Source: Bacillota bacterium (lineage in GTDB: Bacteria > Bacillota > Sulfobacillia > JAJYWN01). From it: a DNA stretch of 53,148 bases. Under the pieces are notes generated by a model, which saw only the letters and a program-made list of their open reading frames with translations, did no database searches and was not told the origin of the DNA. Every line of letters starts with the position of its first letter. Within the stretch, counting starts at the first letter, position 1. The stretch is from assembly GCA_021791495.1 (NCBI GenBank), contig JAJYWN010000069.1:1-53148 (forward strand). The letters are read 5' to 3'. This document shows positions 1-53,148 of the stretch, piece after piece. Made by a program: the position numbers and the translations under genes.

Positions 1-24
1 GTAGCCTCACACGTGTGAGGCTAC
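1..24. repeat. 24-bp perfect palindrome
   Basis: The first 24 bases are a perfect inverted repeat with 12-base arms (GTAGCCTCACAC and its complement) and no unpaired centre. It lies downstream of the leuS stop on the minus strand, with no T-tract beside it in the visible sequence. It could be a protein-binding site or part of a terminator cut by the window edge. Bases 25-157 hold nothing else I can recognise. Confidence 0.5.
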
Positions 25-157
25 AACCTACCTTGTCCTAGTTCCTCACCGCCTATGGGGTTTGATAGTATCACCGGCTATATCACTAACCACCACAGGC
101 CGAAAGAAAGCACCGCAGGGGCGTGATGGGCAGGGGCATGATGGCACCCGCCGGCAC

Positions 158-2710
158 CTACTTCACCACAAGGTTAAACATCTTCCCGGGCCGGTAGATC
201 TCGTTTACGATTCTCTTGCCCTCGATGGCCCGCTTGACATGCTCCTCGGCCAGGGCTACCTCGCGCACGTCTTCTTGGGGAGCGTCGACCGGCACGGAGA
301 TGGTGCCGCGGAACTTGCCATTCACCGCCACGGGCAGTTCCACGATCTCGTCCACCGTCTTGGCCGGGTCGTAGGTGGGCCATGGCTGCTCATGGAGCAT
401 ACCGCCGAAGCCGGCCAGCTGCCACAGCTCCTCGGTGATGTGCGGGGCCACCGGATTCAGGAGATGGATGAAGGTGCGGAACTCTCCGCGCGTTACCTCG
501 GCGGCGGCGGTGAATTCGTTCAGGGCGGACATCAGGGCGGCGATGGCCGTGTTAAACTTCAAGGTCTCGAAGTCGGCGCTGACCTTCTTGATGGTTTTGT
601 GCATGAGCTTCTCAAACCGGGGCGAGTAGCCTTCTTCGCCGGTCAGGAGTGCCTGAAGCGACCAGACCCGCTGCAGGAAGCGGTGGGCGCCGCTGACACC
701 GGCGGTGGACCAGGGAGCATCCTGATCGAAGGCGCCGATGAACATCTCATACACCCGGAAAGTGTCGGCGCCGTAGTCTGCCACCAGGTCGTCGGGGTTT
801 ATCACGTTCCCGCGGGACTTGGACATCTTCTCATGGTTTTCACCCAGGATCATCCCGTGCGAAGTCCGCTTCTGGTAGGGCTCGGGCGTGGGGGCCACGC
901 CGATGTCGTACAGGAAGCGATACCAGAACCGCGAGTAGAGCAAGTGGAGCGTGGTGTGCTCCATGCCGCCGTTGTACCAGTCCACGGGCATCCAGTAGGC
1001 CAGCTTCTCCTTGCTGGCAAGAGCCTGGTCGTTGTGCGGGTCGGTGTAGCGCATGAAGTACCAGGACGAACCGGCCCAGTTCGGCATGGTGTCCGTCTCG
1101 CGCTGGGCGGGGCCGCCGCATTTGGGGCAGGTAGTATTCACCCAGTCGGTGATGGCCGACAAGGGTGACTCGCCGGTGTCGGTCGGTTCATAGGACTCCA
1201 CGTCGGGCAAGGTGACGGGGAGCTGGTCTTCGTGGACCGGCACCCAGCCGCAGTGGTCGCAGTGGACCAGGGGGATGGGCTCGCCCCAGTACCGCTGGCG
1301 GGAGAAAACCCAGTCTCGGAGCTTGTAGTTGACCTTGCGCTTTCCGATGCCGGACTCTTCGACCCACCGGATGGCGGCCTCGATGGCGTCCTTCACCTGC
1401 AGGCCGTTGAGGAAGCCGGAATTGACCACGGTACCCTGGTCCACGTCGGTGTAGGCGGCCTGTTGGACGTCGACGCCCTGACCTAGGCCACTGCCGCCAT
1501 CGCCTTCGATGACCTTGACGATGGACAGGCCGTACTTCTTCGCGAACTCCCAGTCACGCGTGTCGTGGCCGGGCACGCCCATGATGGCGCCCGTGCCGTA
1601 GGAGACCAGGACGTAGTCGGAGATCCACAAGGGGATCTCTTTTTTGGTGGCGGGGTTGATAGCACGGAGGCCTTTCACCTCGACGCCGACCTTCTCTTTG
1701 GTCAGTTCGGTCCGTTCCAGTTCGGACTTGCGGGCCGCCTGTTCGCGGTATTCCTGGACCTCGTCCCAGTTCTGGATGCGGTCGCGGTTCTTCTCCACCA
1801 GGTCGTGCTCGGGCGCCAAGACCATGTATGTGGCGCCGAAGATGGTGTCGGGCCGGGTGGTAAAGACCCGCAGCTTGTCGGCGGTTCCGGCGATGGCGAA
1901 GTCGATCTCGGCGCCGTCGCTGCGGCCGATCCAATTCCGTTGCGAGGTCCGCACCCGCTCGATATAGTCCACCGTGTTCAGCCCGTCCAACAGCTTCTGA
2001 GCGTAATCGGTGATGCGCAGCATCCACTGGGCCTTCACGCGCCGCTCGACGGGCGCACCGCAGCGCTCGCAGTTTCCGCCCACGACCTCCTCGTTGGCCA
2101 GGCCGATCTTGCAGGAGGGGCACCAGTTGATGGGGATCTCCGCCTTGTAGGCCAGCCCGTGCTTGTAGAGCTGGAGGAAGATCCACTGGGTCCATTTGTA
2201 GTATTTCGGGTCGGTGGTGTTCACCTCGCGTGACCAGTCGAAGGAGAAGCCAAGCATCTTGAGCTGCTCCCGGAAGTGGGCCACATTGTCGCGCGTGACG
2301 ATCTTGGGATGAATGTGATGCTTGACGGCGTAGTTCTCGGTGGGCAGGCCGAAGGCGTCCCAGCCGATGGGGTAGAGGACGTTGTAGCCTTCCATGCGGC
2401 GCTTGCGGGCCACGATGTCCAAGGCCGTGTTGCTGCGCGGGTGCCCGACGTGGAGCCCTTCGCCGGAGGGGTAGGGGAACTCGATGAGCGGGTAGTACTT
2501 CGGCAGGCTAAAGTCGTCCTTCGCCTCGAAGACGTGGCCTTCGTCCCAGATCTTGTGCCACTTAGCCTCGATACGGGCGAAGTCGTACTTACCGGCGGAC
2601 GCCGCCGGAACCGCCGGCTTCGCGCCGGCCGTCTTGCCTCCCGCAACCTTCGCTGCCCCCGCTTTGCCTTTCCCCGTCGCTCTTTCTCTTGGATCCGCCA
2701 TCGCCGTCAT
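158..2710 (-). CDS. leuS: leucyl-tRNA synthetase
   Basis: Cytoplasmic class I synthetase that charges tRNA-Leu. The 850-residue product has the HIGH-type signature HVGH at about residues 87-90 inside [12 protein letters not shown], a CP1 editing domain with the threonine-rich TTRPDT motif, and KMSKS near residue 627, so it looks complete. I chose the ATG at 2710 because a GAGG ribosome site lies about 10 bases upstream; the frame stays open further upstream only because it runs through the T-box leader. The first 40 residues, before [15 protein letters not shown], are a Lys/Ala/Gly-rich extension not usual in the bacterial enzyme; the ATG at 2701 would shorten it by three residues. Expression should be controlled by the T-box directly upstream. 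Confidence 0.97.
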
Positions 2711-3113
2711 GGGTTTCAGTCCTCGCCCTCGAAACGCAGTATTGGAAAAACAAAACCTTCCGTCCCCGGTCGGAGACGGAAGGTTGATTCCGTGGTACCA
2801 CTCCGTTTGGCCGCCCCGCTTCCTTTTCACCTGGCCGACACGGTCAAGGTCAAGGGCGGAGCCGCCCACTCGTTTCTTGATAACGGGACCGTCGTCGCCG
2901 CGCCGCAGGCGCGGAGTCTGGTCCCGGCCGGGGCTAGCCGGCAAGCATTTCCCAGCGTCTGTCCGGCGCTTAGCTTGCCTTTTCACCCTGGCGGCTCGCG
3001 GGCGAGGATCACTGTCGCTGTTCACCGCCTTGCACCGTCCGGCGGCTCTCTTTGGAACAGTAACCGCTGATGCTCCCGGTCATCGCCTGTCACGCTATCC
3101 TTGCGACTCTTTA
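2711..3113 (-). promoter_or_regulatory. T-box leader (Leu) of leuS
   Basis: tRNA-sensing leader read on the minus strand. The distal Stem I signature AGAGAGCCG...GGTGCAAGG is visible around 3020-3060. The likely specifier codon is CTC (Leu) at 3004-3006, followed by the CCCG that closes the stem. The T-box TGGTACCACGG is at 2790-2800. The terminator hairpin occupies 2754-2785 (AACCTTCCGTC pairing with GACGGAAGGTT) and is followed by TTTGTTTTT. Uncharged tRNA-Leu should favour antitermination and leuS expression. The specifier assignment comes from position in the stem and agreement with the downstream gene. Confidence 0.9.
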
Positions 3114-3119
3114 ACCGAT

Positions 3120-3148
3120 ATGGTACTAGGAACGGCGCAAAAGGTCAA
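3120..3148 (-). promoter_or_regulatory. promoter of leuS leader
   Basis: On the minus strand TTGACC (3143-3148), a 17-base spacer and TACCAT (3120-3125) resemble a sigma-A promoter. It starts just inside the end of the upstream aminopeptidase gene's downstream gap and would begin transcription near 3113, at the foot of T-box Stem I. Confidence 0.55.
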
Positions 3149-3161
3149 CCTATCGGCTCGT

Positions 3162-4706
3162 TCACTTCTGTCGAACCGCCAGTTCCGCTAATGTCCGCGC
3201 CGCGACCCCGGTAGCGCCCTTCGGCTGGTGGAAGGCTTCCTTCTCCGCGAAGCACGTGTTAGCGATGTCCAGATGGGCCCAGCAGGTCTTCCCCGCGAAC
3301 TCGCCAATGAAGAGGCCGCCGGTAATGGTGCCGCCCAGGCGGCCGCCGGTATTCTTTAGATCGGCTACCGGGCTCTTTAGTTGCTCCTTGTATTCGTCGT
3401 CGGAAGGCAGGCGCCAGTAGTGCTCGCCGGCCGCCACGCCGGCGGCGTGAATGGCTTCGACCAGGCTGTCGCAGGTGGAAATCAGGCCGGAGTAGAGGCC
3501 GGACCCGAGGGCCACGCCACAGGCGCCGGTCAGGGTGGCGACATCCACGATGGTGGAAGCGCCCAGGGATACGGCATAGGCCACAGCATCGGCTAGGATG
3601 AGGCGCCCCTCGGCGTCGGTGCTGATGATCTCCACCGTTTTCCCGTTCATGGCCTGTACCACGTCTCCCGGCTTTAAGGCCGACCCGGACGGCAGGTTCT
3701 CCGTGCACGGGACGATGCCCGCCACGTCGGCGGCCGGTTTTAGCTGGGCGATGGCCTTCATAGCGGCGATGACGGCGGCGCCGCCGGCCATGTCGTCCTT
3801 CATGGCTTCCATACCGTCGCGGTTTTTCAGGGAGATACCGCCGCTGTCAAAGGTGAGGCCCTTGCCTACCAGTGCGAGGAGGCCGTGATTCCCGCCGTCG
3901 CCCGAACCGGAGCCCTTGTAACGAAGAACGATGAGCTTGGGCGGCTGGACGCTGCCTTGGGCCACTCCGAGCAGGACCCCCATGCCCAGCCGCTCCATGT
4001 CCGCTTTCTCCAGGACCGTGCACTCAAGGCCCACCTCCCGCGCCATCGTGGTGGCGGCGGCGGCCATGTGCGTCGGAGTCATGTGGTTGGCCGGGGTGTT
4101 TACCATGTCCCGGGCGAAGTTGGTGGCGTCGGCCATCAGGAGGCCGCGCGCCACTCCTTCCTGGATGGAGGCGAGCTTACCCCGGTCGCGCTCGACGATG
4201 ACCAGTTCCCCCGCGGTTGACAGGGACGGCTTACTCTTGAAGGCCTGGAAGGTGTAGGCCGCCAAGGCCGAACCCTCGGCCACGGCCCGCGCGCACTGGG
4301 CGGGGTCCAACCCGCCGATGCCGGCGCCATGGAGGATGGTGGCCACCGTCTTCACCTTGCCGCTGGCGGTGGCCGCTCTCCAGGCGGACCCGGCGGCTTT
4401 CCGGACCCGCTCCAGGTTGAACGAGCCGGCCGGGCCAAGGCCGACTACGATGACTTTGTGGGCGGCTAGGCCGCCTGACCCCGAACCCCCGCCGGCGTTA
4501 CCGCAGAGAATGGTGGCGGTCTTGCCCAACTCGCCCTTGACTTCGCCCTGGGTGATCAGGCGGCTGATGGCGCCACCCAGCGCCTGGTCGACCGCGCCGG
4601 TGCCTCCGCCCGGCGTGGTCACGCCTTCGAACAAGTTGACGATAACGGCATCGGCCTCGATCGTAGTGATGTCGCCGTGGACGGCGGACACCTTGATGGT
4701 GCTCAT
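3162..4706 (-). CDS. pepA: leucyl aminopeptidase (M17)
   Basis: Cytosolic two-metal aminopeptidase that removes N-terminal residues from peptides. The 514-residue product has an N-terminal Rossmann-like domain and a C-terminal catalytic domain with VGKGLTFDSGG near residue 279 (metal and substrate lysine) and the STDAEGRL signature near residue 362, where most homologues read NTDAEGRL. The ATG at 4706 follows a clear GAGAGGAGA ribosome site. It reads toward leuS and ends about 50 bases before the leuS leader, but leuS has its own promoter and T-box, so co-regulation is not implied. Confidence 0.95.
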   Translation of the reverse strand: MSTIKVSAVHGDITTIEADAVIVNLFEGVTTPGGGTGAVDQALGGAISRLITQGEVKGELGKTATILCGNAGGGSGSGGLAAHKVIVVGLGPAGSFNLERVRKAAGSAWRAATASGKVKTVATILHGAGIGGLDPAQCARAVAEGSALAAYTFQAFKSKPSLSTAGELVIVERDRGKLASIQEGVARGLLMADATNFARDMVNTPANHMTPTHMAAAATTMAREVGLECTVLEKADMERLGMGVLLGVAQGSVQPPKLIVLRYKGSGSGDGGNHGLLALVGKGLTFDSGGISLKNRDGMEAMKDDMAGGAAVIAAMKAIAQLKPAADVAGIVPCTENLPSGSALKPGDVVQAMNGKTVEIISTDAEGRLILADAVAYAVSLGASTIVDVATLTGACGVALGSGLYSGLISTCDSLVEAIHAAGVAAGEHYWRLPSDDEYKEQLKSPVADLKNTGGRLGGTITGGLFIGEFAGKTCWAHLDIANTCFAEKEAFHQPKGATGVAARTLAELAVRQK

Positions 4707-4785
4707 GGGCTTGGGATTCTCCTCTCATCCGGATGCAGAACTGGCTTCCCTCAGAGAGGAATTGGCTGAGCCGGCCCTAACACCT

Positions 4786-5207
4786 TCACTCCTTGTGCAA
4801 GGTGCCTTCTGCCCGGACGATGGTGGAATCCAAGGTGAAACCCTACCGAAGAGCTCCCACCGCCTCCACGACTGTGGACTCAAGGACGAAACCCAAGGAC
4901 TCCGCCGTTCGACGGGAGGCGGCATTCTTGTTTGAAGTCTCGTAGATGGGTTGGCGGCCGGTCGCTATCAGGTAGTTGGAGCAGGCCGCCGTCACGGCCC
5001 TGCCCAGCCCCACGCCACGGCACTCCGCAGCTACGTAGACATTGGCGATCAGCCCGAAGCCCTCGCGCCACGGCACTCGGCGTCGTAGATGAAGCGCCGT
5101 TGGACGGGTGGAACATCGAGGACCCGCATGTTGCGGTAGAGGGCGTGCGTCAGCACCCTTGTCACATCGTCCGGAAGGCTCTCCACGATGGAAAGACGTG
5201 TCGTCAC
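4786..5207 (-). pseudogene. broken GNAT acetyltransferase with repeated tail
   Basis: Decayed relative of the upstream GNAT gene. Reading begins at a GTG (5207) that overlaps the previous stop as GTGA and gives VTTRLSIVESLPDD...RRFIYDAE. A frameshift near 5070 is needed to continue into the acetyl-CoA-binding half (GLIANVYVAAECRGVGLGRA...ESLGFVLESTVVEAVGALR), which stops at about 4846. The same frame then continues with a second version of the last stretch (GFTLDSTIVRAEGTLHKE) before a TGA at 4786-4788, so the 3' end looks tandemly duplicated. It also lacks most of the N-terminal domain of its intact relatives. Seen: shift and repeated tail. Inferred: non-functional. Confidence 0.75.
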
Positions 5208-5977
5208 GCCGGTACACCCTTCCGCGCCCTCAACAAGGTTCCCTCGCCGACCATCCGGCTCGTCTCGTAGCGCATCCCCAGCTTCTCGGCCAGCTTCAGG
5301 GCCGGCTTGTCTCGCGAATCGGACTCATAGACGGGGATCTGCTCGGCTTGGAGCAGGTAGTTCAGGCAGGCACCGGTCACGGCTTTGCCGAACCCGCAAC
5401 CCCGGCGGTCTGGTTTGACGAAGAGATCGCAAATGCTCCAGTACCGGTCGAACATCCGGGTTATCCAAGCGTCGGCTACCCATTGACCATCCTCGATAAT
5501 GCCAAACACCTTGGATTCGCCGCTCGCGGCCAGAATCTGAGCCGAGACGAAACGCTCCGCGGGCAATACTGTGATGTCGTCGGCGGTTAGCTCCCGGGCG
5601 GGACCGGCGGCCACCGGCTCCTTCCTGACGCGGGAATAGGTGACGTACATGGACATGGACGAGAAGCTGATCCTCTTCTCCAGAGCTTCACGGAGACCGG
5701 GGTTCGCATTCGGGATTTCCCAAAGGTAGTTTCCAGGCGGTATGTGGTCTACCAGTCCGGCCTCGAACTCCGGGTCACCGTAGGAGAAGCTGGCGCCGGT
5801 AAGCCCGTTAGGCATCCTCGGAGAGACACCCAACACCCCCTTTTCCAGGGCCTTATCATCGGCGTAGAACCTCTTGCCTGGGGATTTGTTCAGGCAAAGC
5901 ACCATCATGTTCGTTATGGGGAACAAGGACAGAAAAGCGTTCATCTCCTTGGACATGGTCATGTGTCTACTGATCAC
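5204..5977 (-). CDS. GNAT family N-acetyltransferase (paralogue 1)
   Basis: Acetyl-CoA-dependent transferase of unknown substrate, 257 residues. The C-terminal GNAT fold is recognisable: a beta-strand reading GIIEDGQWVADAWITR, the motif A loop near VKPDRRGCGFGKAVTGACLNYLL, and the terminal AEKLGMRYE strand. The N-terminal half (KEMNAFLSLFPITNM...) is shared with the two intact relatives next door and is typical of two-domain GNAT proteins. I chose the GTG at 5977, eight bases after GGAGGG; the frame is open further upstream but without a ribosome site. The stop overlaps the start of the decayed copy, suggesting a former operon of duplicates. Confidence 0.85.
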   Translation of the reverse strand: MISRHMTMSKEMNAFLSLFPITNMMVLCLNKSPGKRFYADDKALEKGVLGVSPRMPNGLTGASFSYGDPEFEAGLVDHIPPGNYLWEIPNANPGLREALEKRISFSSMSMYVTYSRVRKEPVAAGPARELTADDITVLPAERFVSAQILAASGESKVFGIIEDGQWVADAWITRMFDRYWSICDLFVKPDRRGCGFGKAVTGACLNYLLQAEQIPVYESDSRDKPALKLAEKLGMRYETSRMVGEGTLLRARKGVPA

Positions 5978-6058
5978 GAAGCCGACCCTCCAATTACGGA
6001 AGTGTGCGGGATGGATCGGATAGTGCCTTACTAAGGGCGGAGAGGGGAACAAGGGTCT

Positions 6059-6292
6059 CTATCGATCCAGGATGCCGCCATGTTCCGCGAGGAAGTCGTC
6101 GAGGGACTTGAGGCGCAGCGGGCTCTTCCTGACCTCCTCCAGGTACTTCAAATCCTCGACATCCTGAAGCCTCTCCAGAATCTCCTGGTAGACGTCAATG
6201 TCGAGGATCACCGCGACGGCTTTGCCGTTCCGGACCACGAACTGTGGGGACTTGGTAGTCATCTGTAGAATCCCCCCGGCTTCCAGCGCCAT
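6059..6292 (-). CDS. Phd/YefM-like antitoxin, no toxin partner
   Basis: A 77-residue protein containing MTTKSPQFVVRNGKAVAVI, followed by LDIDVYQEILERLQDVEDL and an acidic tail. This is the Phd/YefM layout: a short DNA-binding beta/helix unit, then a helix and a flexible toxin-binding tail. The ATG at 6292 follows AAGGGAG; an upstream GTG at 6328 and a downstream ATG at QMTTK are alternatives. No RelE, ParE, Doc or PIN-type toxin gene is next to it; both neighbours are GNAT acetyltransferases. It may be an orphan regulator or a remnant. Some GNAT enzymes act as toxins, but their usual antitoxins are RHH proteins, so pairing with a neighbour is speculation. Confidence 0.7.
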   Translation of the reverse strand: MALEAGGILQMTTKSPQFVVRNGKAVAVILDIDVYQEILERLQDVEDLKYLEEVRKSPLRLKSLDDFLAEHGGILDR

Positions 6293-6351
6293 GCCAGAAT
6301 CATCTCCCTTCCATTCTAACCCGAACACGTTTGAACAGGTGCGTTTTTCGG

Positions 6352-7218
6352 CTAGTGCCGCTGCTGCTTTCTTTTCTTCTTCTTGACTTTCTCCCGTCCG
6401 GGTTTCTCGTCGACCTCCCGCAGAAAGTCCAGCCCTTCCTTGGATGGGGGCCAGTCCAAGGTACCTTTGCCAATGGCGAAGGTGCCCTTCAGTTCGAACC
6501 CCAGGCTCTCGGCCAGGCGCCGGGAGGGAAGGTTATCATCGTCGGTTTCGTAGATGGCGGTCATCCCGGCTTCCGACAGGTGGTTCAGGCACGCTGCCAG
6601 AGTGGCCTTGCCAAGTCCACTGCGCCAGTGGTCCGGGTGCACAGTCAGATCATTGATGCCCCAGTACTTGCCGAACACGGGCAGGACCCAGCCATCGGCC
6701 AGCCACTGTCCATTCTCGATGATCCCGAAGACTTCGACCTGCCGAATGCTGGTGAGGGCGCGAACACTACTGGGGCGCAGGTATCTGAGGGCGGGGATGT
6801 CTGCCTTTGACAACTGGCGGGCGGCGCCGGCCGGTAGCGGTCCGGTCGGGGCCCGCTCGTAGACGGCCATCTTGGCGAACTCCGGAGATCGGAGCCGTCT
6901 GACCAGTTCCTCGTAGAGGCGTTCGTCTGGAATGTTCCAGATGTACCTCTCCCCACGGCGCAGAAAATCGGTGAGGAACAGCTGATAGGCGGGGTCGCCT
7001 TCGGAGAAGAAGACAAAGGGCCCGACGCCTCGCCCGGTGCCGGCCAACCCCATGACGCCTTTGGCCGGCGCCATCTCGTTCGAGATGTAAGAGGCGTCGC
7101 CCATGAGTTGGGACTGCAGAATGTGCAGGTTCGGGATAGGGGAGCGGTACAGGTAAGCTTGCATTTCCTCGGTCATCCTGGGCTTGCGGGCAATGAACGC
7201 ATCCGGTACCGGAATCAT
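6352..7218 (-). CDS. GNAT family N-acetyltransferase (paralogue 2)
   Basis: A 288-residue acetyltransferase of unknown substrate, related along its length to the genes at 5204 and 7373. It shows FGIIENGQWLADGWVLPV, the acetyl-CoA loop DHWRSGLGKATLAACLNHL, and AESLGFELKGTFAIGKGTL. The C-terminal extension beyond the shared domain is strongly basic (EKPGREKVKKKKRKQQRH) and absent from the relatives. The ATG at 7218 follows GGGGGGATCC. About 150 bases separate it from paralogue 3 upstream, and that gap resembles the sequence around 8230-8280, consistent with duplication that included flanks. Confidence 0.85.
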   Translation of the reverse strand: MIPVPDAFIARKPRMTEEMQAYLYRSPIPNLHILQSQLMGDASYISNEMAPAKGVMGLAGTGRGVGPFVFFSEGDPAYQLFLTDFLRRGERYIWNIPDERLYEELVRRLRSPEFAKMAVYERAPTGPLPAGAARQLSKADIPALRYLRPSSVRALTSIRQVEVFGIIENGQWLADGWVLPVFGKYWGINDLTVHPDHWRSGLGKATLAACLNHLSEAGMTAIYETDDDNLPSRRLAESLGFELKGTFAIGKGTLDWPPSKEGLDFLREVDEKPGREKVKKKKRKQQRH

Positions 7219-7372
7219 GTCAGGATCCCCCCAGCCATCTAGTCGTCGGGTCCCCAGGAACGGGCACCATGGGAATGGGGGTTGGGGTGAGTTTGCATAA
7301 ATCCTGCCGTTTCCAGAAGAAAAAGTGAGAAATTGAGGTTTGGCCTGCTTATAGGTGGCCTTGCCACCCCTC

Positions 7373-8146
7373 TTACCTGGCTAAGGCAAGGCCATTCCGC
7401 GTACGCGACAAGATCCCCTCGCCCAGCACTCGTTTGACTTCGAAGGTGAAGCCCAAGCCCTCGGCCAGTCTACGGGCCGCGGTGTTCTCTTCTTCTGTCT
7501 CGAAAACCGGTACCTTCCCGGTCTCAAGGAGGTAGTTTACGCAGGCGCCCACGACCATCTTACCGTAACCGTGACGGCGATGGTCTGGTTTGACTTGAAG
7601 GTCGGCTACGGTCCAATACTGACCGTGCATCGGGACAATCCAGGCGTCGGCCACCCATTGCCCTCCCTCGATGACCCCGAAGACTCGGGCCCCGGCATCC
7701 ATGGCAATGACGTTGGCCGAGAACGGCCGTTCATCGACGAGTACAGGGATGTCGTCCGCCGTCAGCAGTCGGGCGGTCCCGGACGGCAAGGGGCCCCCAG
7801 ACGCCCTGGAATAGGCCACATACAAGTCAACGGGCGAGAAGCGTACGGTTTCGGTCAATGCCTGGTAAAGAGGCTCGCTCGGGATGGTCCACATATAAGG
7901 GCCAGGGGACAAGTGACGGACTAGGCGCATCTGAAAATCCGGCTCCCCCTTCGAAAAGGCGACCGCGGACGTAACCTTCGACTCTTTTCCGGCTACGGCC
8001 ATCACCCCACTATCCAGGGCGTTCAGGTCCGCGTAGAAGCGTTTCTTCGGCAACCTGGCAAAGGAAAGAAGCATCAGGTTCTCGATAGGGGAGCGGGACA
8101 GGAACTCAAGCATCTCTTTGGGCGCAGTGGCGAGCCCTGCAATCAT
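7373..8146 (-). CDS. GNAT family N-acetyltransferase (paralogue 3)
   Basis: A 257-residue acetyltransferase, exactly as long as paralogue 1. It begins MIAGLATAPKEMLEFLSRSP and contains FGVIEGGQWVADAWIVPM, the acetyl-CoA loop DHRRHGYGKMVVGACVNYLL and AEGLGFTFEVKRVLGEGIL. The frame stays open to 8665, but that part merely shadows the broken hydrolase gene in another frame. The ATG at 8146 has GGAGGG eight bases upstream and matches the start of paralogue 1. Substrate unknown; small-molecule or peptide acetylation are both possible. Confidence 0.87.
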   Translation of the reverse strand: MIAGLATAPKEMLEFLSRSPIENLMLLSFARLPKKRFYADLNALDSGVMAVAGKESKVTSAVAFSKGEPDFQMRLVRHLSPGPYMWTIPSEPLYQALTETVRFSPVDLYVAYSRASGGPLPSGTARLLTADDIPVLVDERPFSANVIAMDAGARVFGVIEGGQWVADAWIVPMHGQYWTVADLQVKPDHRRHGYGKMVVGACVNYLLETGKVPVFETEEENTAARRLAEGLGFTFEVKRVLGEGILSRTRNGLALAR

Positions 8147-8291
8147 AGCACTATCCCTCCAAGCTAGTACCTTTGGCACGCGCGTGTCTATGACCACGGA
8201 GCGGTCACCCGGCGCGACACCCATTGGACTTTGGCTTGGAGTGGCCTTCCACAAATCCTTCCGCTTCCAGGAGCGAAATCTTAAAGACCAG

Positions 8292-8850
8292 TTAAATCCT
8301 GAAAGAAGCCTTCTGCCTTTCCCTGCGGAGAAGCATGCGCTCTTTAGCGAGGTCGGTGGGCGTCGTCCAAAGGCCGGCAGCCGCCATCTCCGGGTAGACC
8401 TGCCACTTTCCGGCGATGGGCCGGCCGTCCGACCAATGGCCCGAAGCGGCCACTGTACCCAGGTGGTCAGGCAAGGGCTGCCGGAAGGTGCTGTGGCGCA
8501 TGCCGAGTGGCCCGAGAACCAAGTCATCCATGATCGACGGAAAATCCCTTCCCCCAGCCACATCGATGAGAAGCTGTTGCACCACCGTGGTCCCGCCGCC
8601 CGAATAGCGGAATTGCAGGCCCCACCCGTGCCCCCGCTTGACGCACCCCATAGCCACGGGCCCATTCCAGCCGGCCGTCATTGATGACGGCTACGCTCAC
8701 TCCTGGGACTCCAAGCATGTCCATCCGCTCCCGCAGCGGAATGGGAGTCGGCCGGTCAATTGGCAGAATCTGTCGGGGCAGAAGACCTTCTTCGATACGG
8801 GCTGCCCGCTGACTGGTCAGTTGATCGGAAGGCGGGGCGATCACGCTCAT
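8292..8850 (-). pseudogene. degraded beta-lactamase-fold serine hydrolase
   Basis: Remains of a class C beta-lactamase/esterase family gene. The first frame, from an ATG at 8850 (or GTG at 8844, seven bases after GGAGG), gives RMDMLGVPGVSVAVINDGRL and EWARGYGVRQAG. A second frame then gives FRYSGGGTTVVQQLLIDVAG, LVLGPLGMRHSTF and EMAAAGLWTTPTDLAKE before ending early. The segment between them, which should carry the catalytic SxxK motif, is missing, and the C-terminal third is lost. Internal deletion, frameshift and truncation together make activity very unlikely. It lies upstream of GNAT paralogue 3 on the same strand. Confidence 0.8.
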
Positions 8851-8996
8851 TCCTCCTTTACATAGAGGACATACAAGGGCGCACCGGTCACGGGGCCGAC
8901 CGCCGAGGGACCGGAAGATGGGATTCGCCACCGAGCGCCGTCCACCTTGAAGCTGCCACCCGAGATGGTAGGTAGGGCCGAAGTGACCGCCGTGGT
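8847..8996 (-). pseudogene. possible 3' remnant of an upstream gene
   Basis: A short frame reading ...FKVDGARWRIPSSG...GAPLYVLYVKEE ends at a TGA that overlaps the hydrolase start as ATGA, just after AAAGGAGGA. That coupling looks like the end of a real gene in an old operon, but the upstream part is gone and the frame runs into the plus-strand DUF255 gene. I do not recognise the family. Confidence 0.3.
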
Positions 8997-9050
8997 GTAT
9001 TCCGACCGTTTCTTCGAGGGATGGCTAGTCTTCGGAGGTGGCGGAAGTAG

Positions 9051-11096
9051 ATGGAGACCATCGGAGCGCCAATCAAACCACAGGTGAATGAGAGCGAAAG
9101 CCGGGTTCACAAGGGCCCTGGAACCGGCCGGCAGCCCAACGACGGTGGCTGGAGCGGAAACGGGCGCGGCGGATCAGGCGACATTCAATGGCTCGAATGG
9201 GGAACGGCCGCTTTCAAGCGGGCCGATCAGGAAGACCGTCCCATCCTCCTCAGCATCGGGGCCAGCTGGTGCCATTGGTGCCACGTCATGGACCGCACCA
9301 CCTGGATGGACCCCACGGTCATTAACCGCGTGAACAGCGGTTTCATCCCCGTCAAGGTGGACACCGACCGGCGCCCCGACATCAACGACCGCTACAATAT
9401 GGGGGGGTGGCCCACCACGGCCTTCCTGGCGCCCACGGGCGATGTCCTGACCGGTTCCACCTACATCCCGCCCGACCGCATGGTCCAAGTCCTCGACCAG
9501 GTCTCAGAGTACTGGCGGGAAAACCGCGATGAGATCGAGGAGCGGCTGGGCGAGCTGAACGACCGTCGCATGGAGCGGCTGGCGGCGGGGCCGGGCGGCT
9601 GGAGGGCGGCGGCCGCGGGGGTGGGGGCCGGGACGGCCGGCACCGGCGAGACCGGCCCGGCGGCCCAGCTATCCGACAAGACTATCGAGGACGTGGTCGA
9701 GACCATCACCACGGTCTACGATGATAAGTTCGGCGGCTTCGGCCTTGAGCCCAAGTTCCCGCAGGCCCAAGCCCTCCGCCTCCTCCTGGCGCAGCACTTC
9801 CGGACCGGCGGCCACGGCGACGGCGACCGCCTCCTGGAAATGGTCGAAAAGACTCTCAGCTACATGGGCAATAGCGGCACCTACGACGACGTGGAGGGTG
9901 GGTTTTTCCGCTACTCCACTACCCGCGACTGGAGCGTCCCGCACTTCGAGAAGATGTTGGAGGATAGCCTTTCCCTCCTGCGCTGCTACGTCGAAGCTTT
10001 CAAGGTGACGGGCAACCGCGACTTCGAACATACGGCGGCCGGCATCACCGCCTTCCTCGACGCCAGCCTTTCGGACCACGAGACCGGCGCTTTCTGGGGC
10101 AGCCAGGACGCCGACGAGGAGTATTACAATCTGGACATGGCCGAGCGCCGTAAGCGCCAGCCGCCGCGCGTGGACCGGACGGCCTACACCGACTGGAACG
10201 CCAAGGCGGCCTGCGAGTATCTGTGGGTGGCGGCGGCGCTGGGGACGGATAGCATGCGGGAGCGGGCCATCCGGCTGGTGGATTGGCTTTTGACCGAGTG
10301 CTACGAGCCGGGAAAGGCGGTCTACCATTACAAGGACGCCGAGGGGTGGCGGCAGCTACCTGGGCTCCTATCGGACATCGCCTACCTGTTCGCGGCGGTG
10401 GTGGACGCGCATCAGGCCACGGCCATCGATGTGGACGACCACGCCTACCCCTACCTGCGTTGGGCCGAGGACCTGTACACCATCCTGGAGCGCGACTTCC
10501 GGGCCGAGGGCCGCGAAGGCGCCTATCAGGACCTTTCGGTCGATGCCGAGACTCTTGGTACGCTGGACGTGCCGAGTTTCCCCATCGAGGCGAACTCCGT
10601 CGTCGCCTACGCCCTGATCAAGCTGGGCCAGCTGACCGGCCAGGACAAATACCGGCACCGCGCCGAGCATATCCTTGGATCCTTCGGCATGACCTATCAG
10701 GAATACGGGTTGGCGGCGGCACCCTACGCCTTGGCCGTCATTGCCTACCTACACCCCAGCGAGGCGAAGGTGGCCGGCTCCTGGGAAGATGAGAAAACGA
10801 GGGAGCTGTTCGAGAAGACCCGTGGGCAGTATGTGCCGGGAATGGTGGTCGTGCACCGGTCGGTCTTCGCCGGGCCGGAGGGCTACGACGACACTTCTTA
10901 CGCCACGCGTCAGGGGGCGGCCATCTACGTGTGCGGCAAGGACGCCTGCCTGCCGCCGGTGGATAATGCCGACATCATCCCCGACCTGGTGCGAGACCTG
11001 GAGCGGGGTGGGGCCAGGGCCTGGGGCGCGATGGCGCCGGGAGTGGAAGATAGGGAGATTGGGGAGAGTCGCGCCGGCCGCGAGGACCCTTATTGA
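9051..11096 (+). CDS. thioredoxin-domain DUF255 protein (YyaL/SPATA20-like)
   Basis: A 681-residue protein with an N-terminal thioredoxin-like DUF255 domain followed by a long alpha/alpha-barrel resembling N-acylglucosamine 2-epimerases and glycosidases. The CHWC redox motif is at about residues 76-79 in SIGASWCHWCHVMDRTTWMD, followed by VKVDTDRRPDI and GGWPTTAFLAPTG. The ATG at 9051 follows GGAGG at a slightly long spacing. The usual opening of the family (NRL...SPYLLQH...NPVDW) is missing; instead a Gly/Asn-rich segment leads to IQWLEWGTAAFKRA, so the N-terminus is divergent or replaced. The physiological role of this family is not established; a redox or sugar-binding role is inferred. Confidence 0.88.
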   Translation: METIGAPIKPQVNESESRVHKGPGTGRQPNDGGWSGNGRGGSGDIQWLEWGTAAFKRADQEDRPILLSIGASWCHWCHVMDRTTWMDPTVINRVNSGFIPVKVDTDRRPDINDRYNMGGWPTTAFLAPTGDVLTGSTYIPPDRMVQVLDQVSEYWRENRDEIEERLGELNDRRMERLAAGPGGWRAAAAGVGAGTAGTGETGPAAQLSDKTIEDVVETITTVYDDKFGGFGLEPKFPQAQALRLLLAQHFRTGGHGDGDRLLEMVEKTLSYMGNSGTYDDVEGGFFRYSTTRDWSVPHFEKMLEDSLSLLRCYVEAFKVTGNRDFEHTAAGITAFLDASLSDHETGAFWGSQDADEEYYNLDMAERRKRQPPRVDRTAYTDWNAKAACEYLWVAAALGTDSMRERAIRLVDWLLTECYEPGKAVYHYKDAEGWRQLPGLLSDIAYLFAAVVDAHQATAIDVDDHAYPYLRWAEDLYTILERDFRAEGREGAYQDLSVDAETLGTLDVPSFPIEANSVVAYALIKLGQLTGQDKYRHRAEHILGSFGMTYQEYGLAAAPYALAVIAYLHPSEAKVAGSWEDEKTRELFEKTRGQYVPGMVVVHRSVFAGPEGYDDTSYATRQGAAIYVCGKDACLPPVDNADIIPDLVRDLERGGARAWGAMAPGVEDREIGESRAGREDPY

Positions 11097-11240
11097 TCGA
11101 AACGGACCGAATCATGTTCGGCAAAGGGGTTTACCCTCTTTTTCAAGAATAGGGACTGTCGACCCGGTTCCTTGGGCCAGACCCATCGCGCTCCGAAGAT
11201 TCACGGCTGCCAAAACGGTGACCAAAGGAGTGCCCCCGCC

Positions 11241-11306
11241 ATGCCCCTGACAGCACGGCCGCGTCGGCGTCCGTTTTTACTCGGCAGGTCTGGACCACTC
11301 CCCTGA
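11241..11306 (+). CDS. 21-residue arginine-rich leader peptide (candidate)
   Basis: A very short frame, MPLTARPRRRPFLLGRSGPL plus one proline, starts at an ATG ten bases after AAAGGAG. It is followed at 11319-11334 by a short GC hairpin (CCGCCC, AAA, GGGCGG) and then the ribosome site and TTG start of the ABC exporter gene. The layout resembles translation-coupled attenuation, but there is no U-tract after the hairpin. The rest of 11097-11388 holds nothing else I can support apart from a weak GGG/CCC hairpin with a T-run at 11129-11146. Confidence 0.3.
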   Translation: MPLTARPRRRPFLLGRSGPLP

Positions 11307-11388
11307 TCGATAGGCTATCCGCCCAAACGGGCGGGCGCATAGATGGCCTGATTGGGTCTGAACAGCTCGTTCGGGGGGAGGTGATCCG

Positions 11389-13257
11389 TTGGATCCGCGA
11401 CCGAAGGCAAGGCCAAGGGATTTGATCTCGGCGATTCTTTTCTCCTTCCGGACGATGTGGCGGGTGGCGCCTCTGCTCCTTGGCCTCAAGATCATCTTGG
11501 CTCTAGTGTCTTCCCAGTTCGGCTTGGCGCAGGCTTGGATTTCGGGCCTTATCGTAGATACGGCAGTCCGCACGGTCGAGGCACATGGCTCGTTGTCGGC
11601 GTTTCTGTTCCCCCTTGCGCTCCAATTCGCTCTCTCGGTCACCCGAAACGGAAGTTCGTGGGCCGGCAACGTTGTTTCCACGGCCTGGTGGCGGGGGGCA
11701 CTGACCAAGGTGGAGGTAGATGTGCTGGGCCATGTCGCCAGGCTGGACCCGGGTGACCTTGAAGACTCCAGGCAGCAGGACGTCCTCCAAAGCGTCCAGT
11801 TCCGGGCAGGCTCCGTAATCGCGCTACCCTCGTCGATAATCGATTCTGGGAAGGAGTTCTTGGGGATTGCGGTGTCCTTAGGCGTACTGCTGGCTTTCGA
11901 CTGGCGCGTTGCGGCTGTCGCGGTCGTTGCGGTGGTTCCCACCTTGGTTCCCCATTTCGCGGCGGGCACCACCAGTGTGAAGCTGGAATTGAACCGAGCC
12001 CCCGAAGAAAGGGAGAGACACTACTTTTCCCGGCTCTTCACCATTCCTGCGGCCGCCCACGAGATGCGCGTCTATGGACTTTCGGATTACCTCAAACGGC
12101 GGTACGCCTACCTGTCCGGTCGGGTAGGGGCCCTGGAGAGACAGATGACTGGCGCGCGGGATCGTGCCGGCTTCATCACCACTCTCGTGACCGGCCTCGC
12201 CTATGCCGCCGCGGTGGCCATGGTCGTCCAGAGAGCTATCAAAGGAGACATAACCGTTGGCCGGCTGACCGTCTACATGGCCCTGATCACTCAAGCACAG
12301 GGTCAGCTCAGTTCGTCCATCAACTACCTTCATCAACTGTGGGAGTTTGTGCTCTGGGTCTCCCAATATCGAGAAGCCATAGGAACGAAACCCACCATCA
12401 GCTGGCCGGCTGACGGACCTGGTCTGGTTGGGCGAGTCCCGCGAGTTGGGCGAGGGGAGTCCGCGGTGGCAGGCTCACCGCCGACGGGGCCGACCATCGA
12501 GTTCCAGGGCGTTGGCTTCCAGTACCGGGGCGCCCACAGCAAGGCGTTGGATGGCGTGAACCTTACCATTCGTGGCGGCCAGCGCGTGACCCTGGTGGGG
12601 GAGAACGGGGCGGGGAAGAGCACCCTTGTCAAGCTGCTCCTCCGCCTCTACGACCCGACCGAGGGCCGGATTCTGGTGAACGGACGGGATTTGAAGGAGT
12701 ATAACCTGGAGCGGTACTGGGCCGACGTGGCCTACCTGGGCCAGGACTATGTGCGCTACGAATTGACGGCCAGGGAGAACGTCGGGTTTGGCCGCCTGGA
12801 GGCTATGAACGACGCAGACCGCCTCCTTGCCGCGGCCCAGGCGAGCGGCATCAGGGAGAAGATCGATTCCCTGCCCAAGGGGTTCGATACGCGCCTCGGC
12901 ACCATGTTCAAGGACGGACGCCAGCTTTCTCTCGGCGAATGGCAGCGGCTGGCGCTGGCCCGCGTCTACCTGCGGGGTGCGCCGCTGGTCATCTTGGACG
13001 AGCCCACCAGTTCTCTGGACCCGCGCCAAGAAGCCGAAATCCTCGAACACAGCATGGACCTGGCCGTCGGGAGGACAACCATCTTCGTGTCCCACCGCAT
13101 GGCCACGGCCCGGATGGCCGACCTGGTGGTGGTGCTGGACAAGGGAAAAGTCGCCGAGGTCGGGACCCACGACGCGCTGATGGGCGCCGGCGGCCTGTAC
13201 CGTACCCTGTTCGAGACACAGGCCAAGTGGTACTCAGAATCGGCGTCGGCTCATTGA
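11389..13257 (+). CDS. ABC exporter, fused permease and ATPase
   Basis: Inner-membrane half-transporter of 622 residues: an N-terminal six-helix exporter domain and a C-terminal nucleotide-binding domain. Walker A GENGAGKST is near residue 404, the Q-loop YLGQDYV follows, the signature reads LSLGEWQ (usual LSGGQ) near 514, Walker B is LVILDEPTSSLD near 532, and the switch histidine is in FVSHRMAT near 568. The TTG at 11389 has a near-perfect GGGAGGTGAT ribosome site seven bases upstream. It would dimerise to export lipids, drugs or peptides; the substrate cannot be read from sequence. No modifying enzymes or precursor peptide genes accompany it except the uncertain 21-residue frame upstream. 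Confidence 0.92.
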   Translation: MDPRPKARPRDLISAILFSFRTMWRVAPLLLGLKIILALVSSQFGLAQAWISGLIVDTAVRTVEAHGSLSAFLFPLALQFALSVTRNGSSWAGNVVSTAWWRGALTKVEVDVLGHVARLDPGDLEDSRQQDVLQSVQFRAGSVIALPSSIIDSGKEFLGIAVSLGVLLAFDWRVAAVAVVAVVPTLVPHFAAGTTSVKLELNRAPEERERHYFSRLFTIPAAAHEMRVYGLSDYLKRRYAYLSGRVGALERQMTGARDRAGFITTLVTGLAYAAAVAMVVQRAIKGDITVGRLTVYMALITQAQGQLSSSINYLHQLWEFVLWVSQYREAIGTKPTISWPADGPGLVGRVPRVGRGESAVAGSPPTGPTIEFQGVGFQYRGAHSKALDGVNLTIRGGQRVTLVGENGAGKSTLVKLLLRLYDPTEGRILVNGRDLKEYNLERYWADVAYLGQDYVRYELTARENVGFGRLEAMNDADRLLAAAQASGIREKIDSLPKGFDTRLGTMFKDGRQLSLGEWQRLALARVYLRGAPLVILDEPTSSLDPRQEAEILEHSMDLAVGRTTIFVSHRMATARMADLVVVLDKGKVAEVGTHDALMGAGGLYRTLFETQAKWYSESASAH

Positions 13258-13276
13258 GCTCAACTATGCTGTTCAT

Positions 13277-13390
13277 CCGGGTTTCCGGATGGTTACTAGG
13301 CGGTAATTATCCGCTTTTCCGACCGTTCATGTTTTGTGAAGCTTTGACACAGAACAATGAACTCTCAGAGACCGCTTCTGCAGCGCTCAC
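13277..13390 (-). mobile_element. half copy of the CTAG-type insertion (relative of 39083-39455)
   Basis: Read on the minus strand, this begins GGTGAGCGCTGCAGAAGCGG and runs through TCTGAGAGTTCA, GTCGGAAAA and AACCATCCGGAAACCCGG. It matches the left half of the element at 39083-39201 closely along its length. The inner end stops at the centre of that element's inverted repeat, so only one arm is present here. It abuts the transposase remnant at 13391. Bases 13258-13276 contain nothing else recognisable. Confidence 0.75.
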
Positions 13391-13507
13391 CTGGACGGGT
13401 GCTCGGTGTCGGTCGAGGTGTTTCCCGGCAACACGGCCGACCCCCTCACGGTCGAGTCGCGGGTGCGCCGGTTGAAGGAACGATACCACTTCCAGCGGGT
13501 CGTGGTG
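13391..13507 (+). pseudogene. IS1634/IS4-type transposase fragment
   Basis: An in-frame stretch of about 39 codons, LDGCSVSVEVFPGNTADPLT followed by VESRVRRLKERYHFQRVVV, matches the central conserved region of IS1634/IS4-like DDE transposases, where it normally continues into VVGDRGM. Here it is cut by the palindromic element beginning at 13512, and its 5' side is replaced by the half element. It has neither ends nor a full catalytic triad. It links the non-coding elements to a transposon background, but does not prove which transposase moves them. Confidence 0.75.
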
Positions 13508-13511
13508 TTTC

Positions 13512-13963
13512 GGTGGCGCGCGCAAAAACCAAGTTCATGTCGGAAGGGGGGGGTATCCGCCGCCATGGGGTCGTCGGAGTCAATTCGGGATACTTTTCCG
13601 AGACCAACAAGGTATCTTGGGTTTACCCCAGGCCATTGAGCCGGCTTTCACAATTGGGCGGCGGGCCTTTCGAGGTCGGGGTCCGCCGCCCCGTCTCTCT
13701 TTCCTCAGCTAGAGAGCACGGTGTCCACATTCGCGTTCCCCCAAGGAGCGGCACTCCACGGGAAAGTGGATCCCGAGACTTGGCGGCGGACCTCCAAAAG
13801 GCCTCTCGAATACCCCCCTGGGGTATAGCTGCGCGACGGGGGGTAAACCCAAGATACTCTCTTGTCGAGAGAAGAATATCCTGAGTTGACTCCACCCGTC
13901 GTTTCCATCGCGCCTCGGCAAACCACGGGTGGAGTCAACGGTGTTTTTGCCGCGCTCACCTAG
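13512..13963 (-). mobile_element. structured palindromic insertion, copy A
   Basis: A non-coding element of about 450 bp on the minus strand, nearly identical to 29284-29733 and related to 24541-24990. It runs from CTAG-GTGAGCGCGGCAAAAAC at 13963 to the complementary end GGTGGCGCGCGCAAAAAC at 13512, so the ends are inverted repeats. Inside are 18-base perfect arms GTATCTTGGGTTTACCCC (13612-13629) and their complement (13840-13857), a 20-base hairpin near 13884-13938 and an ATACCCC/GGGGTAT hairpin near 13809-13826. The CTAG at 13960-13963 contains the stop of the metalloprotease-like gene. Short open frames inside are not conserved as protein. Confidence 0.8.
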
Positions 13964-15683
13964 AGTTCCATGAGGCAGAGGCGGATACTCCTGACGCCGG
14001 TCGCGGAAAGACCCGGAACCCGCTCCAAGGAGTCCACGGAAGAAAACGCCCCGTGTTCGTCGCGATAGGCGACCACGGCTTTGGCCTCGGCCCAGGACAA
14101 GCCGGCACCCAGGTCAAGCAGGTCCACCGTGGACGCCGCGTTCAGGTCCACGGTCAGATAGGTGTCGGGCGTCTCCCACAGCCCGTGTCCAACCTTCAGC
14201 TCACGGCTGCGGAGCCAGATTTCCGGCCCAAGCAGGGGGGCCAGACGCCCACTCTCGACGCAGGAAGCCAGCGTCCGGTCGAATAGCGCCTGCCATTCCT
14301 TCATCAGCCCACGGATCTCCCCAATGTGCCCGAACCTCCCGGCCAGGGCCAACTTCCTCCAGAGCGGGCGGGCTTCGGGCGCCGCCGTGACCAGAGCCGT
14401 CGTCTCAAGGAACGAGCGGAAGAAAGTCTCACGCTCCCCGGGAAAGAGTGTGCCGCACCGCTCGACCAAGTCGACTATGGGAGCCGCCCCCGCGACCTCA
14501 TGAGCCGGCCCCGCCGAGTCCGTCTTCCTCCTGCCATGCCTGTCAAGCTGCGACATAGCCAGGAGCAGCTTGAGATTGGCGTTGACGTACGAACCTAACT
14601 CCGCGGCGGGGTCCAAGCCGTCGGGGAAACGAGAGCCCTGAGGCAGAAACTGCTGGTAGAAGGCGGTGTCGCAGCAGTGGCCGCCAATGGTCTCGTCGGT
14701 GGCCAGCCGATAGAAGATGCTGGCCACCACGCCTTCACTTGCCATCATCCGCTCGGGACTCTTAAGCTCGTGGGTCAAAAAGGCGTGGTTGGTCAGATCA
14801 TACCTGTAGCGAATATCCGGAGACCATTCCTGGATTCCCTCCGGGATGGCGGCGTCGTAGACGAAGAGGTTCGCCGGGATTCCCCACAGCCGCAGCTCAT
14901 CCTCCAACGCGCTGGTCCACTTGCTTTCGGGGCAGGGTCGAAGGCACGAACGACTTTAGATGCCACCACGCTGGACTGGCTAAAACGCAGCGCCAGAGGC
15001 TGAAAGTGGTCGCCCCATCCTTCCTGGAAGGCTGTGATCCTATCCGTTACCGCCGTCGTCAGGTGCATCCGGGTCGATTTCACATTGGCGTCCACGCAGG
15101 TCTTTGGCATAAGAATCGACATCAAGACGTGGCCGAACTCGTGCGTGGCGATTTCCTCTACGAACCCGGCAGCTACGGATTTCGGGTCTGTGGTCAGGCC
15201 CGTATACATGATCGTCGAGAGGTCCTCCGGCTCAGAGAGGTCCTCCGGCTTACCCTCCTGTTCCCTGGCCAGCCACAGGCCCATTTCCAGCATGGGTTCG
15301 GAACCGACGCGGAATAGCCAAGGAAGAGCCAGCTGCCGCGTGGACGGGATGTGCCACCCACCCTCCAAGGTGAGCCCCGTGTCGCTTCCGACCGCCTTGG
15401 CCAGGAGGTTCCGGACCATATCGCCCATTTGCAACCATGTCTGGGTGAAAGGGGAGTTCAGCTGAGCGGCGACTTCCTTGAGGACAGGGTCCGGGGAGCC
15501 ATCCACGATCCTGCACACAGGCAGTCCTTCAGTGGCCGCTCTCCGGCCCGGCCCCGGCGAACGCCGGAGCTGTGGCATTCCGTCGGGGTCCGAATCAGCT
15601 TGGATGAGATGAAACAAGGGAAAGGTAGTGTTCCGGATGAGGTTACGCGTCTTGGCGCCTATTAGGAGATCGGTCTGCGGCAC
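13960..15683 (-). pseudogene. HExxH metalloprotease-like protein with HhH tail, frameshifted
   Basis: Two frames form one protein of about 570 residues. The first, from a GTG at 15683 (eight bases after GGGAG), carries EEIATHEFGHVLMSI, a zinc-protease HExxH motif, with a second acidic/His region EGWGDHFQ downstream. The reading shifts near 14931 (around GCCCCGAAAGC) into a second frame beginning SKWTSALEDELRLWGI and continuing to 13960. Its last 60 residues (VDLNAASTVDLLDLGAGLSW...VPGLSATGVRSI) form a ComEA-like helix-hairpin-helix DNA-binding motif. No signal peptide is evident. I do not recognise the full architecture. A sequencing error or true mutation could explain the single shift. Confidence 0.65.
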
Positions 15684-15756
15684 AGGTACCACTCCCTAGT
15701 CCACCCATTCGTTGGAGCGGAAGAAGCTCCTGCGTTGCCCGGCATCCGGCCCTTAA

Positions 15757-15799
15757 TTCGCTCTACGAATAGTTTGACAGGCGTGGTAGAATTAGGGCC
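15757..15799 (+). promoter_or_regulatory. promoter/operator shared with second MFS gene
   Basis: TTCG-CTCTA-CGAA at 15757-15769, then AGTTTGACAGGCGTGG and a TAGAAT -10 at 15787-15792. The same arrangement, base for base at most positions, lies at 20905-20940 before the second MFS gene. No -35 hexamer fits at normal spacing, and the inverted repeat occupies that place, which suggests an activator or alternative recognition. The expected transcription start falls at or next to the ATG at 15800, so the message may be leaderless. Confidence 0.55.
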
Positions 15800-17182
15800 A
15801 TGAAAGCGAACCACGAGGAGCACGCCCCCTTCGAGGCGGCGGAGACAGCATCGGAGCAGGCCGGCGTTCTTGCGGCGCCACTGCCCGGCACGCCGACCTC
15901 CTCGTCGCCCGCGAAACGGCCTTCATCCTCCATCGCCGCCCTGGCCGGCACCTTCCTCAGCCGGACCTTCGGCTCGCTGGCCCTACCGAACTACCGCATG
16001 CTGTGGCTGGGCTTCATCGGTTCGTGGTTAGCCATGCAGCTGCAGCAGACCGCTCGCGGCTACCTGGCGTACACTCTCACGAACTCACCGCTGGCCCTCG
16101 GCCTGGTGACGCTCTCCATGGGCATCCCGCGTATGGTCCTGTCGCCATTGGGTGGGGTGCTGGCCGACCGACTAGTGAAGCGAAACGTCCTCGCCTCGAC
16201 CCAGACGGCGAACGCCCTCATCGCCATTACCGCCGCTCTCCTCATTCAGTTCGGCTGGATCAACATCGCCTGGCTCATCGCCCTCGGTTTCCTTCAAGGG
16301 ACCGCCTTCTCCCTCAACCAACCCGTCCGGCAGGCATACATACCGGAGACGGTGGGGGAGTCGGCCGACAAGTTGGCCAACGCCATCGCCCTCAATAACG
16401 CCGGTATGAACATGATGCGCATCGTCGGGCCGTCCATCGCCGGGCTCCTGATGGGGCTGGCCTTCTTCGGTGTCAAGGGCGTCTTCTTCATGGTCGCCGT
16501 GTGTTACCTCTGGGCCGCTTGGACCGTCTCCCGCATCGAGGTTACCGGGCAGCCGGCAGCCGGCAAGAGAATGGCCGTGGGCAAGGACATCTTCACCGGT
16601 TTCGCCCAGGTGTTCCAGAACCCGACCTTGGCGGCCCTGATGAGCCTGGGGTTCATCCCCCTGGCTATCGGCATGCCGTACCAGAACCTGATGCCAGTCT
16701 TCGCGGTCGGGATTCTGAAGGTGGGCGCCGTCGGCTTGGGGACCTTACTCACCACGGCCGGAGTGGGCGGGTTTATCGGCACTCTCCTGGTCGCGTACCT
16801 GGCCGCGTATCCAAAGAAGTCCACCCTGCAACTGGTGTTCGGTGTGGTTTTCGGCCTCAGCCTCACCGGCTTCGCCTTCTTCGCCCACGTGCATGTGCTG
16901 GCCCTGGTTTACCCGCTGGTCTTCGTCGTTGGCCTCACCGGCGGGGCCTATATGGCCATCAACAGCACCTTGGTCATGACTAACATCGACCGATCGGTCT
17001 ACGGCCGGGTGATGGGGGTCTACATGCTCATCCAGTCCATCCGCCCCGTGACCGTCCTGCCGGTGTCGGCCCTGGCCGAGCGTTTCGGCACCGATGTGGT
17101 GGTTGGGGTATCGGGGGTTTTCGTGACCTTGTTCGTGCTGGGTGTCGCGCTGTTGTACCCGGCCTACCGCCAGATCCGCTGA
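15800..17182 (+). CDS. MFS exporter (MFS_3/EntS-like), copy 1
   Basis: Inner-membrane proton-driven exporter of 460 residues with about 12 membrane segments. After a soluble N-terminal tail of about 55 residues it shows PNYRMLWLGFIGSWLAMQLQ, then the MFS loop motif GGVLADRLVKRNVL (usual GxLaDRxxxr), and ends LYPAYRQIR. The second copy at 21021 has exactly the same length and very similar sequence. No ribosome site precedes the ATG, and the -10 box lies only seven bases upstream, consistent with leaderless translation. Related proteins export siderophores, macrolides or other drugs; the substrate here is unknown. Confidence 0.9.
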   Translation: MKANHEEHAPFEAAETASEQAGVLAAPLPGTPTSSSPAKRPSSSIAALAGTFLSRTFGSLALPNYRMLWLGFIGSWLAMQLQQTARGYLAYTLTNSPLALGLVTLSMGIPRMVLSPLGGVLADRLVKRNVLASTQTANALIAITAALLIQFGWINIAWLIALGFLQGTAFSLNQPVRQAYIPETVGESADKLANAIALNNAGMNMMRIVGPSIAGLLMGLAFFGVKGVFFMVAVCYLWAAWTVSRIEVTGQPAAGKRMAVGKDIFTGFAQVFQNPTLAALMSLGFIPLAIGMPYQNLMPVFAVGILKVGAVGLGTLLTTAGVGGFIGTLLVAYLAAYPKKSTLQLVFGVVFGLSLTGFAFFAHVHVLALVYPLVFVVGLTGGAYMAINSTLVMTNIDRSVYGRVMGVYMLIQSIRPVTVLPVSALAERFGTDVVVGVSGVFVTLFVLGVALLYPAYRQIR

Positions 17183-17249
17183 TTACCGCACCTCCGTGGT
17201 CACCGGTGAACTGGGCATCCTAGCCTAAAACCGCACCTGGAGGGACCCC

Positions 17250-18215
17250 ATGACTGAGGTCTGGGTTTCTGTGCCCTGTTCCTGTGTCTGGGCCGACCCG
17301 CTCTTGCCCGCCTCTCCCAGTGATGCCCTGGCCGCCCTCCCAGCCGAGGCGGAGAGGGTCCGCCGCGCTGGGGCGCGGTTGATCGAATTCCCGGCCGAAC
17401 TCTGTGCGGTCGACCCAGCCTATGCGGGACCGACGTTTTGGGCGGACGCGGCTCGGGTTCTGGATGGTGAGGGATTGGGCGCCACCGTCCATTTGCCATT
17501 TCTGTGGGCGGACCTGGCGGCTCTGGACCAGTCGGTCTGGGAGGGGAGCGTTCGGTCAGTGCGGCAGGCCCTGGCGGCGACGAGCCCCCTCCTTCCACAG
17601 CTGGCCGTAGTGCACCCTACCAGCTATGTCACGGAAGCGTTGGTGCGTCAGGTACCTGTGGAGCGAGCCGCCGGACTGACCATGGCCCTGGCTGGACGGC
17701 TCGTCAAGGCCCTGCGGGTTCTGGTGGAGGAGGCAATTCCGGGCGGGGAAAGGGTCGGGGACAGGCTGGCCCTGGAGAACCTGGAGGGCATTCCGATGGA
17801 CCTCTTCGTCCGGTTGGTGCACATGGCCGGGGTGAGGGCCTGTCTGGATGTGGGGCATGCGATCAGCAATGGGGACGACCCCCTGACCACTTTGCGCCTG
17901 CTGTCCTCAGCCGGCAAGCTGGCCGGAATACACCTTCACGATGCCGTCCCGCCGCCCGCGAGCGACTCGGAGGCGAACAGACTCCCGCCGCCGGCGAGCG
18001 GCCTTGTGGCGAGCAGCTTCCTGCCACCCGTCGGCCGGGCCCATCTACCCCTGGGCGAAGGCAGACTGGACCTGACCGGCCTGGCCGCGGCGCTCTCGGA
18101 GACCCGCTTTGAGGGCCCGATCGTTCTGGAGGTCGAAGGAGATCCCTATCTGGCGTTGGTTCGCTTCTTGGGCCGATGCCGGGCTGCCGACCACCTGAGG
18201 ACCGAAGCCAGGTAA
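17250..18215 (+). CDS. sugar phosphate isomerase/epimerase family TIM barrel
   Basis: A 321-residue xylose-isomerase-like TIM-barrel protein (AP endonuclease family 2 fold). It has TVHLPFLWADLAAL, VVHPTSY, LALENLEGIPMDLF, ACLDVGHAIS and LAGIHLHDAVPPP, the strand-end His, Glu and Asp residues that bind metal in this family, then HLPLGEGRLDL and PIVLEVEGDP. Near residues 230-255 a short Ala/Pro-rich repeat (PPPASDSEANRLPPPASG) is inserted between strands. The ATG at 17250 follows GGAGGG. It starts about 70 bases after the MFS gene and may be co-transcribed with it. Exact reaction unknown. Confidence 0.82.
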   Translation: MTEVWVSVPCSCVWADPLLPASPSDALAALPAEAERVRRAGARLIEFPAELCAVDPAYAGPTFWADAARVLDGEGLGATVHLPFLWADLAALDQSVWEGSVRSVRQALAATSPLLPQLAVVHPTSYVTEALVRQVPVERAAGLTMALAGRLVKALRVLVEEAIPGGERVGDRLALENLEGIPMDLFVRLVHMAGVRACLDVGHAISNGDDPLTTLRLLSSAGKLAGIHLHDAVPPPASDSEANRLPPPASGLVASSFLPPVGRAHLPLGEGRLDLTGLAAALSETRFEGPIVLEVEGDPYLALVRFLGRCRAADHLRTEAR

Positions 18216-18231
18216 CAGGGCAGTTGCCGAG

Positions 18232-18660
18232 TCACTTGCTCCAAGTGCAATGGTACCGAACGACACCTGGATACTTCTCACCCAAACACACGACCTCAAA
18301 GCGACACTGTCGATAGAACTCAGCTGCATCGTCGTCGGTCTCAGCTTCCAGGCGAGCGAAACCTTCCGCGGCGGTGAGGTGCTCAACGAGGCGCCGGCCC
18401 AAACCCTTCCGTCGATAAGGCGGTGCGACTGCTATGTGCATCAGAATCGCGGACGACTCGCCTGTCCGTTCGAACCCTACGACCCCGACTATCTGGCTGC
18501 CGTCTGTCAGCGCCAGAAGTCTCCTTGACGGCTGGGAGTAAGTTTCACCGAGGAGGCGTGAGAGGAGCTGCTCGTCGGGCTTTCCCACGGCATACGCGAG
18601 GAGCCGCTTCAGCTCAGTGAGCAGAGAGGGGGAGAGGTCTTCGTATGGAACAAGCCGCAT
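18232..18660 (-). CDS. GNAT family N-acetyltransferase, single domain
   Basis: A 142-residue acetyltransferase with ILMHIAVAPPYRRKGLGRRL (beta-4 and the acetyl-CoA loop), FARLEAETDDDAAEFYRQCRF and a final aromatic-rich strand. It is a minimal GNAT domain, different from the two-domain family at 5-8 kb. The ATG at 18660 has GAGAGGAG about 11 bases upstream. It reads against its neighbours and sits alone. Substrate unknown. Confidence 0.88.
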   Translation of the reverse strand: MRLVPYEDLSPSLLTELKRLLAYAVGKPDEQLLSRLLGETYSQPSRRLLALTDGSQIVGVVGFERTGESSAILMHIAVAPPYRRKGLGRRLVEHLTAAEGFARLEAETDDDAAEFYRQCRFEVVCLGEKYPGVVRYHCTWSK

Positions 18661-18771
18661 AACAGGTTTAACTCCTCTCGGCTTTGGTCCTGCTTTCTGG
18701 CCGCGTCAGGATTCTTCACGGCCGGTCCCCGCACCTCCTCCATGAAACGTCACTTGGCCCCTCTTGCGCTA

Positions 18772-18801
18772 TTGACAGATGATAGCACTCTCCAATATCA
18801 T
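18772..18801 (+). promoter_or_regulatory. promoter of the RHH-ABC operon
   Basis: TTGACA (18772-18777), an 18-base spacer and TATCAT (18796-18801) form a good sigma-A-type promoter. Transcription would start near 18808, only about 14 bases before the GTG start, with GGGAGGCGG inside the leader region. Confidence 0.65.
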
Positions 18802-18821
18802 ATCCTGGGAGGCGGTACCAG

Positions 18822-19253
18822 GTGGCGACCTTGCATCTGCTGGGCAAGCGCGGTGGCCATGGGCGGCTGGCAGAGATCATCACCGCCGCCAACCCGGGCG
18901 CGGAAACGCAGTCGGCCGGCGATGGGCTGGTCATCTACGGACAGCACCTCGAAATCACCAGAGCCATGGTGGAACAGGCCTTTTGGCCGAAGGGCGCTAC
19001 ATACCAGCGCAACGTCACCCGCATGTGGCGCTCCCTCCTGCTCCGGGGCGGACCCCTCCAGCAACTCACCGAAGAGAAGATCGTTTTTGCCGACTCGCCC
19101 ATCGCCGATAGGACCTATCTCCTGCGGCTGCCCCCTGAGCTAAAAGCCCAGATAGAGGAATACGCGAAGAAGATCAAGGTCTCACAGAACGATTTCATCC
19201 TCCTCGCGTTGCGCGATTTCGTCGAGTTCCTCGACGAGGAAGATAAGCGATGA
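18822..19253 (+). CDS. ribbon-helix-helix-tailed small protein, probable regulator
   Basis: A 143-residue protein of unknown family. The last 45 residues (YLLRLPPELKAQIEEYAKKI, KVSQNDFILLALRDFVEFL) have the strand-helix-turn-helix pattern of a CopG/Arc ribbon-helix-helix DNA-binding domain. The first 95 residues hold two short similar units (HLLGKRGGHGRLAEIITAAN and an ITRAMVEQAFWPKGA segment) that I cannot place. The GTG at 18822 lies nine bases after GGAGG. Its stop overlaps the start of the ABC exporter gene as ATGA, implying translational coupling. A role as the exporter's autoregulator is inferred. Confidence 0.65.
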   Translation: MATLHLLGKRGGHGRLAEIITAANPGAETQSAGDGLVIYGQHLEITRAMVEQAFWPKGATYQRNVTRMWRSLLLRGGPLQQLTEEKIVFADSPIADRTYLLRLPPELKAQIEEYAKKIKVSQNDFILLALRDFVEFLDEEDKR

Positions 19254-20893
19254 AGTCTTTTTCGCCTCTCTTGCGGCGCCATGCCGGCGCCTTCTCGGCA
19301 GCCTTAGCCGTGCTGGTGGCCCAGACCGTCCTGAACACGGTGGACCCACTGGTGCTGCGGTACACCCTTGATCAAGGCTTGGCCGGCAGGCACGCCGCCG
19401 CCGTGTGGACGGGGGTGGCGGCCTATGTCATTCTCATTGCCGCCAGGACGGGTGGGGAAACCTTGGGCATCCTGTCCGGCGCCGCGCTCCGGTCGAAGCT
19501 GGCCATGGACCTTCGCCTGAAAACCCTACGCAGCATGCTGGCAGCCGACCTCGCCCGCCTGCGAGGTCAGAAGGCCGGAGACCTGATGGCCAGGATGACC
19601 CAGGACACGCAAGTCATCGAGGACTTCCTGTCAGATACGCTCCCGCGTGCTCTCCTCGACCTCTTCACCACGATCGCCTACGCCGCGATCCTGCTGGTAC
19701 TCGACTGGCGACTGGCCCTTCCGCTCCTCGCCTTCGCCCCCATCCAGCCGCTCTTCCTGCGGGTTTTCGGCCGCGGGGTCAAGGGTGCCGCGGAGCGGCA
19801 GAAAAGGGCGGAGTCGGAGCTGTTTGCCGTCACCGGACAGGTCTGCGACGGTGCCCTCACCATCAGGGCCTTCCGGTCGGAGGAGTTTTTCCTGGGGCGG
19901 TTCCGCGCAGCCTTGGGCGATTTCACCGCAGCCCTGGCCAGGGCCCAGATGGTCGGGTTGGTGGGCCCCAGTGTCCTGGAGGTATGCATCGCCTTGGTGC
20001 AGTTCGGGGTGATAATCGGCCTCGGTTCGATGCTGGCCTTCTCGGGTCAGACCACGGTGGGGACGATCATGGCCTTCTTCATGTACTCTTTGCGCCTGGT
20101 TGGCCCGGTGGTGAGGATACCCCGGCACTTGGCGAAGCTCAAGGTTGCGGAGGTGTCGGCCGCCAGACTCGATGAGATGGTGGCCTCGGTGGCCTTCCCC
20201 AAGGCTGATACCCAAGCTGTGCAACCGGGCGTGCAGACGGCCCCGCCACCGGCCGTGTGGCCGAACCTGCAACCTGCCGTGCAAGTGAGGTCCCTGAACT
20301 ATCAATACCCAGGCCAGGAATCTCTCGCCCTCAAAGACGTCAGCCTCACCCTGGAGCATGGAGAGAAGGTTGCCCTAGTCGGCCCGAATGGTTCGGGCAA
20401 GAGTACGCTGGGTCTACTCCTGGCCGGCCTTCTTGTCCCTCCCACTGGCGGCGCCGTGACCCGGAATGAGGATGAGAGCCATCAAACCCTTTATATCTCC
20501 GGCGAACCCTTTCTCTTTCCGGGGACCATCCGGGAGAACCTGTGCCTGGGCGCCACGCTTGGAGATGAGGAACTGCTGGAAGCTATCCAGGTGGTGGGCG
20601 CTCTGGAACTGGTCACATCTCTCGACGGCGGTTTGGACGCTACGGTCTCCGAGAACGGAGCCAACTTCTCCGCCGGCGAAAGGCAGAAACTGGCTTTGGC
20701 GCGCGCGATTCTTCGCCGCCCCCACCTGTTCATCCTCGATGAAACCACTTCATCGGTGGATATCGCCTCCGAACAGGCCTTTCACCGCTGGCTCGGGGCC
20801 GAGCCATGCACGGCGCTGGTGATCAGCCATAAAGAGTCAAGTCTTCGATGGGTCCAGCGTGCTTTTCACCTCGGCCCGAACAATAGTGACTAA
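19250..20893 (+). CDS. ABC exporter, fused permease and ATPase
   Basis: Inner-membrane ABC half-exporter of 547 residues. The N-terminal membrane domain includes the coupling region RSEEFFLGRFRAAL. The ATPase has Walker A GPNGSGKST near residue 378, signature FSAGERQ near 474, Walker B LFILDETTSSVD near 496 and switch histidine VISHKES near 525. It is somewhat short, with a compact loop between Walker A and Q-loop. The glutamate after Walker B is kept, so it should hydrolyse ATP. It starts inside the stop of the RHH-tailed gene. Substrate unknown; it is not a close copy of the exporter at 11389. Confidence 0.92.
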   Translation: MKSFSPLLRRHAGAFSAALAVLVAQTVLNTVDPLVLRYTLDQGLAGRHAAAVWTGVAAYVILIAARTGGETLGILSGAALRSKLAMDLRLKTLRSMLAADLARLRGQKAGDLMARMTQDTQVIEDFLSDTLPRALLDLFTTIAYAAILLVLDWRLALPLLAFAPIQPLFLRVFGRGVKGAAERQKRAESELFAVTGQVCDGALTIRAFRSEEFFLGRFRAALGDFTAALARAQMVGLVGPSVLEVCIALVQFGVIIGLGSMLAFSGQTTVGTIMAFFMYSLRLVGPVVRIPRHLAKLKVAEVSAARLDEMVASVAFPKADTQAVQPGVQTAPPPAVWPNLQPAVQVRSLNYQYPGQESLALKDVSLTLEHGEKVALVGPNGSGKSTLGLLLAGLLVPPTGGAVTRNEDESHQTLYISGEPFLFPGTIRENLCLGATLGDEELLEAIQVVGALELVTSLDGGLDATVSENGANFSAGERQKLALARAILRRPHLFILDETTSSVDIASEQAFHRWLGAEPCTALVISHKESSLRWVQRAFHLGPNNSD

Positions 20894-20904
20894 CCAAGAT
20901 ATGG

Positions 20905-20940
20905 TTCGCATTACGAATGGTTTGGCAAACGTGATATAAT
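20905..20940 (+). promoter_or_regulatory. promoter/operator of MFS copy 2
   Basis: TTCG-CATTA-CGAA (20905-20917), then a perfect GTTTG-G-CAAAC palindrome (20920-20930) and a consensus TATAAT (20935-20940). It aligns without gaps with 15757-15792. As there, no -35 hexamer is visible at 16-18 bases, and inverted repeats fill that space. A shared transcription factor is inferred. Confidence 0.6.
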
Positions 20941-21020
20941 CGGAGTCGGGTACATCGTTGCCGCAGCTAATTATCGCTTGCGGCAGCCTTGCCTTTCGGA
21001 CGGAGGGCCCTGACTCAGAC

Positions 21021-22403
21021 ATGGGAGCTTTGCACGAACTCAGTCACACGGCCGGCATCCCTTTGGACGGATCGCCGGTTTCCGCGCCGGGTGCGTCGGC
21101 CGCGCCCGACAACGGTCGCGGCGGACGTTCCTTGGTGGAAGCTATCGGCGGCGCCATGCAGGCGTTCACAAGCCGGACTTTCGGCTCCCTGGCCGCTCCG
21201 GACTATCGCATGCTGTGGCTGGGACTCATGGGCACCTGGATGGCCATGCAGTTGCAGCAGACTGCTCGCGGCTACCTCGCCTATCAGTTGACCGCTTCTC
21301 CGCTGGCCCTCGGCTTGGTGACCCTTTCCATGGGCATTCCACGCATGGTCCTGTCGCCACTGGGTGGCGTCTTGGCCGACCGCATGCCGAAAAGAGACTT
21401 GGTGGCCCTCACTCAAGTGGCCAACGCCGTCATTGCCTTCGCCGCCGTGGCCCTTATTCAGACCGGGTGGATCAATATCACTTGGCTCATCATTCTAGGA
21501 TTCATTCAGGGCACCGCCTTCGCGCTGAACATGCCGGTGCGCCAAGCGTACATTCCGGAGACCGTCGGGACGGGGCCAGGGATGGGCGACCGCCTGGCGA
21601 ACGCCATCGCCCTGAACAATGCCGGGATGAACATGATGCGCATTTTTGGCCCTTCGATCGCCGGCGTTCTGATCGGTCTGGCCTTCTTCGGCGTCAAGGG
21701 CGTCTTCGCCCTCATTGCCTTGTTCTACCTAGCCGCCGCGTTCACTGTTTCCCACATCAAAGTACGCGGCATGCCGGTATCCGGCAAGAAAAGGGCCGTC
21801 GGCAAGGACCTGGCCACCGGCTGGCGCGAGATCGCGAAGAACCATAAGGTGGCGGCCTTGATGAGCCTCGGGTTCATCCCCCTGGCCATCGGGATGCCTT
21901 ACGAGAACCTCATGCCGGTGTTCGCCGTCAGCATCTTGAAGACCGGGGCGCTGGGGCTGGGAGAGCTTCTGACCACGACCGGGGTGGGTGGCCTCATCGG
22001 CACCCTGCTCATCGCCTACCTGGCGAAATACCCGCGAAAGACCACCCTGCAGCTGATGTTTGGGGTTGTTTTTGGCGCCAGCCTGATCTCTTTCGCCCTT
22101 TTCGCGCGGATGCACTGGTTGCTCCTGGTCTACCCCTTCGTCTTCCTGGCCGGCCTGGCCGGAGGGGCATACATGGCCATCAACAGCACCCTGATCATGA
22201 CCAACATCGATCCTGCGGTGTACGGCCGTGTGATGGGCGTCTACATGGTCATCCAGTCCATCCGCCCGGTAAGCGTCCTACCCGTCTCGGCTCTGGCGGA
22301 GAAGTTCGGCACCGACGTGGTGGTGGCGGGGGCAGGAGCGGTCGTCATGCTCTTCGTCTTGGGCGTGGCGACGCTGTACCCGGAGTACCGCCAGATCCGC
22401 TAG
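21021..22403 (+). CDS. MFS exporter (MFS_3/EntS-like), copy 2
   Basis: A 460-residue inner-membrane exporter, paralogue of the gene at 15800. The two are alike from SRTFGSLA through PDYRMLWLG, GGVLADRMPKRDL and NAIALNNAGMNMMRI to the common end LYPEYRQIR; the N-terminal 50 residues differ. I prefer the ATG at 21021 because it equalises the two proteins; a TTG at 20958, near a GGAGTC, is possible and would add 21 residues. The duplication includes the promoter. Differences in the tail and loops suggest distinct substrates or regulation, but this is inference. Confidence 0.9.
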   Translation: MGALHELSHTAGIPLDGSPVSAPGASAAPDNGRGGRSLVEAIGGAMQAFTSRTFGSLAAPDYRMLWLGLMGTWMAMQLQQTARGYLAYQLTASPLALGLVTLSMGIPRMVLSPLGGVLADRMPKRDLVALTQVANAVIAFAAVALIQTGWINITWLIILGFIQGTAFALNMPVRQAYIPETVGTGPGMGDRLANAIALNNAGMNMMRIFGPSIAGVLIGLAFFGVKGVFALIALFYLAAAFTVSHIKVRGMPVSGKKRAVGKDLATGWREIAKNHKVAALMSLGFIPLAIGMPYENLMPVFAVSILKTGALGLGELLTTTGVGGLIGTLLIAYLAKYPRKTTLQLMFGVVFGASLISFALFARMHWLLLVYPFVFLAGLAGGAYMAINSTLIMTNIDPAVYGRVMGVYMVIQSIRPVSVLPVSALAEKFGTDVVVAGAGAVVMLFVLGVATLYPEYRQIR

Positions 22404-22506
22404 GCCATCCAGGCCCCCCCCCGGCAGACCTCCTTACCCCAGTCCCGAGCATGCGCGGCAAGGTTTCTTTTCCGCCGCCGGGGGCCCTCTCAAGGGGGGC
22501 CGCCAA

Positions 22507-22956
22507 GTGGCCTTGTCCTTCGTCCCAGTGTCCGCCGAGGTTCTTCCGCCGGGCAACCCGGTCAAAATGTTGAAGGAAGTAGATGCCGTCGTTCTCGGAG
22601 ACATGGGCAGCGGCAGGCAGGTGAAAGTGCGCTTGTTCGTTGAGACGAAGGTGACTGACCCGCTGGCCCAAGGCCCGGTCCATGGTTTTCTGGACGATGG
22701 CGGTGGCGCTTCCTTCGACCTCGGCGTCGTCGGGAACTATGGCTTTGGCGGCGTCACCGTCCGTAGCAGGGATGTAAATGGTGACGGGCAGCATGAACTG
22801 GAGATCACCGGTGGTATGGGTTCTACATACGGGGAGAGAAGGATCTACCGGTACAAAGCCGACAGGCTCCAGATAACCCTAGTCATTGTCCGGTCGTCGC
22901 TCCGTCGTGCTGGTCACCGCCCGGTTCCAGCTCGAAAGATGTGTACCCCCCGGTGA
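22507..22956 (+). CDS. hypothetical protein with FG-GAP-like repeat
   Basis: A 149-residue frame opened by a GTG seven bases after AAGGGGGG. It contains a beta-rich domain with DAVVLGDMGSGRQVKVRLFV and a calcium-loop-like DVNGDGQHELEITGG, the DxNxDG pattern of FG-GAP/VCBS repeats. The C-terminal 30 residues read into the convergent phosphatase gene and look like read-through, so the original protein was probably longer and is truncated here. There is no signal peptide, although such domains are usually extracytoplasmic. It may be a remnant. Confidence 0.45.
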   Translation: MALSFVPVSAEVLPPGNPVKMLKEVDAVVLGDMGSGRQVKVRLFVETKVTDPLAQGPVHGFLDDGGGASFDLGVVGNYGFGGVTVRSRDVNGDGQHELEITGGMGSTYGERRIYRYKADRLQITLVIVRSSLRRAGHRPVPARKMCTPR

Positions 22957-23452
22957 GCAGTTGCTCTCCTGTAAGCCCGCTGATCACGACTCCATGGCAC
23001 ACGACGATCACGGCTTGCTCACGCTGGTACCGGCGGAGGACCGCCAGCACCCGACGGCGCACGCTCGAAAGGGGCTCCCAGCACCGGCTCTCTCCGGAAG
23101 GCCACTCGCCTCCGCGGCTATCCATCTCGGCGGCGGCCTTAAGCACGAAATCGAAGCTATCGAAGTCCTGGTTCAGGTGTGGCAGCCACTCGTGGAGGTC
23201 GTACTCCACTTCAAAGGGGAGGTCCAGCGCGCGACTGAGGATGGCCGCGGTGTGCAGGGCCCGGGTCATCGGAGAAGCCACGATGAGCCCGGCATTCATT
23301 TCACCACGCAGGCGTTCGGCCGCCTGCCGGACTTCTTCCACGCCCTGAGGCGACAGGGGCACCCAGTCCCTCGTGCCACCCCGCAGTCGACGCTGGTCGG
23401 CAAGATTCCAATCGGGACTACCGTGACGGACTAAGATGAACCGCGCGTTCAT
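22883..23452 (-). CDS. histidine phosphatase family protein
   Basis: A 189-residue phosphoglycerate-mutase-like phosphatase. The catalytic RHG motif is in FILVRHGSPDWN at residues 4-15, the acid/base region follows, and the second catalytic histidine is in VIVVCHGVVISGL. I chose the ATG at 23452, which overlaps the stop of the preceding gene as ATGA; the frame is open further upstream only as a shadow of that gene. It is the last gene of a MarR-led operon. Substrate unknown; members act on phosphosugars, nucleotides or cobalamin precursors. Confidence 0.85.
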   Translation of the reverse strand: MNARFILVRHGSPDWNLADQRRLRGGTRDWVPLSPQGVEEVRQAAERLRGEMNAGLIVASPMTRALHTAAILSRALDLPFEVEYDLHEWLPHLNQDFDSFDFVLKAAAEMDSRGGEWPSGESRCWEPLSSVRRRVLAVLRRYQREQAVIVVCHGVVISGLTGEQLLTGGYTSFELEPGGDQHDGATTGQ

Positions 23453-23871
23453 CTGATCTCGAACCATTTCTTCTCCAGGCTGTGGTAATAGTTGCCCTGG
23501 TGGGCCCGGAAGTGAAGGATGGAGTAGTCGGGATCGTCGGGCCCCAGGGGGTAATACCGCGTCCACCAGTCCTGCCAGAAGCGGGACTTAACGGCCGGGT
23601 CCTGGACGATTTCCATGTCTCCGATAAGCATGAGGCCTTCCACTTTCTCGAAGTCGACGAAGTAGAGACAGGCCCGTCCATCCTGGCCAAATTGGGCCAC
23701 GCGCCTGGAAGACGTGTTAGTGCTGAAAAAGAAGTCCTTCAGGCCATGGTTCTCGACGCGAAACATGCCCTTGATGTTTGGGTAACCGCCTTCACCGATC
23801 GAGCCCACCAGCGCGCTGCGGTTACGGCCCACCAGGGCCCGCGCGCCCTCCAGCACTTGCTCCAGTTCCAT
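23449..23871 (-). CDS. pyridoxamine 5'-phosphate oxidase-like flavin protein
   Basis: A 140-residue split-barrel protein of the general stress protein 26/PNPOx-like family, likely binding FMN or a similar cofactor. Visible pieces are ALVGSIGEGGYPNIKGMF, FFFSTNTSSRRVAQFGQD, ACLYFVDFEKVEGLMLIG and a tail with FWQDWWTRYYPLGPDDPDYS typical of this group. GGGAGG precedes the ATG at 23871. It lies between marR (21-base gap) and the phosphatase gene (4-base overlap). A redox or detoxifying reaction is likely, but the substrate is not known. Confidence 0.85.
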   Translation of the reverse strand: MELEQVLEGARALVGRNRSALVGSIGEGGYPNIKGMFRVENHGLKDFFFSTNTSSRRVAQFGQDGRACLYFVDFEKVEGLMLIGDMEIVQDPAVKSRFWQDWWTRYYPLGPDDPDYSILHFRAHQGNYYHSLEKKWFEIR

Positions 23872-23892
23872 TCCTGAATCCTCCCGTTCGTG

Positions 23893-24357
23893 CTAGATCC
23901 GTTTGTTCGCGCTCGCTTCTCCCGCGAGGTTCCTCAAGATCCGTTCCAGGTAACTCTCGAACGCGTCGATCTCCGCCCCGGCGAACCCTTGGTAGAAAAG
24001 GTCCGTCATCTCGCCCGAGACCTCGTCGTACGACCGGCGGAGGGCATGGTGGGTCTCGGTCAGGCGTACAATCTGCTTACGCCGGTCGGTAGCGGAGGCC
24101 TCGCGCGCCAAATGCCCAGCTCTCTCCAGGTTATCGAGCATGCGCGTCAGGGTCGAAGGCCCCAGCCCCGTCCGCCTGGCCAAGGTCTCGATGGGCACAC
24201 CGTCCTCCTGCCACAAGGCGAACAGAATGCGACCCTGAGCGGGGTTGAGGTCGTGGATACCATGCTCCTTCAGCTTCCGGGCGAAGACGCGGCCGGCAAG
24301 TTGGTGCACCTTGGAGATAAGAAAACCGCCTTTGCGAAGCGCTGCCGCCACCGTCAC
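23893..24357 (-). CDS. MarR family transcriptional regulator
   Basis: A 154-residue winged-helix dimeric regulator. It reads LNPAQGRILFALWQEDGVPI, ETLARRTGLGPSTLTRMLDNLERAG (recognition helix) and ATDRRKQIVRLTETHHAL (wing). The GTG at 24357 follows AGGAGGTGACCG. It heads the operon with the flavin protein and phosphatase genes. Its promoter contains an imperfect palindrome over the -10 box, so autorepression relieved by a small phenolic or oxidant ligand is the likely scheme, as in the family. Confidence 0.93.
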   Translation of the reverse strand: MTVAAALRKGGFLISKVHQLAGRVFARKLKEHGIHDLNPAQGRILFALWQEDGVPIETLARRTGLGPSTLTRMLDNLERAGHLAREASATDRRKQIVRLTETHHALRRSYDEVSGEMTDLFYQGFAGAEIDAFESYLERILRNLAGEASANKRI

Positions 24358-24390
24358 CGGTCACCTCCTGTCGGATACATTCTTGGTAAT

Positions 24391-24419
24391 ACAATAGTAC
24401 GCTATACAAGTAATGTCAA
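24391..24419 (-). promoter_or_regulatory. promoter and probable MarR operator
   Basis: On the minus strand TTGACA (24414-24419), a 17-base spacer and TATTGT (24391-24396). The imperfect palindrome TGTATAG-CGTA-CTATTGT spans the spacer and the -10 box, the usual position for a MarR repressor site. Confidence 0.65.
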
Positions 24420-24477
24420 GGGGCGAGCCCCCATCTCTAACACGGCAAGGCAGGGGATAGGGAAGAGGGAACGAAGA

Positions 24478-25090
24478 AAACCTCCTCCCCGAGCGGGAGG
24501 GGGTTCCAGGTTGTTGACAAACATGGACAACTGACCCCTGAGTGCCATCCCATCCGCGGTTTATGCCGAGACACGGCAGAAACCACGGGTGGAGTAAATC
24601 CCAGATACCTTTGGCGAATGGACAGGGTATCTTGGGTTTACCCCCCTTCTCGGAACCATACCCCAGGGGGGTATCGGAGAGCCCTTTCGGACCTCGCCGC
24701 CAAGTGTCGGGACCGACCCGTGCCCCGTCGGAATCCACCGTCCCTCGGACTGTCTTGCTATCCAGTAACGCAAATGTGGACCAGTGCGCCCTAGCAGCGG
24801 AAAGGAGACCACGGCCGCGTGATCCTCTCCTCGATAGACCTGGCGCCTCCTCGTGAAGGCCGGCACAATGGCTTGGGGTAAACCCAAGATACCTTGTTGG
24901 TCTCGGAAAAGTATCCCGAATTGACTCCCACGACCCCAGGGCGGCGGATACCCCCCCACCCCCCGATACGTACTACACGCGCACCTTCTGGGCCGCTGCA
25001 GACGCTGTTCAGATGAGGTGGTTTGCGCTTGGCGAACCTCTTTGTCAACAAGCTGAAACCCCCTCCCTGAGCGGGAGGGAGTTTCAGCCA
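24478..25090 (+). mobile_element. structured palindromic insertion, copy B, with hairpin ends
   Basis: This fills the gap between marR and ribU. The core (about 24541-24990) shares with copies A and C the 18-base arms GTATCTTGGGTTTACCCC (24627-24644) and complement (24875-24892), the ATACCCC/GGGGTAT hairpin, and the right flank from TTGGTCTCGGAAAAGTATCC to GGCGGATACCCCCC. The middle has diverged. The core is enclosed by two inverted hairpins of about 45 bases: CCTCCCCGAGCGGGAGG at 24483-24500 ending in TTGTTGACAAAC, and TTTGTCAACAAGCTGAAACC followed by CCTCCCTGAGCGGGAGG near 25068. I see no gene inside. Bases 25091-25154 carry nothing recognisable. Confidence 0.75.
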
Positions 25091-25154
25091 TCGCGCTGGT
25101 TTGCCTTGAACTAAGCCTTGAACTCCGGTCGCTGATCGGTCCCTTACTGAGCCG

Positions 25155-25751
25155 TTACTGAGCCCGGCGGGGATTTAGTCTCACCGACGCAGGCACAGCC
25201 GCCTCGAACATGTGCGCCGGGAGCCGGCGGGCGATCAGGACCATGACGACCGAGCTGATGAACCCTTTAACGATATTGAAGGGAATAATCGAAGCCACCA
25301 GGAGCTTGGTCGCGGCGCCGCCGGCCAGGCCGTAAGCGGGGAAGAAGAAGTAGTAGTTCGCGGCGACCATCACGGCGGTGGTGCTCAGAATCCCGACCGT
25401 AAGCGCCACGATCTGAGAGACCCCGCGCCGGGCCAAGAAAGCGAAAGGCACGACCAGAGCCAAACCGGCGACGAGATTGGCGGCGGAGCCGATCCAGCCC
25501 GACGCGCCTTTGCCGGAGAGGAAGAACAGGACGTTCTTCACAACCTCCGCCCAAGCTGCCCCGGCCGGGCCGAGGAGGGTGCCGGTGAGCAGGGCGGGCA
25601 CGTCACCGGCGTCATACTTCAGGAAATCGGGGAAGAGCGGTAGCATGATCTCGAACAGCATCAGCACGAAGCCGATGGCGCCGAGGGCCGCCGGAAGGAC
25701 GATGCGGCGGACCTTTGTCCTGTTGTTGTGACTAGAGTTCGGGCCGTTCAT
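25155..25751 (-). CDS. ribU: riboflavin ECF transporter substrate-binding subunit RibU
   Basis: Membrane S-component of an energy-coupling factor transporter that imports riboflavin, 198 residues with about six membrane helices. It includes VLPAALGAIGFVLMLFEIML, FPDFLKYDAGDVPALLTGTL (the conserved family stretch) and WAEVVKNVLFFL. The ATG at 25751 follows GGAGGAACC. The FMN riboswitch upstream confirms the vitamin. The shared energising module (EcfA, EcfA', EcfT) is not in this window. Confidence 0.93.
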   Translation of the reverse strand: MNGPNSSHNNRTKVRRIVLPAALGAIGFVLMLFEIMLPLFPDFLKYDAGDVPALLTGTLLGPAGAAWAEVVKNVLFFLSGKGASGWIGSAANLVAGLALVVPFAFLARRGVSQIVALTVGILSTTAVMVAANYYFFFPAYGLAGGAATKLLVASIIPFNIVKGFISSVVMVLIARRLPAHMFEAAVPASVRLNPRRAQ

Positions 25752-25787
25752 GGTTCCTCCAACACCCTTTCGTATAAAAACGATTAA

Positions 25788-25990
25788 CCCGGGGTGGCTA
25801 CCCCGGGCAGGTGATGGCAAGAAGGAAAGATCAAGCTGATCACACCCTCTTCCATCCGGACTGTACCGTCGGCTCCGGGATCTCACCGGCTCCTGCCGTT
25901 AGGCTCGCGGGCTCATCCCCCGTCTGGGGGCATCACCGCCGGTCGGGAATGGGGCCTTGTCGGCCCGCACCCTGCCCTGAAGGTCAAACC
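25788..25990 (-). promoter_or_regulatory. FMN riboswitch (RFN element) with terminator
   Basis: Read on the minus strand, the aptamer begins CTTCAGGGCAGGGTG near 25986 and includes GGCGGTGATGCC, GATGAGCCCGCGAGC, GGAGCCGGTGAGA and the closing GACGGTACAGTCCGGATGGAAGAGG near 25848, all hallmarks of the RFN element. A terminator hairpin CCCGGGGTAG-CCACCCCGGG at 25788-25807 is followed by TTAATCGTTTTTAT. FMN binding should terminate transcription before ribU. Confidence 0.95.
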
Positions 25991-26021
25991 ACGTACTTGC
26001 CTGTTTAGCTTTCTACAGGCC

Positions 26022-26051
26022 ATTATATTAGGTGAAACATGGTTTCTGCAA
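26022..26051 (-). promoter_or_regulatory. promoter of the ribU transcript
   Basis: TTGCAG (26046-26051), an 18-base spacer and a consensus TATAAT (26022-26027) on the minus strand. Transcription would start near 26015, just upstream of the FMN aptamer, and it is back to back with the alaS promoter. Confidence 0.7.
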
Positions 26052-26066
26052 CACAACTTTGTCAGC

Positions 26067-26095
26067 TTTACACCGCCCAGGCGCGCGTGTATAAT
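26067..26095 (+). promoter_or_regulatory. promoter of the alaS transcript
   Basis: TTTACA (26067-26072), a 17-base spacer and a consensus TATAAT (26090-26095). Transcription would start near 26102, at the base of T-box Stem I. A second TATAAT a few bases downstream (26105-26110) has no matching -35. Confidence 0.75.
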
Positions 26096-26101
26096 CCGGT
26101 T

Positions 26102-26460
26102 ATAATTACTTGTTGACGCCGGTGAGGGGAAAGACGGTCGAAGGTGCCCGCTGAGAGAGGAGCCGGACGGTGCAAGGCTCCGCGGCGCGGCGATCGCAGC
26201 CATCCCTGAGGCCCGGACGACGGTCGGCGACCGACCTTAAGTCCGGCGGGTGAGCCCGATAAAGCGGAAAAGACCAGCGTACTTGGCTGTTGGTTGTGCG
26301 GCTCGGCGAGCCGGCGACAGGCAGGAGAGTGTGCTGGCGAACAGGGTGGTACCGCGACCTCTCGCCCCTGACGGGGCGGGAGGTTTTTCATTGCCGCCGG
26401 GCCGTGGCTGCCGGCGCGGCGGCAGCTTTGACCGCCAGCCACCACGAGGAGGAGATGGCC
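26102..26460 (+). promoter_or_regulatory. T-box leader (Ala) of alaS
   Basis: Stem I carries AGAGAGGAGCCGGACGGTGC at its distal end. The likely specifier is GCC (Ala) at 26199-26201, followed by A and the stem-closing TCCC that pairs with the GGGG near 26125. The T-box TGGTACCGCGA is at 26347-26357. The terminator CCTCTCGCCCC/GGGGCGGGAGG (26358-26383) is followed by TTTTTCA. Uncharged tRNA-Ala should permit read-through into alaS. Confidence 0.93.
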
Positions 26461-29283
26461 TTGTCCAAGATACCGTTCATGACCGGAGACGACATCCGGA
26501 GCACGTTCCTGAAGTTCTTCGAATCGAAAAGCCACACCGTCCTGCCCAGCGCCTCGCTGGTGCCGGTGGACGACCCCACCATCCTGTGGATCAACTGCGG
26601 GATGGCCCCCTTGAAGCCCTACTTCGAGGAGAGGGTGGCGCCGCCCAACCGGAAGCTGGCCTCCAGTCAGAAGTCCATCCGGACGAACGACATCGAGAAC
26701 GTGGGCCGCACCCCGCGCCACCACACCTTCTTCGAGATGCTCGGGAACTTCTCCATTGGCGACTACTTCAAGGACGACGCCATCACCTGGGCCTGGGAAC
26801 TGGTGACGGGACGCCAGTACTTCAACCTGCCCGAAGACCTCCTCTGGGTCACCGTCCACCCCACCGATGACGAGGCGCGCCAGATCTGGCTGAAGAAAAT
26901 CGGCCTCCCCGCGGGCCGCATCGTGGACGATCCGGGCGATTTCTGGGACATCGGCCCAGGTCCGTGCGGGCCGAACTCCGAGATTTACATTGACCGCGGC
27001 GAACGGTTCGGCTGCGGGAAACCCGACTGCAGCCCGGTCTGCGACTGCTCCCGGTTCCTGGAGTTCTGGAACCTGGTGTTCACGCAGTTCAGTCATAACA
27101 CGGACGGCACCCACACTCCGCTGCCGAAGAAGAACATCGACACCGGCATGGGCCTGGAGCGCATGGCTTCCATCATGCAGGGCGTGGAAACGAACTTCGA
27201 GACGGACCTGCTCTTCCCGATCATCAAGGCGACCATGGATATCACCGGAAGGAAGTATTCGGGGACCATGGCCTCCAAGTCCGACTCCGACCTGGCCTTC
27301 CGCGTCATCGCCGACCACCTCCGCTCCTTGGCCATGGCCATCTCCGACGGCGCCCTGCCCTCAAATGAGGGGCGGGGCTACATCCTGCGCCGCCTGCTGC
27401 GGCGCGCGGCCCGCTACGGGCGCGTCCTGGGCGTGGAGGAGCCTTTCCTCTACACCATGGTCCCGACGGCGGTGGGCATCTTCCGGAACTCGTACCCCGA
27501 TATGGCGAAGACGGCGGACCACGTGGCCCGCGTCATCAAGAGCGAGGAAGAGCGGTTCGGCTCTACCTTGAACGATGGAATGCGGATCGCCATGAACATG
27601 GTGGGAGTGGCCAAGGAGAAAGCTGGCCCCGCGGCTGGGGAGGCGACGGCTCAGCTCCCCGGCGAGCAGGCTTTCCTGCTCTACGACACTTACGGCTTCC
27701 CTCTAGACCTCACCGAGGACATCGCCGCCGAGCACGGCCTCTCCGTCGACCGCTCCGGCTTCGAGAAAGCCATGGAAGAGCAGCGCGAGCGGGCGCGCGC
27801 GGGGCGTCAAGGCGGAGGGTGGGAGTCATCGGCAGCCTTCGCCGAGACCTTGCGCGACCTGCCGCCTACGGAGTTCGTGGGGTATGAGGTGCTGGAGGCC
27901 GATGCCAGCATCCTGGGCATTGTGAAGGACGACGAGCCGGTCTCGCGCGCGCAGGCGGGCGCCGAGGTGCAGGTCATCCTGAACCGCACGCCCTTCTACG
28001 CGGAAAGCGGCGGACAGGTGGGGGACATCGGCTACATCGAGGTCGTCGGCTCCCGGGCGGCGCTAGGCCTGACCACGGGCGGTAGCGGGGCGGTTAACGG
28101 AGCGGTGAACCGTGCGTCGACGGGCGCCGCTGCGGGCGACCAGCCCGCCGGCACTTTCTCCGCCGCGGCCCGTATCCGCGTCGAAAACACCCGCAAGACC
28201 ATGGACGGCAAGTTCCTGCACGTCGGGCGGGTCGAGTCGGGCGAGGTGGCCCAGGGCGATCAGGTCGTCGCCCGCGTCGACGCGGCGCGCCGGCAGGCCA
28301 TCGCCCGGAACCACTCGGCCACGCACCTGCTCCATAAGGCCTTGCGCCAGGTGCTGGGCGAGCACGCCCAACAGGCCGGTTCGCTGGTGACACCGGAGCG
28401 ACTGCGCTTCGACTTTACCCATTTCGAGGCGCCGACCGCCGAGCAACTGCGGCGCGTGGAGAGCATCGTTAACGAAAAGGTCCTGGCGAACCTGCCGGTC
28501 CGGACCGAAGAAATGTCCCTGGCCGAGGCGCGCGAGGCAGGCGCCACCGCCCTGTTCGGCGAGAAGTACGGCGACCACGTGCGGGTCGTGACCATGGGGG
28601 ACTTCTCTATGGAGCTGTGTGGCGGGACGCACCTCCGGAACACGGCCGAGGTCGGCCTCTTGAAAGTCGTCGGGGAAGGCAGCGTGGGGTCGGGCCTGCG
28701 CCGCATCGAGGCGGTCACGGGCTTCGGTTCCTTGGAGCGCATGTGGCAGGACGAGGAGACCTTGAACAGCGCCGCCTCCGAACTGCGCGCGCCGGTGGAA
28801 GAGATTCCGGCCCGCATCCGTGCTCTGCAGGGAGAGATCAGGGCGCGGGAGCGCGAGCTTGAGTCCCTGCGCGCGAAGATGAGCCGCCAGTCGGCGGACG
28901 AACTCATCGCCGCGGCGACCGGAGTGAACGGGGCGAAGATCGTGGCGGGCAAGGTGACGGCGCCGACGATGGACTTGCTACGGACGGCGGCGGACGCCAT
29001 CAAGGCCAAGCTGGGCTCGGGCGTGCTTATCCTCGGTTCGGTGACGGGCGAAGGCGACAAGGTCAACTTGGTCGCTATGGTCACCCCCGACCTGACGGCG
29101 AAGGGCGTGCACGCCGGCAACATTATCAAGGAAGTCGCCCGGATGGCGGGTGGCGGCGGCGGCGGCCGACCCGACATGGCCCAGGCCGGCGGCAAAGACC
29201 CGGCCAAGCTGGACGAGGCCCTGGCGCGCGGACGTGAAGTGGCCGAGCAGCAGCTAAAGGGCGGGGCGGCGGCCAAGGCCTAG
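26461..29283 (+). CDS. alaS: alanyl-tRNA synthetase
   Basis: Class II synthetase that charges and edits tRNA-Ala, 940 residues. It opens with DIRSTFLKFFESKSHTVLPS and has the class II core with NVGRTPRHHTFFEMLGNFSI. The editing domain has the zinc-binding set HSATHLLHKAL and later CGGTHLRNTAEVG. The C-terminal coiled coil and DHHA1-type domain end in GGGGGGRPDMAQAGG. TTG at 26461 lies eight bases from AGGAGG; the ATG at 26455 is too close to it, and an ATG at 26479 is also possible. An extra Gly/Ala-rich insert lies around residues 535-560. The stop codon TAG sits in the CTAG that borders element copy C. Confidence 0.97.
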   Translation: MSKIPFMTGDDIRSTFLKFFESKSHTVLPSASLVPVDDPTILWINCGMAPLKPYFEERVAPPNRKLASSQKSIRTNDIENVGRTPRHHTFFEMLGNFSIGDYFKDDAITWAWELVTGRQYFNLPEDLLWVTVHPTDDEARQIWLKKIGLPAGRIVDDPGDFWDIGPGPCGPNSEIYIDRGERFGCGKPDCSPVCDCSRFLEFWNLVFTQFSHNTDGTHTPLPKKNIDTGMGLERMASIMQGVETNFETDLLFPIIKATMDITGRKYSGTMASKSDSDLAFRVIADHLRSLAMAISDGALPSNEGRGYILRRLLRRAARYGRVLGVEEPFLYTMVPTAVGIFRNSYPDMAKTADHVARVIKSEEERFGSTLNDGMRIAMNMVGVAKEKAGPAAGEATAQLPGEQAFLLYDTYGFPLDLTEDIAAEHGLSVDRSGFEKAMEEQRERARAGRQGGGWESSAAFAETLRDLPPTEFVGYEVLEADASILGIVKDDEPVSRAQAGAEVQVILNRTPFYAESGGQVGDIGYIEVVGSRAALGLTTGGSGAVNGAVNRASTGAAAGDQPAGTFSAAARIRVENTRKTMDGKFLHVGRVESGEVAQGDQVVARVDAARRQAIARNHSATHLLHKALRQVLGEHAQQAGSLVTPERLRFDFTHFEAPTAEQLRRVESIVNEKVLANLPVRTEEMSLAEAREAGATALFGEKYGDHVRVVTMGDFSMELCGGTHLRNTAEVGLLKVVGEGSVGSGLRRIEAVTGFGSLERMWQDEETLNSAASELRAPVEEIPARIRALQGEIRARERELESLRAKMSRQSADELIAAATGVNGAKIVAGKVTAPTMDLLRTAADAIKAKLGSGVLILGSVTGEGDKVNLVAMVTPDLTAKGVHAGNIIKEVARMAGGGGGGRPDMAQAGGKDPAKLDEALARGREVAEQQLKGGAAAKA

Positions 29284-29733
29284 ATGAGCGCCGCAGAACC
29301 ACAGTTGACTCCACCCGTGGTTTGCCGAGGCGCGATGGAAACCACGGGTGGAGTCAACTCAGGACACTCTTCTCTCGACAAGAGAGTATCTTGGGTTTAC
29401 CCCCCGTCACGCGGCTATACCCCAGGGGGGTATTCGAGAGGCCTTTTGGAGGTCCGCCGCCAAGTCTCGGGATCCTCCTTCCCGCGGAGTGTCGCTCCTT
29501 GGGGGAACGCGAATGTGGACACCGTGCTCTCTAGCTGAGGAAAGAGAGACGGGGCGGCGGACCCCGCCCTCGAAAGGCCCGCCGCCCAATTGTGAGAGCC
29601 GGCTCAAATGGCCTGGGGTAAACCCAAGATACCCTGTTGGTCTCGGAAAAGTATCCCGAATTGACTCCAACGACCCCATGGCGGCGGATACCCCCCACCT
29701 TCCGATGTGAACTTGGTTTTTGCGCGCGCCACC
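29280..29733 (+). mobile_element. structured palindromic insertion, copy C
   Basis: Starts in the alaS stop codon: CTAG (29280-29283), then ATGAGCGCCGCAGAACCACAG, and ends TTGGTTTTTGCGCGCGCCACC, an imperfect inverted repeat of the start. Nested pairing is extensive: a 20-base perfect hairpin with arms 29304-29323 and 29339-29358; 18-base arms 29386-29403 and 29615-29632; GGTCCGCCGCC (29451-29461) with GGCGGCGGACC (29553-29563); GGCCTTT (29440-29446) with AAAGGCC (29573-29579); a local hairpin at 29417-29433. It is about nine-tenths identical to copy A. To the right, TTTGTCAACAGCCTGAGA at 29789 resembles the hairpin end of copy B. Otherwise 29734-29921 holds only the rhomboid leader. Confidence 0.82.
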
Positions 29734-29921
29734 AGCCCCAGACGGGCGGCGACATGGGTCGGCAGGTCATGCGTGTCGGGGCCGAGAGTTTGTCAACAGC
29801 CTGAGAGACCGGGCGCGCCGGTTTCGCACCCTTGGGGGTCGACCACCACAGACAAAAAACCCAAAGCACGGATAGAATAAGGCCGGTACAGCTGCCAAGC
29901 CAGGGTTTAGGAGGACAAAGC

Positions 29922-30629
29922 TTGATCCCGATCCGCGACAGCGTCCGGTCCCGGCGGTTCCCATGGGTGACGTTGCTCATCATCGCCATCAACGTCATCG
30001 TTTTCGCGCACGAGTTGACCTTGAGCGATCAGGACTTCGGCCTCTTCCTCATGACGTGGGGACTGGTACCGGTGAAGGTCGTCGGATTCATTCAGGGCCT
30101 GCCGTTCTCGCTGTTCACGGACTTCCCGACCCTCCTGACCGTCGTGACCTCGATGTTCATTCACGGCGGCTGGCTCCACATCATCGGGAACATGCTTTAC
30201 CTGTGGGTCTTCGGGGATAACGTCGAGGACCGGCTCGGCCGGCCCCGGTTCGTCCTCTTCTACCTGGCCGCCGGCGGTGCCGGCTTCATCGCCCACGCTG
30301 TGGCCAATGCCGCCAGCAGCATCCCGGCGGTGGGCGCCAGCGGCGCCATCGCCGGCGTGCTGGGAGCCTATTTCTTGATGTTCCCGCAGTCCCGCGTCCT
30401 GACCATCATCCCCCTGGGCATCTTCATTCAGCTGGCCCAGGTCCCCGCCATCCTGTTTCTCTTCTTCTGGTTCATCCTGCAAGTCATCAGTGGAGTGGCC
30501 TCCATCAGCCCGGCCCACCAGGCCGCGGAAACCACCGCCTGGTGGGCGCACATCGGAGGCTTCTTCGTGGGGATGCTGTGGACTTTCCTGGCCGGCCAGG
30601 TCGGGTCCCGGCGACGGAACCCCGTTTAG
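29922..30629 (+). CDS. rhomboid family intramembrane serine protease
   Basis: A 235-residue membrane protease with about six helices that cleaves transmembrane segments of other proteins. The catalytic serine is in GASGAIAG near residue 139, the catalytic histidine in WWAHIGGFFVGM near residue 210, and the conserved MFIHGGWLHIIGNMLYLWVF segment lies upstream. The TTG at 29922 follows AGGAGG by seven bases; the longer frame upstream has no ribosome site. A weak TAGAAT -10 lies at 29873-29878. Natural substrate unknown. Confidence 0.92.
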   Translation: MIPIRDSVRSRRFPWVTLLIIAINVIVFAHELTLSDQDFGLFLMTWGLVPVKVVGFIQGLPFSLFTDFPTLLTVVTSMFIHGGWLHIIGNMLYLWVFGDNVEDRLGRPRFVLFYLAAGGAGFIAHAVANAASSIPAVGASGAIAGVLGAYFLMFPQSRVLTIIPLGIFIQLAQVPAILFLFFWFILQVISGVASISPAHQAAETTAWWAHIGGFFVGMLWTFLAGQVGSRRRNPV

Positions 30630-30710
30630 AGGTGCCGGCATCTCGGCCGAGGCATGACGTAGGGGCTTGGGCCAGGCCCAAAAAGGTACAGGCCGCCCGG
30701 CCCGGCCCTA

Positions 30711-30741
30711 TTGACTTGCCCCTCGCGCCGCGGCATATAAT
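30711..30741 (+). promoter_or_regulatory. promoter of the cysE-cysK transcript
   Basis: TTGACT (30711-30716), a slightly long 19-base spacer and TATAAT (30736-30741). It lies directly before T-box Stem I. The small TTGGGC/GCCCAA hairpin with AAAAAGG at 30667-30684 upstream may end the rhomboid transcript. Confidence 0.6.
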
Positions 30742-30747
30742 GGCGTC

Positions 30748-31147
30748 ATACAGGTGATGACCGGGAGAGTACCTCCAAGCTGGGCTGTTTAGAGAGCGCC
30801 GGTCAAGGTGAAAGCGGCGCCGGCGGCAAGGAAGGGAAATGCGCCCGCGAACCCCGCCTCCGACGAGGGGGCGGCGGCAGTGCCCCGTTACCGGCACGGG
30901 TCATCACGAGAGGCGGCCGGATGTCACAAGGGTGACAAAGTGCCACAAGGTGACCTTTCAAAGGTGGGCGACGCCCGCCGCGACTGCTCCAACGCTCCAA
31001 GCTTGCTTGCGGCGAACGCGGCCTCGGGCGACGTCCAAACAGGGTGGAACCGCGGAACTCCCCGCCCCTGATGCTACGGCATCAGGGGCGGTTCCTATTT
31101 CGGCGGAAACCTAAGGCTTGAGGATAGGACAAAGGCGGCCAGCATAC
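30748..31147 (+). promoter_or_regulatory. T-box leader (Cys) of cysE-cysK
   Basis: Stem I shows GGTGATGACCGGGAGAGTA and TTAGAGAGCGCCGG, with the likely specifier TGC (Cys) at 30840-30842 followed by GCCCG that closes the stem. The T-box TGGAACCGCGG is at 31045-31055. The terminator CCGCCCCTGATGC-TACG-GCATCAGGGGCGG (31062-31091) is followed by TTCCTATTT. This makes cysteine synthesis respond to uncharged tRNA-Cys. Confidence 0.93.
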
Positions 31148-31840
31148 ATGCTCAACTTCCTCCGAGAAGACATCCGCACCGTCATGGAACGCGACCCGGC
31201 GGCCCGCTCGGCCTGGGAAGTGATACTCTGCTACCCGGGCCTCCATGCCCTTTGGGCCCACCGCGCCGCCCACTGGCTGTGGGGGCGCCGGTTCTTCCTC
31301 CTTGCGCGCCTCCTCTCCCAGTTCGCCCGCTTCCTGACCGGCATCGAGATCCACCCGGCCGCGAAGATCGGTCGTCGCCTCTTCATCGACCACGGCACGG
31401 GCGTGGTCATCGGCGAGACGTCGGAGGTCGGCGACGACGTCACCATGTATCAGGGGGTGACCCTTGGCGGCACCGGCAAGGAAAAAGGGAAGCGCCACCC
31501 CACCATCGGCCACAACGTTATGATCAGCGCCGGCGCGCGGGTCCTGGGCGCCATCACCATCGGCGATAACTGCAAGATCGGCGCGGGCGCGGTGGTCATC
31601 CGCTCGGTGCCCCCCGGCTGCACGGTGGTGGGCGTCCCCGGCCGCGTCGTGCGGCGGTATACCCACCGGCCGCCGGGCAGCGGGGTCGACCTGGCCCACG
31701 GCGACTTGCCGGACCCGGTCACCGAGACCTTGCTGGCGCTGGATCGTCGCATCAAAGCCATTCAGGAATCCCTGCTCTTGAGCCGGCCAGAAAACGAGCG
31801 AGAGACGAAGGAGAGCGAACGAAATGAATATCAAGGCTGA
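31148..31840 (+). CDS. cysE: serine O-acetyltransferase
   Basis: Cytoplasmic enzyme that makes O-acetylserine from serine and acetyl-CoA, the first step of cysteine synthesis; 230 residues. The left-handed beta-helix hexapeptide region runs from [18 protein letters not shown] through [19 protein letters not shown] to IGAGAVV, with the active-site HG/TSE residues present. The ATG at 31148 begins [20 protein letters not shown], as in the short Firmicute form; a TTG at 31118 would add ten residues. Its 3' end overlaps cysK by 17 bases, so the two are co-translated. Confidence 0.95.
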
Positions 31841-32795
31841 CATCACCGAAGCCGTGGGCCACACCCCACTGGTCAGACTGAACCGCGTGACGCAAGGCTG
31901 CCGCGGCACGGTGGTGGCGAAGGTCGAGTCCTTTAACCCGCTTCACAGTGTCAAGGACCGCATCGCCGTGAACATGGTCGACGCCGCTGAGGCGGCCGGG
32001 AAGCTCCGCTCCGCCGCCCGCCCCGGCTCGGGCCGCGGCTCGGGCGCCGGCACGGACACCGTCCTGGTGGAACCGACCAGCGGTAACACCGGGATTGGTC
32101 TGGCCTTCGTCTGCGCCGCCCGCGGCTACAAACTCATCCTCACCATGCCCGAGACCATGAGCGTGGAGCGCCGCAGCCTCCTAAAGGCCCTGGGCGCCGA
32201 ACTGATCCTCACCCCGGGCCCCGAGGGGATGGGGGGCGCCATCCGCAAGGCCGAGGAACTGGTACGCTCCGACCCGGAGAAATACTTCATGCCCCAGCAG
32301 TTCGAAAACCCAGCCAACCCGGACATCCACCGCCGTGCCACCGCCGAGGAGATCTGGGCGGACACTGACGGCATGGTTGACATGCTGGTGGCGGGCGTCG
32401 GGACCGGTGGCACTCTTACCGGCGTGTCGGAGGTCTTGAAGAAAAGGAAGCCCACCTTCCTGGCCGTGGCCGTGGAGCCGGAGGACTCCCCCGTGCTGTC
32501 GGGCGGGAAGCCCGGCCCCCACAGAATTCAGGGCATTGGCGCCGGCTTTGTCCCGACCGTCCTAAACACAGGGATCATCGACCGCATCGTCAAGGTCTCC
32601 AATGCCGATGCTTTCACCATGGGCCGCCGCCTGGCGCGCGAGGAGGGAATCCTCTGCGGGATCTCGTCCGGTGCCGCGGTGCACGCCGCCGTCGAGGTGG
32701 CGCGGGAGGAGGAGGCCGAAGGCCATCTTATCGTGGTGGTCCTGCCGGACACCGGAGAACGGTACCTCTCCACTCCGCTGTTCCAGGAGGCCTAG
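31824..32795 (+). CDS. cysK: cysteine synthase A
   Basis: PLP enzyme that replaces the acetyl group of O-acetylserine with sulfide; 323 residues. It has [10 protein letters not shown], the PLP lysine in [11 protein letters not shown] near residue 44, [10 protein letters not shown] for the substrate loop, and [12 protein letters not shown] for the PLP phosphate. A Gly/Ser/Ala-rich insert (about residues 63-75, [15 protein letters not shown]) before the [12 protein letters not shown] strand is unusual. GAAGGAGAG precedes the ATG at 31824. It pairs with the overlapping cysE under the Cys T-box. Confidence 0.95.
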
Positions 32796-32832
32796 AAGGT
32801 TTGACGCCGGGCTGTTCTAGAATCACCTGACT

Positions 32833-33882
32833 ATGGTTGGATCAGAGGTAACCGATTTCTACCGTCACCTCGGGCCCCACGGGCCCTTGGTCTCCCGGCT
32901 TTGCTTTGGCACTCTCACCATGGGGCCATTCCAGACGAACAGGCCTCCTGCCGTCGCCGGCCGCCTGATGGCCGACGCTTTCCGGATGGGGGTCAACTTC
33001 TTCGACGCCGCCGAACTGTACGCCACCTACCGGCACCTCCGGGCCATGCTGGAGGAGTTGCGGACTGGTGCCGGCCAGGGAAGTGGGTTACCGCGTCCTC
33101 AGCCGTGGCGGCCGGTCATCGCCTCGAAGGCCTACGTCTACTCGGCCGACGGGGCCCGCCGCAGCCTGGAGAAGGCCCTGGATGAACTGGGTCTGGGCCG
33201 CATTGATATCTTTCTCCTGCACGAGATAGACTCTCCCATGACCTTGCGCGGCCACCGGGAAGCCCTGGCCTACCTGCACTCGCTCTGCGACGGCGGCGTC
33301 GATGGGGCGGGGATGGGTGCCGCCGGCGGCCGGCTGGGCTGGACCGGCGTCTCCACCCACAGCCCCAAGGTGGTGCGGGCCGCCGCCCTTGAGCCCATGG
33401 TGTCCATCATCCACGCCATCGTGAACCAGGCCGGCCTGGGCATCGTGGACGGCACCCTCCAGGATATGCTGGACGCCATCGCCTTCGCTCGTAGCTGCGG
33501 GAAAGGCGTCTACGCCATGAAAGCTCTGGGCGGAGGCCACCTCCAAAATCAGGCCGAAGAAGCCATCCGTTTCACGGCCACGCGCCCTGGCGTCGACGCC
33601 GTGGCCATCGGCATTCAGGACGAGAACGAATTGCTCTTCAACCTGGCCGTGCTGCGCGATGAGGCGCCCGACCCAGGCCTGACCAGGGCGTTGGCCGGCC
33701 GTCACCGCCGCCTGCACGTGGAGGAATGGTGTAGCGGCTGCGGGACCTGCGTCGAGCAGTGCACCCACCATGCCATCGCCGTGGATCCGGTCACGGGGCG
33801 GGCGGCGGCGCTCCCCGGAGCGTGTGTCTTCTGCGGATACTGCGCCGCCCGTTGCCCGGAGTTCGCCATTAGAGTATTATAG
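32833..33882 (+). CDS. aldo/keto reductase with C-terminal ferredoxin domain
   Basis: A 349-residue oxidoreductase: an N-terminal aldo/keto reductase barrel and a C-terminal two-cluster ferredoxin. The barrel shows NFFDAAELYATY (catalytic Asp and Tyr), VIASKAYVYS (catalytic Lys), IDIFLLHEID and GWTGVSTHS. The tail has CSGCGTCVEQC and CVFCGYCAARCPE, two 4Fe-4S motifs. It resembles the family often annotated as 4Fe-4S-containing aldo/keto reductase, whose substrates are unknown. It starts 38 bases after cysK without a separate terminator, so it may share the Cys T-box transcript. Confidence 0.88.
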   Translation: MVGSEVTDFYRHLGPHGPLVSRLCFGTLTMGPFQTNRPPAVAGRLMADAFRMGVNFFDAAELYATYRHLRAMLEELRTGAGQGSGLPRPQPWRPVIASKAYVYSADGARRSLEKALDELGLGRIDIFLLHEIDSPMTLRGHREALAYLHSLCDGGVDGAGMGAAGGRLGWTGVSTHSPKVVRAAALEPMVSIIHAIVNQAGLGIVDGTLQDMLDAIAFARSCGKGVYAMKALGGGHLQNQAEEAIRFTATRPGVDAVAIGIQDENELLFNLAVLRDEAPDPGLTRALAGRHRRLHVEEWCSGCGTCVEQCTHHAIAVDPVTGRAAALPGACVFCGYCAARCPEFAIRVL

Positions 33883-33935
33883 GGGTTGTGCCGCCGGGGG
33901 GACAGAAGAAGGCGGCGCGGGGGAGGTAACAGAAC

Positions 33936-34388
33936 TTGCGCGTCCTGGGCTTGGATCTGGGGGACCGTCGCGTCGGCGTGGCTGTCAGCGACCCCTTGGG
34001 ACTGACGGCTCAGGGGCTTCCCACTCTCACCCGGAACGACCTGACCTTGGACGCCATCGCCGACCTCTGCGTGCGCCTTGATGTAGTATCCATCGTCATC
34101 GGCCTACCCCGGAACATGGATGGGAGCTACGGTCCGCGGGCCGAGATGGCCAGGGAGTTCGGTCGCCAGCTCCACCAGCGAACAGGTCTACCGGTGCATG
34201 AATGGGATGAGCGGCTCACCACCCGCGCCGCCGACAACGTCCTCCTTGAAGCAGACCTGTCCCGGAAGAAGCGCCGCGGCGCGGTGGACCGGCTGGCGGC
34301 GGTGCTGATCCTCCAAGGGTTCCTCGACCGGCAAAGGGTCGTTGGGACGGCGGATCGGTCGGATGGCGGGCCGGCAAAGCTAACTTGA
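33936..34388 (+). CDS. ruvX: RuvX/YqgF Holliday junction resolvase-like nuclease
   Basis: A 150-residue RNase H-like nuclease linked to 16S rRNA 5' processing and junction resolution. Acidic catalytic residues are in LGLDLGDRRVGVAVSDPLG, HEWDERLTT and GAVDRLAAVLILQ. The TTG at 33936 follows GGGAGG by nine bases. It is followed by yrzB and mltG, the usual order in Bacillota. Confidence 0.93.
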   Translation: MRVLGLDLGDRRVGVAVSDPLGLTAQGLPTLTRNDLTLDAIADLCVRLDVVSIVIGLPRNMDGSYGPRAEMAREFGRQLHQRTGLPVHEWDERLTTRAADNVLLEADLSRKKRRGAVDRLAAVLILQGFLDRQRVVGTADRSDGGPAKLT

Positions 34389-34454
34389 CCCGTTTTAACA
34401 GAGCATGATTCGGACAGACTCTTTGGGGACCTAACCGAAGAAAGGGTGAACAGG

Positions 34455-34781
34455 TTGTCCAAACAGGAAGAAGAAGAATTCGTGACGCTCACCGACGAGG
34501 AGGGCCAGGAACACCAGTTCGCGGTCATTGACGTCATCGACGTGGAGGGGCAGAGTTATGCCGTCCTTCTTCCCGCCGACAGCCCCGCGCTGAACGACGA
34601 GCCCCTCGATGAAGATGAAATCGACGAAGCCATCATCCTGCGCATTGACAAGGACGAAAATGGCGAGGATGTCTTGGTCGATATCGAAGATGACGAGGAA
34701 TGGGAGAAAGTGACCGAGGCCTGGGAAGAACTCCTCGACAACGAGGAAGAGGAAGAGGACGAGGACGACGAGGAGCCCTAA
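34455..34781 (+). CDS. DUF1292 protein (YrzB-like)
   Basis: A small, very acidic protein of about 108 residues: EFVTLTDEEGQEHQFAVIDV, EGQSYAVLLPAD and then a Glu/Asp run to the end. The DUF1292 family is found next to ruvX in Bacillota; its function is not established. The TTG at 34455 lies nine bases from AAAGG; a GTG at 34446 would add three residues. The tail of some 20 acidic residues is longer than usual for the family. Confidence 0.88.
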   Translation: MSKQEEEEFVTLTDEEGQEHQFAVIDVIDVEGQSYAVLLPADSPALNDEPLDEDEIDEAIILRIDKDENGEDVLVDIEDDEEWEKVTEAWEELLDNEEEEEDEDDEEP

Positions 34782-34864
34782 CTGGGCCTATTCGACCGGT
34801 GGTCCTCATACAAATGGCCTAGACTCCAACTCTTACGACCATTAACGCGCCTTTCGGCGAAGCG

Positions 34865-34891
34865 GGCGGCTGTCAGAATGCGACAGCCGCC
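34865..34891 (+). terminator. terminator after ruvX-yrzB
   Basis: Perfect hairpin with ten-base arms GGCGGCTGTC and GACAGCCGCC and a seven-base loop, followed by TCTTTC. It separates yrzB from mltG. Confidence 0.8.
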
Positions 34892-34944
34892 TCTTTCAAC
34901 CGTTTTCGGAAGGATACAAGTGTCGAAAGCGGGAATCTAGGAGC

Positions 34945-36105
34945 ATGGTTTTCAACCGTACGCGTCCGAATCGGCGGTGGCGCGCCTCACCGCCAGTCTA
35001 CCGTCGAAAATACCATAGTTACAGAAGCCGGTCCCGCAGGCCGCGGCTGGTCTCTCTTGTCGGTCTATTCCTCGTGGCCGTTGCCCTTGTCGCCACTCTG
35101 GCTTTCCGGTTTCTCTACACTCCAGCGGGAGCCGGAGCCGACCGGCTCGTCCTCATTCCGCAAGGATCGGGTACGCCGCGGATCGCGCAGATTCTGGCCG
35201 ACGAACACCTTATCCGCAGCGCGTTCGGCTTCCGCCTCCTCGCCCGGCTGGACAAGGCCGACGCGATGCTGCGTGCCGGGGAGTACAACCTGTCACCCGC
35301 CATGCGGCCTTTGGCCATTCTCCGGAAACTGGTCAAGGGCGAGGTCGTGACCTATCCCGTGACGATCCCCGAGGGCTTTACCGTGGCGCGGATCGGTATG
35401 CTCCTAGAGGAAAAGGGCTACTTCACCCGCCAGGCTTTCGACGAGGCGGTGCGGCGCGCCTACGACGATGCGTCGTCGACGACGGCGGGCGGCGGCGCGG
35501 GCACTGCGAGCACCGCGGGATCCACAGCCGCCTACGGTTTCCCCATGCCGCCGAAAAACCCGGCTTACAAATCACCCCTGGAAGGATACCTGTTCCCGGA
35601 GACCTACCTGTACTATAAGGGTATGAAACCGGACGAAATGGTCAAGGCCATGTTGACCAATCTGGACCACGCCCTCGACGCAAAGGACAAGGAGCGGGCG
35701 GCCCAACAGAAAATGTCCATTCACGACCTCTTGACGCTCGCCTCGATCGTGGAGAAAGAGGCTCAGGTGCCGTCGGAGCGGCCCATCATCGCCGCCGTGT
35801 ACTTGAACCGGCTGCGCATCGGGATGGCCTTAGACGCCGATCCCACCATCAAGTACGCTTTGGACGAACCAGGCAAGATCGTGACGCTGCAGGACCTCGA
35901 AGTTGTCTCGCCCTACAACACTTACAAAAATGCGGGGCTGCCGCCCGGCCCCATTGGAAACCCGGGCAAGCCCTCGATCGAGGCCGTGTTGTGGCCGGCC
36001 AACGTGAACTACTTGTATTTCGTGGCCAAGGGCGATGGGACCCACGCCTTTGCGTCCACCTTAGATGAACACAACCGCAACGTGGCCCGCTACGGTCCCA
36101 GGTAG
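34945..36105 (+). CDS. mltG: endolytic transglycosylase MltG
   Basis: Membrane-anchored lytic transglycosylase that cuts nascent peptidoglycan strands; 386 residues. A basic N-terminus of about 35 residues leads to one membrane helix (LVSLVGLFLVAVALVATLAF), then a LysM-like region and the YceG catalytic domain with LASIVEKEAQVPSERPIIAA (catalytic Glu) and ALDADPTIKYAL. A short Gly/Ala/Thr-rich insert occurs near residues 175-192. The ATG at 34945 is preceded by TAGGAGC. Confidence 0.94.
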   Translation: MVFNRTRPNRRWRASPPVYRRKYHSYRSRSRRPRLVSLVGLFLVAVALVATLAFRFLYTPAGAGADRLVLIPQGSGTPRIAQILADEHLIRSAFGFRLLARLDKADAMLRAGEYNLSPAMRPLAILRKLVKGEVVTYPVTIPEGFTVARIGMLLEEKGYFTRQAFDEAVRRAYDDASSTTAGGGAGTASTAGSTAAYGFPMPPKNPAYKSPLEGYLFPETYLYYKGMKPDEMVKAMLTNLDHALDAKDKERAAQQKMSIHDLLTLASIVEKEAQVPSERPIIAAVYLNRLRIGMALDADPTIKYALDEPGKIVTLQDLEVVSPYNTYKNAGLPPGPIGNPGKPSIEAVLWPANVNYLYFVAKGDGTHAFASTLDEHNRNVARYGPR

Positions 36106-36147
36106 AGGTCCGAAGCGCCGGTGCGGCAGGTAAGGGGAGGTAGAGGG

Positions 36148-37392
<1,245 letters not shown>

Positions 37393-37464
37393 GGGAGAAT
37401 CGGCTGGAATATTTTGCTTGTGGCGTGAGAAGTTAGTCCCACCCTGTTTGAGAGGCAAAGGGGT

Positions 37465-39216
37465 GTGGACGTGCGCCAAAGCGGAGATGCGAGACTGCGG
37501 CGGAGGATGGCAGCGGTTTTGGGCTGCCTCCTCCTTGTTCTTACCGTTCTCTTGGGGCAGCTTTGGCGGATCCAGGTCACCGAAGGAAAAACCCTGTCCG
37601 CCGGGGCGGTTCGTCAGCGCGCCGTGGCCACCTCGCTGGGGCCCGGACGCGGCGACATCCTGGACCGGAACGGCAATTCGCTGACGGGGGCGCACTTTGC
37701 CTCGGTCTCCCTTAACGTCGGGGGCGCCGCTGGCGCCGCTGCCGCCAGGACCACTACCGCAGGCGCCGCTGCCGCCAGGACCGCTGCCGCCGGGACCACG
37801 GCGGCGGTTGCGAAGGTGCGCTATGGCCCCGACTCACTGGCCCATCACCTGGTTGGATACGTGAGGGGCGACGACAACCGCGGAGTGAGCGGGGTTGAAC
37901 TGGCCATGGACCGCTTCCTGCGGTCAGACCAGGCCCCCCAGGCCCTGGCCTTCATCGACGGCCAGGGGCGGCCCATACCGGGGCTGGGTGTCCGCTTGAC
38001 GCCCGAGACCGGGCGGAACAATGTCTGGTTGACCATTGACGCGCAGGCACAGGCGGCGGCAGAGAAAGCCCTGGTGAGGGCGGGCGCCCCGGGGGCGGCG
38101 GTAGTGCTTGACGCCGCTTCGGGCCAAGTCCTGGCCATGGCGAGCCGGCCCGACTTCGCCCCCGACCGGGTGGCCGACTATCTCCATGCCAACGGGGCCC
38201 CCCTCGTCAACCGCGCCACCTCGGCCTATGCGCCCGGGTCCGTCTTCAAGCTGGTGGTTCTGGCCGCAGCCCTGGAAACGGGTGCTACCCATCCGAGTGA
38301 GGTCTTCGAATGCCCCGGGTACGTCGACGTCGGTGACCGGCGCATCCCTTGTCTGGCTCACCCGTCTGCCTCGCCTGCCGCGCCCGCGAAGATCACAGTG
38401 GTGGACGCGCTGGCGCAATCCTGTAACACCACCTTCATCAAGCTGGGGCTGCGGATAGGGCCGGAGGCTATCGCCCGCCAGGCCCGGCTCTTTGGTCTTG
38501 GGCAGACCACCGGGACCGGCTTGCCTGAAGAAGCCGCGGGGAACATCCCCGCGCCGGCCGGCGCGGCTTCGGACGGGGGGATCAGCCGCGGTGACATCGC
38601 CAACATGGCCATCGGACAAGGAGATGTGATGGTCACCCCCTTGCAGGTGGCCCGAATGATCGCCGCCATCACGCAACGCGGCGTCATCTCCGAACCCTCG
38701 GTTTTCGGGAAGGTGGTCAACCAGGACGACATCACCGTGTGGCGGCCGGGCGAGCCGGTTCTGGCGAGGGCCGTGACCCCGGCTACGGCCTTGGTCCTTC
38801 GGGAAGGCATGACCAGGGCGACGAAAACAGGTACATCACGGGCCGCCCAGCCGGCGGCGCTCGGCCTGTCTTCCGCCCGCGGGCTCAAGGCGGCCGCCGG
38901 GAAATCGGGCACCGCCGAGACTCCCGGGAAGACGGCCGCGGGCGAGCCAATCAACAACGCCTGGTTCGCCGGCTACTATCCGGGCGACCACCCCAGATGG
39001 GTCATCGTCGTGGTTCTGGAGACCACTGGCACTGGCGGCGGACAAGCCGCCCCAGTCTTCGCCGAGATTGCCGGCGCCCTAGTGAGCGCTGCAGAAGCGG
39101 CTTCTGAGAGTTCAACGCCCTGTGTCAGAGCTTCTCAATACGTGAATGGTCGGAAAACCGGAAACTTACCGCTCAGTAACCATCCGAAATCCCGGCCGGA
39201 TGGCACAGTTATGTAA
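37465..39216 (+). CDS. penicillin-binding transpeptidase, tail altered by insertion
   Basis: Membrane-anchored cross-linking enzyme (PBP2/FtsI class) of 583 residues. One N-terminal helix (AVLGCLLLVLTVLLGQLW) precedes RGDILDRNGNSL. A tandem Ala/Arg/Thr-rich linker (residues about 90-115, two copies of a GAAAART unit) replaces most of the usual dimerisation domain. Catalytic motifs are SVFK in YAPGSVFKLVV, SCN in AQSCNTTFIKLG, and KSGT in AAGKSGTAETP, where KTGT is usual. Native coding ends at AEIAGAL near 39081. The last 45 residues are encoded by the element inserted at CTAG. Without the insert the tail would be ALARATR and stop. Confidence 0.87.
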   Translation: MDVRQSGDARLRRRMAAVLGCLLLVLTVLLGQLWRIQVTEGKTLSAGAVRQRAVATSLGPGRGDILDRNGNSLTGAHFASVSLNVGGAAGAAAARTTTAGAAAARTAAAGTTAAVAKVRYGPDSLAHHLVGYVRGDDNRGVSGVELAMDRFLRSDQAPQALAFIDGQGRPIPGLGVRLTPETGRNNVWLTIDAQAQAAAEKALVRAGAPGAAVVLDAASGQVLAMASRPDFAPDRVADYLHANGAPLVNRATSAYAPGSVFKLVVLAAALETGATHPSEVFECPGYVDVGDRRIPCLAHPSASPAAPAKITVVDALAQSCNTTFIKLGLRIGPEAIARQARLFGLGQTTGTGLPEEAAGNIPAPAGAASDGGISRGDIANMAIGQGDVMVTPLQVARMIAAITQRGVISEPSVFGKVVNQDDITVWRPGEPVLARAVTPATALVLREGMTRATKTGTSRAAQPAALGLSSARGLKAAAGKSGTAETPGKTAAGEPINNAWFAGYYPGDHPRWVIVVVLETTGTGGGQAAPVFAEIAGALVSAAEAASESSTPCVRASQYVNGRKTGNLPLSNHPKSRPDGTVM

Positions 39217-39459
39217 TCTATCCCCCTCGCTAGAGCGCATTTGGAGCCCTTGAAGGAGGGAGCGTGTCCGGGTTTCCGGATGGTTTGTCACCTCTGAGTG
39301 GCCGGAAAACCGACCTTTTGCCCTGAAGCTTTGTACTCTTCTAGCACAAACTCGCACCTGACAGGATGCCGGAAGGACACCTGTCCGCGCTTTCGCCACC
39401 ATGGTCCCAAGAACACGCTAAATGGGCTAGACAACTGTGGTTTTGCAGCGCTCCCCTAG
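39079..39459. mobile_element. CTAG-flanked inverted-repeat insertion, copy D
   Basis: A 373-bp insert flanked by CTAG on both sides (39079-39082 and 39456-39459). Its ends are inverted: TGAGCGCTGCAGAA on the left, and GGGAGCGCTGCAAAACCAC read inward from the right. Long internal arms (39148-39195 and 39268-39316) share GGTCGGAAAACCGG...AACCATCCGGAAACCCGG-type sequence in opposite orientation. The left half matches the half element at 13277-13390. No gene fits inside. Removing the insert and one CTAG restores a short natural end to the penicillin-binding protein gene. It is a MITE-like non-autonomous element by structure. Bases 39460-39588 hold nothing more. Confidence 0.85.
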
Positions 39460-39588
39460 CCCGTGCCACCAGGTGATTAGATCGGCCGGATATCCTCTAC
39501 CGGGTCTCTTCCTTTGGCCCGTGACCCGTGTTAGATTATCACTTGACGGCACAGCTCAACGCCCCCGCACCCCACTGGAGGATGGCAA

Positions 39589-40074
39589 ATGACGCCGAAA
39601 CCGAGCAGAACCCCGTCCCAGCTACTTCTCGAGGCCATCGCTGTCGGGGAGGTAGTCTTCGCCGCTTTCTTCCTTGTACTTTCCGGGGCTTCCATACCGG
39701 ACCGCGTACCGAGTCATTTCGGGTTCACGGGAAGGCCGGACTCCTGGGGCGGCAAGTACACGCTGGTGGCCTTTCCCGTCCTGGCGGCCTTCTTTTACGC
39801 CGGTCTTACGGCTGTCAGTTTCTTCCCCAGGGTATGGAACATGCCGGTGAAAATCACTCCGGAAAATGAGGCGCGCCAGTACGGATTGGTTCGGTCCATG
39901 CTCTTGTGGCTGAAGGCGGAGATCGCGCTCAACCTCACTTTCCTGGAATGGGGGTCCGTCGAGGTCGCGGAGGGCAAGGCTAGCGGACTCGGCTGGGCCC
40001 CTCTCATCGGCATCGCCGCTGTCTTTCTGACGGTGGGAGCCCACCTGTATGGAATGGTCAAGGCCCGGGGCTAG
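39589..40074 (+). CDS. DUF1648 membrane protein
   Basis: A 161-residue protein with about four membrane helices. The conserved DUF1648 stretch IPDRVPSHFGFTGRPDSWGG follows the first helix, as in SdpI-like immunity/regulator proteins, though the SdpI C-terminal part is absent. The ATG at 39589 has GGAGG seven bases upstream. Its role is unknown; some relatives protect against toxins or act in signalling. It stands alone ahead of sigK. Confidence 0.85.
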   Translation: MTPKPSRTPSQLLLEAIAVGEVVFAAFFLVLSGASIPDRVPSHFGFTGRPDSWGGKYTLVAFPVLAAFFYAGLTAVSFFPRVWNMPVKITPENEARQYGLVRSMLLWLKAEIALNLTFLEWGSVEVAEGKASGLGWAPLIGIAAVFLTVGAHLYGMVKARG

Positions 40075-40209
40075 GGCCAAGATGGGCGAAAGTCCCAGTT
40101 AAAGACAAGCACAAATCGCGTCCCCCGTTCGTATTCATGCTAGGGTCAGCCCATCTTGGCCTGGCTATTCGTGTCCCGCGCCTCCGGCGGGACCCTGGGA
40201 GGGACGCCA

Positions 40210-40920
40210 TTGACCACCGCCATCGCGGCCTTTCTGACCACCCTCGTCACCGGGATTCTCCTCCTGCTTAGAGGATACGTCGGATCCGGAAACAGTTTTC
40301 CGCAGCCCATGAGTGAAGAAGAGGAAAGCCGGCATCTGGCTCTGATGATGTCGGGGTCGCTGGAAGCGAGGGAAGCGCTGATTGAGCGCAACCTGCGATT
40401 GGTAGCGCACGTGGTTAAGAAGTTCGATAACACCGGGGAAGACCTTGACGACCTCATTTCCATCGGGACCATCGGCCTCATCAAGGGCATCAAGACCTTC
40501 GACCCCTCCAAAGGAACGAAACTGGCCACCTACGCGGCACGCTGCATCGAAAACGAGATTCTGATGTACCTCCGGTCGACCAAGCGCGTCCGCAATGAAG
40601 TCCTCCTTCACGACCCGATCGGCGTCGACCGGGAAGGCAACGAGATCACCCTCATAGACATCCTCGGCACCGACCCGGACATCGTGCCGGAGGAAGTCGC
40701 GACTCGCGCCGAGGCCGAGACCGTCCGGGACTGTGTTGATCATCTCGATGACAAGGAGCAGAAGGTGCTTAAGCTCCGCTACGGGCTCGAGCAGGCGCCC
40801 CGCAAGACTCAGCGCGAGATCGCCTGGATCCTCGGCATCTCGCGATCTTACGTTTCTCGGATCGAGAAAAAGGCCGTGAGTAAACTGTCGCGGGACCTCC
40901 AGCATCACAAACTGGGCTAG
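40210..40920 (+). CDS. sigK: sporulation sigma factor SigK (pro-form)
   Basis: RNA polymerase sigma factor of the late mother cell, 236 residues. A hydrophobic pro-sequence (LTTAIAAFLTTLVTGILLLL) precedes NSFPQPMSEEEESRHLALM and is removed by SpoIVFB in related species. Region 2 is SIGTIGLIKGIKTFDPSKGT and KLATYAARCIENEILMYLR; region 4 is TQREIAWILGISRSYVSRIE. The TTG at 40210 follows GGGAGGG by seven bases; the frame is open further upstream without a ribosome site. The gene is continuous, with no skin-type interruption. It is strong evidence that the organism forms endospores. Confidence 0.95.
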   Translation: MTTAIAAFLTTLVTGILLLLRGYVGSGNSFPQPMSEEEESRHLALMMSGSLEAREALIERNLRLVAHVVKKFDNTGEDLDDLISIGTIGLIKGIKTFDPSKGTKLATYAARCIENEILMYLRSTKRVRNEVLLHDPIGVDREGNEITLIDILGTDPDIVPEEVATRAEAETVRDCVDHLDDKEQKVLKLRYGLEQAPRKTQREIAWILGISRSYVSRIEKKAVSKLSRDLQHHKLG

Positions 40921-40978
40921 GCGGGTGAACGTCTGGGAGTCCCCTTGAGGAGCAGAAAAGGGAAAAGTGAACGGACGT

Positions 40979-41002
40979 GGGGTGCGGCGCCGGCCGCGCC
41001 CC
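40979..41002 (+). terminator. probable terminator after sigK
   Basis: A GC-rich hairpin, GGGGTGCGGC-GCCG-GCCGCGCCCC, starts 58 bases after the sigK stop. It is followed by GCGACTTTGTT, a weak T-rich stretch. Confidence 0.5.
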
Positions 41003-41127
41003 GCGACTTTGTTGCAGGACGCTGGGAAACCCTGTCGAATGGACGGCTATACCGCGCTCCGGTCGGCGCCGGCAGGTAGAGGCAGCCGGAAGCGGCGCAT
41101 CTAGCTGGACACAATGGAGGGGGTTCC

Positions 41128-41982
41128 ATGTCCGCGGAACAGGTCACTTACGGCAAGGTGGCTCTCGTAGTCGGTGCATCGTCGGGCATAGGCAAGGCTT
41201 GCGCGGAGTACCTGAAGGACCAGGGTTACCATGTATACGGTGCCGCGCGGCGCATCACTCCGGAGCTGGCGGCCGATCCCGGTGAACCCGGGCGCGACGG
41301 GGGATTTCTCCGCTGGCTCCAGATGGATGTGCGTGAAGGGGCTTCCGTCGGAGCTGCCGTCCAGAAAGTCCTCGATGCCGAGGGGGGCCTGGGCGTCCTG
41401 GTCCACGCCGCCGGGTATGGACTGGCCGGTTCGGTGGAGGACACCTCCCCAGAGGAAGCCTTGGCCCAATTTGAGACCAACTTCTTCGGTCCGCTGCGCA
41501 TGTACCGCGCCGTACTGCCGACCATGCGGCGGCAGGGCGGGGGGCGTATCGTCGTCATCACCTCGGTGGCGGGCTTTGTTCCCTTGCCGTTCCAGTCCAT
41601 GTACAGCGCCAGCAAGTACGCCCTGGAGGCCATGACGGAGTCCCTGCGTATGGAAGTGGCGTCTCTGGGGATCAAGGTGTCCATGGTGGAGCCGGGGGAC
41701 ATCAGCACAGGCTTTACGGCGGCGCGCGCCTGGACAGCCCAAGCGGCAGTCGACGCTTCTCCCTACAAGAAGAGGTGTGAGCGCGCTGTCGCCTCCATGG
41801 TCAAGTCCGAAACCAAAGGTCCCGGGCCCCAGATCGTAGTGAAAGACGTGGCGCGGCTGCTCCGCATGAAGAACCCACCCGCGCGGGTCATTACCGGGTT
41901 CGACTATAAAATGGTAGGGTTCCTGAAACGCATCGTGCCGGACTGGTTCCTGGAATACGTGCTCGTGAAGATGTACTCCTAA
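41128..41982 (+). CDS. short-chain dehydrogenase/reductase
   Basis: A 284-residue NAD(P)-dependent oxidoreductase of the classical SDR type. The cofactor motif is VVGASSGIGKACAEYL, followed by HAAGYGLAGSV, the serine in VITSVAG, YSASKYALEAM as the catalytic YxxxK, and VEPGDISTGF. The ATG at 41128 follows GGAGGGGG. The C-terminal region, with a MVGFLKRIVPDWFLEYVL segment, resembles SDRs acting on lipids or sterols; substrate unknown. Confidence 0.9.
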   Translation: MSAEQVTYGKVALVVGASSGIGKACAEYLKDQGYHVYGAARRITPELAADPGEPGRDGGFLRWLQMDVREGASVGAAVQKVLDAEGGLGVLVHAAGYGLAGSVEDTSPEEALAQFETNFFGPLRMYRAVLPTMRRQGGGRIVVITSVAGFVPLPFQSMYSASKYALEAMTESLRMEVASLGIKVSMVEPGDISTGFTAARAWTAQAAVDASPYKKRCERAVASMVKSETKGPGPQIVVKDVARLLRMKNPPARVITGFDYKMVGFLKRIVPDWFLEYVLVKMYS

Positions 41983-42027
41983 TGGGGCTGACGGCACGGC
42001 CGTGACCGGCACGGACGTGGCGTGTCT

Positions 42028-42056
42028 TGCCGCGTCCCGGTTATGGTATACTCTAG
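42028..42056 (+). promoter_or_regulatory. extended -10 promoter before yqeG
   Basis: TGGTATACT at about 42043-42051 is an extended -10 box. No convincing -35 lies upstream. Transcription would start about 30 bases before the ATG at 42088. Confidence 0.45.
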
Positions 42057-42087
42057 GGGTGCCTGAAGACTGCGGGCCATAGGAATC

Positions 42088-42672
42088 ATGGACGATTGCC
42101 CGAGTCTGCCTGGGGGTGCGCCGTCGGCCGTGGCTGGTTTCCTGGAAGCCCTGAAACCCGATCTTTACCTCCCGAGCCTGCTGGACCTGGACCCGGCGTG
42201 GTTGGTGCGCCGCGGGGTCAAGGCCCTCATCTCGGACCTGGATAACACCATGGCGGCCTGGAAGAACGGCTACCCGGATTCCGCCTGCGTCAGTTTCTTT
42301 GACCGGGTAAAGGCGAAAGGCATCGCGTGCTGCATTCTGTCCAACGCCCCTGCCTGGCGTGTCCGGAAAGCCGCCGAGATTCTGGACATCCCGGGCGTCC
42401 CGAATGCCGGCAAGCCGCGGCGCGCGGCGTTCCACCGGGCTCTGCAGGTCCTTGGCACCACGGCCAGGGAGACCTGTGTAGTGGGGGACCAGATTTTTAC
42501 CGACGTCTGGGGCGCTAAAAGATCGGGCTTGATGACGGTCCTGGTAGTCCCGTTCGGAACCAGGGAGTTCATCTGGACTAAGCTGGTGCGCCACGTAGAG
42601 CGGGCCGTCCTCAGAGGGCTGGCCGAACGAGGTCTCCTGGAGACCCTTTCGAGTCAGGGTGGGCGAGGCTAA
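42088..42672 (+). CDS. YqeG family HAD-type phosphatase
   Basis: A 194-residue HAD IIIA phosphatase. Motif I is LISDLDNTMAAW, motif II the Ser in CCILSNAPAW, motif III the Lys in NAGKPRRAAF, and motif IV VVGDQIFTDVWGAKRSG. In Bacillota yqeG normally precedes yqeH and other sporulation or competence-era genes; here the next recognised gene is a prepilin peptidase. AGGAATC precedes the ATG. Physiological substrate unknown. The 337 bases that follow (42673-43009) hold no gene I can support on either strand. Confidence 0.92.
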   Translation: MDDCPSLPGGAPSAVAGFLEALKPDLYLPSLLDLDPAWLVRRGVKALISDLDNTMAAWKNGYPDSACVSFFDRVKAKGIACCILSNAPAWRVRKAAEILDIPGVPNAGKPRRAAFHRALQVLGTTARETCVVGDQIFTDVWGAKRSGLMTVLVVPFGTREFIWTKLVRHVERAVLRGLAERGLLETLSSQGGRG

Positions 42673-43009
42673 CCGAGGAAGTACATCCGCAACGAGACGC
42701 GCCGGCGGGCGCTTGCCGCGGCTTCATTACTGCGGCCGCATCCCCGGGAGACGGCCACTTCCATCAGTCGGGCGTCACGCAGCCACGGCCGCTCATTTCT
42801 GGTCCGCGCGACGGCGTCCCGCATCTCACGCATTAACGAGCCCGATGTTCCACCGGCCGCCAGCGGCACGGAGTACGTTCTGAGGGTCTTGGGCATTTCC
42901 ATCACCGCAGCCCATTATGGCCATTTTGGCTGGCTGGATTTCATCTGTCCAGCGGCAATTGGTTTCGGCAGGACTAAGCCTGGCACCCGTTGAAGCCCGG
43001 AGCATGACC

Positions 43010-43702
43010 ATGGCTGAAATGGGCCGGACAGAGTCCTCGATGGCGATTGTCGTCTTTCTCGTCGGGCTGGGAGCGGGCGTCCTCGTAGACTTGTATGCCG
43101 CCCGCGTCCGCCGTATGTTGTCTGCCGGCCGTGCCGGCACCACCAGTGCCACAGCAGCTATCACCGCCACCAGCGCCGCGATGACCGCGCTGGCGACCGG
43201 CGCCCTGGCCGCCATGGCCTGGCGCTGGTCCCCGCACCCCTGGTCTGCCGCTCTCTTGGTCCCTCTGCTGGTTCTAGTCACAGTGGTCGACATCGAACAT
43301 CAGTTGATCCTGGATGGCTCGGTCCTGACCGGCTTGGTAACCGGCCTGGCTCTAAGCGTCGCAGGCCTTTCGGTTTCTGTGCCATCGGCCATTTTCGGCC
43401 TAATTCTGGGAAGCGCCATCATGGTGGTGGTGGCCATGGCGAGCCCGGGGAGCATGGGTGGTGGGGATGTGAAGTTCAGTGCGGTGATGGGCGCCTTCCT
43501 CGGGCCGGGTTTTGGCCTTCTGGCGCTCTTCGTTGGGTTCATCCTTGCCGCTCTGGCCGGTCTGGCGCTTCTCATCACCCGGAGGAAAGGGAGGAAAGAC
43601 TCCATTCCTTTCGGCCCTTTCCTTGCCGGCGGTACGTACATCGCCGCAGTGTGGGGTCCGGTTATCCTAAGTCAGTACCTTTCGCTTCTACTTAAGAAGT
43701 GA
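43010..43702 (+). CDS. prepilin peptidase (A24 aspartyl protease)
   Basis: Polytopic inner-membrane protease of about 230 residues, related to PilD/ComC. Two catalytic aspartates are visible: VTVVDIEHQLILDGSV and MGGGDVKFSAVMGAFLG. The N-terminal methylation domain is reduced to one helix (VFLVGLGAGVLVDLYAARV); the zinc-binding CxxC pairs are absent, so it probably processes but does not methylate prepilins. I chose the ATG at 43010, seven bases after GGAG; an ATG at 42917 lacks a ribosome site. No pilin genes are nearby. Confidence 0.83.
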   Translation: MAEMGRTESSMAIVVFLVGLGAGVLVDLYAARVRRMLSAGRAGTTSATAAITATSAAMTALATGALAAMAWRWSPHPWSAALLVPLLVLVTVVDIEHQLILDGSVLTGLVTGLALSVAGLSVSVPSAIFGLILGSAIMVVVAMASPGSMGGGDVKFSAVMGAFLGPGFGLLALFVGFILAALAGLALLITRRKGRKDSIPFGPFLAGGTYIAAVWGPVILSQYLSLLLKK

Positions 43703-43944
43703 CTTTAGTTCCAGCTTTTGTCTCTGTATCCGAACAAAAAGCTATCCACCTCTTGCGTTGTGAAGGATTCGCAAGATCCATGGAGAATTCGACGTCATCC
43801 GGTGGCATCTCGATTTGACACCTACACACAACACACTACTCCTTCTTCACACCACACGCTCCAACGCCCGGCACAGGCCAACGGATTGGCTGTTTTGTTG
43901 GACAACCAAAACGAGGAATCGACGTTTTCCAAAGGGGCCTGCGC

Positions 43945-45585
43945 TTGTTCGACTACATCATCAGGGGCGGGTCGGTCGTCGATGGTTCGGGCTCCGGACC
44001 AGTTCGGGCCGATATCGCTATTTCCGGAGGCAAGATTTCGGCGGTGTCCCAAAATGGGGACATGGCCACCGCTCCCGCTCGCCGCACCATTGACGCCGGC
44101 GGGAAAGTGGTCTGCCCTGGTTTCGTTGACACCCACAGCCACTCCGACCTCATGGTCTTGAGCAGTCCGCCTCCCGAGCCGAAAGTGCGGCAGGGGGTGA
44201 CCACCGAGTTGCTCGCCCAGGACGGACTGTCGGTGGCGCCGGTGCCCGCCGGACGGCGGGAATTGCTGAAGCGGCTGGTTTCGAGCCTCTTGGGGCTGCC
44301 ACACGTGGACTGGACGTGGACTTCGTTCGCGGAATACCTGGCGGCGCTGGACCAAGGCGGCATGCCCGTCAACGCCGCCGCCCTGGTCCCGCACGGTCCC
44401 GTCCGCATGGCCGCCATGGGTATGGAAGCCCGCGTGGCGACCGACTCCGAGTTGGCCACCATGGAGGGAATCCTGGACGAGGCCCTGTCGGCCGGCGGCG
44501 TGGGCCTGTCCACCGGGATGATTTACCCGCCGTGTTCTTTCGCCGATGACCGGGAACTCATCGCCCTTTGCCGCGTAACAGCCCGACATGGGGGCATTTT
44601 CGTCATCCATATGCGGAACGAGAGCGAGCTTCTCATCCAATCGGTGAAGGAAACTCTGGCCATCGCTGAGCAGTCGGGTGTGGCTCTCCACATCTCGCAC
44701 CTGAAGGCCGCCGGGCATGCCGCCTGGCCGAAGGTGGACGAGATGATGACGCTCCTTTCCGACGCTCTGGCCCGGGGCATGAAGGTGACCTGGGACCAGT
44801 ACCCGTACACCGCCGGTTGCACGGTCCTGACGGCGACGCTCCCACCTTGGACGCTCGAGGGCGGGACGCCGGCCCTGCTGGCCCGTTTGGCTTCTCCGGA
44901 AGGCCGGCGGCGCATCAACCAAGAATTCGCGGAGTCGCCCAGGATGTCGCCTGCCGAGAGGGCCGAACGGGGCATTGCCACCTGGGACAATCGCAAGCAC
45001 ACTCTGGGCTGGGAACACATCACCATATCCTCGGTGAAGAGCCAGGCGAACAGATGGTGTCAGGGGCTGTCCATCGCTGAGATCGCCCAGCGGCGCGGCC
45101 AAACCTCCGAGGATACCATCATGGACCTGCTCCTGGAAGAGGACGCCGATGTCAACATGATCCTCCACCAAGGGAGCGAGGAGCGGATGAAGCAGATCAT
45201 GGCCGCTCCCGAGACCATCGCTTGCACCGACGGGATCTACGGAGGCAAGCCACACCCCCGGTTATTCGGGTCCTACCCGCGCATCCTGGGGAAGTACGTC
45301 CGCGACGAGAAAGTGGTTTCGCTCCCCGAAGCGATCAGGAAGATGACCTCGCTCCCTGCCCAGCTACTCGGTCTGTCCGGACGCGGACTCATCAAACAAG
45401 GATACTCCGCCGACGTGGTCGTCTTCGACCCGGCGACGGTGATCGACCGCGGGACCTACGAGCGTCCCGACATACATCCTGTCGGCATCGACTATGTACT
45501 CGTCAACGGCGCCCTCGCCGTTGACGGAGGGGCCTACACCGGGGCCAGGGCGGGGAGGGCGCTGGTGCGTCAGTTCCCAGCTTAG
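43945..45585 (+). CDS. N-acyl-D-amino-acid deacylase (D-aminoacylase)
   Basis: Amidohydrolase that releases D-amino acids from N-acyl derivatives; 546 residues. It begins LFDYIIRGGSVVDGSGSGPV, with metal ligands in GFVDTHSHSDLM, VALHISHLK (two His) and CTDGIYGGKPHPRLFGS, and the C-terminal ADVVVFDPATV strand of the composite domain. The TTG at 43945 lies seven bases after AAGGGG. It precedes the unknown membrane operon, which is followed by an M20 amidohydrolase. The 242 bases upstream show a TTGACA at 43814 but no good -10. Confidence 0.93.
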   Translation: MFDYIIRGGSVVDGSGSGPVRADIAISGGKISAVSQNGDMATAPARRTIDAGGKVVCPGFVDTHSHSDLMVLSSPPPEPKVRQGVTTELLAQDGLSVAPVPAGRRELLKRLVSSLLGLPHVDWTWTSFAEYLAALDQGGMPVNAAALVPHGPVRMAAMGMEARVATDSELATMEGILDEALSAGGVGLSTGMIYPPCSFADDRELIALCRVTARHGGIFVIHMRNESELLIQSVKETLAIAEQSGVALHISHLKAAGHAAWPKVDEMMTLLSDALARGMKVTWDQYPYTAGCTVLTATLPPWTLEGGTPALLARLASPEGRRRINQEFAESPRMSPAERAERGIATWDNRKHTLGWEHITISSVKSQANRWCQGLSIAEIAQRRGQTSEDTIMDLLLEEDADVNMILHQGSEERMKQIMAAPETIACTDGIYGGKPHPRLFGSYPRILGKYVRDEKVVSLPEAIRKMTSLPAQLLGLSGRGLIKQGYSADVVVFDPATVIDRGTYERPDIHPVGIDYVLVNGALAVDGGAYTGARAGRALVRQFPA

Positions 45586-45757
45586 TGCGGTTGGTCCGAG
45601 GGCCGGAATCTTTTGAGAATGGGATAGAGGAGGTGAGGCCGGGGGAGGAGGGGCGGCACCCGACGCCACTAGAGCTAAACGGGGTGTCCGATGTACGTAT
45701 TCGAGACACGGGTAAGAGTCTAAGAACATGAAGCTCTGCCGAATTTTGAAAGGGCGA

Positions 45758-45777
45758 CGGCGCCTTCCCGGGCGCCG
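45758..45777 (+). repeat. hairpin before the membrane operon
   Basis: CGGCGCC-TTCCCG-GGCGCCG, perfect seven-base arms, lies about 30 bases before the TTG start of the next gene and after the D-aminoacylase stop. There is no T-tract, so it may be a processing or stability element rather than a terminator. Confidence 0.4.
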
Positions 45778-45807
45778 GACGTCCAACCCAAGGGTGAGGT
45801 GAATCAC

Positions 45808-46581
45808 TTGACAGCGGGAAGAATCTTCACCTTCTGGTTCCTGATCTTCACCTTCGCGGCCGTTTACTATTTCATGGAACGGGCGAAGAAGGGGAACCTC
45901 CCGGGCGTGCGGCCCATCGCCGGCCTGGCGGCCCTGGATGAGGCTGTCGGCCGCGCGACAGAGTTGGGACGCCCGGTATTCTTTGTGCCGGGCCGCGCGG
46001 AGATCAACTCCGCCGATGCTGCCCAGACCCTGGCCGCGCTTGAGATCTTGTCTCACGTGGCCGAGAAGACGGCGGCGTATGACACGGGCCTTATCACGGC
46101 CGTGGCTGCCCCGAACACCTATCCGGTGGCCCAGGAAGTGGTGCGCGAGAGCTATTTGAAAGTGGGTAAACCGGACGCCTACGATCCAGACATGGTCCAA
46201 TTCTACTCGTCCGAGCAGTTCGCTTTCGGATCGGCCTGCCTGGGTGTCATGATGCGTGAGAAAGTCGCGGCCGCGGTCATGGTCGGTTTCTTCCAGGCCG
46301 AATCGCTGCTCCTGGCCGAAGGCGCCAACCAGGCCGGGGCCATCTCCATTTCCGGGTGCACGCGCTTGTACCAGATTCCCTTCTTCGTTGTGGCCTGCGA
46401 CTACACGCTTATCGGCGAAGAGTTGTTCGCTGGCGGCGCCTACTTGACGAAGAACCCAATCAAACTGGGCAGCATGCAAGGTCAGGACTTGGCCAAGCTT
46501 GTCTCCGTGCTTTTCGTGGCCCTCGGGGCCATCCTGGAGACCTTCGGCAATCACAGCCTGACCCAGCTGTTCAAAAAGTAG
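45808..46581 (+). CDS. membrane operon protein 1 (DUF6754-like)
   Basis: A 257-residue protein with an N-terminal helix (IFTFWFLIFTFAAVYYFM), a central soluble alpha/beta domain (VRPIAGLAALDEAVGRATEL, GRPVFFVPGRAEINSADAAQ, AAVAAPNTYPVAQEVVRESY) and hydrophobic stretches near VMMREKVAAAVMVGFFQAES and a C-terminal helix. I recall this pattern as DUF6754, function unknown; that name is tentative. The TTG at 45808 follows GAGG by eight bases. It heads four tightly spaced genes, with 15 bases to the next. Confidence 0.75.
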   Translation: MTAGRIFTFWFLIFTFAAVYYFMERAKKGNLPGVRPIAGLAALDEAVGRATELGRPVFFVPGRAEINSADAAQTLAALEILSHVAEKTAAYDTGLITAVAAPNTYPVAQEVVRESYLKVGKPDAYDPDMVQFYSSEQFAFGSACLGVMMREKVAAAVMVGFFQAESLLLAEGANQAGAISISGCTRLYQIPFFVVACDYTLIGEELFAGGAYLTKNPIKLGSMQGQDLAKLVSVLFVALGAILETFGNHSLTQLFKK

Positions 46582-46596
46582 AGGGGAGGTGTCGAC

Positions 46597-47214
46597 TTGA
46601 AAAGAGAGTTGCCCCTTGGCATCACCGCCGTGGTGGGGTTCCTTTTCCTCGTGCAGTACTTCTTCAAGATAGCGATCCTGAAATCAATGACCGATGAACT
46701 TACGGACTGGGGTACCATCGTGTCTGCTTTCGCCGCCCTCCTGGCGGCCGCCGGTCTTTACAAGATCCACCTTGAGAAGATCGCGCGCCGGAAGGGCCCC
46801 TGGGAGATGAGCATCGTCCTGGTCTTGGTCATGACCGCCTTCATCATCTTCGGCGTGTTCCTCGGCCAGAAATCGGCGCCCTACCTGTTCTTGTCCAATC
46901 AGGTCTTGGTTCCGCTCTCAGCGGCTATCTTCTCTCTGTTGATCTTCTACATTGGGTCGGCGGCCTTCCGTGCGTTCCGCCTGCGTAACCTCGAGGCTGG
47001 ACTCCTTCTCGGCTCGGGCTTCCTGGTCATGCTCGGACGCGCCCCCATCGGCGAAGTCGTGTGGAAGAAGTTCCCGGTCATCGCCGACTGGCTTATGAAA
47101 TGGCCGAACCTCGCCGGTAACCGCGGTGTCCTGATCGGCGCGTCCATTGGCTCCATCGCCATTGGCCTGCGCATCCTGGTCGGCATCGACCGCGGCCACC
47201 TGGGCCAGGATTAG
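46597..47214 (+). CDS. membrane operon protein 2, unknown
   Basis: A 205-residue integral membrane protein with about six helices, for example GITAVVGFLFLVQYFFKIAI, WGTIVSAFAALLAAAGLYKI, MSIVLVLVMTAFIIFGVFLG and a final IGASIGSIAIGLRILVGI. A short cytoplasmic loop contains EKIARRKGPWEM, and a soluble loop lies near VVWKKFPVIADWLMKWPNLA. I do not recognise the family. The TTG at 46597 has GGAGG seven bases upstream. Confidence 0.8.
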   Translation: MKRELPLGITAVVGFLFLVQYFFKIAILKSMTDELTDWGTIVSAFAALLAAAGLYKIHLEKIARRKGPWEMSIVLVLVMTAFIIFGVFLGQKSAPYLFLSNQVLVPLSAAIFSLLIFYIGSAAFRAFRLRNLEAGLLLGSGFLVMLGRAPIGEVVWKKFPVIADWLMKWPNLAGNRGVLIGASIGSIAIGLRILVGIDRGHLGQD

Positions 47215-47227
47215 GGGGGATGAGACC

Positions 47228-48046
47228 ATGAATGTACTGCGAAATCTTGACCGCCGTGTCATCTACGTCCTCCTTTTCCTGCTCGTCCTGTACCCCTTGG
47301 TGAAGCCCATGGGGCTGCCGGTTTCCGTAGGGCCCTGGACGCAGGGCAGTTTCGACTACATTAACAACCTGAAGGCCGGCGACCTCGTGGTCGTGTCCTT
47401 CGACTACTCCTCCGGCGGGGCGCCCGATGTGGACCCGCAGGCCGTGGTCGTAGTGAAACACCTGTTCAAGAAGGGCGTGCGGATTGTGGGCACGGCCTTC
47501 GTTGACCAGGGCGTGTTGTTCGCCAACAAGGTCTTCGATGCGTGGCAGAAGCAAGGGAAGAAGCCTGGCGTGGACTTCGTCAACCTCGGCTACCTGGCCG
47601 GAGGCGAGACCGCGGTGGCCGCCTTCGGAAATAACCCCCTGAAGGCGTTCCCCAAGGACAACAACGGGAACGACACGGCCAGCATGCCGATTATGCAGGG
47701 AGTCAAGACGGCGGCCGATTTCAAACTCATCGCCGCCTTCGCCACCGGCGCCCCCGGCCCGTCCGAGTGGGTCCGCCAGGTGGTCACGAAGTACAAGACC
47801 CCTTACATGGCCGGCCTGGTTACCGTCATGGCTCCGGGCGCGGAACCATACCTCCAGTCCAAACAGATGATCGGTCTTTTGGCCGGTCTGCGTGGCGCGG
47901 CTGAATACGAGACCGCTCTGAAGGAACCGGGTACCGCCGCCGCCGGCATGGACGCGCAGTCCATGGGGCACGTCGTGATTATCGTCTTCGTCATCTTGGG
48001 TAACATCCTGTACCTCCTGGATAAGCCCAAGAAGGCGAAGGCTTAG
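47228..48046 (+). CDS. membrane operon protein 3, unknown
   Basis: A 272-residue protein with one helix at each end (RVIYVLLFLLVLYPLVKPMG and VVIIVFVILGNILYLLD) enclosing a soluble alpha/beta domain that should face outside. That domain reads FDYINNLKAGDLVVVSFDYS, VVVVKHLFKKGVRIVGTAFV and PGVDFVNLGYLAGGETAVAA, a Rossmann-like alternation of hydrophobic strands and helices. I see no standard catalytic motif. GGGGGGATG precedes the ATG at 47228, 13 bases after the previous stop. Confidence 0.8.
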   Translation: MNVLRNLDRRVIYVLLFLLVLYPLVKPMGLPVSVGPWTQGSFDYINNLKAGDLVVVSFDYSSGGAPDVDPQAVVVVKHLFKKGVRIVGTAFVDQGVLFANKVFDAWQKQGKKPGVDFVNLGYLAGGETAVAAFGNNPLKAFPKDNNGNDTASMPIMQGVKTAADFKLIAAFATGAPGPSEWVRQVVTKYKTPYMAGLVTVMAPGAEPYLQSKQMIGLLAGLRGAAEYETALKEPGTAAAGMDAQSMGHVVIIVFVILGNILYLLDKPKKAKA

Positions 48047-48059
48047 GGGGTGGCGTAAC

Positions 48060-48683
48060 ATGACTACAAACTGGGAAGTCTGGGTATCGGCGCTCCTGAC
48101 CCTCGGCGCGTACTCGATCCTGTTCAGCGAGAACAAGTTCTTCCAGCTCGTCGAACACATTTTCGTCGGTGTGGGCGCTGGTTTCGCCGTGGTGGTCAAC
48201 TACTATAGTATCGTCAATAAAGGCATTAAGCCCATGACGGGCAAGGGCGAGTGGTGGCTGATCATCCCGCTCCTGATCGGCGTCATGCTTTTCGGACGTT
48301 TCGTCAAAGGCATGGCCTGGATCACCCGCATTCCCATCTCGCTCCTGGTCGGTATCGGTGTCGCTCTGGCCCTCCGCGGCGCCGTCCAGGCGGAGCTGGT
48401 CCAGCAGATTTCCGCGAACTTCATCAACGTGGTCGGCAAGACGCCGGGGGCCACCATCAACAACCTCGTCATGGTGGTGGGCACCATAGGCACCATCATG
48501 TACTTCTTCTTCACCTACAAGCAGACCCCCATCGTGATGGCCGGGTCGGCGGTCGGCAAGTGGATCATGATGGTTGCCTTTGGCGCCGCTTTCGGAAACG
48601 CCGTCCAGGGCCGTATTTCGCTGCTCATCAGCCGGCTGCAATACCTGTTCGGCACCTGGATTCACCTCATCCCGACCAAGTAG
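48060..48683 (+). CDS. membrane operon protein 4, unknown
   Basis: A 207-residue polytopic membrane protein with about six helices. It opens TTNWEVWVSALLTLGAYSIL, with a polar stretch FSENKFFQLVEHIFVGVGAG near the first helices, and has TINNLVMVVGTIGTIMYFFF later. The Glu-Asn-Lys and His residues near helix 2 could line a path or site, but this is speculation. It ends the operon; 13 bases separate it from gene 3. Confidence 0.8.
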   Translation: MTTNWEVWVSALLTLGAYSILFSENKFFQLVEHIFVGVGAGFAVVVNYYSIVNKGIKPMTGKGEWWLIIPLLIGVMLFGRFVKGMAWITRIPISLLVGIGVALALRGAVQAELVQQISANFINVVGKTPGATINNLVMVVGTIGTIMYFFFTYKQTPIVMAGSAVGKWIMMVAFGAAFGNAVQGRISLLISRLQYLFGTWIHLIPTK

Positions 48684-48718
48684 GTCTGGTGCATTCAGGG
48701 TAAGGCATGCGGACAAGA

Positions 48719-48760
48719 GGGGCGGGAGCGACGACCTGCGGGTGCGCCGTTCCCGTCCCT
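48719..48760 (+). terminator. terminator after the membrane operon
   Basis: GGGGCGGGAGCG pairs with CGTTCCCGTCCC across a 17-base loop and is followed by TTCCTTGTT. It closes the four-gene unit before the M20 gene. Confidence 0.6.
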
Positions 48761-48822
48761 TCCTTGTTACCATAATCTCTCTTCACCCCAATACTTGCGG
48801 ATAGGGAAAGGGGCGGCTTTTC

Positions 48823-50022
48823 ATGAGCGCCAACGTAGCGGACCTGAAGAAGAAAGTCTGCGCCGAAGTGGACCGCCTGGCACCGGAGCTGTACGACATC
48901 GCCAGGCGAATGTACGAGAATCCCGAACTGGGGCATCAGGAACGGGCGTCTTCCGCCATGCTCTGTGATATGGCCGAGAAGTACGGCATGATGGTGAAGC
49001 GGAAGGTGGCGGGGATGGAGACGTCCTTCGTCGCCACCGCCGAAGGCGGAGGGGGAGCCGGCGCGCACATCGGTATCTTGGCGGAATACGATGCGCTCCC
49101 CGATATCGGACACGGCTGTGGCCACAACATCATCGGCACCGCCAGCACCGGCGCGGCCTTGGCCTTGAAGGCCGTCCTGCCCGAACTTCCGGGGCGGGTA
49201 ACCCTTTTCGGTACCCCAGCCGAGGAAGGCGTGGTGGATAACGCGGGCGGAAAAGTCTTGATGACCAATGCCGGCCTGTTCAACGACGTGGACGCCGCCA
49301 TGTGCGTCCACCCGTCGAGCCAGACCATGCTGGGCACTTCCTCAACGGCCCGGTATGCGTTCGAAGTCTCTTTCAAGGGCAAACCGGCCCACGCCGCCGG
49401 GTCCCCTCATGAGGGCATCAACGCCCTGGACGCCTTGCTCCTCATGTACAGCGGCATCAACGCCCTGCGGCAGCATGTGAAGGAAGACGTCCGGATCCAC
49501 GGCATCATCACCAAGGGCGGGGTCGCCCCAAACATCGTCCCCGAGTTCACTCAGGGCCGTTTCTACGTGCGGGCCAACGACCGGAACTATCTCAAGGATG
49601 TCATCGCGAAAGTTGAAAACTGCGCCCGCGCCGGGGCGTTGGCCACCGGGGCCACCGTCAGCTTCCGGCAGACGGCTTTGACCTATGAGAACATGCTGAA
49701 TAACGATGTCCTGGGCGAGGCCTACAAAGCGAACTTGGAGTCGCTGGGCGTGAAAGTACACCCGGCGCCGACCAAGAGCGGCGGGGGGTCCACCGACATG
49801 GGCAACGTCTCACATGTCTGCCCGTCCATCCACCCCTACATCGGCATCTGCGGTCCCGGCATCGCCGGGCACAGCCGCGAGTTCGCCGACGCCACCATGA
49901 CGGAGGCCGGCCGGGCGGGCATGGTCGCCGCCGCCAAGGCCATGGCCATGACGGCCATCGATGTCCTGACCGACGCCGGACTGCGCGGGGCGGCGAAGAA
50001 GGAGTTCGAAGCCAGGAAGTAG
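48823..50022 (+). CDS. M20 family amidohydrolase (AbgB/M20D-like)
   Basis: Zinc-dependent amidase of about 399 residues that cleaves N-acyl or aminobenzoyl-glutamate-type amides. Metal and catalytic residues are in LAEYDALPDIGHGCGHNIIG, TLFGTPAEEGVVDNAGGKVL and CVHPSSQTMLG, and later GGGSTDMGNVSHVCPSIHPY. The dimerisation domain includes SFKGKPAHAAGSPHEGINAL. AAAGGGG precedes the ATG at 48823. With the D-aminoacylase upstream it suggests use of acylated amino acids or peptides. Its 3' end lies only 36 bases from a T-box core. Confidence 0.92.
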   Translation: MSANVADLKKKVCAEVDRLAPELYDIARRMYENPELGHQERASSAMLCDMAEKYGMMVKRKVAGMETSFVATAEGGGGAGAHIGILAEYDALPDIGHGCGHNIIGTASTGAALALKAVLPELPGRVTLFGTPAEEGVVDNAGGKVLMTNAGLFNDVDAAMCVHPSSQTMLGTSSTARYAFEVSFKGKPAHAAGSPHEGINALDALLLMYSGINALRQHVKEDVRIHGIITKGGVAPNIVPEFTQGRFYVRANDRNYLKDVIAKVENCARAGALATGATVSFRQTALTYENMLNNDVLGEAYKANLESLGVKVHPAPTKSGGGSTDMGNVSHVCPSIHPYIGICGPGIAGHSREFADATMTEAGRAGMVAAAKAMAMTAIDVLTDAGLRGAAKKEFEARK

Positions 50023-50058
50023 CGGGGGAATCAGGCCGGGCCGCCTTCTGAATTCGGG

Positions 50059-50108
50059 TGGTACCGCGGAACCAAGCCCTTCCGTCCCGTTCACGGACGG
50101 AGGGGCTT
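50059..50108 (+). promoter_or_regulatory. headless T-box antiterminator/terminator module
   Basis: TGGTACCGCGG at 50059-50069 is a perfect T-box core, followed by AACC and a hairpin (AAGCCCTTCCGTCC with GGACGGAGGGGCTT, 50074-50108) in the standard order. Stem I, the specifier loop and Stem III are absent: only 36 bases separate the core from the M20 stop codon, and I find no AGAGAG or GNTG motif in the end of that gene. No U-tract follows the hairpin. It may be a decapitated relic upstream of the TIGR04076-ferredoxin and AOR genes. Confidence 0.75.
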
Positions 50109-50178
50109 GCGTCCGCATCCGTGAAGAGGACGAGCCTCATATCCAGACTAGAACCAGAAGCAGGGCGGTGTTCGAACG

Positions 50179-51138
50179 GTGTATGACCTTCGCGTGACGG
50201 TGGACGAGGTCAAGGGTTTCTGCGATCTTCCGATGAAACCAGGGGACTACTTCGAAGTGCGGGGCGGACGCATTACCATACCGACTGGAGGCCACATCTG
50301 CCTGTGGGCCCTGGCGGCGCTCCTCCCCATGTTCCCGGCCAAACAGCGGAACAGCGGCGAACCGAACGACTGGCTACCGCGCACCTCGCGCATGAGTTGC
50401 CCCGATCCCGATGGAATGGTCATCTATCGCATTGAACGTATCGAAGAAGAGAAGGAAGTCGACAAGGGGGGCGTGAGTCGCCCGACCGGGGCGATCACCG
50501 TTCAGCCGTCGATACCTCCGTCATCATCGCCATCGCCATCGCCATCGCCGTCGCCATCACCGTCAACGCCGGGGTCGCACCAGTCGGCGACGGCGCCGCC
50601 CCCCCGCCTCCTTGCTAAGGAGGCGAACTGCTCCGGGTGTCGTGCCTGTGAGCTGGCTTGTAGCGCGGCCCACGGCGGCCGCTTTCAGCCGTCGGTGTCC
50701 CGCATCAGGGTCCGTAAGCTAGAGGAGGCCGGGACCGACCGTCCGTACCCCTGCCGGCAATGCGGCCAGGCCCGCTGTGTCGAAGCCTGCCCCGAAGGGG
50801 CGCTATCTCGGCATCCGGTGACCAAGGCCGTCATCCTTGACGTGACTCTTTGCACGAAATGCGGACAGTGTGCGGCGGCGTGCGCTTTCGAGGCGGTGCC
50901 CATGAGCCCGATCGACGGCTACCCGCTCTTCTGTGACTTGTGTGGCGGCGACCCGGCCTGCGTCAAGCGGTGCGCCACAGGAGCCATCCGTTTCGGCAGG
51001 GCGGGTGACCGGCGTGAGCCGGCACCGGGCGAGCGGTTCCTGGCGCCGCCGCCCATGCCCGAGCCGCCTGAACCCGACTTGCCGCCCGGCCAGGCTGGAG
51101 CGTCCGCGCGCGGCGACCTAGGGGGTGAAGGACGGTGA
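50179..51138 (+). CDS. TIGR04076-like domain fused to four-cluster ferredoxin
   Basis: A 319-residue probable electron-transfer partner of AOR. Residues 1-88 (DLRVTVDEVKGFCDLPMKPG, GGHICLWALAALLPMF, SCPDPDGMVIYRIERI) match the small TIGR04076 family, which is usually a separate protein. A Ser/Pro linker (residues about 113-145), encoded by a CCATCG tandem repeat, joins it to a polyferredoxin with four 4Fe-4S motifs: CSGCRACELAC, CRQCGQARCVEAC, CTKCGQCAAAC and CDLCGGDPACVKRC. GTG at 50179 has only a weak AGGGCGG. Its stop overlaps the AOR start as GTGA. Confidence 0.82.
   Translation: MYDLRVTVDEVKGFCDLPMKPGDYFEVRGGRITIPTGGHICLWALAALLPMFPAKQRNSGEPNDWLPRTSRMSCPDPDGMVIYRIERIEEEKEVDKGGVSRPTGAITVQPSIPPSSSPSPSPSPSPSPSTPGSHQSATAPPPRLLAKEANCSGCRACELACSAAHGGRFQPSVSRIRVRKLEEAGTDRPYPCRQCGQARCVEACPEGALSRHPVTKAVILDVTLCTKCGQCAAACAFEAVPMSPIDGYPLFCDLCGGDPACVKRCATGAIRFGRAGDRREPAPGERFLAPPPMPEPPEPDLPPGQAGASARGDLGGEGR
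50520..50571 (+). repeat. CCATCG hexanucleotide tandem repeat in coding sequence
   Basis: Imperfect hexamer repeats (TCATCGCCATCGCCATCGCC and so on) spanning about 50 bases encode the Ser-Pro alternation of the linker between the TIGR04076 domain and the ferredoxin domain. Units are six bases, so length changes keep the frame. Confidence 0.8.
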
Positions 51139-53099
51139 CCAACCTGACACCAGCAACATCACCGACCTCCGCCTCACCCAGACGCGGTGGCCATGCCGGC
51201 CGCGTCCTGCTGGTGGACCTGACCGCCGGCCGGTCGCACATCGAGGCCCTTCCAGACCAGACGGCGCGCCAGTGGATCGGCGGTCGCGGGTTCAATGTCC
51301 GCCGCCTCTACGATGAAGTCGGCCCCGACACCGATCCATTGTCGCCGGAGAACGTCCTCCTTTTCGGCGTGGGCCCCTTGAACGGGACCACCTTCCCCGG
51401 CGCCGCGCGGATGAACGTCACGGCCAAGTCGCCGCAGACCGGCATCCTGGGGGACTCGAACTGCGGCGGCTTCTTCGGCAACGAGCTGAAATCCTGCGGT
51501 TTCGACCAATTGGTGCTCCGGGGGAAGGCGCCACGGCCTTCTTACCTGCTTCTGCGGGACGACAGCCTGGAGATCTTACCAGCCGGGGACCTCTGGGGCA
51601 TGGACGTGACCCAGGCCACGGCGGCCATCCGGCGGGCCCACGGCGACCGTGACGGGCGCCTGCAAGTGGCCTGCGTCGGGCCGGCCGCGGAGAAAGGCGT
51701 GCGCTTCGCCGGTATCTTCTGCAATCTCGCCCGTCCGGCGGCGCGTACCGGAATGGGTTCGGTGCTGGCATCAAAGAACATCAAGGCTATCGCCGTGGCG
51801 GGCACGGGCGGTGTGGAAGTGGCCGATCCCGATGCCTTCGCGCGGGTGGTGGAAGACACCGACCGCATCATCTATAACCACGAGGAATACGGCATCCGCT
51901 GCCAGTTGGGCACCACCAAGCTGGTAGCGGCCCTAAACCGCCTGGGCGCCCTAGCCACCAGGCATTTTCAGCAAGGCCGATTCGAGGAGGCCATCCCCGT
52001 CAGCGGCGAAGCCCTGGCCCGCCAGTTCAAGACCAAGTGGAAGGCCTGCGCTTCCTGCACCATCCCTTGCAGTCGCTTCTGGCGTCTGCCGGCCGACCCC
52101 GCCGACCAATTCGGCGGCTTGGCGGGGGAGGGACCCGAGTTCGAAGGCCTGGCTGGGTTCTCGTCCCGCGTGGGCAACGGAGACCTGCGGCTGGCATTGG
52201 CCGCCCACGACCTGTGCAACCGCCTGGGCATGGACGCTATTGCCACGTCCGAGGCCATTTCCTTCGCCATGGAATGCCGCCAGCGCGGCCTGCTCACTCC
52301 GGACGACGCCGATGGATTGTCTTTAGAGTGGGGCGACCCGGCCACCATCCTTGGTTTCATCCGGAAGATCGCCGCCCGGGAAGGCGTCGGCGACCTGTTC
52401 GCCGACGGCATCCGGGAGGCGGCGCGGAGGTTGGGCCGGGGCACGGAGGAGTTCGCCCTGCACGTGAAAGGGCTGGAAGTGTTCCAGGCCGACCCGCGCG
52501 GCATCAAGGGCTACGCCCTCGGCTACGCGGTGGCCAGCCGCGGCGGCGACCACCTGCGCTCAGAGCCCTGGTTCGAGTTCAGCGGGGACGCCGAAGCGGG
52601 CCGCCGGAGGTTTGGCCACCCGGACAGCGCTTTCCGCCTCAAGCACGGCGGCAAGGGCGCGCTGGTCAAGCACTTCGAGGAGTTGGCCGCGCTTTCTGAC
52701 TGCACTGAGGTCTGCAAGAACACGGCCGTGAACATGGAGGTCCTCACCTTCGAACGGGCGGCGCGGGCCTTGACGGCGGCCACCGGTTTCGACTACTCTC
52801 CGGAGGAAATCCAGCAGCGGTGTGAGGCCCTCATGAACCTGGAGCGCGCTTTCATCGTCCGGGAGGGAATCCGCCGGGCCGATGATGTGCTGCCCAAGAG
52901 GTTCACGGGCGAGCCCCTGCCCGCGGGGAGCGGCGAATCCACGGGTAGCACGGTGGGCCTAGACGAAATGCTGGACCAGTACTACGCCGCCCGCGGGTGG
53001 GACGGGGCGACGGGAATCCCGACCGAGGCCAAGCTACAGAGCCTCGGGCTGGGTGAAGTGGCGGCCGACCTGAAAGCGCATGGCGTGCCGATAGGCTAG
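51135..53099 (+). CDS. aor: aldehyde ferredoxin oxidoreductase
   Basis: Tungsten or molybdenum pterin enzyme of 654 residues that interconverts aldehydes and carboxylates with ferredoxin. It has IGGRGFNVRRLYDEVGPDTD, FGVGPLNGTTFPGAARMNV, AKSPQTGILGDSNCGGFFG, the cluster ligands CASCTIPC near residue 305 and a fourth Cys in SDCTEVCKNT near 525, and the pterin motif DLCNRLGMDAIA. GTG at 51135 overlaps the stop of the ferredoxin gene, so the two are translationally coupled. After its stop, GGCGGGGGTTTTCGCCCC at 53112 might be a weak terminator. It is evidence for anaerobic, tungsten-linked metabolism. Confidence 0.95.
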   Translation: MTNLTPATSPTSASPRRGGHAGRVLLVDLTAGRSHIEALPDQTARQWIGGRGFNVRRLYDEVGPDTDPLSPENVLLFGVGPLNGTTFPGAARMNVTAKSPQTGILGDSNCGGFFGNELKSCGFDQLVLRGKAPRPSYLLLRDDSLEILPAGDLWGMDVTQATAAIRRAHGDRDGRLQVACVGPAAEKGVRFAGIFCNLARPAARTGMGSVLASKNIKAIAVAGTGGVEVADPDAFARVVEDTDRIIYNHEEYGIRCQLGTTKLVAALNRLGALATRHFQQGRFEEAIPVSGEALARQFKTKWKACASCTIPCSRFWRLPADPADQFGGLAGEGPEFEGLAGFSSRVGNGDLRLALAAHDLCNRLGMDAIATSEAISFAMECRQRGLLTPDDADGLSLEWGDPATILGFIRKIAAREGVGDLFADGIREAARRLGRGTEEFALHVKGLEVFQADPRGIKGYALGYAVASRGGDHLRSEPWFEFSGDAEAGRRRFGHPDSAFRLKHGGKGALVKHFEELAALSDCTEVCKNTAVNMEVLTFERAARALTAATGFDYSPEEIQQRCEALMNLERAFIVREGIRRADDVLPKRFTGEPLPAGSGESTGSTVGLDEMLDQYYAARGWDGATGIPTEAKLQSLGLGEVAADLKAHGVPIG

Positions 53100-53148
53100 T
53101 TGCCGCTGGAGGCGGGGGTTTTCGCCCCACCCCTAGGGAGTTATTCCC

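Follow-up and report, generated by a model that had tools for sequence, protein, structure and literature searches.

The palindromic non-coding sequence present in three copies in the window (i.e., the whole stretch of DNA analyzed, 53,148 nucleotides, corresponding to contig C5 of a 4.2-Mb draft genome of 81 contigs, 97% complete) is likely to be a non-autonomous, MITE-type DNA transposon belonging to a lineage-specific superfamily, which would insert at terminators, duplicate the terminator hairpin, and carry half-sites bound by a protein. That these sequences are mobile, non-autonomous elements inserted at terminators with duplication of the hairpin can be proposed with good confidence. As in other MITEs, the family is multi-copy, short, non-coding, and dispersed, its full-length copies have terminal inverted repeats, and a target-site duplication is recognizable at four loci. 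The first-pass annotation had left the choice between a structured RNA and a folded-DNA transposition substrate; the multiple non-coding copies, the inverted ends, and the flanking target duplicated at several loci bring the element closer to the latter. The target duplications of most bacterial transposons measure 2-14 bp. Insertions framed by a duplicated and locus-specific terminator hairpin might point to an integrase reading DNA structure at gene ends, an integration target that would represent a safe harbour and of which few examples are known.

Copies in the window and their anatomy

The three related copies (A, B, and C) had already been noticed, and their relationships are confirmed: A and C share 95% identity over 454 bp in mutually inverted orientation, and B (compared over 24550-24967) resembles both at about 75% identity (74-76%). 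The limits proposed in the first-pass annotation were less accurate, since the range 24478-25090 given for B includes two duplicated hairpins lying outside the element and C, which had been closed at 29733, runs on to 29799. The features are the following:

13395-13515, plus strand: remnant of an IS1634-family transposase gene adjoining copy A (NF033559, E = 5e-6, profile positions 176-213)
13512-13963, minus strand: copy A, left end CTAGGTGAGCGC at 13945-13963
13579-13626: right box of copy A (minus-strand element)
13843-13890: left box of copy A
24478-24509: terminator-like hairpin to the left of copy B, 32 bp, directly repeated on the right with 84% identity
24511-25051, plus strand: copy B, full-length element of 541 bp, perfect 11-bp inverted ends at 24511-24521 and 25041-25051
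24594-24641: left 48-bp box of copy B
24878-24925: right 48-bp box of copy B
25056-25087: terminator-like hairpin to the right of copy B, paired as a direct repeat with 24478-24509
29280-29799, plus strand: copy C, left end CTAGATGAGCGCC instead of the usual TTGTTGACAAA
29304-29358: hairpin H1 of copy C, stem of about 20 bp, read directly (inverted repeat detected at 29303-29359)
29353-29400: left 48-bp box of copy C, with half-site GTCAACTCAGGACAC and inverted half-site GTATCTTGGGTTTAC separated by 18 bp
29417-29433: ATACCCCAGGGGGGTAT hairpin adjoining the left box of copy C, nearly invariant across 19 copies
29618-29665: right 48-bp box of copy C, with GTAAACCCAAGATAC and GTATCCCGAATTGAC separated by 18 bp
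29688-29696: conserved ATACCCCCC outside the right box of copy C
29789-29799: right end of copy C, TTTGTCAACAG, diverged, followed by a hairpin
29805-29825: GC hairpin just beyond copy C on the right, GAGACCGG...CCGGTTTC

Read from the left, a full copy such as B has H1 followed by a 48-bp box and by the ATACCCC hairpin; some 200 bp of centre separate these parts from the second, inverted box, and the conserved motif (ATACCCCCC) lies outside the latter. The core of the element is represented by the two inverted boxes, each made up of a 15-bp half-site (GTNNAYYCNRGAYAC), an 18-bp spacer, and an inverted half-site. The pairings described previously are all present: the GTATCTTGGGTTTACCCC 18-base arms (four arm matches in the window against none in 100 shuffles), the ATACCCC...GGGGTAT hairpin, the 20-bp hairpin in A and C, and the complementarity between 29350-29367 and 29651-29668, with 15 of 18 Watson-Crick pairs in copy C. 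This last "alternative pairing" corresponds to the outer half-site pair of the two boxes, and the pairings run among the four half-sites.

Copy C starts exactly at the alaS stop codon and copy A exactly at that of its neighbouring gene. Both, together with a copy on contig C62 (L003), lack the usual left end and share the altered one CTAG(A/G)TGAGCGC, which resembles the end of a second dispersed non-coding family, represented in the window at 39078-39459. It was also considered that CTAG ends of the second family might delimit A, C, and L003 on either side; this idea was discarded, since the left end alone matches and C retains its own diverged right end. An open frame covering most of copy B (24561-25091) was not regarded as a gene. 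With gene calls based solely on open frame and codon-position GC, no convincing gene was found inside the copies of the family. The second family has about 29 matches genome-wide and the ends CTAGGTGAGCGCTGCAGAA; on direct reading, its layout is similar, with inverted half-sites of its own (GTCGG..TTTCCGG type) and different sequences. One of its fragments lies at 13277-13394, beside copy A.

Flanking hairpins and proposed mode of insertion

About 26 recognizable copies of the family were found in the genome, three of them cut by contig ends. Intact copies are approximately 541 bp long and have the inverted ends TTGTTGACAAA/TTTGTCAACAA; about half of the copies have lost these usual ends or carry others in their place. 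Eight of the nine exact TTGTTGACAAA ends in 1.2 Mb adjoin a strong GC hairpin resembling an intrinsic terminator, and the 40 nt upstream of the exact ends have a mean MFE of -20.9 kcal/mol vs -10.2 kcal/mol at random positions. The flanking hairpins differ completely between loci, whereas at four loci the element has one and the same locus-specific hairpin on either side as a direct repeat, which is 32 bp long at copy B, about 45 bp at C35, about 29 bp at C22:45021, and 20 bp at C49:52072. The scores obtained by comparing left and right flanks were 44, 61, and 39 for the first three loci, the maximum in 506 between-locus comparisons being 31, and 30 for C49:52072 (empirical p 0.002). No convincing flanking repeat was found at the full copies C62:73060, C44:58792, and C4:43206. 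As far as the sequences can be interpreted, the direct repeats read as a long target duplication spanning the terminator hairpin.

A hairpin stands at nearly every intact end, and one might argue that the hairpins are part of the element rather than target duplications. This appears highly improbable, given that they are wholly different between loci and match within the locus in four cases, and that at C28 the hairpin is located just downstream of a gene whose C-terminus, from reading its sequence, we take to be rpsI-like, that is, where a normal terminator would lie. The repeat pairs at B and C35 have drifted to about 84-86% identity; therefore, these insertions are old. The duplicated stretch at C35 includes about 20 nt resembling the right end of the element itself, so that the history of insertion at this locus is not simple; an earlier neighbouring copy may account for this sequence.

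According to the mechanism that we propose, an enzyme acting in trans would target transcription terminators, inserting the element at their hairpin and thereby duplicating this 20-45 bp hairpin. Landing at terminators would place the copies at the 3' ends of genes, where they should do the least harm. The four half-sites would be bound by a protein, most simply the transposase, with two dimers joining the ends, and a host protein might possibly bind them after insertion.

The family shares with bacterial MITEs such as Chunjie and QMITE1/2 (review PMC10969869) the non-coding nature, the length of a few hundred bp, the inverted ends, and the intergenic location, as well as the tens of copies, the wide sequence variation, the flanking direct repeats, and the stable predicted fold. 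It differs in that bacterial MITEs are AT-rich and this family is GC-rich; moreover, the direct repeats of QMITE2 are 7-9 bp long (PMC10969869), whereas here they span the whole hairpin, the copies carry a fixed 15-18-15 internal box pair, and an autonomous parent with matching ends was not found. Insertion adjacent to terminators is shared with a different kind of mobile DNA, i.e., group IIC introns, which insert beside intrinsic terminators. However, group II introns are not known to duplicate the target or to have inverted DNA ends, and the Rfam scan of the window gave no group II intron match and no domain V.

A more radical and rather unlikely interpretation is that of an undescribed integration system, which would recognize the terminator hairpin by shape and not by sequence, duplicate it as a whole, and mobilize gene-less 15-18-15 elements by means of a solitary, possibly domesticated, enzyme. 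Such a system might explain how several element families diversified and persisted together in one lineage; an analogy is offered by CRISPR adaptation, which likewise duplicates a palindromic repeat.

Two further loci were also observed. A diverged element (C22:128377-128950) consists of a hairpin, CAGCTTGTTGACAAAG, and GGGGGGTATCC, followed by another repeat family with CGCCARAATCT-type inverted half-sites and five members in 1.2 Mb. At C54:134409, a hairpin is followed by ATTGTTGACAAAGGG and by an unrelated palindromic interior, that is, the same end with a different core.

Constraint on the half-sites

The scan of 1.2 Mb, in which spacers of 14-21 bp were allowed, yielded 42 boxes, all but one with an 18-bp spacer, and none after shuffling; genome-wide, 85 boxes were retrieved with up to three mismatches, compared with none in the reversed-pattern control. 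Barring truncated, sub-threshold, and contig-end cases, the boxes in 1.2 Mb form inverted pairs 253-317 bp apart, and no convincing gene lies between the paired boxes. They span several divergent and hardly alignable families (e.g., C62:209477, C54:148146, C28:107320, C22:9381, and C22:45021), in which the half-sites have changed together, as in the case of GATAC/GTATC becoming GACAC/GTGTC. When changes private to a single copy are counted, the half-sites show 0.13 per column, the 18-bp spacers 0.58, and the centre 0.65 (Fisher p = 5e-8), i.e., private mutations accumulate in the half-sites at about one fifth of the rate seen in the centre. A dead repeat is expected to decay evenly, and the possibility of ordinary repeat debris, raised in the first-pass annotation, is not supported by this difference. 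The half-sites are probably protein-binding sites under constraint, and the sequence comparisons make it fairly likely that a protein binds them.

Two origins of the pattern can be envisaged, i.e., selection on the half-sites after insertion, or master copies in which a large part of the divergence was generated. The age of the flanking repeats would favour the former, and the retention of the core in copies that have lost their outer ends is consistent with it. One possibility is that the elements, although spread by transposition, have a function for the host, as BIME/REP-like chromosome-organizing or 3'-end elements to which a nucleoid or topology protein would bind, each copy being under selection after insertion. 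The half-sites are indeed constrained on recent branches even though the duplicated hairpins have drifted, and the core (consensus positions ~77-446) persists in nearly all copies despite the frequent loss of the outer ends, bearing in mind that a core-based search favours such copies. Divergent gaps are also avoided, since in the scanned part, with a simple gene finder, none of 22 copies falls in a divergent gap, compared with 85 of 329 background gaps (a chance of about 0.001, i.e., 0.742 to the power of 22). Nevertheless, the constraint might be explained by selection for transposition and by a short time since insertion, no protein binding the boxes is known, and nothing was found in the relatives searched (class and phylum samples), so that a host function seems to us possible, yet on the whole unlikely. 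The strictly spaced half-sites raise the question of whether dispersed palindromes are purely selfish or kept by the host, an old issue that becomes directly testable because the half-sites are protected from mutation in old copies.

The other reading considered in the first-pass annotation was a structured RNA family, transcribed as a long rod with nested or alternative helices and acting as an sRNA, a riboswitch, or a 3' UTR element. The predicted fold is in fact very stable, with z-scores of -8.6 (minus strand) and -6.5 (plus strand) and none of 100 shuffles as stable, and the minus strand folds better than the plus one in all 19 copies; with covariation at shuffle level, this preference would be weak evidence for an RNA. 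Inverted repeats, moreover, fold well on both strands, so that stability alone does not point to RNA. When the 19 aligned copies were compared on both strands, the best consensus structure contained five pairs with two-sided change and 48 further pair types, the shuffle means being 5.0 and 48.7, respectively. Within the paired arms, G-U mismatches are as frequent as A-C ones (81 vs 80 cells), which would be expected of a double-stranded site and not of a folded RNA strand, and the left arm exists in two alternative versions while the right one hardly varies. Finally, the Rfam scan of the window recognized an FMN riboswitch only, with no match to the element. On these grounds, we consider a structured RNA quite unlikely.

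Distribution and candidate mobilizing enzymes

The family was absent from the 153 other genomes of the class (154 searched, by sequence), save for two weak partial matches (E 3e-5 and 6e-4), which were set aside given that the phylum sample lacks the box pattern. In that sample (398 genomes drawn, 397 of them other genomes), from which near relatives are possibly missing, searches by sequence and by box pattern gave nothing convincing, with no occurrence of the 48-bp box pattern. Similarly, the half-site pattern had no match in 84,980 species genomes or in IMG/VR, where near relatives are again possibly missing; eight 16-mer matches in viral contigs were judged, by their number, to be at chance level. 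As far as can be seen from the genomes compared, the family is lineage-specific and has been found so far in one genome. A single-genome origin had been indicated beforehand as an argument against a family; the single genome stands so far, but within it the family is large.

As regards the enzyme that might mobilize the non-autonomous elements, the same remnant of about 120 bp (40 aa) of an IS1634-family transposase gene is joined to the right side of copy A and of L003, and it occurs only at these two places in the genome. For IS1549 and IS1634, direct repeats that are long and vary in length, from 8 to 514 bp, have been reported (PMC2266710), and the repeats described above, being long and variable, match this type. 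Because of these reported repeats and of the remnant adjoining two copies, the IS1634-family transposase is the best lead to the mobilizing enzyme, a hint and not a proof, and the remnant could be a chance neighbour. That an IS1634-type transposase is the very protein binding the half-sites seems on the whole unlikely. Unlike IS1634-family insertion sequences, the elements are gene-less; inspection of the exact ends and of the box pairs in 1.2 Mb revealed no transposase gene with the family ends, and an intact IS1634-like element with such ends was not found. An autonomous copy could be hidden by the draft assembly, in which some copies stand at the ends of contigs. Boxes of the GTGTCCCGAATACAC family were observed at C4:53381, C10:46649, C46:25061, and C61:200, and a contig ends within about 210 bp of at least three of them; the assembly may have been interrupted by near-identical copies of recent origin, which could conceal an autonomous element.

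The paired inverted palindromic modules also call to mind REPINs and REP doublets (PMC3116915), with which the family shares the conserved ends, the variable middle, the conserved spacing, and the presence of several families per genome. REPIN-like elements mobilized by a single-copy, domesticated Y1 (HUH) transposase would be in agreement with these features, with the long persistence known for REPINs (PMC3116915), and with the six Y1_Tnp matches in the genome. These matches, however, mostly belong to one multi-copy IS200-like element with copies 93-96% identical, and no boxes lie beside Y1 genes, so that Y1/RAYT enzymes were rejected as mobilizers. The element (about 330-540 bp) is several times the typical size of a REPIN, has no associated RAYT, and is flanked by duplicated terminator hairpins. 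Such hairpins are not a known feature of REPINs, and this explanation is very unlikely. The IS200-like element (L150-L155) is present in about four near-identical copies, some of them at contig ends.

Lastly, other features of the window deserve mention. The FMN riboswitch (25840-25988, minus strand) lies upstream of a gene for an ECF transporter substrate component (25155-25886, minus strand), plausibly a riboflavin transporter, and copy B is located just downstream of this gene. Two MFS transporter genes (15800-17182 and 20958-22403), 75% identical over 1.2 kb, flank a CbiR-like gene and an ABC transporter, representing a local duplication. Two related GNAT acetyltransferase genes (5204-6052 and 7373-8665, minus strand) share about 65% DNA identity over 320 bp.

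Follow-up and report, generated by a model that had tools for sequence, protein, structure and literature searches.

Organization of the locus

The DNA analysed here, referred to as the window, is a stretch of 53,148 nucleotides from a Bacillota bacterium (contig JAJYWN010000069.1). It carries four consecutive genes on one strand, g1 to g4, with intergenic gaps of 15, 13 and 13 bp (Table 1). The original prediction, made from the letters of the sequence, described four genes spaced 13-15 bases apart, and its coordinates, sizes and spacing are all correct. A G-rich stretch resembling a ribosome site lies upstream of all four starts. The matches are good in g1 (GGTGAGGTG) and g2 (GGGGAGGTG) and plainer in g3 (GGGGGGATG) and g4 (GGGGGTGG). 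The hairpin that follows g4 is strong (MFE -43.4 kcal/mol, z -2.7). However, its T-run is interrupted (CCTTCCTTGTT) and it is absent from the list obtained in a terminator consensus scan, and for these two reasons its designation as a clear terminator was slightly overstated.

The two hydrolase genes expected around the quartet, one before and one after it, are present on the same strand. Further downstream, positions 50179-53099 include a combined TIGR04076 and 4Fe-4S ferredoxin-type protein, followed by a gene whose start is, by reading, similar to aldehyde:ferredoxin oxidoreductase.

Table 1. Features of the four-gene locus and its immediate flanks in the window
Feature	Position	Strand	Description	Basis or remark
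Amidohydrolase gene (D-aminoacylase-like)	43945-45585	same as quartet		222 bp from g1
g1	45808-46581	+	TTG start, 257 aa; TM helix, Rossmann-like domain (predicted cytoplasmic), TM helix	PF20539, AlphaFold, charge count
g2	46597-47214	+	TTG start, 205 aa; polytopic, ~6 TM helices, predicted N-in/C-in	without Pfam family
g3	47228-48046	+	ATG start, 272 aa; N-in TM helix, Rossmann-like domain (predicted extracytoplasmic), C-in TM helix	AlphaFold, topology
g4	48060-48683	+	ATG start, 207 aa; polytopic, 6-7 TM helices	without Pfam family
Hairpin 3' of g4, possible terminator	48717-48763 (approx.)	+		fold-energy computation; weak T-run
M20 gene	48823-50022	same as quartet		139 bp from g4

Families, topology and folds of the four proteins

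The product of g1, anticipated to be probably DUF6754-like, is a clear full-length member of this family (PF20539; E=2e-89, 299.6 bits against a gathering cut-off of 27, model 9-257 of 257). A weak match to IF-2B was also obtained in Pfam (E=0.097). The DUF6754 entry has no function in Pfam and covers one of the four subunits, while the other three are without a family: the window proteins g2, g3 and g4 gave no match above cut-off in Pfam and NCBIfam. Homologues of g3 (n=67) had no match in Pfam, and those of g2 and g4 showed no consistent Pfam family, only scattered matches in one or two members (e.g. TauE in 2/40). ABC ATPase and permease domains (PF00005, PF00664) were sought in g1-g4 and did not match. 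These results are in line with the earlier statement that no known transporter, signalling or catalytic motif is visible. Profile comparison detected no relation within the pairs g1/g3 and g2/g4, and no sequence relatives of g1 and g3 were found in the PDB.

Structural models, TM prediction and charge analysis agree with the expected composition of two polytopic proteins (g2 and g4) and two membrane-anchored alpha/beta proteins (g1 and g3). In confident AlphaFold models (pLDDT 91.9 for g1 and 96.1 for g3), each of the latter has a Rossmann-like domain flanked by one TM helix on either side. In the g1 family, the domain loop has 6.6 K/R residues close to the membrane, compared to about 1 at the ends, which predicts the domain inside. 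The g3 family has 3.3 and 3.5 K/R in its short ends, predicting the domain outside. Extracytoplasmic extensions preceding TM1 of g1 in genomes of the FCB group agree with a cytoplasmic g1 domain. The opposite placement of the two domains, cytoplasmic in g1 and extracytoplasmic in g3, is thus a well-supported prediction.

Foldseek searches with the g1 and g3 models revealed weak matches of Rossmann type only, and neither model had an outstanding match among known transporters or secretion complexes. The cytoplasmic domain of g1 superposes on the RCK domain of MthK, which forms a K+ channel gating ring (Z 9.5, rmsd 2.8, 114 residues), but this score is tied with those of unrelated Rossmann proteins (transhydrogenase, Z 9.6; PGK, SIS and many others) and no sequence relation was found, so that the two have only the fold in common. 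For g3, the best fold match is MT0777 (Z 10.2, rmsd 3.3, 140 residues), and eIF2B matches recurred in Foldseek. Likeness of g1 and g3 to Rossmann proteins shows no function.

Conservation of the four-gene unit

To survey the neighbourhoods of homologues, a test set beforehand, genome contigs were scanned with g1. This yielded 80 loci in Zixibacteria, Eisenbacteria, Cloacimonadota, Latescibacteria, Fermentibacteria, Neomarinimicrobiota, Fermentithermobacillaceae and others. The window itself and 20 further loci, drawn from its genome and its phylum, bring the set to 101. Genes were called by six-frame HMM search and codon-usage calling, as longest-ORF prediction overlooked some where GC content is high. 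Of the 101 loci, 98 contain one or more complete arrays in the fixed order g1-g2-g3-g4, across many phyla and far beyond chance. Two of the three exceptions (L015 and L075) are truncated by contig ends, and the third (L062) is a lone g1 with no g2-g4 nearby. The homologues are clustered and not scattered, and the predicted four-gene membrane operon is real.

The four genes occur in about equal numbers over these loci (138, 132, 132 and 132 copies of g1 to g4), and gaps of at most 60 bp separate g1-g2 in 122/137, g2-g3 in 127/136 and g3-g4 in 124/127 cases. Pairwise distance matrices of the four proteins from 119 quartets correlate with r 0.82-0.89, a level reached in none of 200 permutations, although such mirror-tree correlation partly reflects species relatedness. 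Conservation is highest in g1 (median identity 47%) and lowest in g3 (35%), which would fit an outer domain varying with its ligand. Taken as a whole, it is well supported that g1-g4 are one replicated functional unit, inherited together.

Two or three tandem quartets are common in zixibacterial loci. Tandem positions form separate clades, and the duplications are therefore old. Downstream of tandem quartets in Zixibacteria-type loci (L078-L085, L193), a basic protein of ~107 aa and a gene similar, by reading, to pyruvate phosphate dikinase recur.

Seven quartets are located on seven contigs in the genome of the window. At 10697-18326 of L115 (contig C4), an AstE/AspA-type deacylase and a series of creatininase-like genes are found upstream of one of the others, and at 7336-8196 of L116 (contig C50) a gene of the class A beta-lactamase family starts 20 bp after g4 of another. 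Among the 299 genomes of the window's phylum, DUF6754 was found in 25, in up to 8 copies, and g3 in 24, all of them within the DUF6754 set.

A partner module of MutL-type ATPase, c3 and k7

Beside quartets, two more families are found repeatedly: a MutL-type ATPase of ~610 aa and a protein of ~375 aa, here called c3. The ATPase matches the whole model of MutL/GlmL, the glutamate mutase accessory protein (PF13941; E=1.6e-128 and 429.8 bits in L131, above cut-off), a family known only as mutase accessory. It differs in its length (~610 rather than ~460 aa) and in being paired or fused with c3. In c3, a barrel-sandwich-like region is combined with a KOW-like end. The first weakly resembles the N-terminal barrel-sandwich domain of RnfC (PF13375; E=0.007, 16.8 bits, under the curated cut-off of 25.6), while the remaining RnfC parts are missing. 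No mutase was recognised on reading the gene lists of those MutL-c3 neighbourhoods that were inspected.

The genes for MutL and c3 adjoin each other with a median gap of 2 bp. One or the other lies within three genes of a quartet in 23/119 loci, on either side and on the same strand in 21. Single-protein MutL-c3 fusions of ~940-970 aa exist in five genomes (L181-L184 and L194), and in L194 the fusion gene immediately precedes a quartet and has the same orientation. A small protein of ~100 aa, k7, is encoded directly upstream of MutL in 18/27 cases and of g1 in 4/27, in a set that contains one unrelated S8 peptidase.

Across the 299 genomes of the window's phylum, strong matches to c3 occur in 24 and DUF6754 in 25, with 23 in common (Fisher p=5e-31, in a test that treats phylogenetically related genomes as independent). 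Exceptions are G009, with c3 and no g1, and G019 (78% complete) and G095, with g1 and no c3. Quartet genomes in other phyla have c3 in 40 of 42 cases, 39 of them full-length and one as a fusion only. The partnership of the quartet with MutL-c3 is thus well supported. Full-length uninterrupted c3 is present once per genome, compared to one to eight quartets in the sampled genomes, which would suit a shared module. The genome of the window has several MutL copies on other contigs, and its MutL-c3 pairs are found either on other contigs or at a distance of several kb from a quartet, so the module lies outside the window.

MutL by itself is not specific for the quartet, since it is found in 144/299 genomes of the window's phylum, mostly in shorter forms. 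MutL-c3 pairs also occur apart from quartets, in some cases next to FtsX-type ABC permeases, and the partnership may therefore be broader, with other partners possible. One such quartet-free pair in the window's genome (L146, contig C7, 50000-68000) lies amid FtsX/MacB-like ABC transporter genes.

Distribution and the possibility of an envelope machine

Outside the window's phylum, DUF6754 is present in 132/132 genomes of the phylum that contains Zixibacteria, mostly in 4-6 copies, and in 114/117 genomes of the phylum that contains Cloacimonadota. Many genomes of the latter phylum have a second g1 of ~1000 aa, in which the DUF6754 domain comes after a signal peptide and an extended extracytoplasmic segment; with such extensions, g1 proteins of FCB genomes reach a total length of 1151 aa. 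In Cloacimonadota-type genomes L191, L192 and L194, DUF6754 proteins of ~970-1150 aa carry a signal peptide as well as a long extracytoplasmic region that reads as FN3-like. Pfam search of the g1 extensions reported no FN3, however.

Because of the near-universality in two phyla, a cell-envelope complex for structure, assembly or export stays a serious rival to the transport reading given below, even if we regard it as somewhat unlikely. Here g1 and g3 would be scaffolds on the two faces of the membrane, and MutL an actin-like ATPase for driving or positioning, parallel in logic only to PilM with PilN/PilO. Retention of three ancient tandem quartet lineages in parallel and the large g1 extensions would suit such a machine, as would the weak matches of the partner MutL to MreB-like, Hydantoinase and BcrAD models. 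On the other hand, up to 8 dispersed and diverged copies in a Bacillota genome suit specificity variants better than one scaffold, and no secretion or pilus family recurs among the sampled quartet neighbours.

Genes neighbouring the quartets

The D-aminoacylase-like gene before the quartet and the M20 gene after it had suggested a complex handling peptides or acylated amino acids. Hydrolases of these types make up 3 of the 14 immediate flanks of the seven quartets in this genome (post hoc p=0.003), but they are very common there, with ~41 M20-type and ~42 amidohydrolase-type matches. In a comparison over 41 Bacillota loci, such hydrolase genes showed no enrichment up to two genes from a quartet (8/118, compared to 12/148 at 4-9 genes away; p=0.82), where 8/118 is a hand count among the top 25 families listed and overlapping Amidohydro_1/3 matches are not separated per protein. 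L124, which is the closest quartet of a different genome, is flanked by trigger-factor-like and other unrelated genes in place of these hydrolases. Lack of enrichment, high genomic abundance and the flanks of L124 lead us to regard the hydrolase link as unsupported, and a complex tied to these enzymes as improbable.

A membrane receptor or signalling complex, with g3 sensing outside and g1 reporting to histidine kinases, would draw on a different set of neighbours. In several Cloacimonadota, a TPR/HATPase protein (c6/k8 family) directly follows g4, the quartet on contig C7 of the window's genome is preceded by a PAS-kinase-like gene belonging to that cluster, and among the 118 neighbours sampled, 4 match HATPase_c and 4 match response regulators. 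Most quartets are nevertheless without an adjacent kinase, and kinase neighbours are a lineage-specific minority; in addition, a receptor would need less than a pair of polytopic subunits plus a partner ATPase. We consider this explanation unlikely.

Proposed role and significance

Function of the quartet is not well supported. Our leading, tentative reading is a membrane transport-type complex served by the MutL-c3 module, to which we assign a probability of roughly one in three (0.35). We infer that g1-g4 would form one physical complex in the inner membrane, in which polytopic g2 and g4 could constitute the membrane core or path; a solute or ion would most likely be moved across the membrane. 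The g3 domain may sense or bind a ligand outside, in FCB bacteria together with the extracytoplasmic extension of g1, and g1 may act as a cytoplasmic gate or ligand-binding regulator. The cytosolic MutL-type ATPase, of ASKHA fold, and c3, usually with k7, could act on the quartet as a shared module that energises or regulates it. Superposition of g1 on the RCK gating domain of MthK speaks for transport, even if tied with other matches. The transport reading is weakened because searches by family and by structure (g1 and g3) gave no match, or none that was outstanding, to any transporter, and because the operon is without a classical transport ATPase. Essentially universal presence in two phyla would also be unusual for a facultative nutrient transporter.

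No paper naming DUF6754, PF20539 or PF13941 was found in a search covering mostly non-subscription literature, broader searches were off-topic, and no known system of this composition was encountered. To the extent of this search, the predicted four-protein complex and its partner module appear to be new as a system. With odds slightly below even, they would be a core membrane machine not described before, near-universal in the Zixibacteria/Cloacimonadota part of the FCB group and shared by some Bacillota. Its four subunits would expose Rossmann-like domains on either face of the membrane, it would have been retained as up to three old tandem paralogues, and it would be coupled to the MutL-type ATPase module.

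The quartet defines three new protein families (g2, g3 and g4) and supplies a context for DUF6754, while long MutL-type ATPases gain a partner other than glutamate mutase. Since all sampled genomes of one phylum and nearly all of another have it, it likely does something basic there. If it is a transporter, its architecture would be new; if it is an envelope machine, it would be a core feature of large uncultured lineages.
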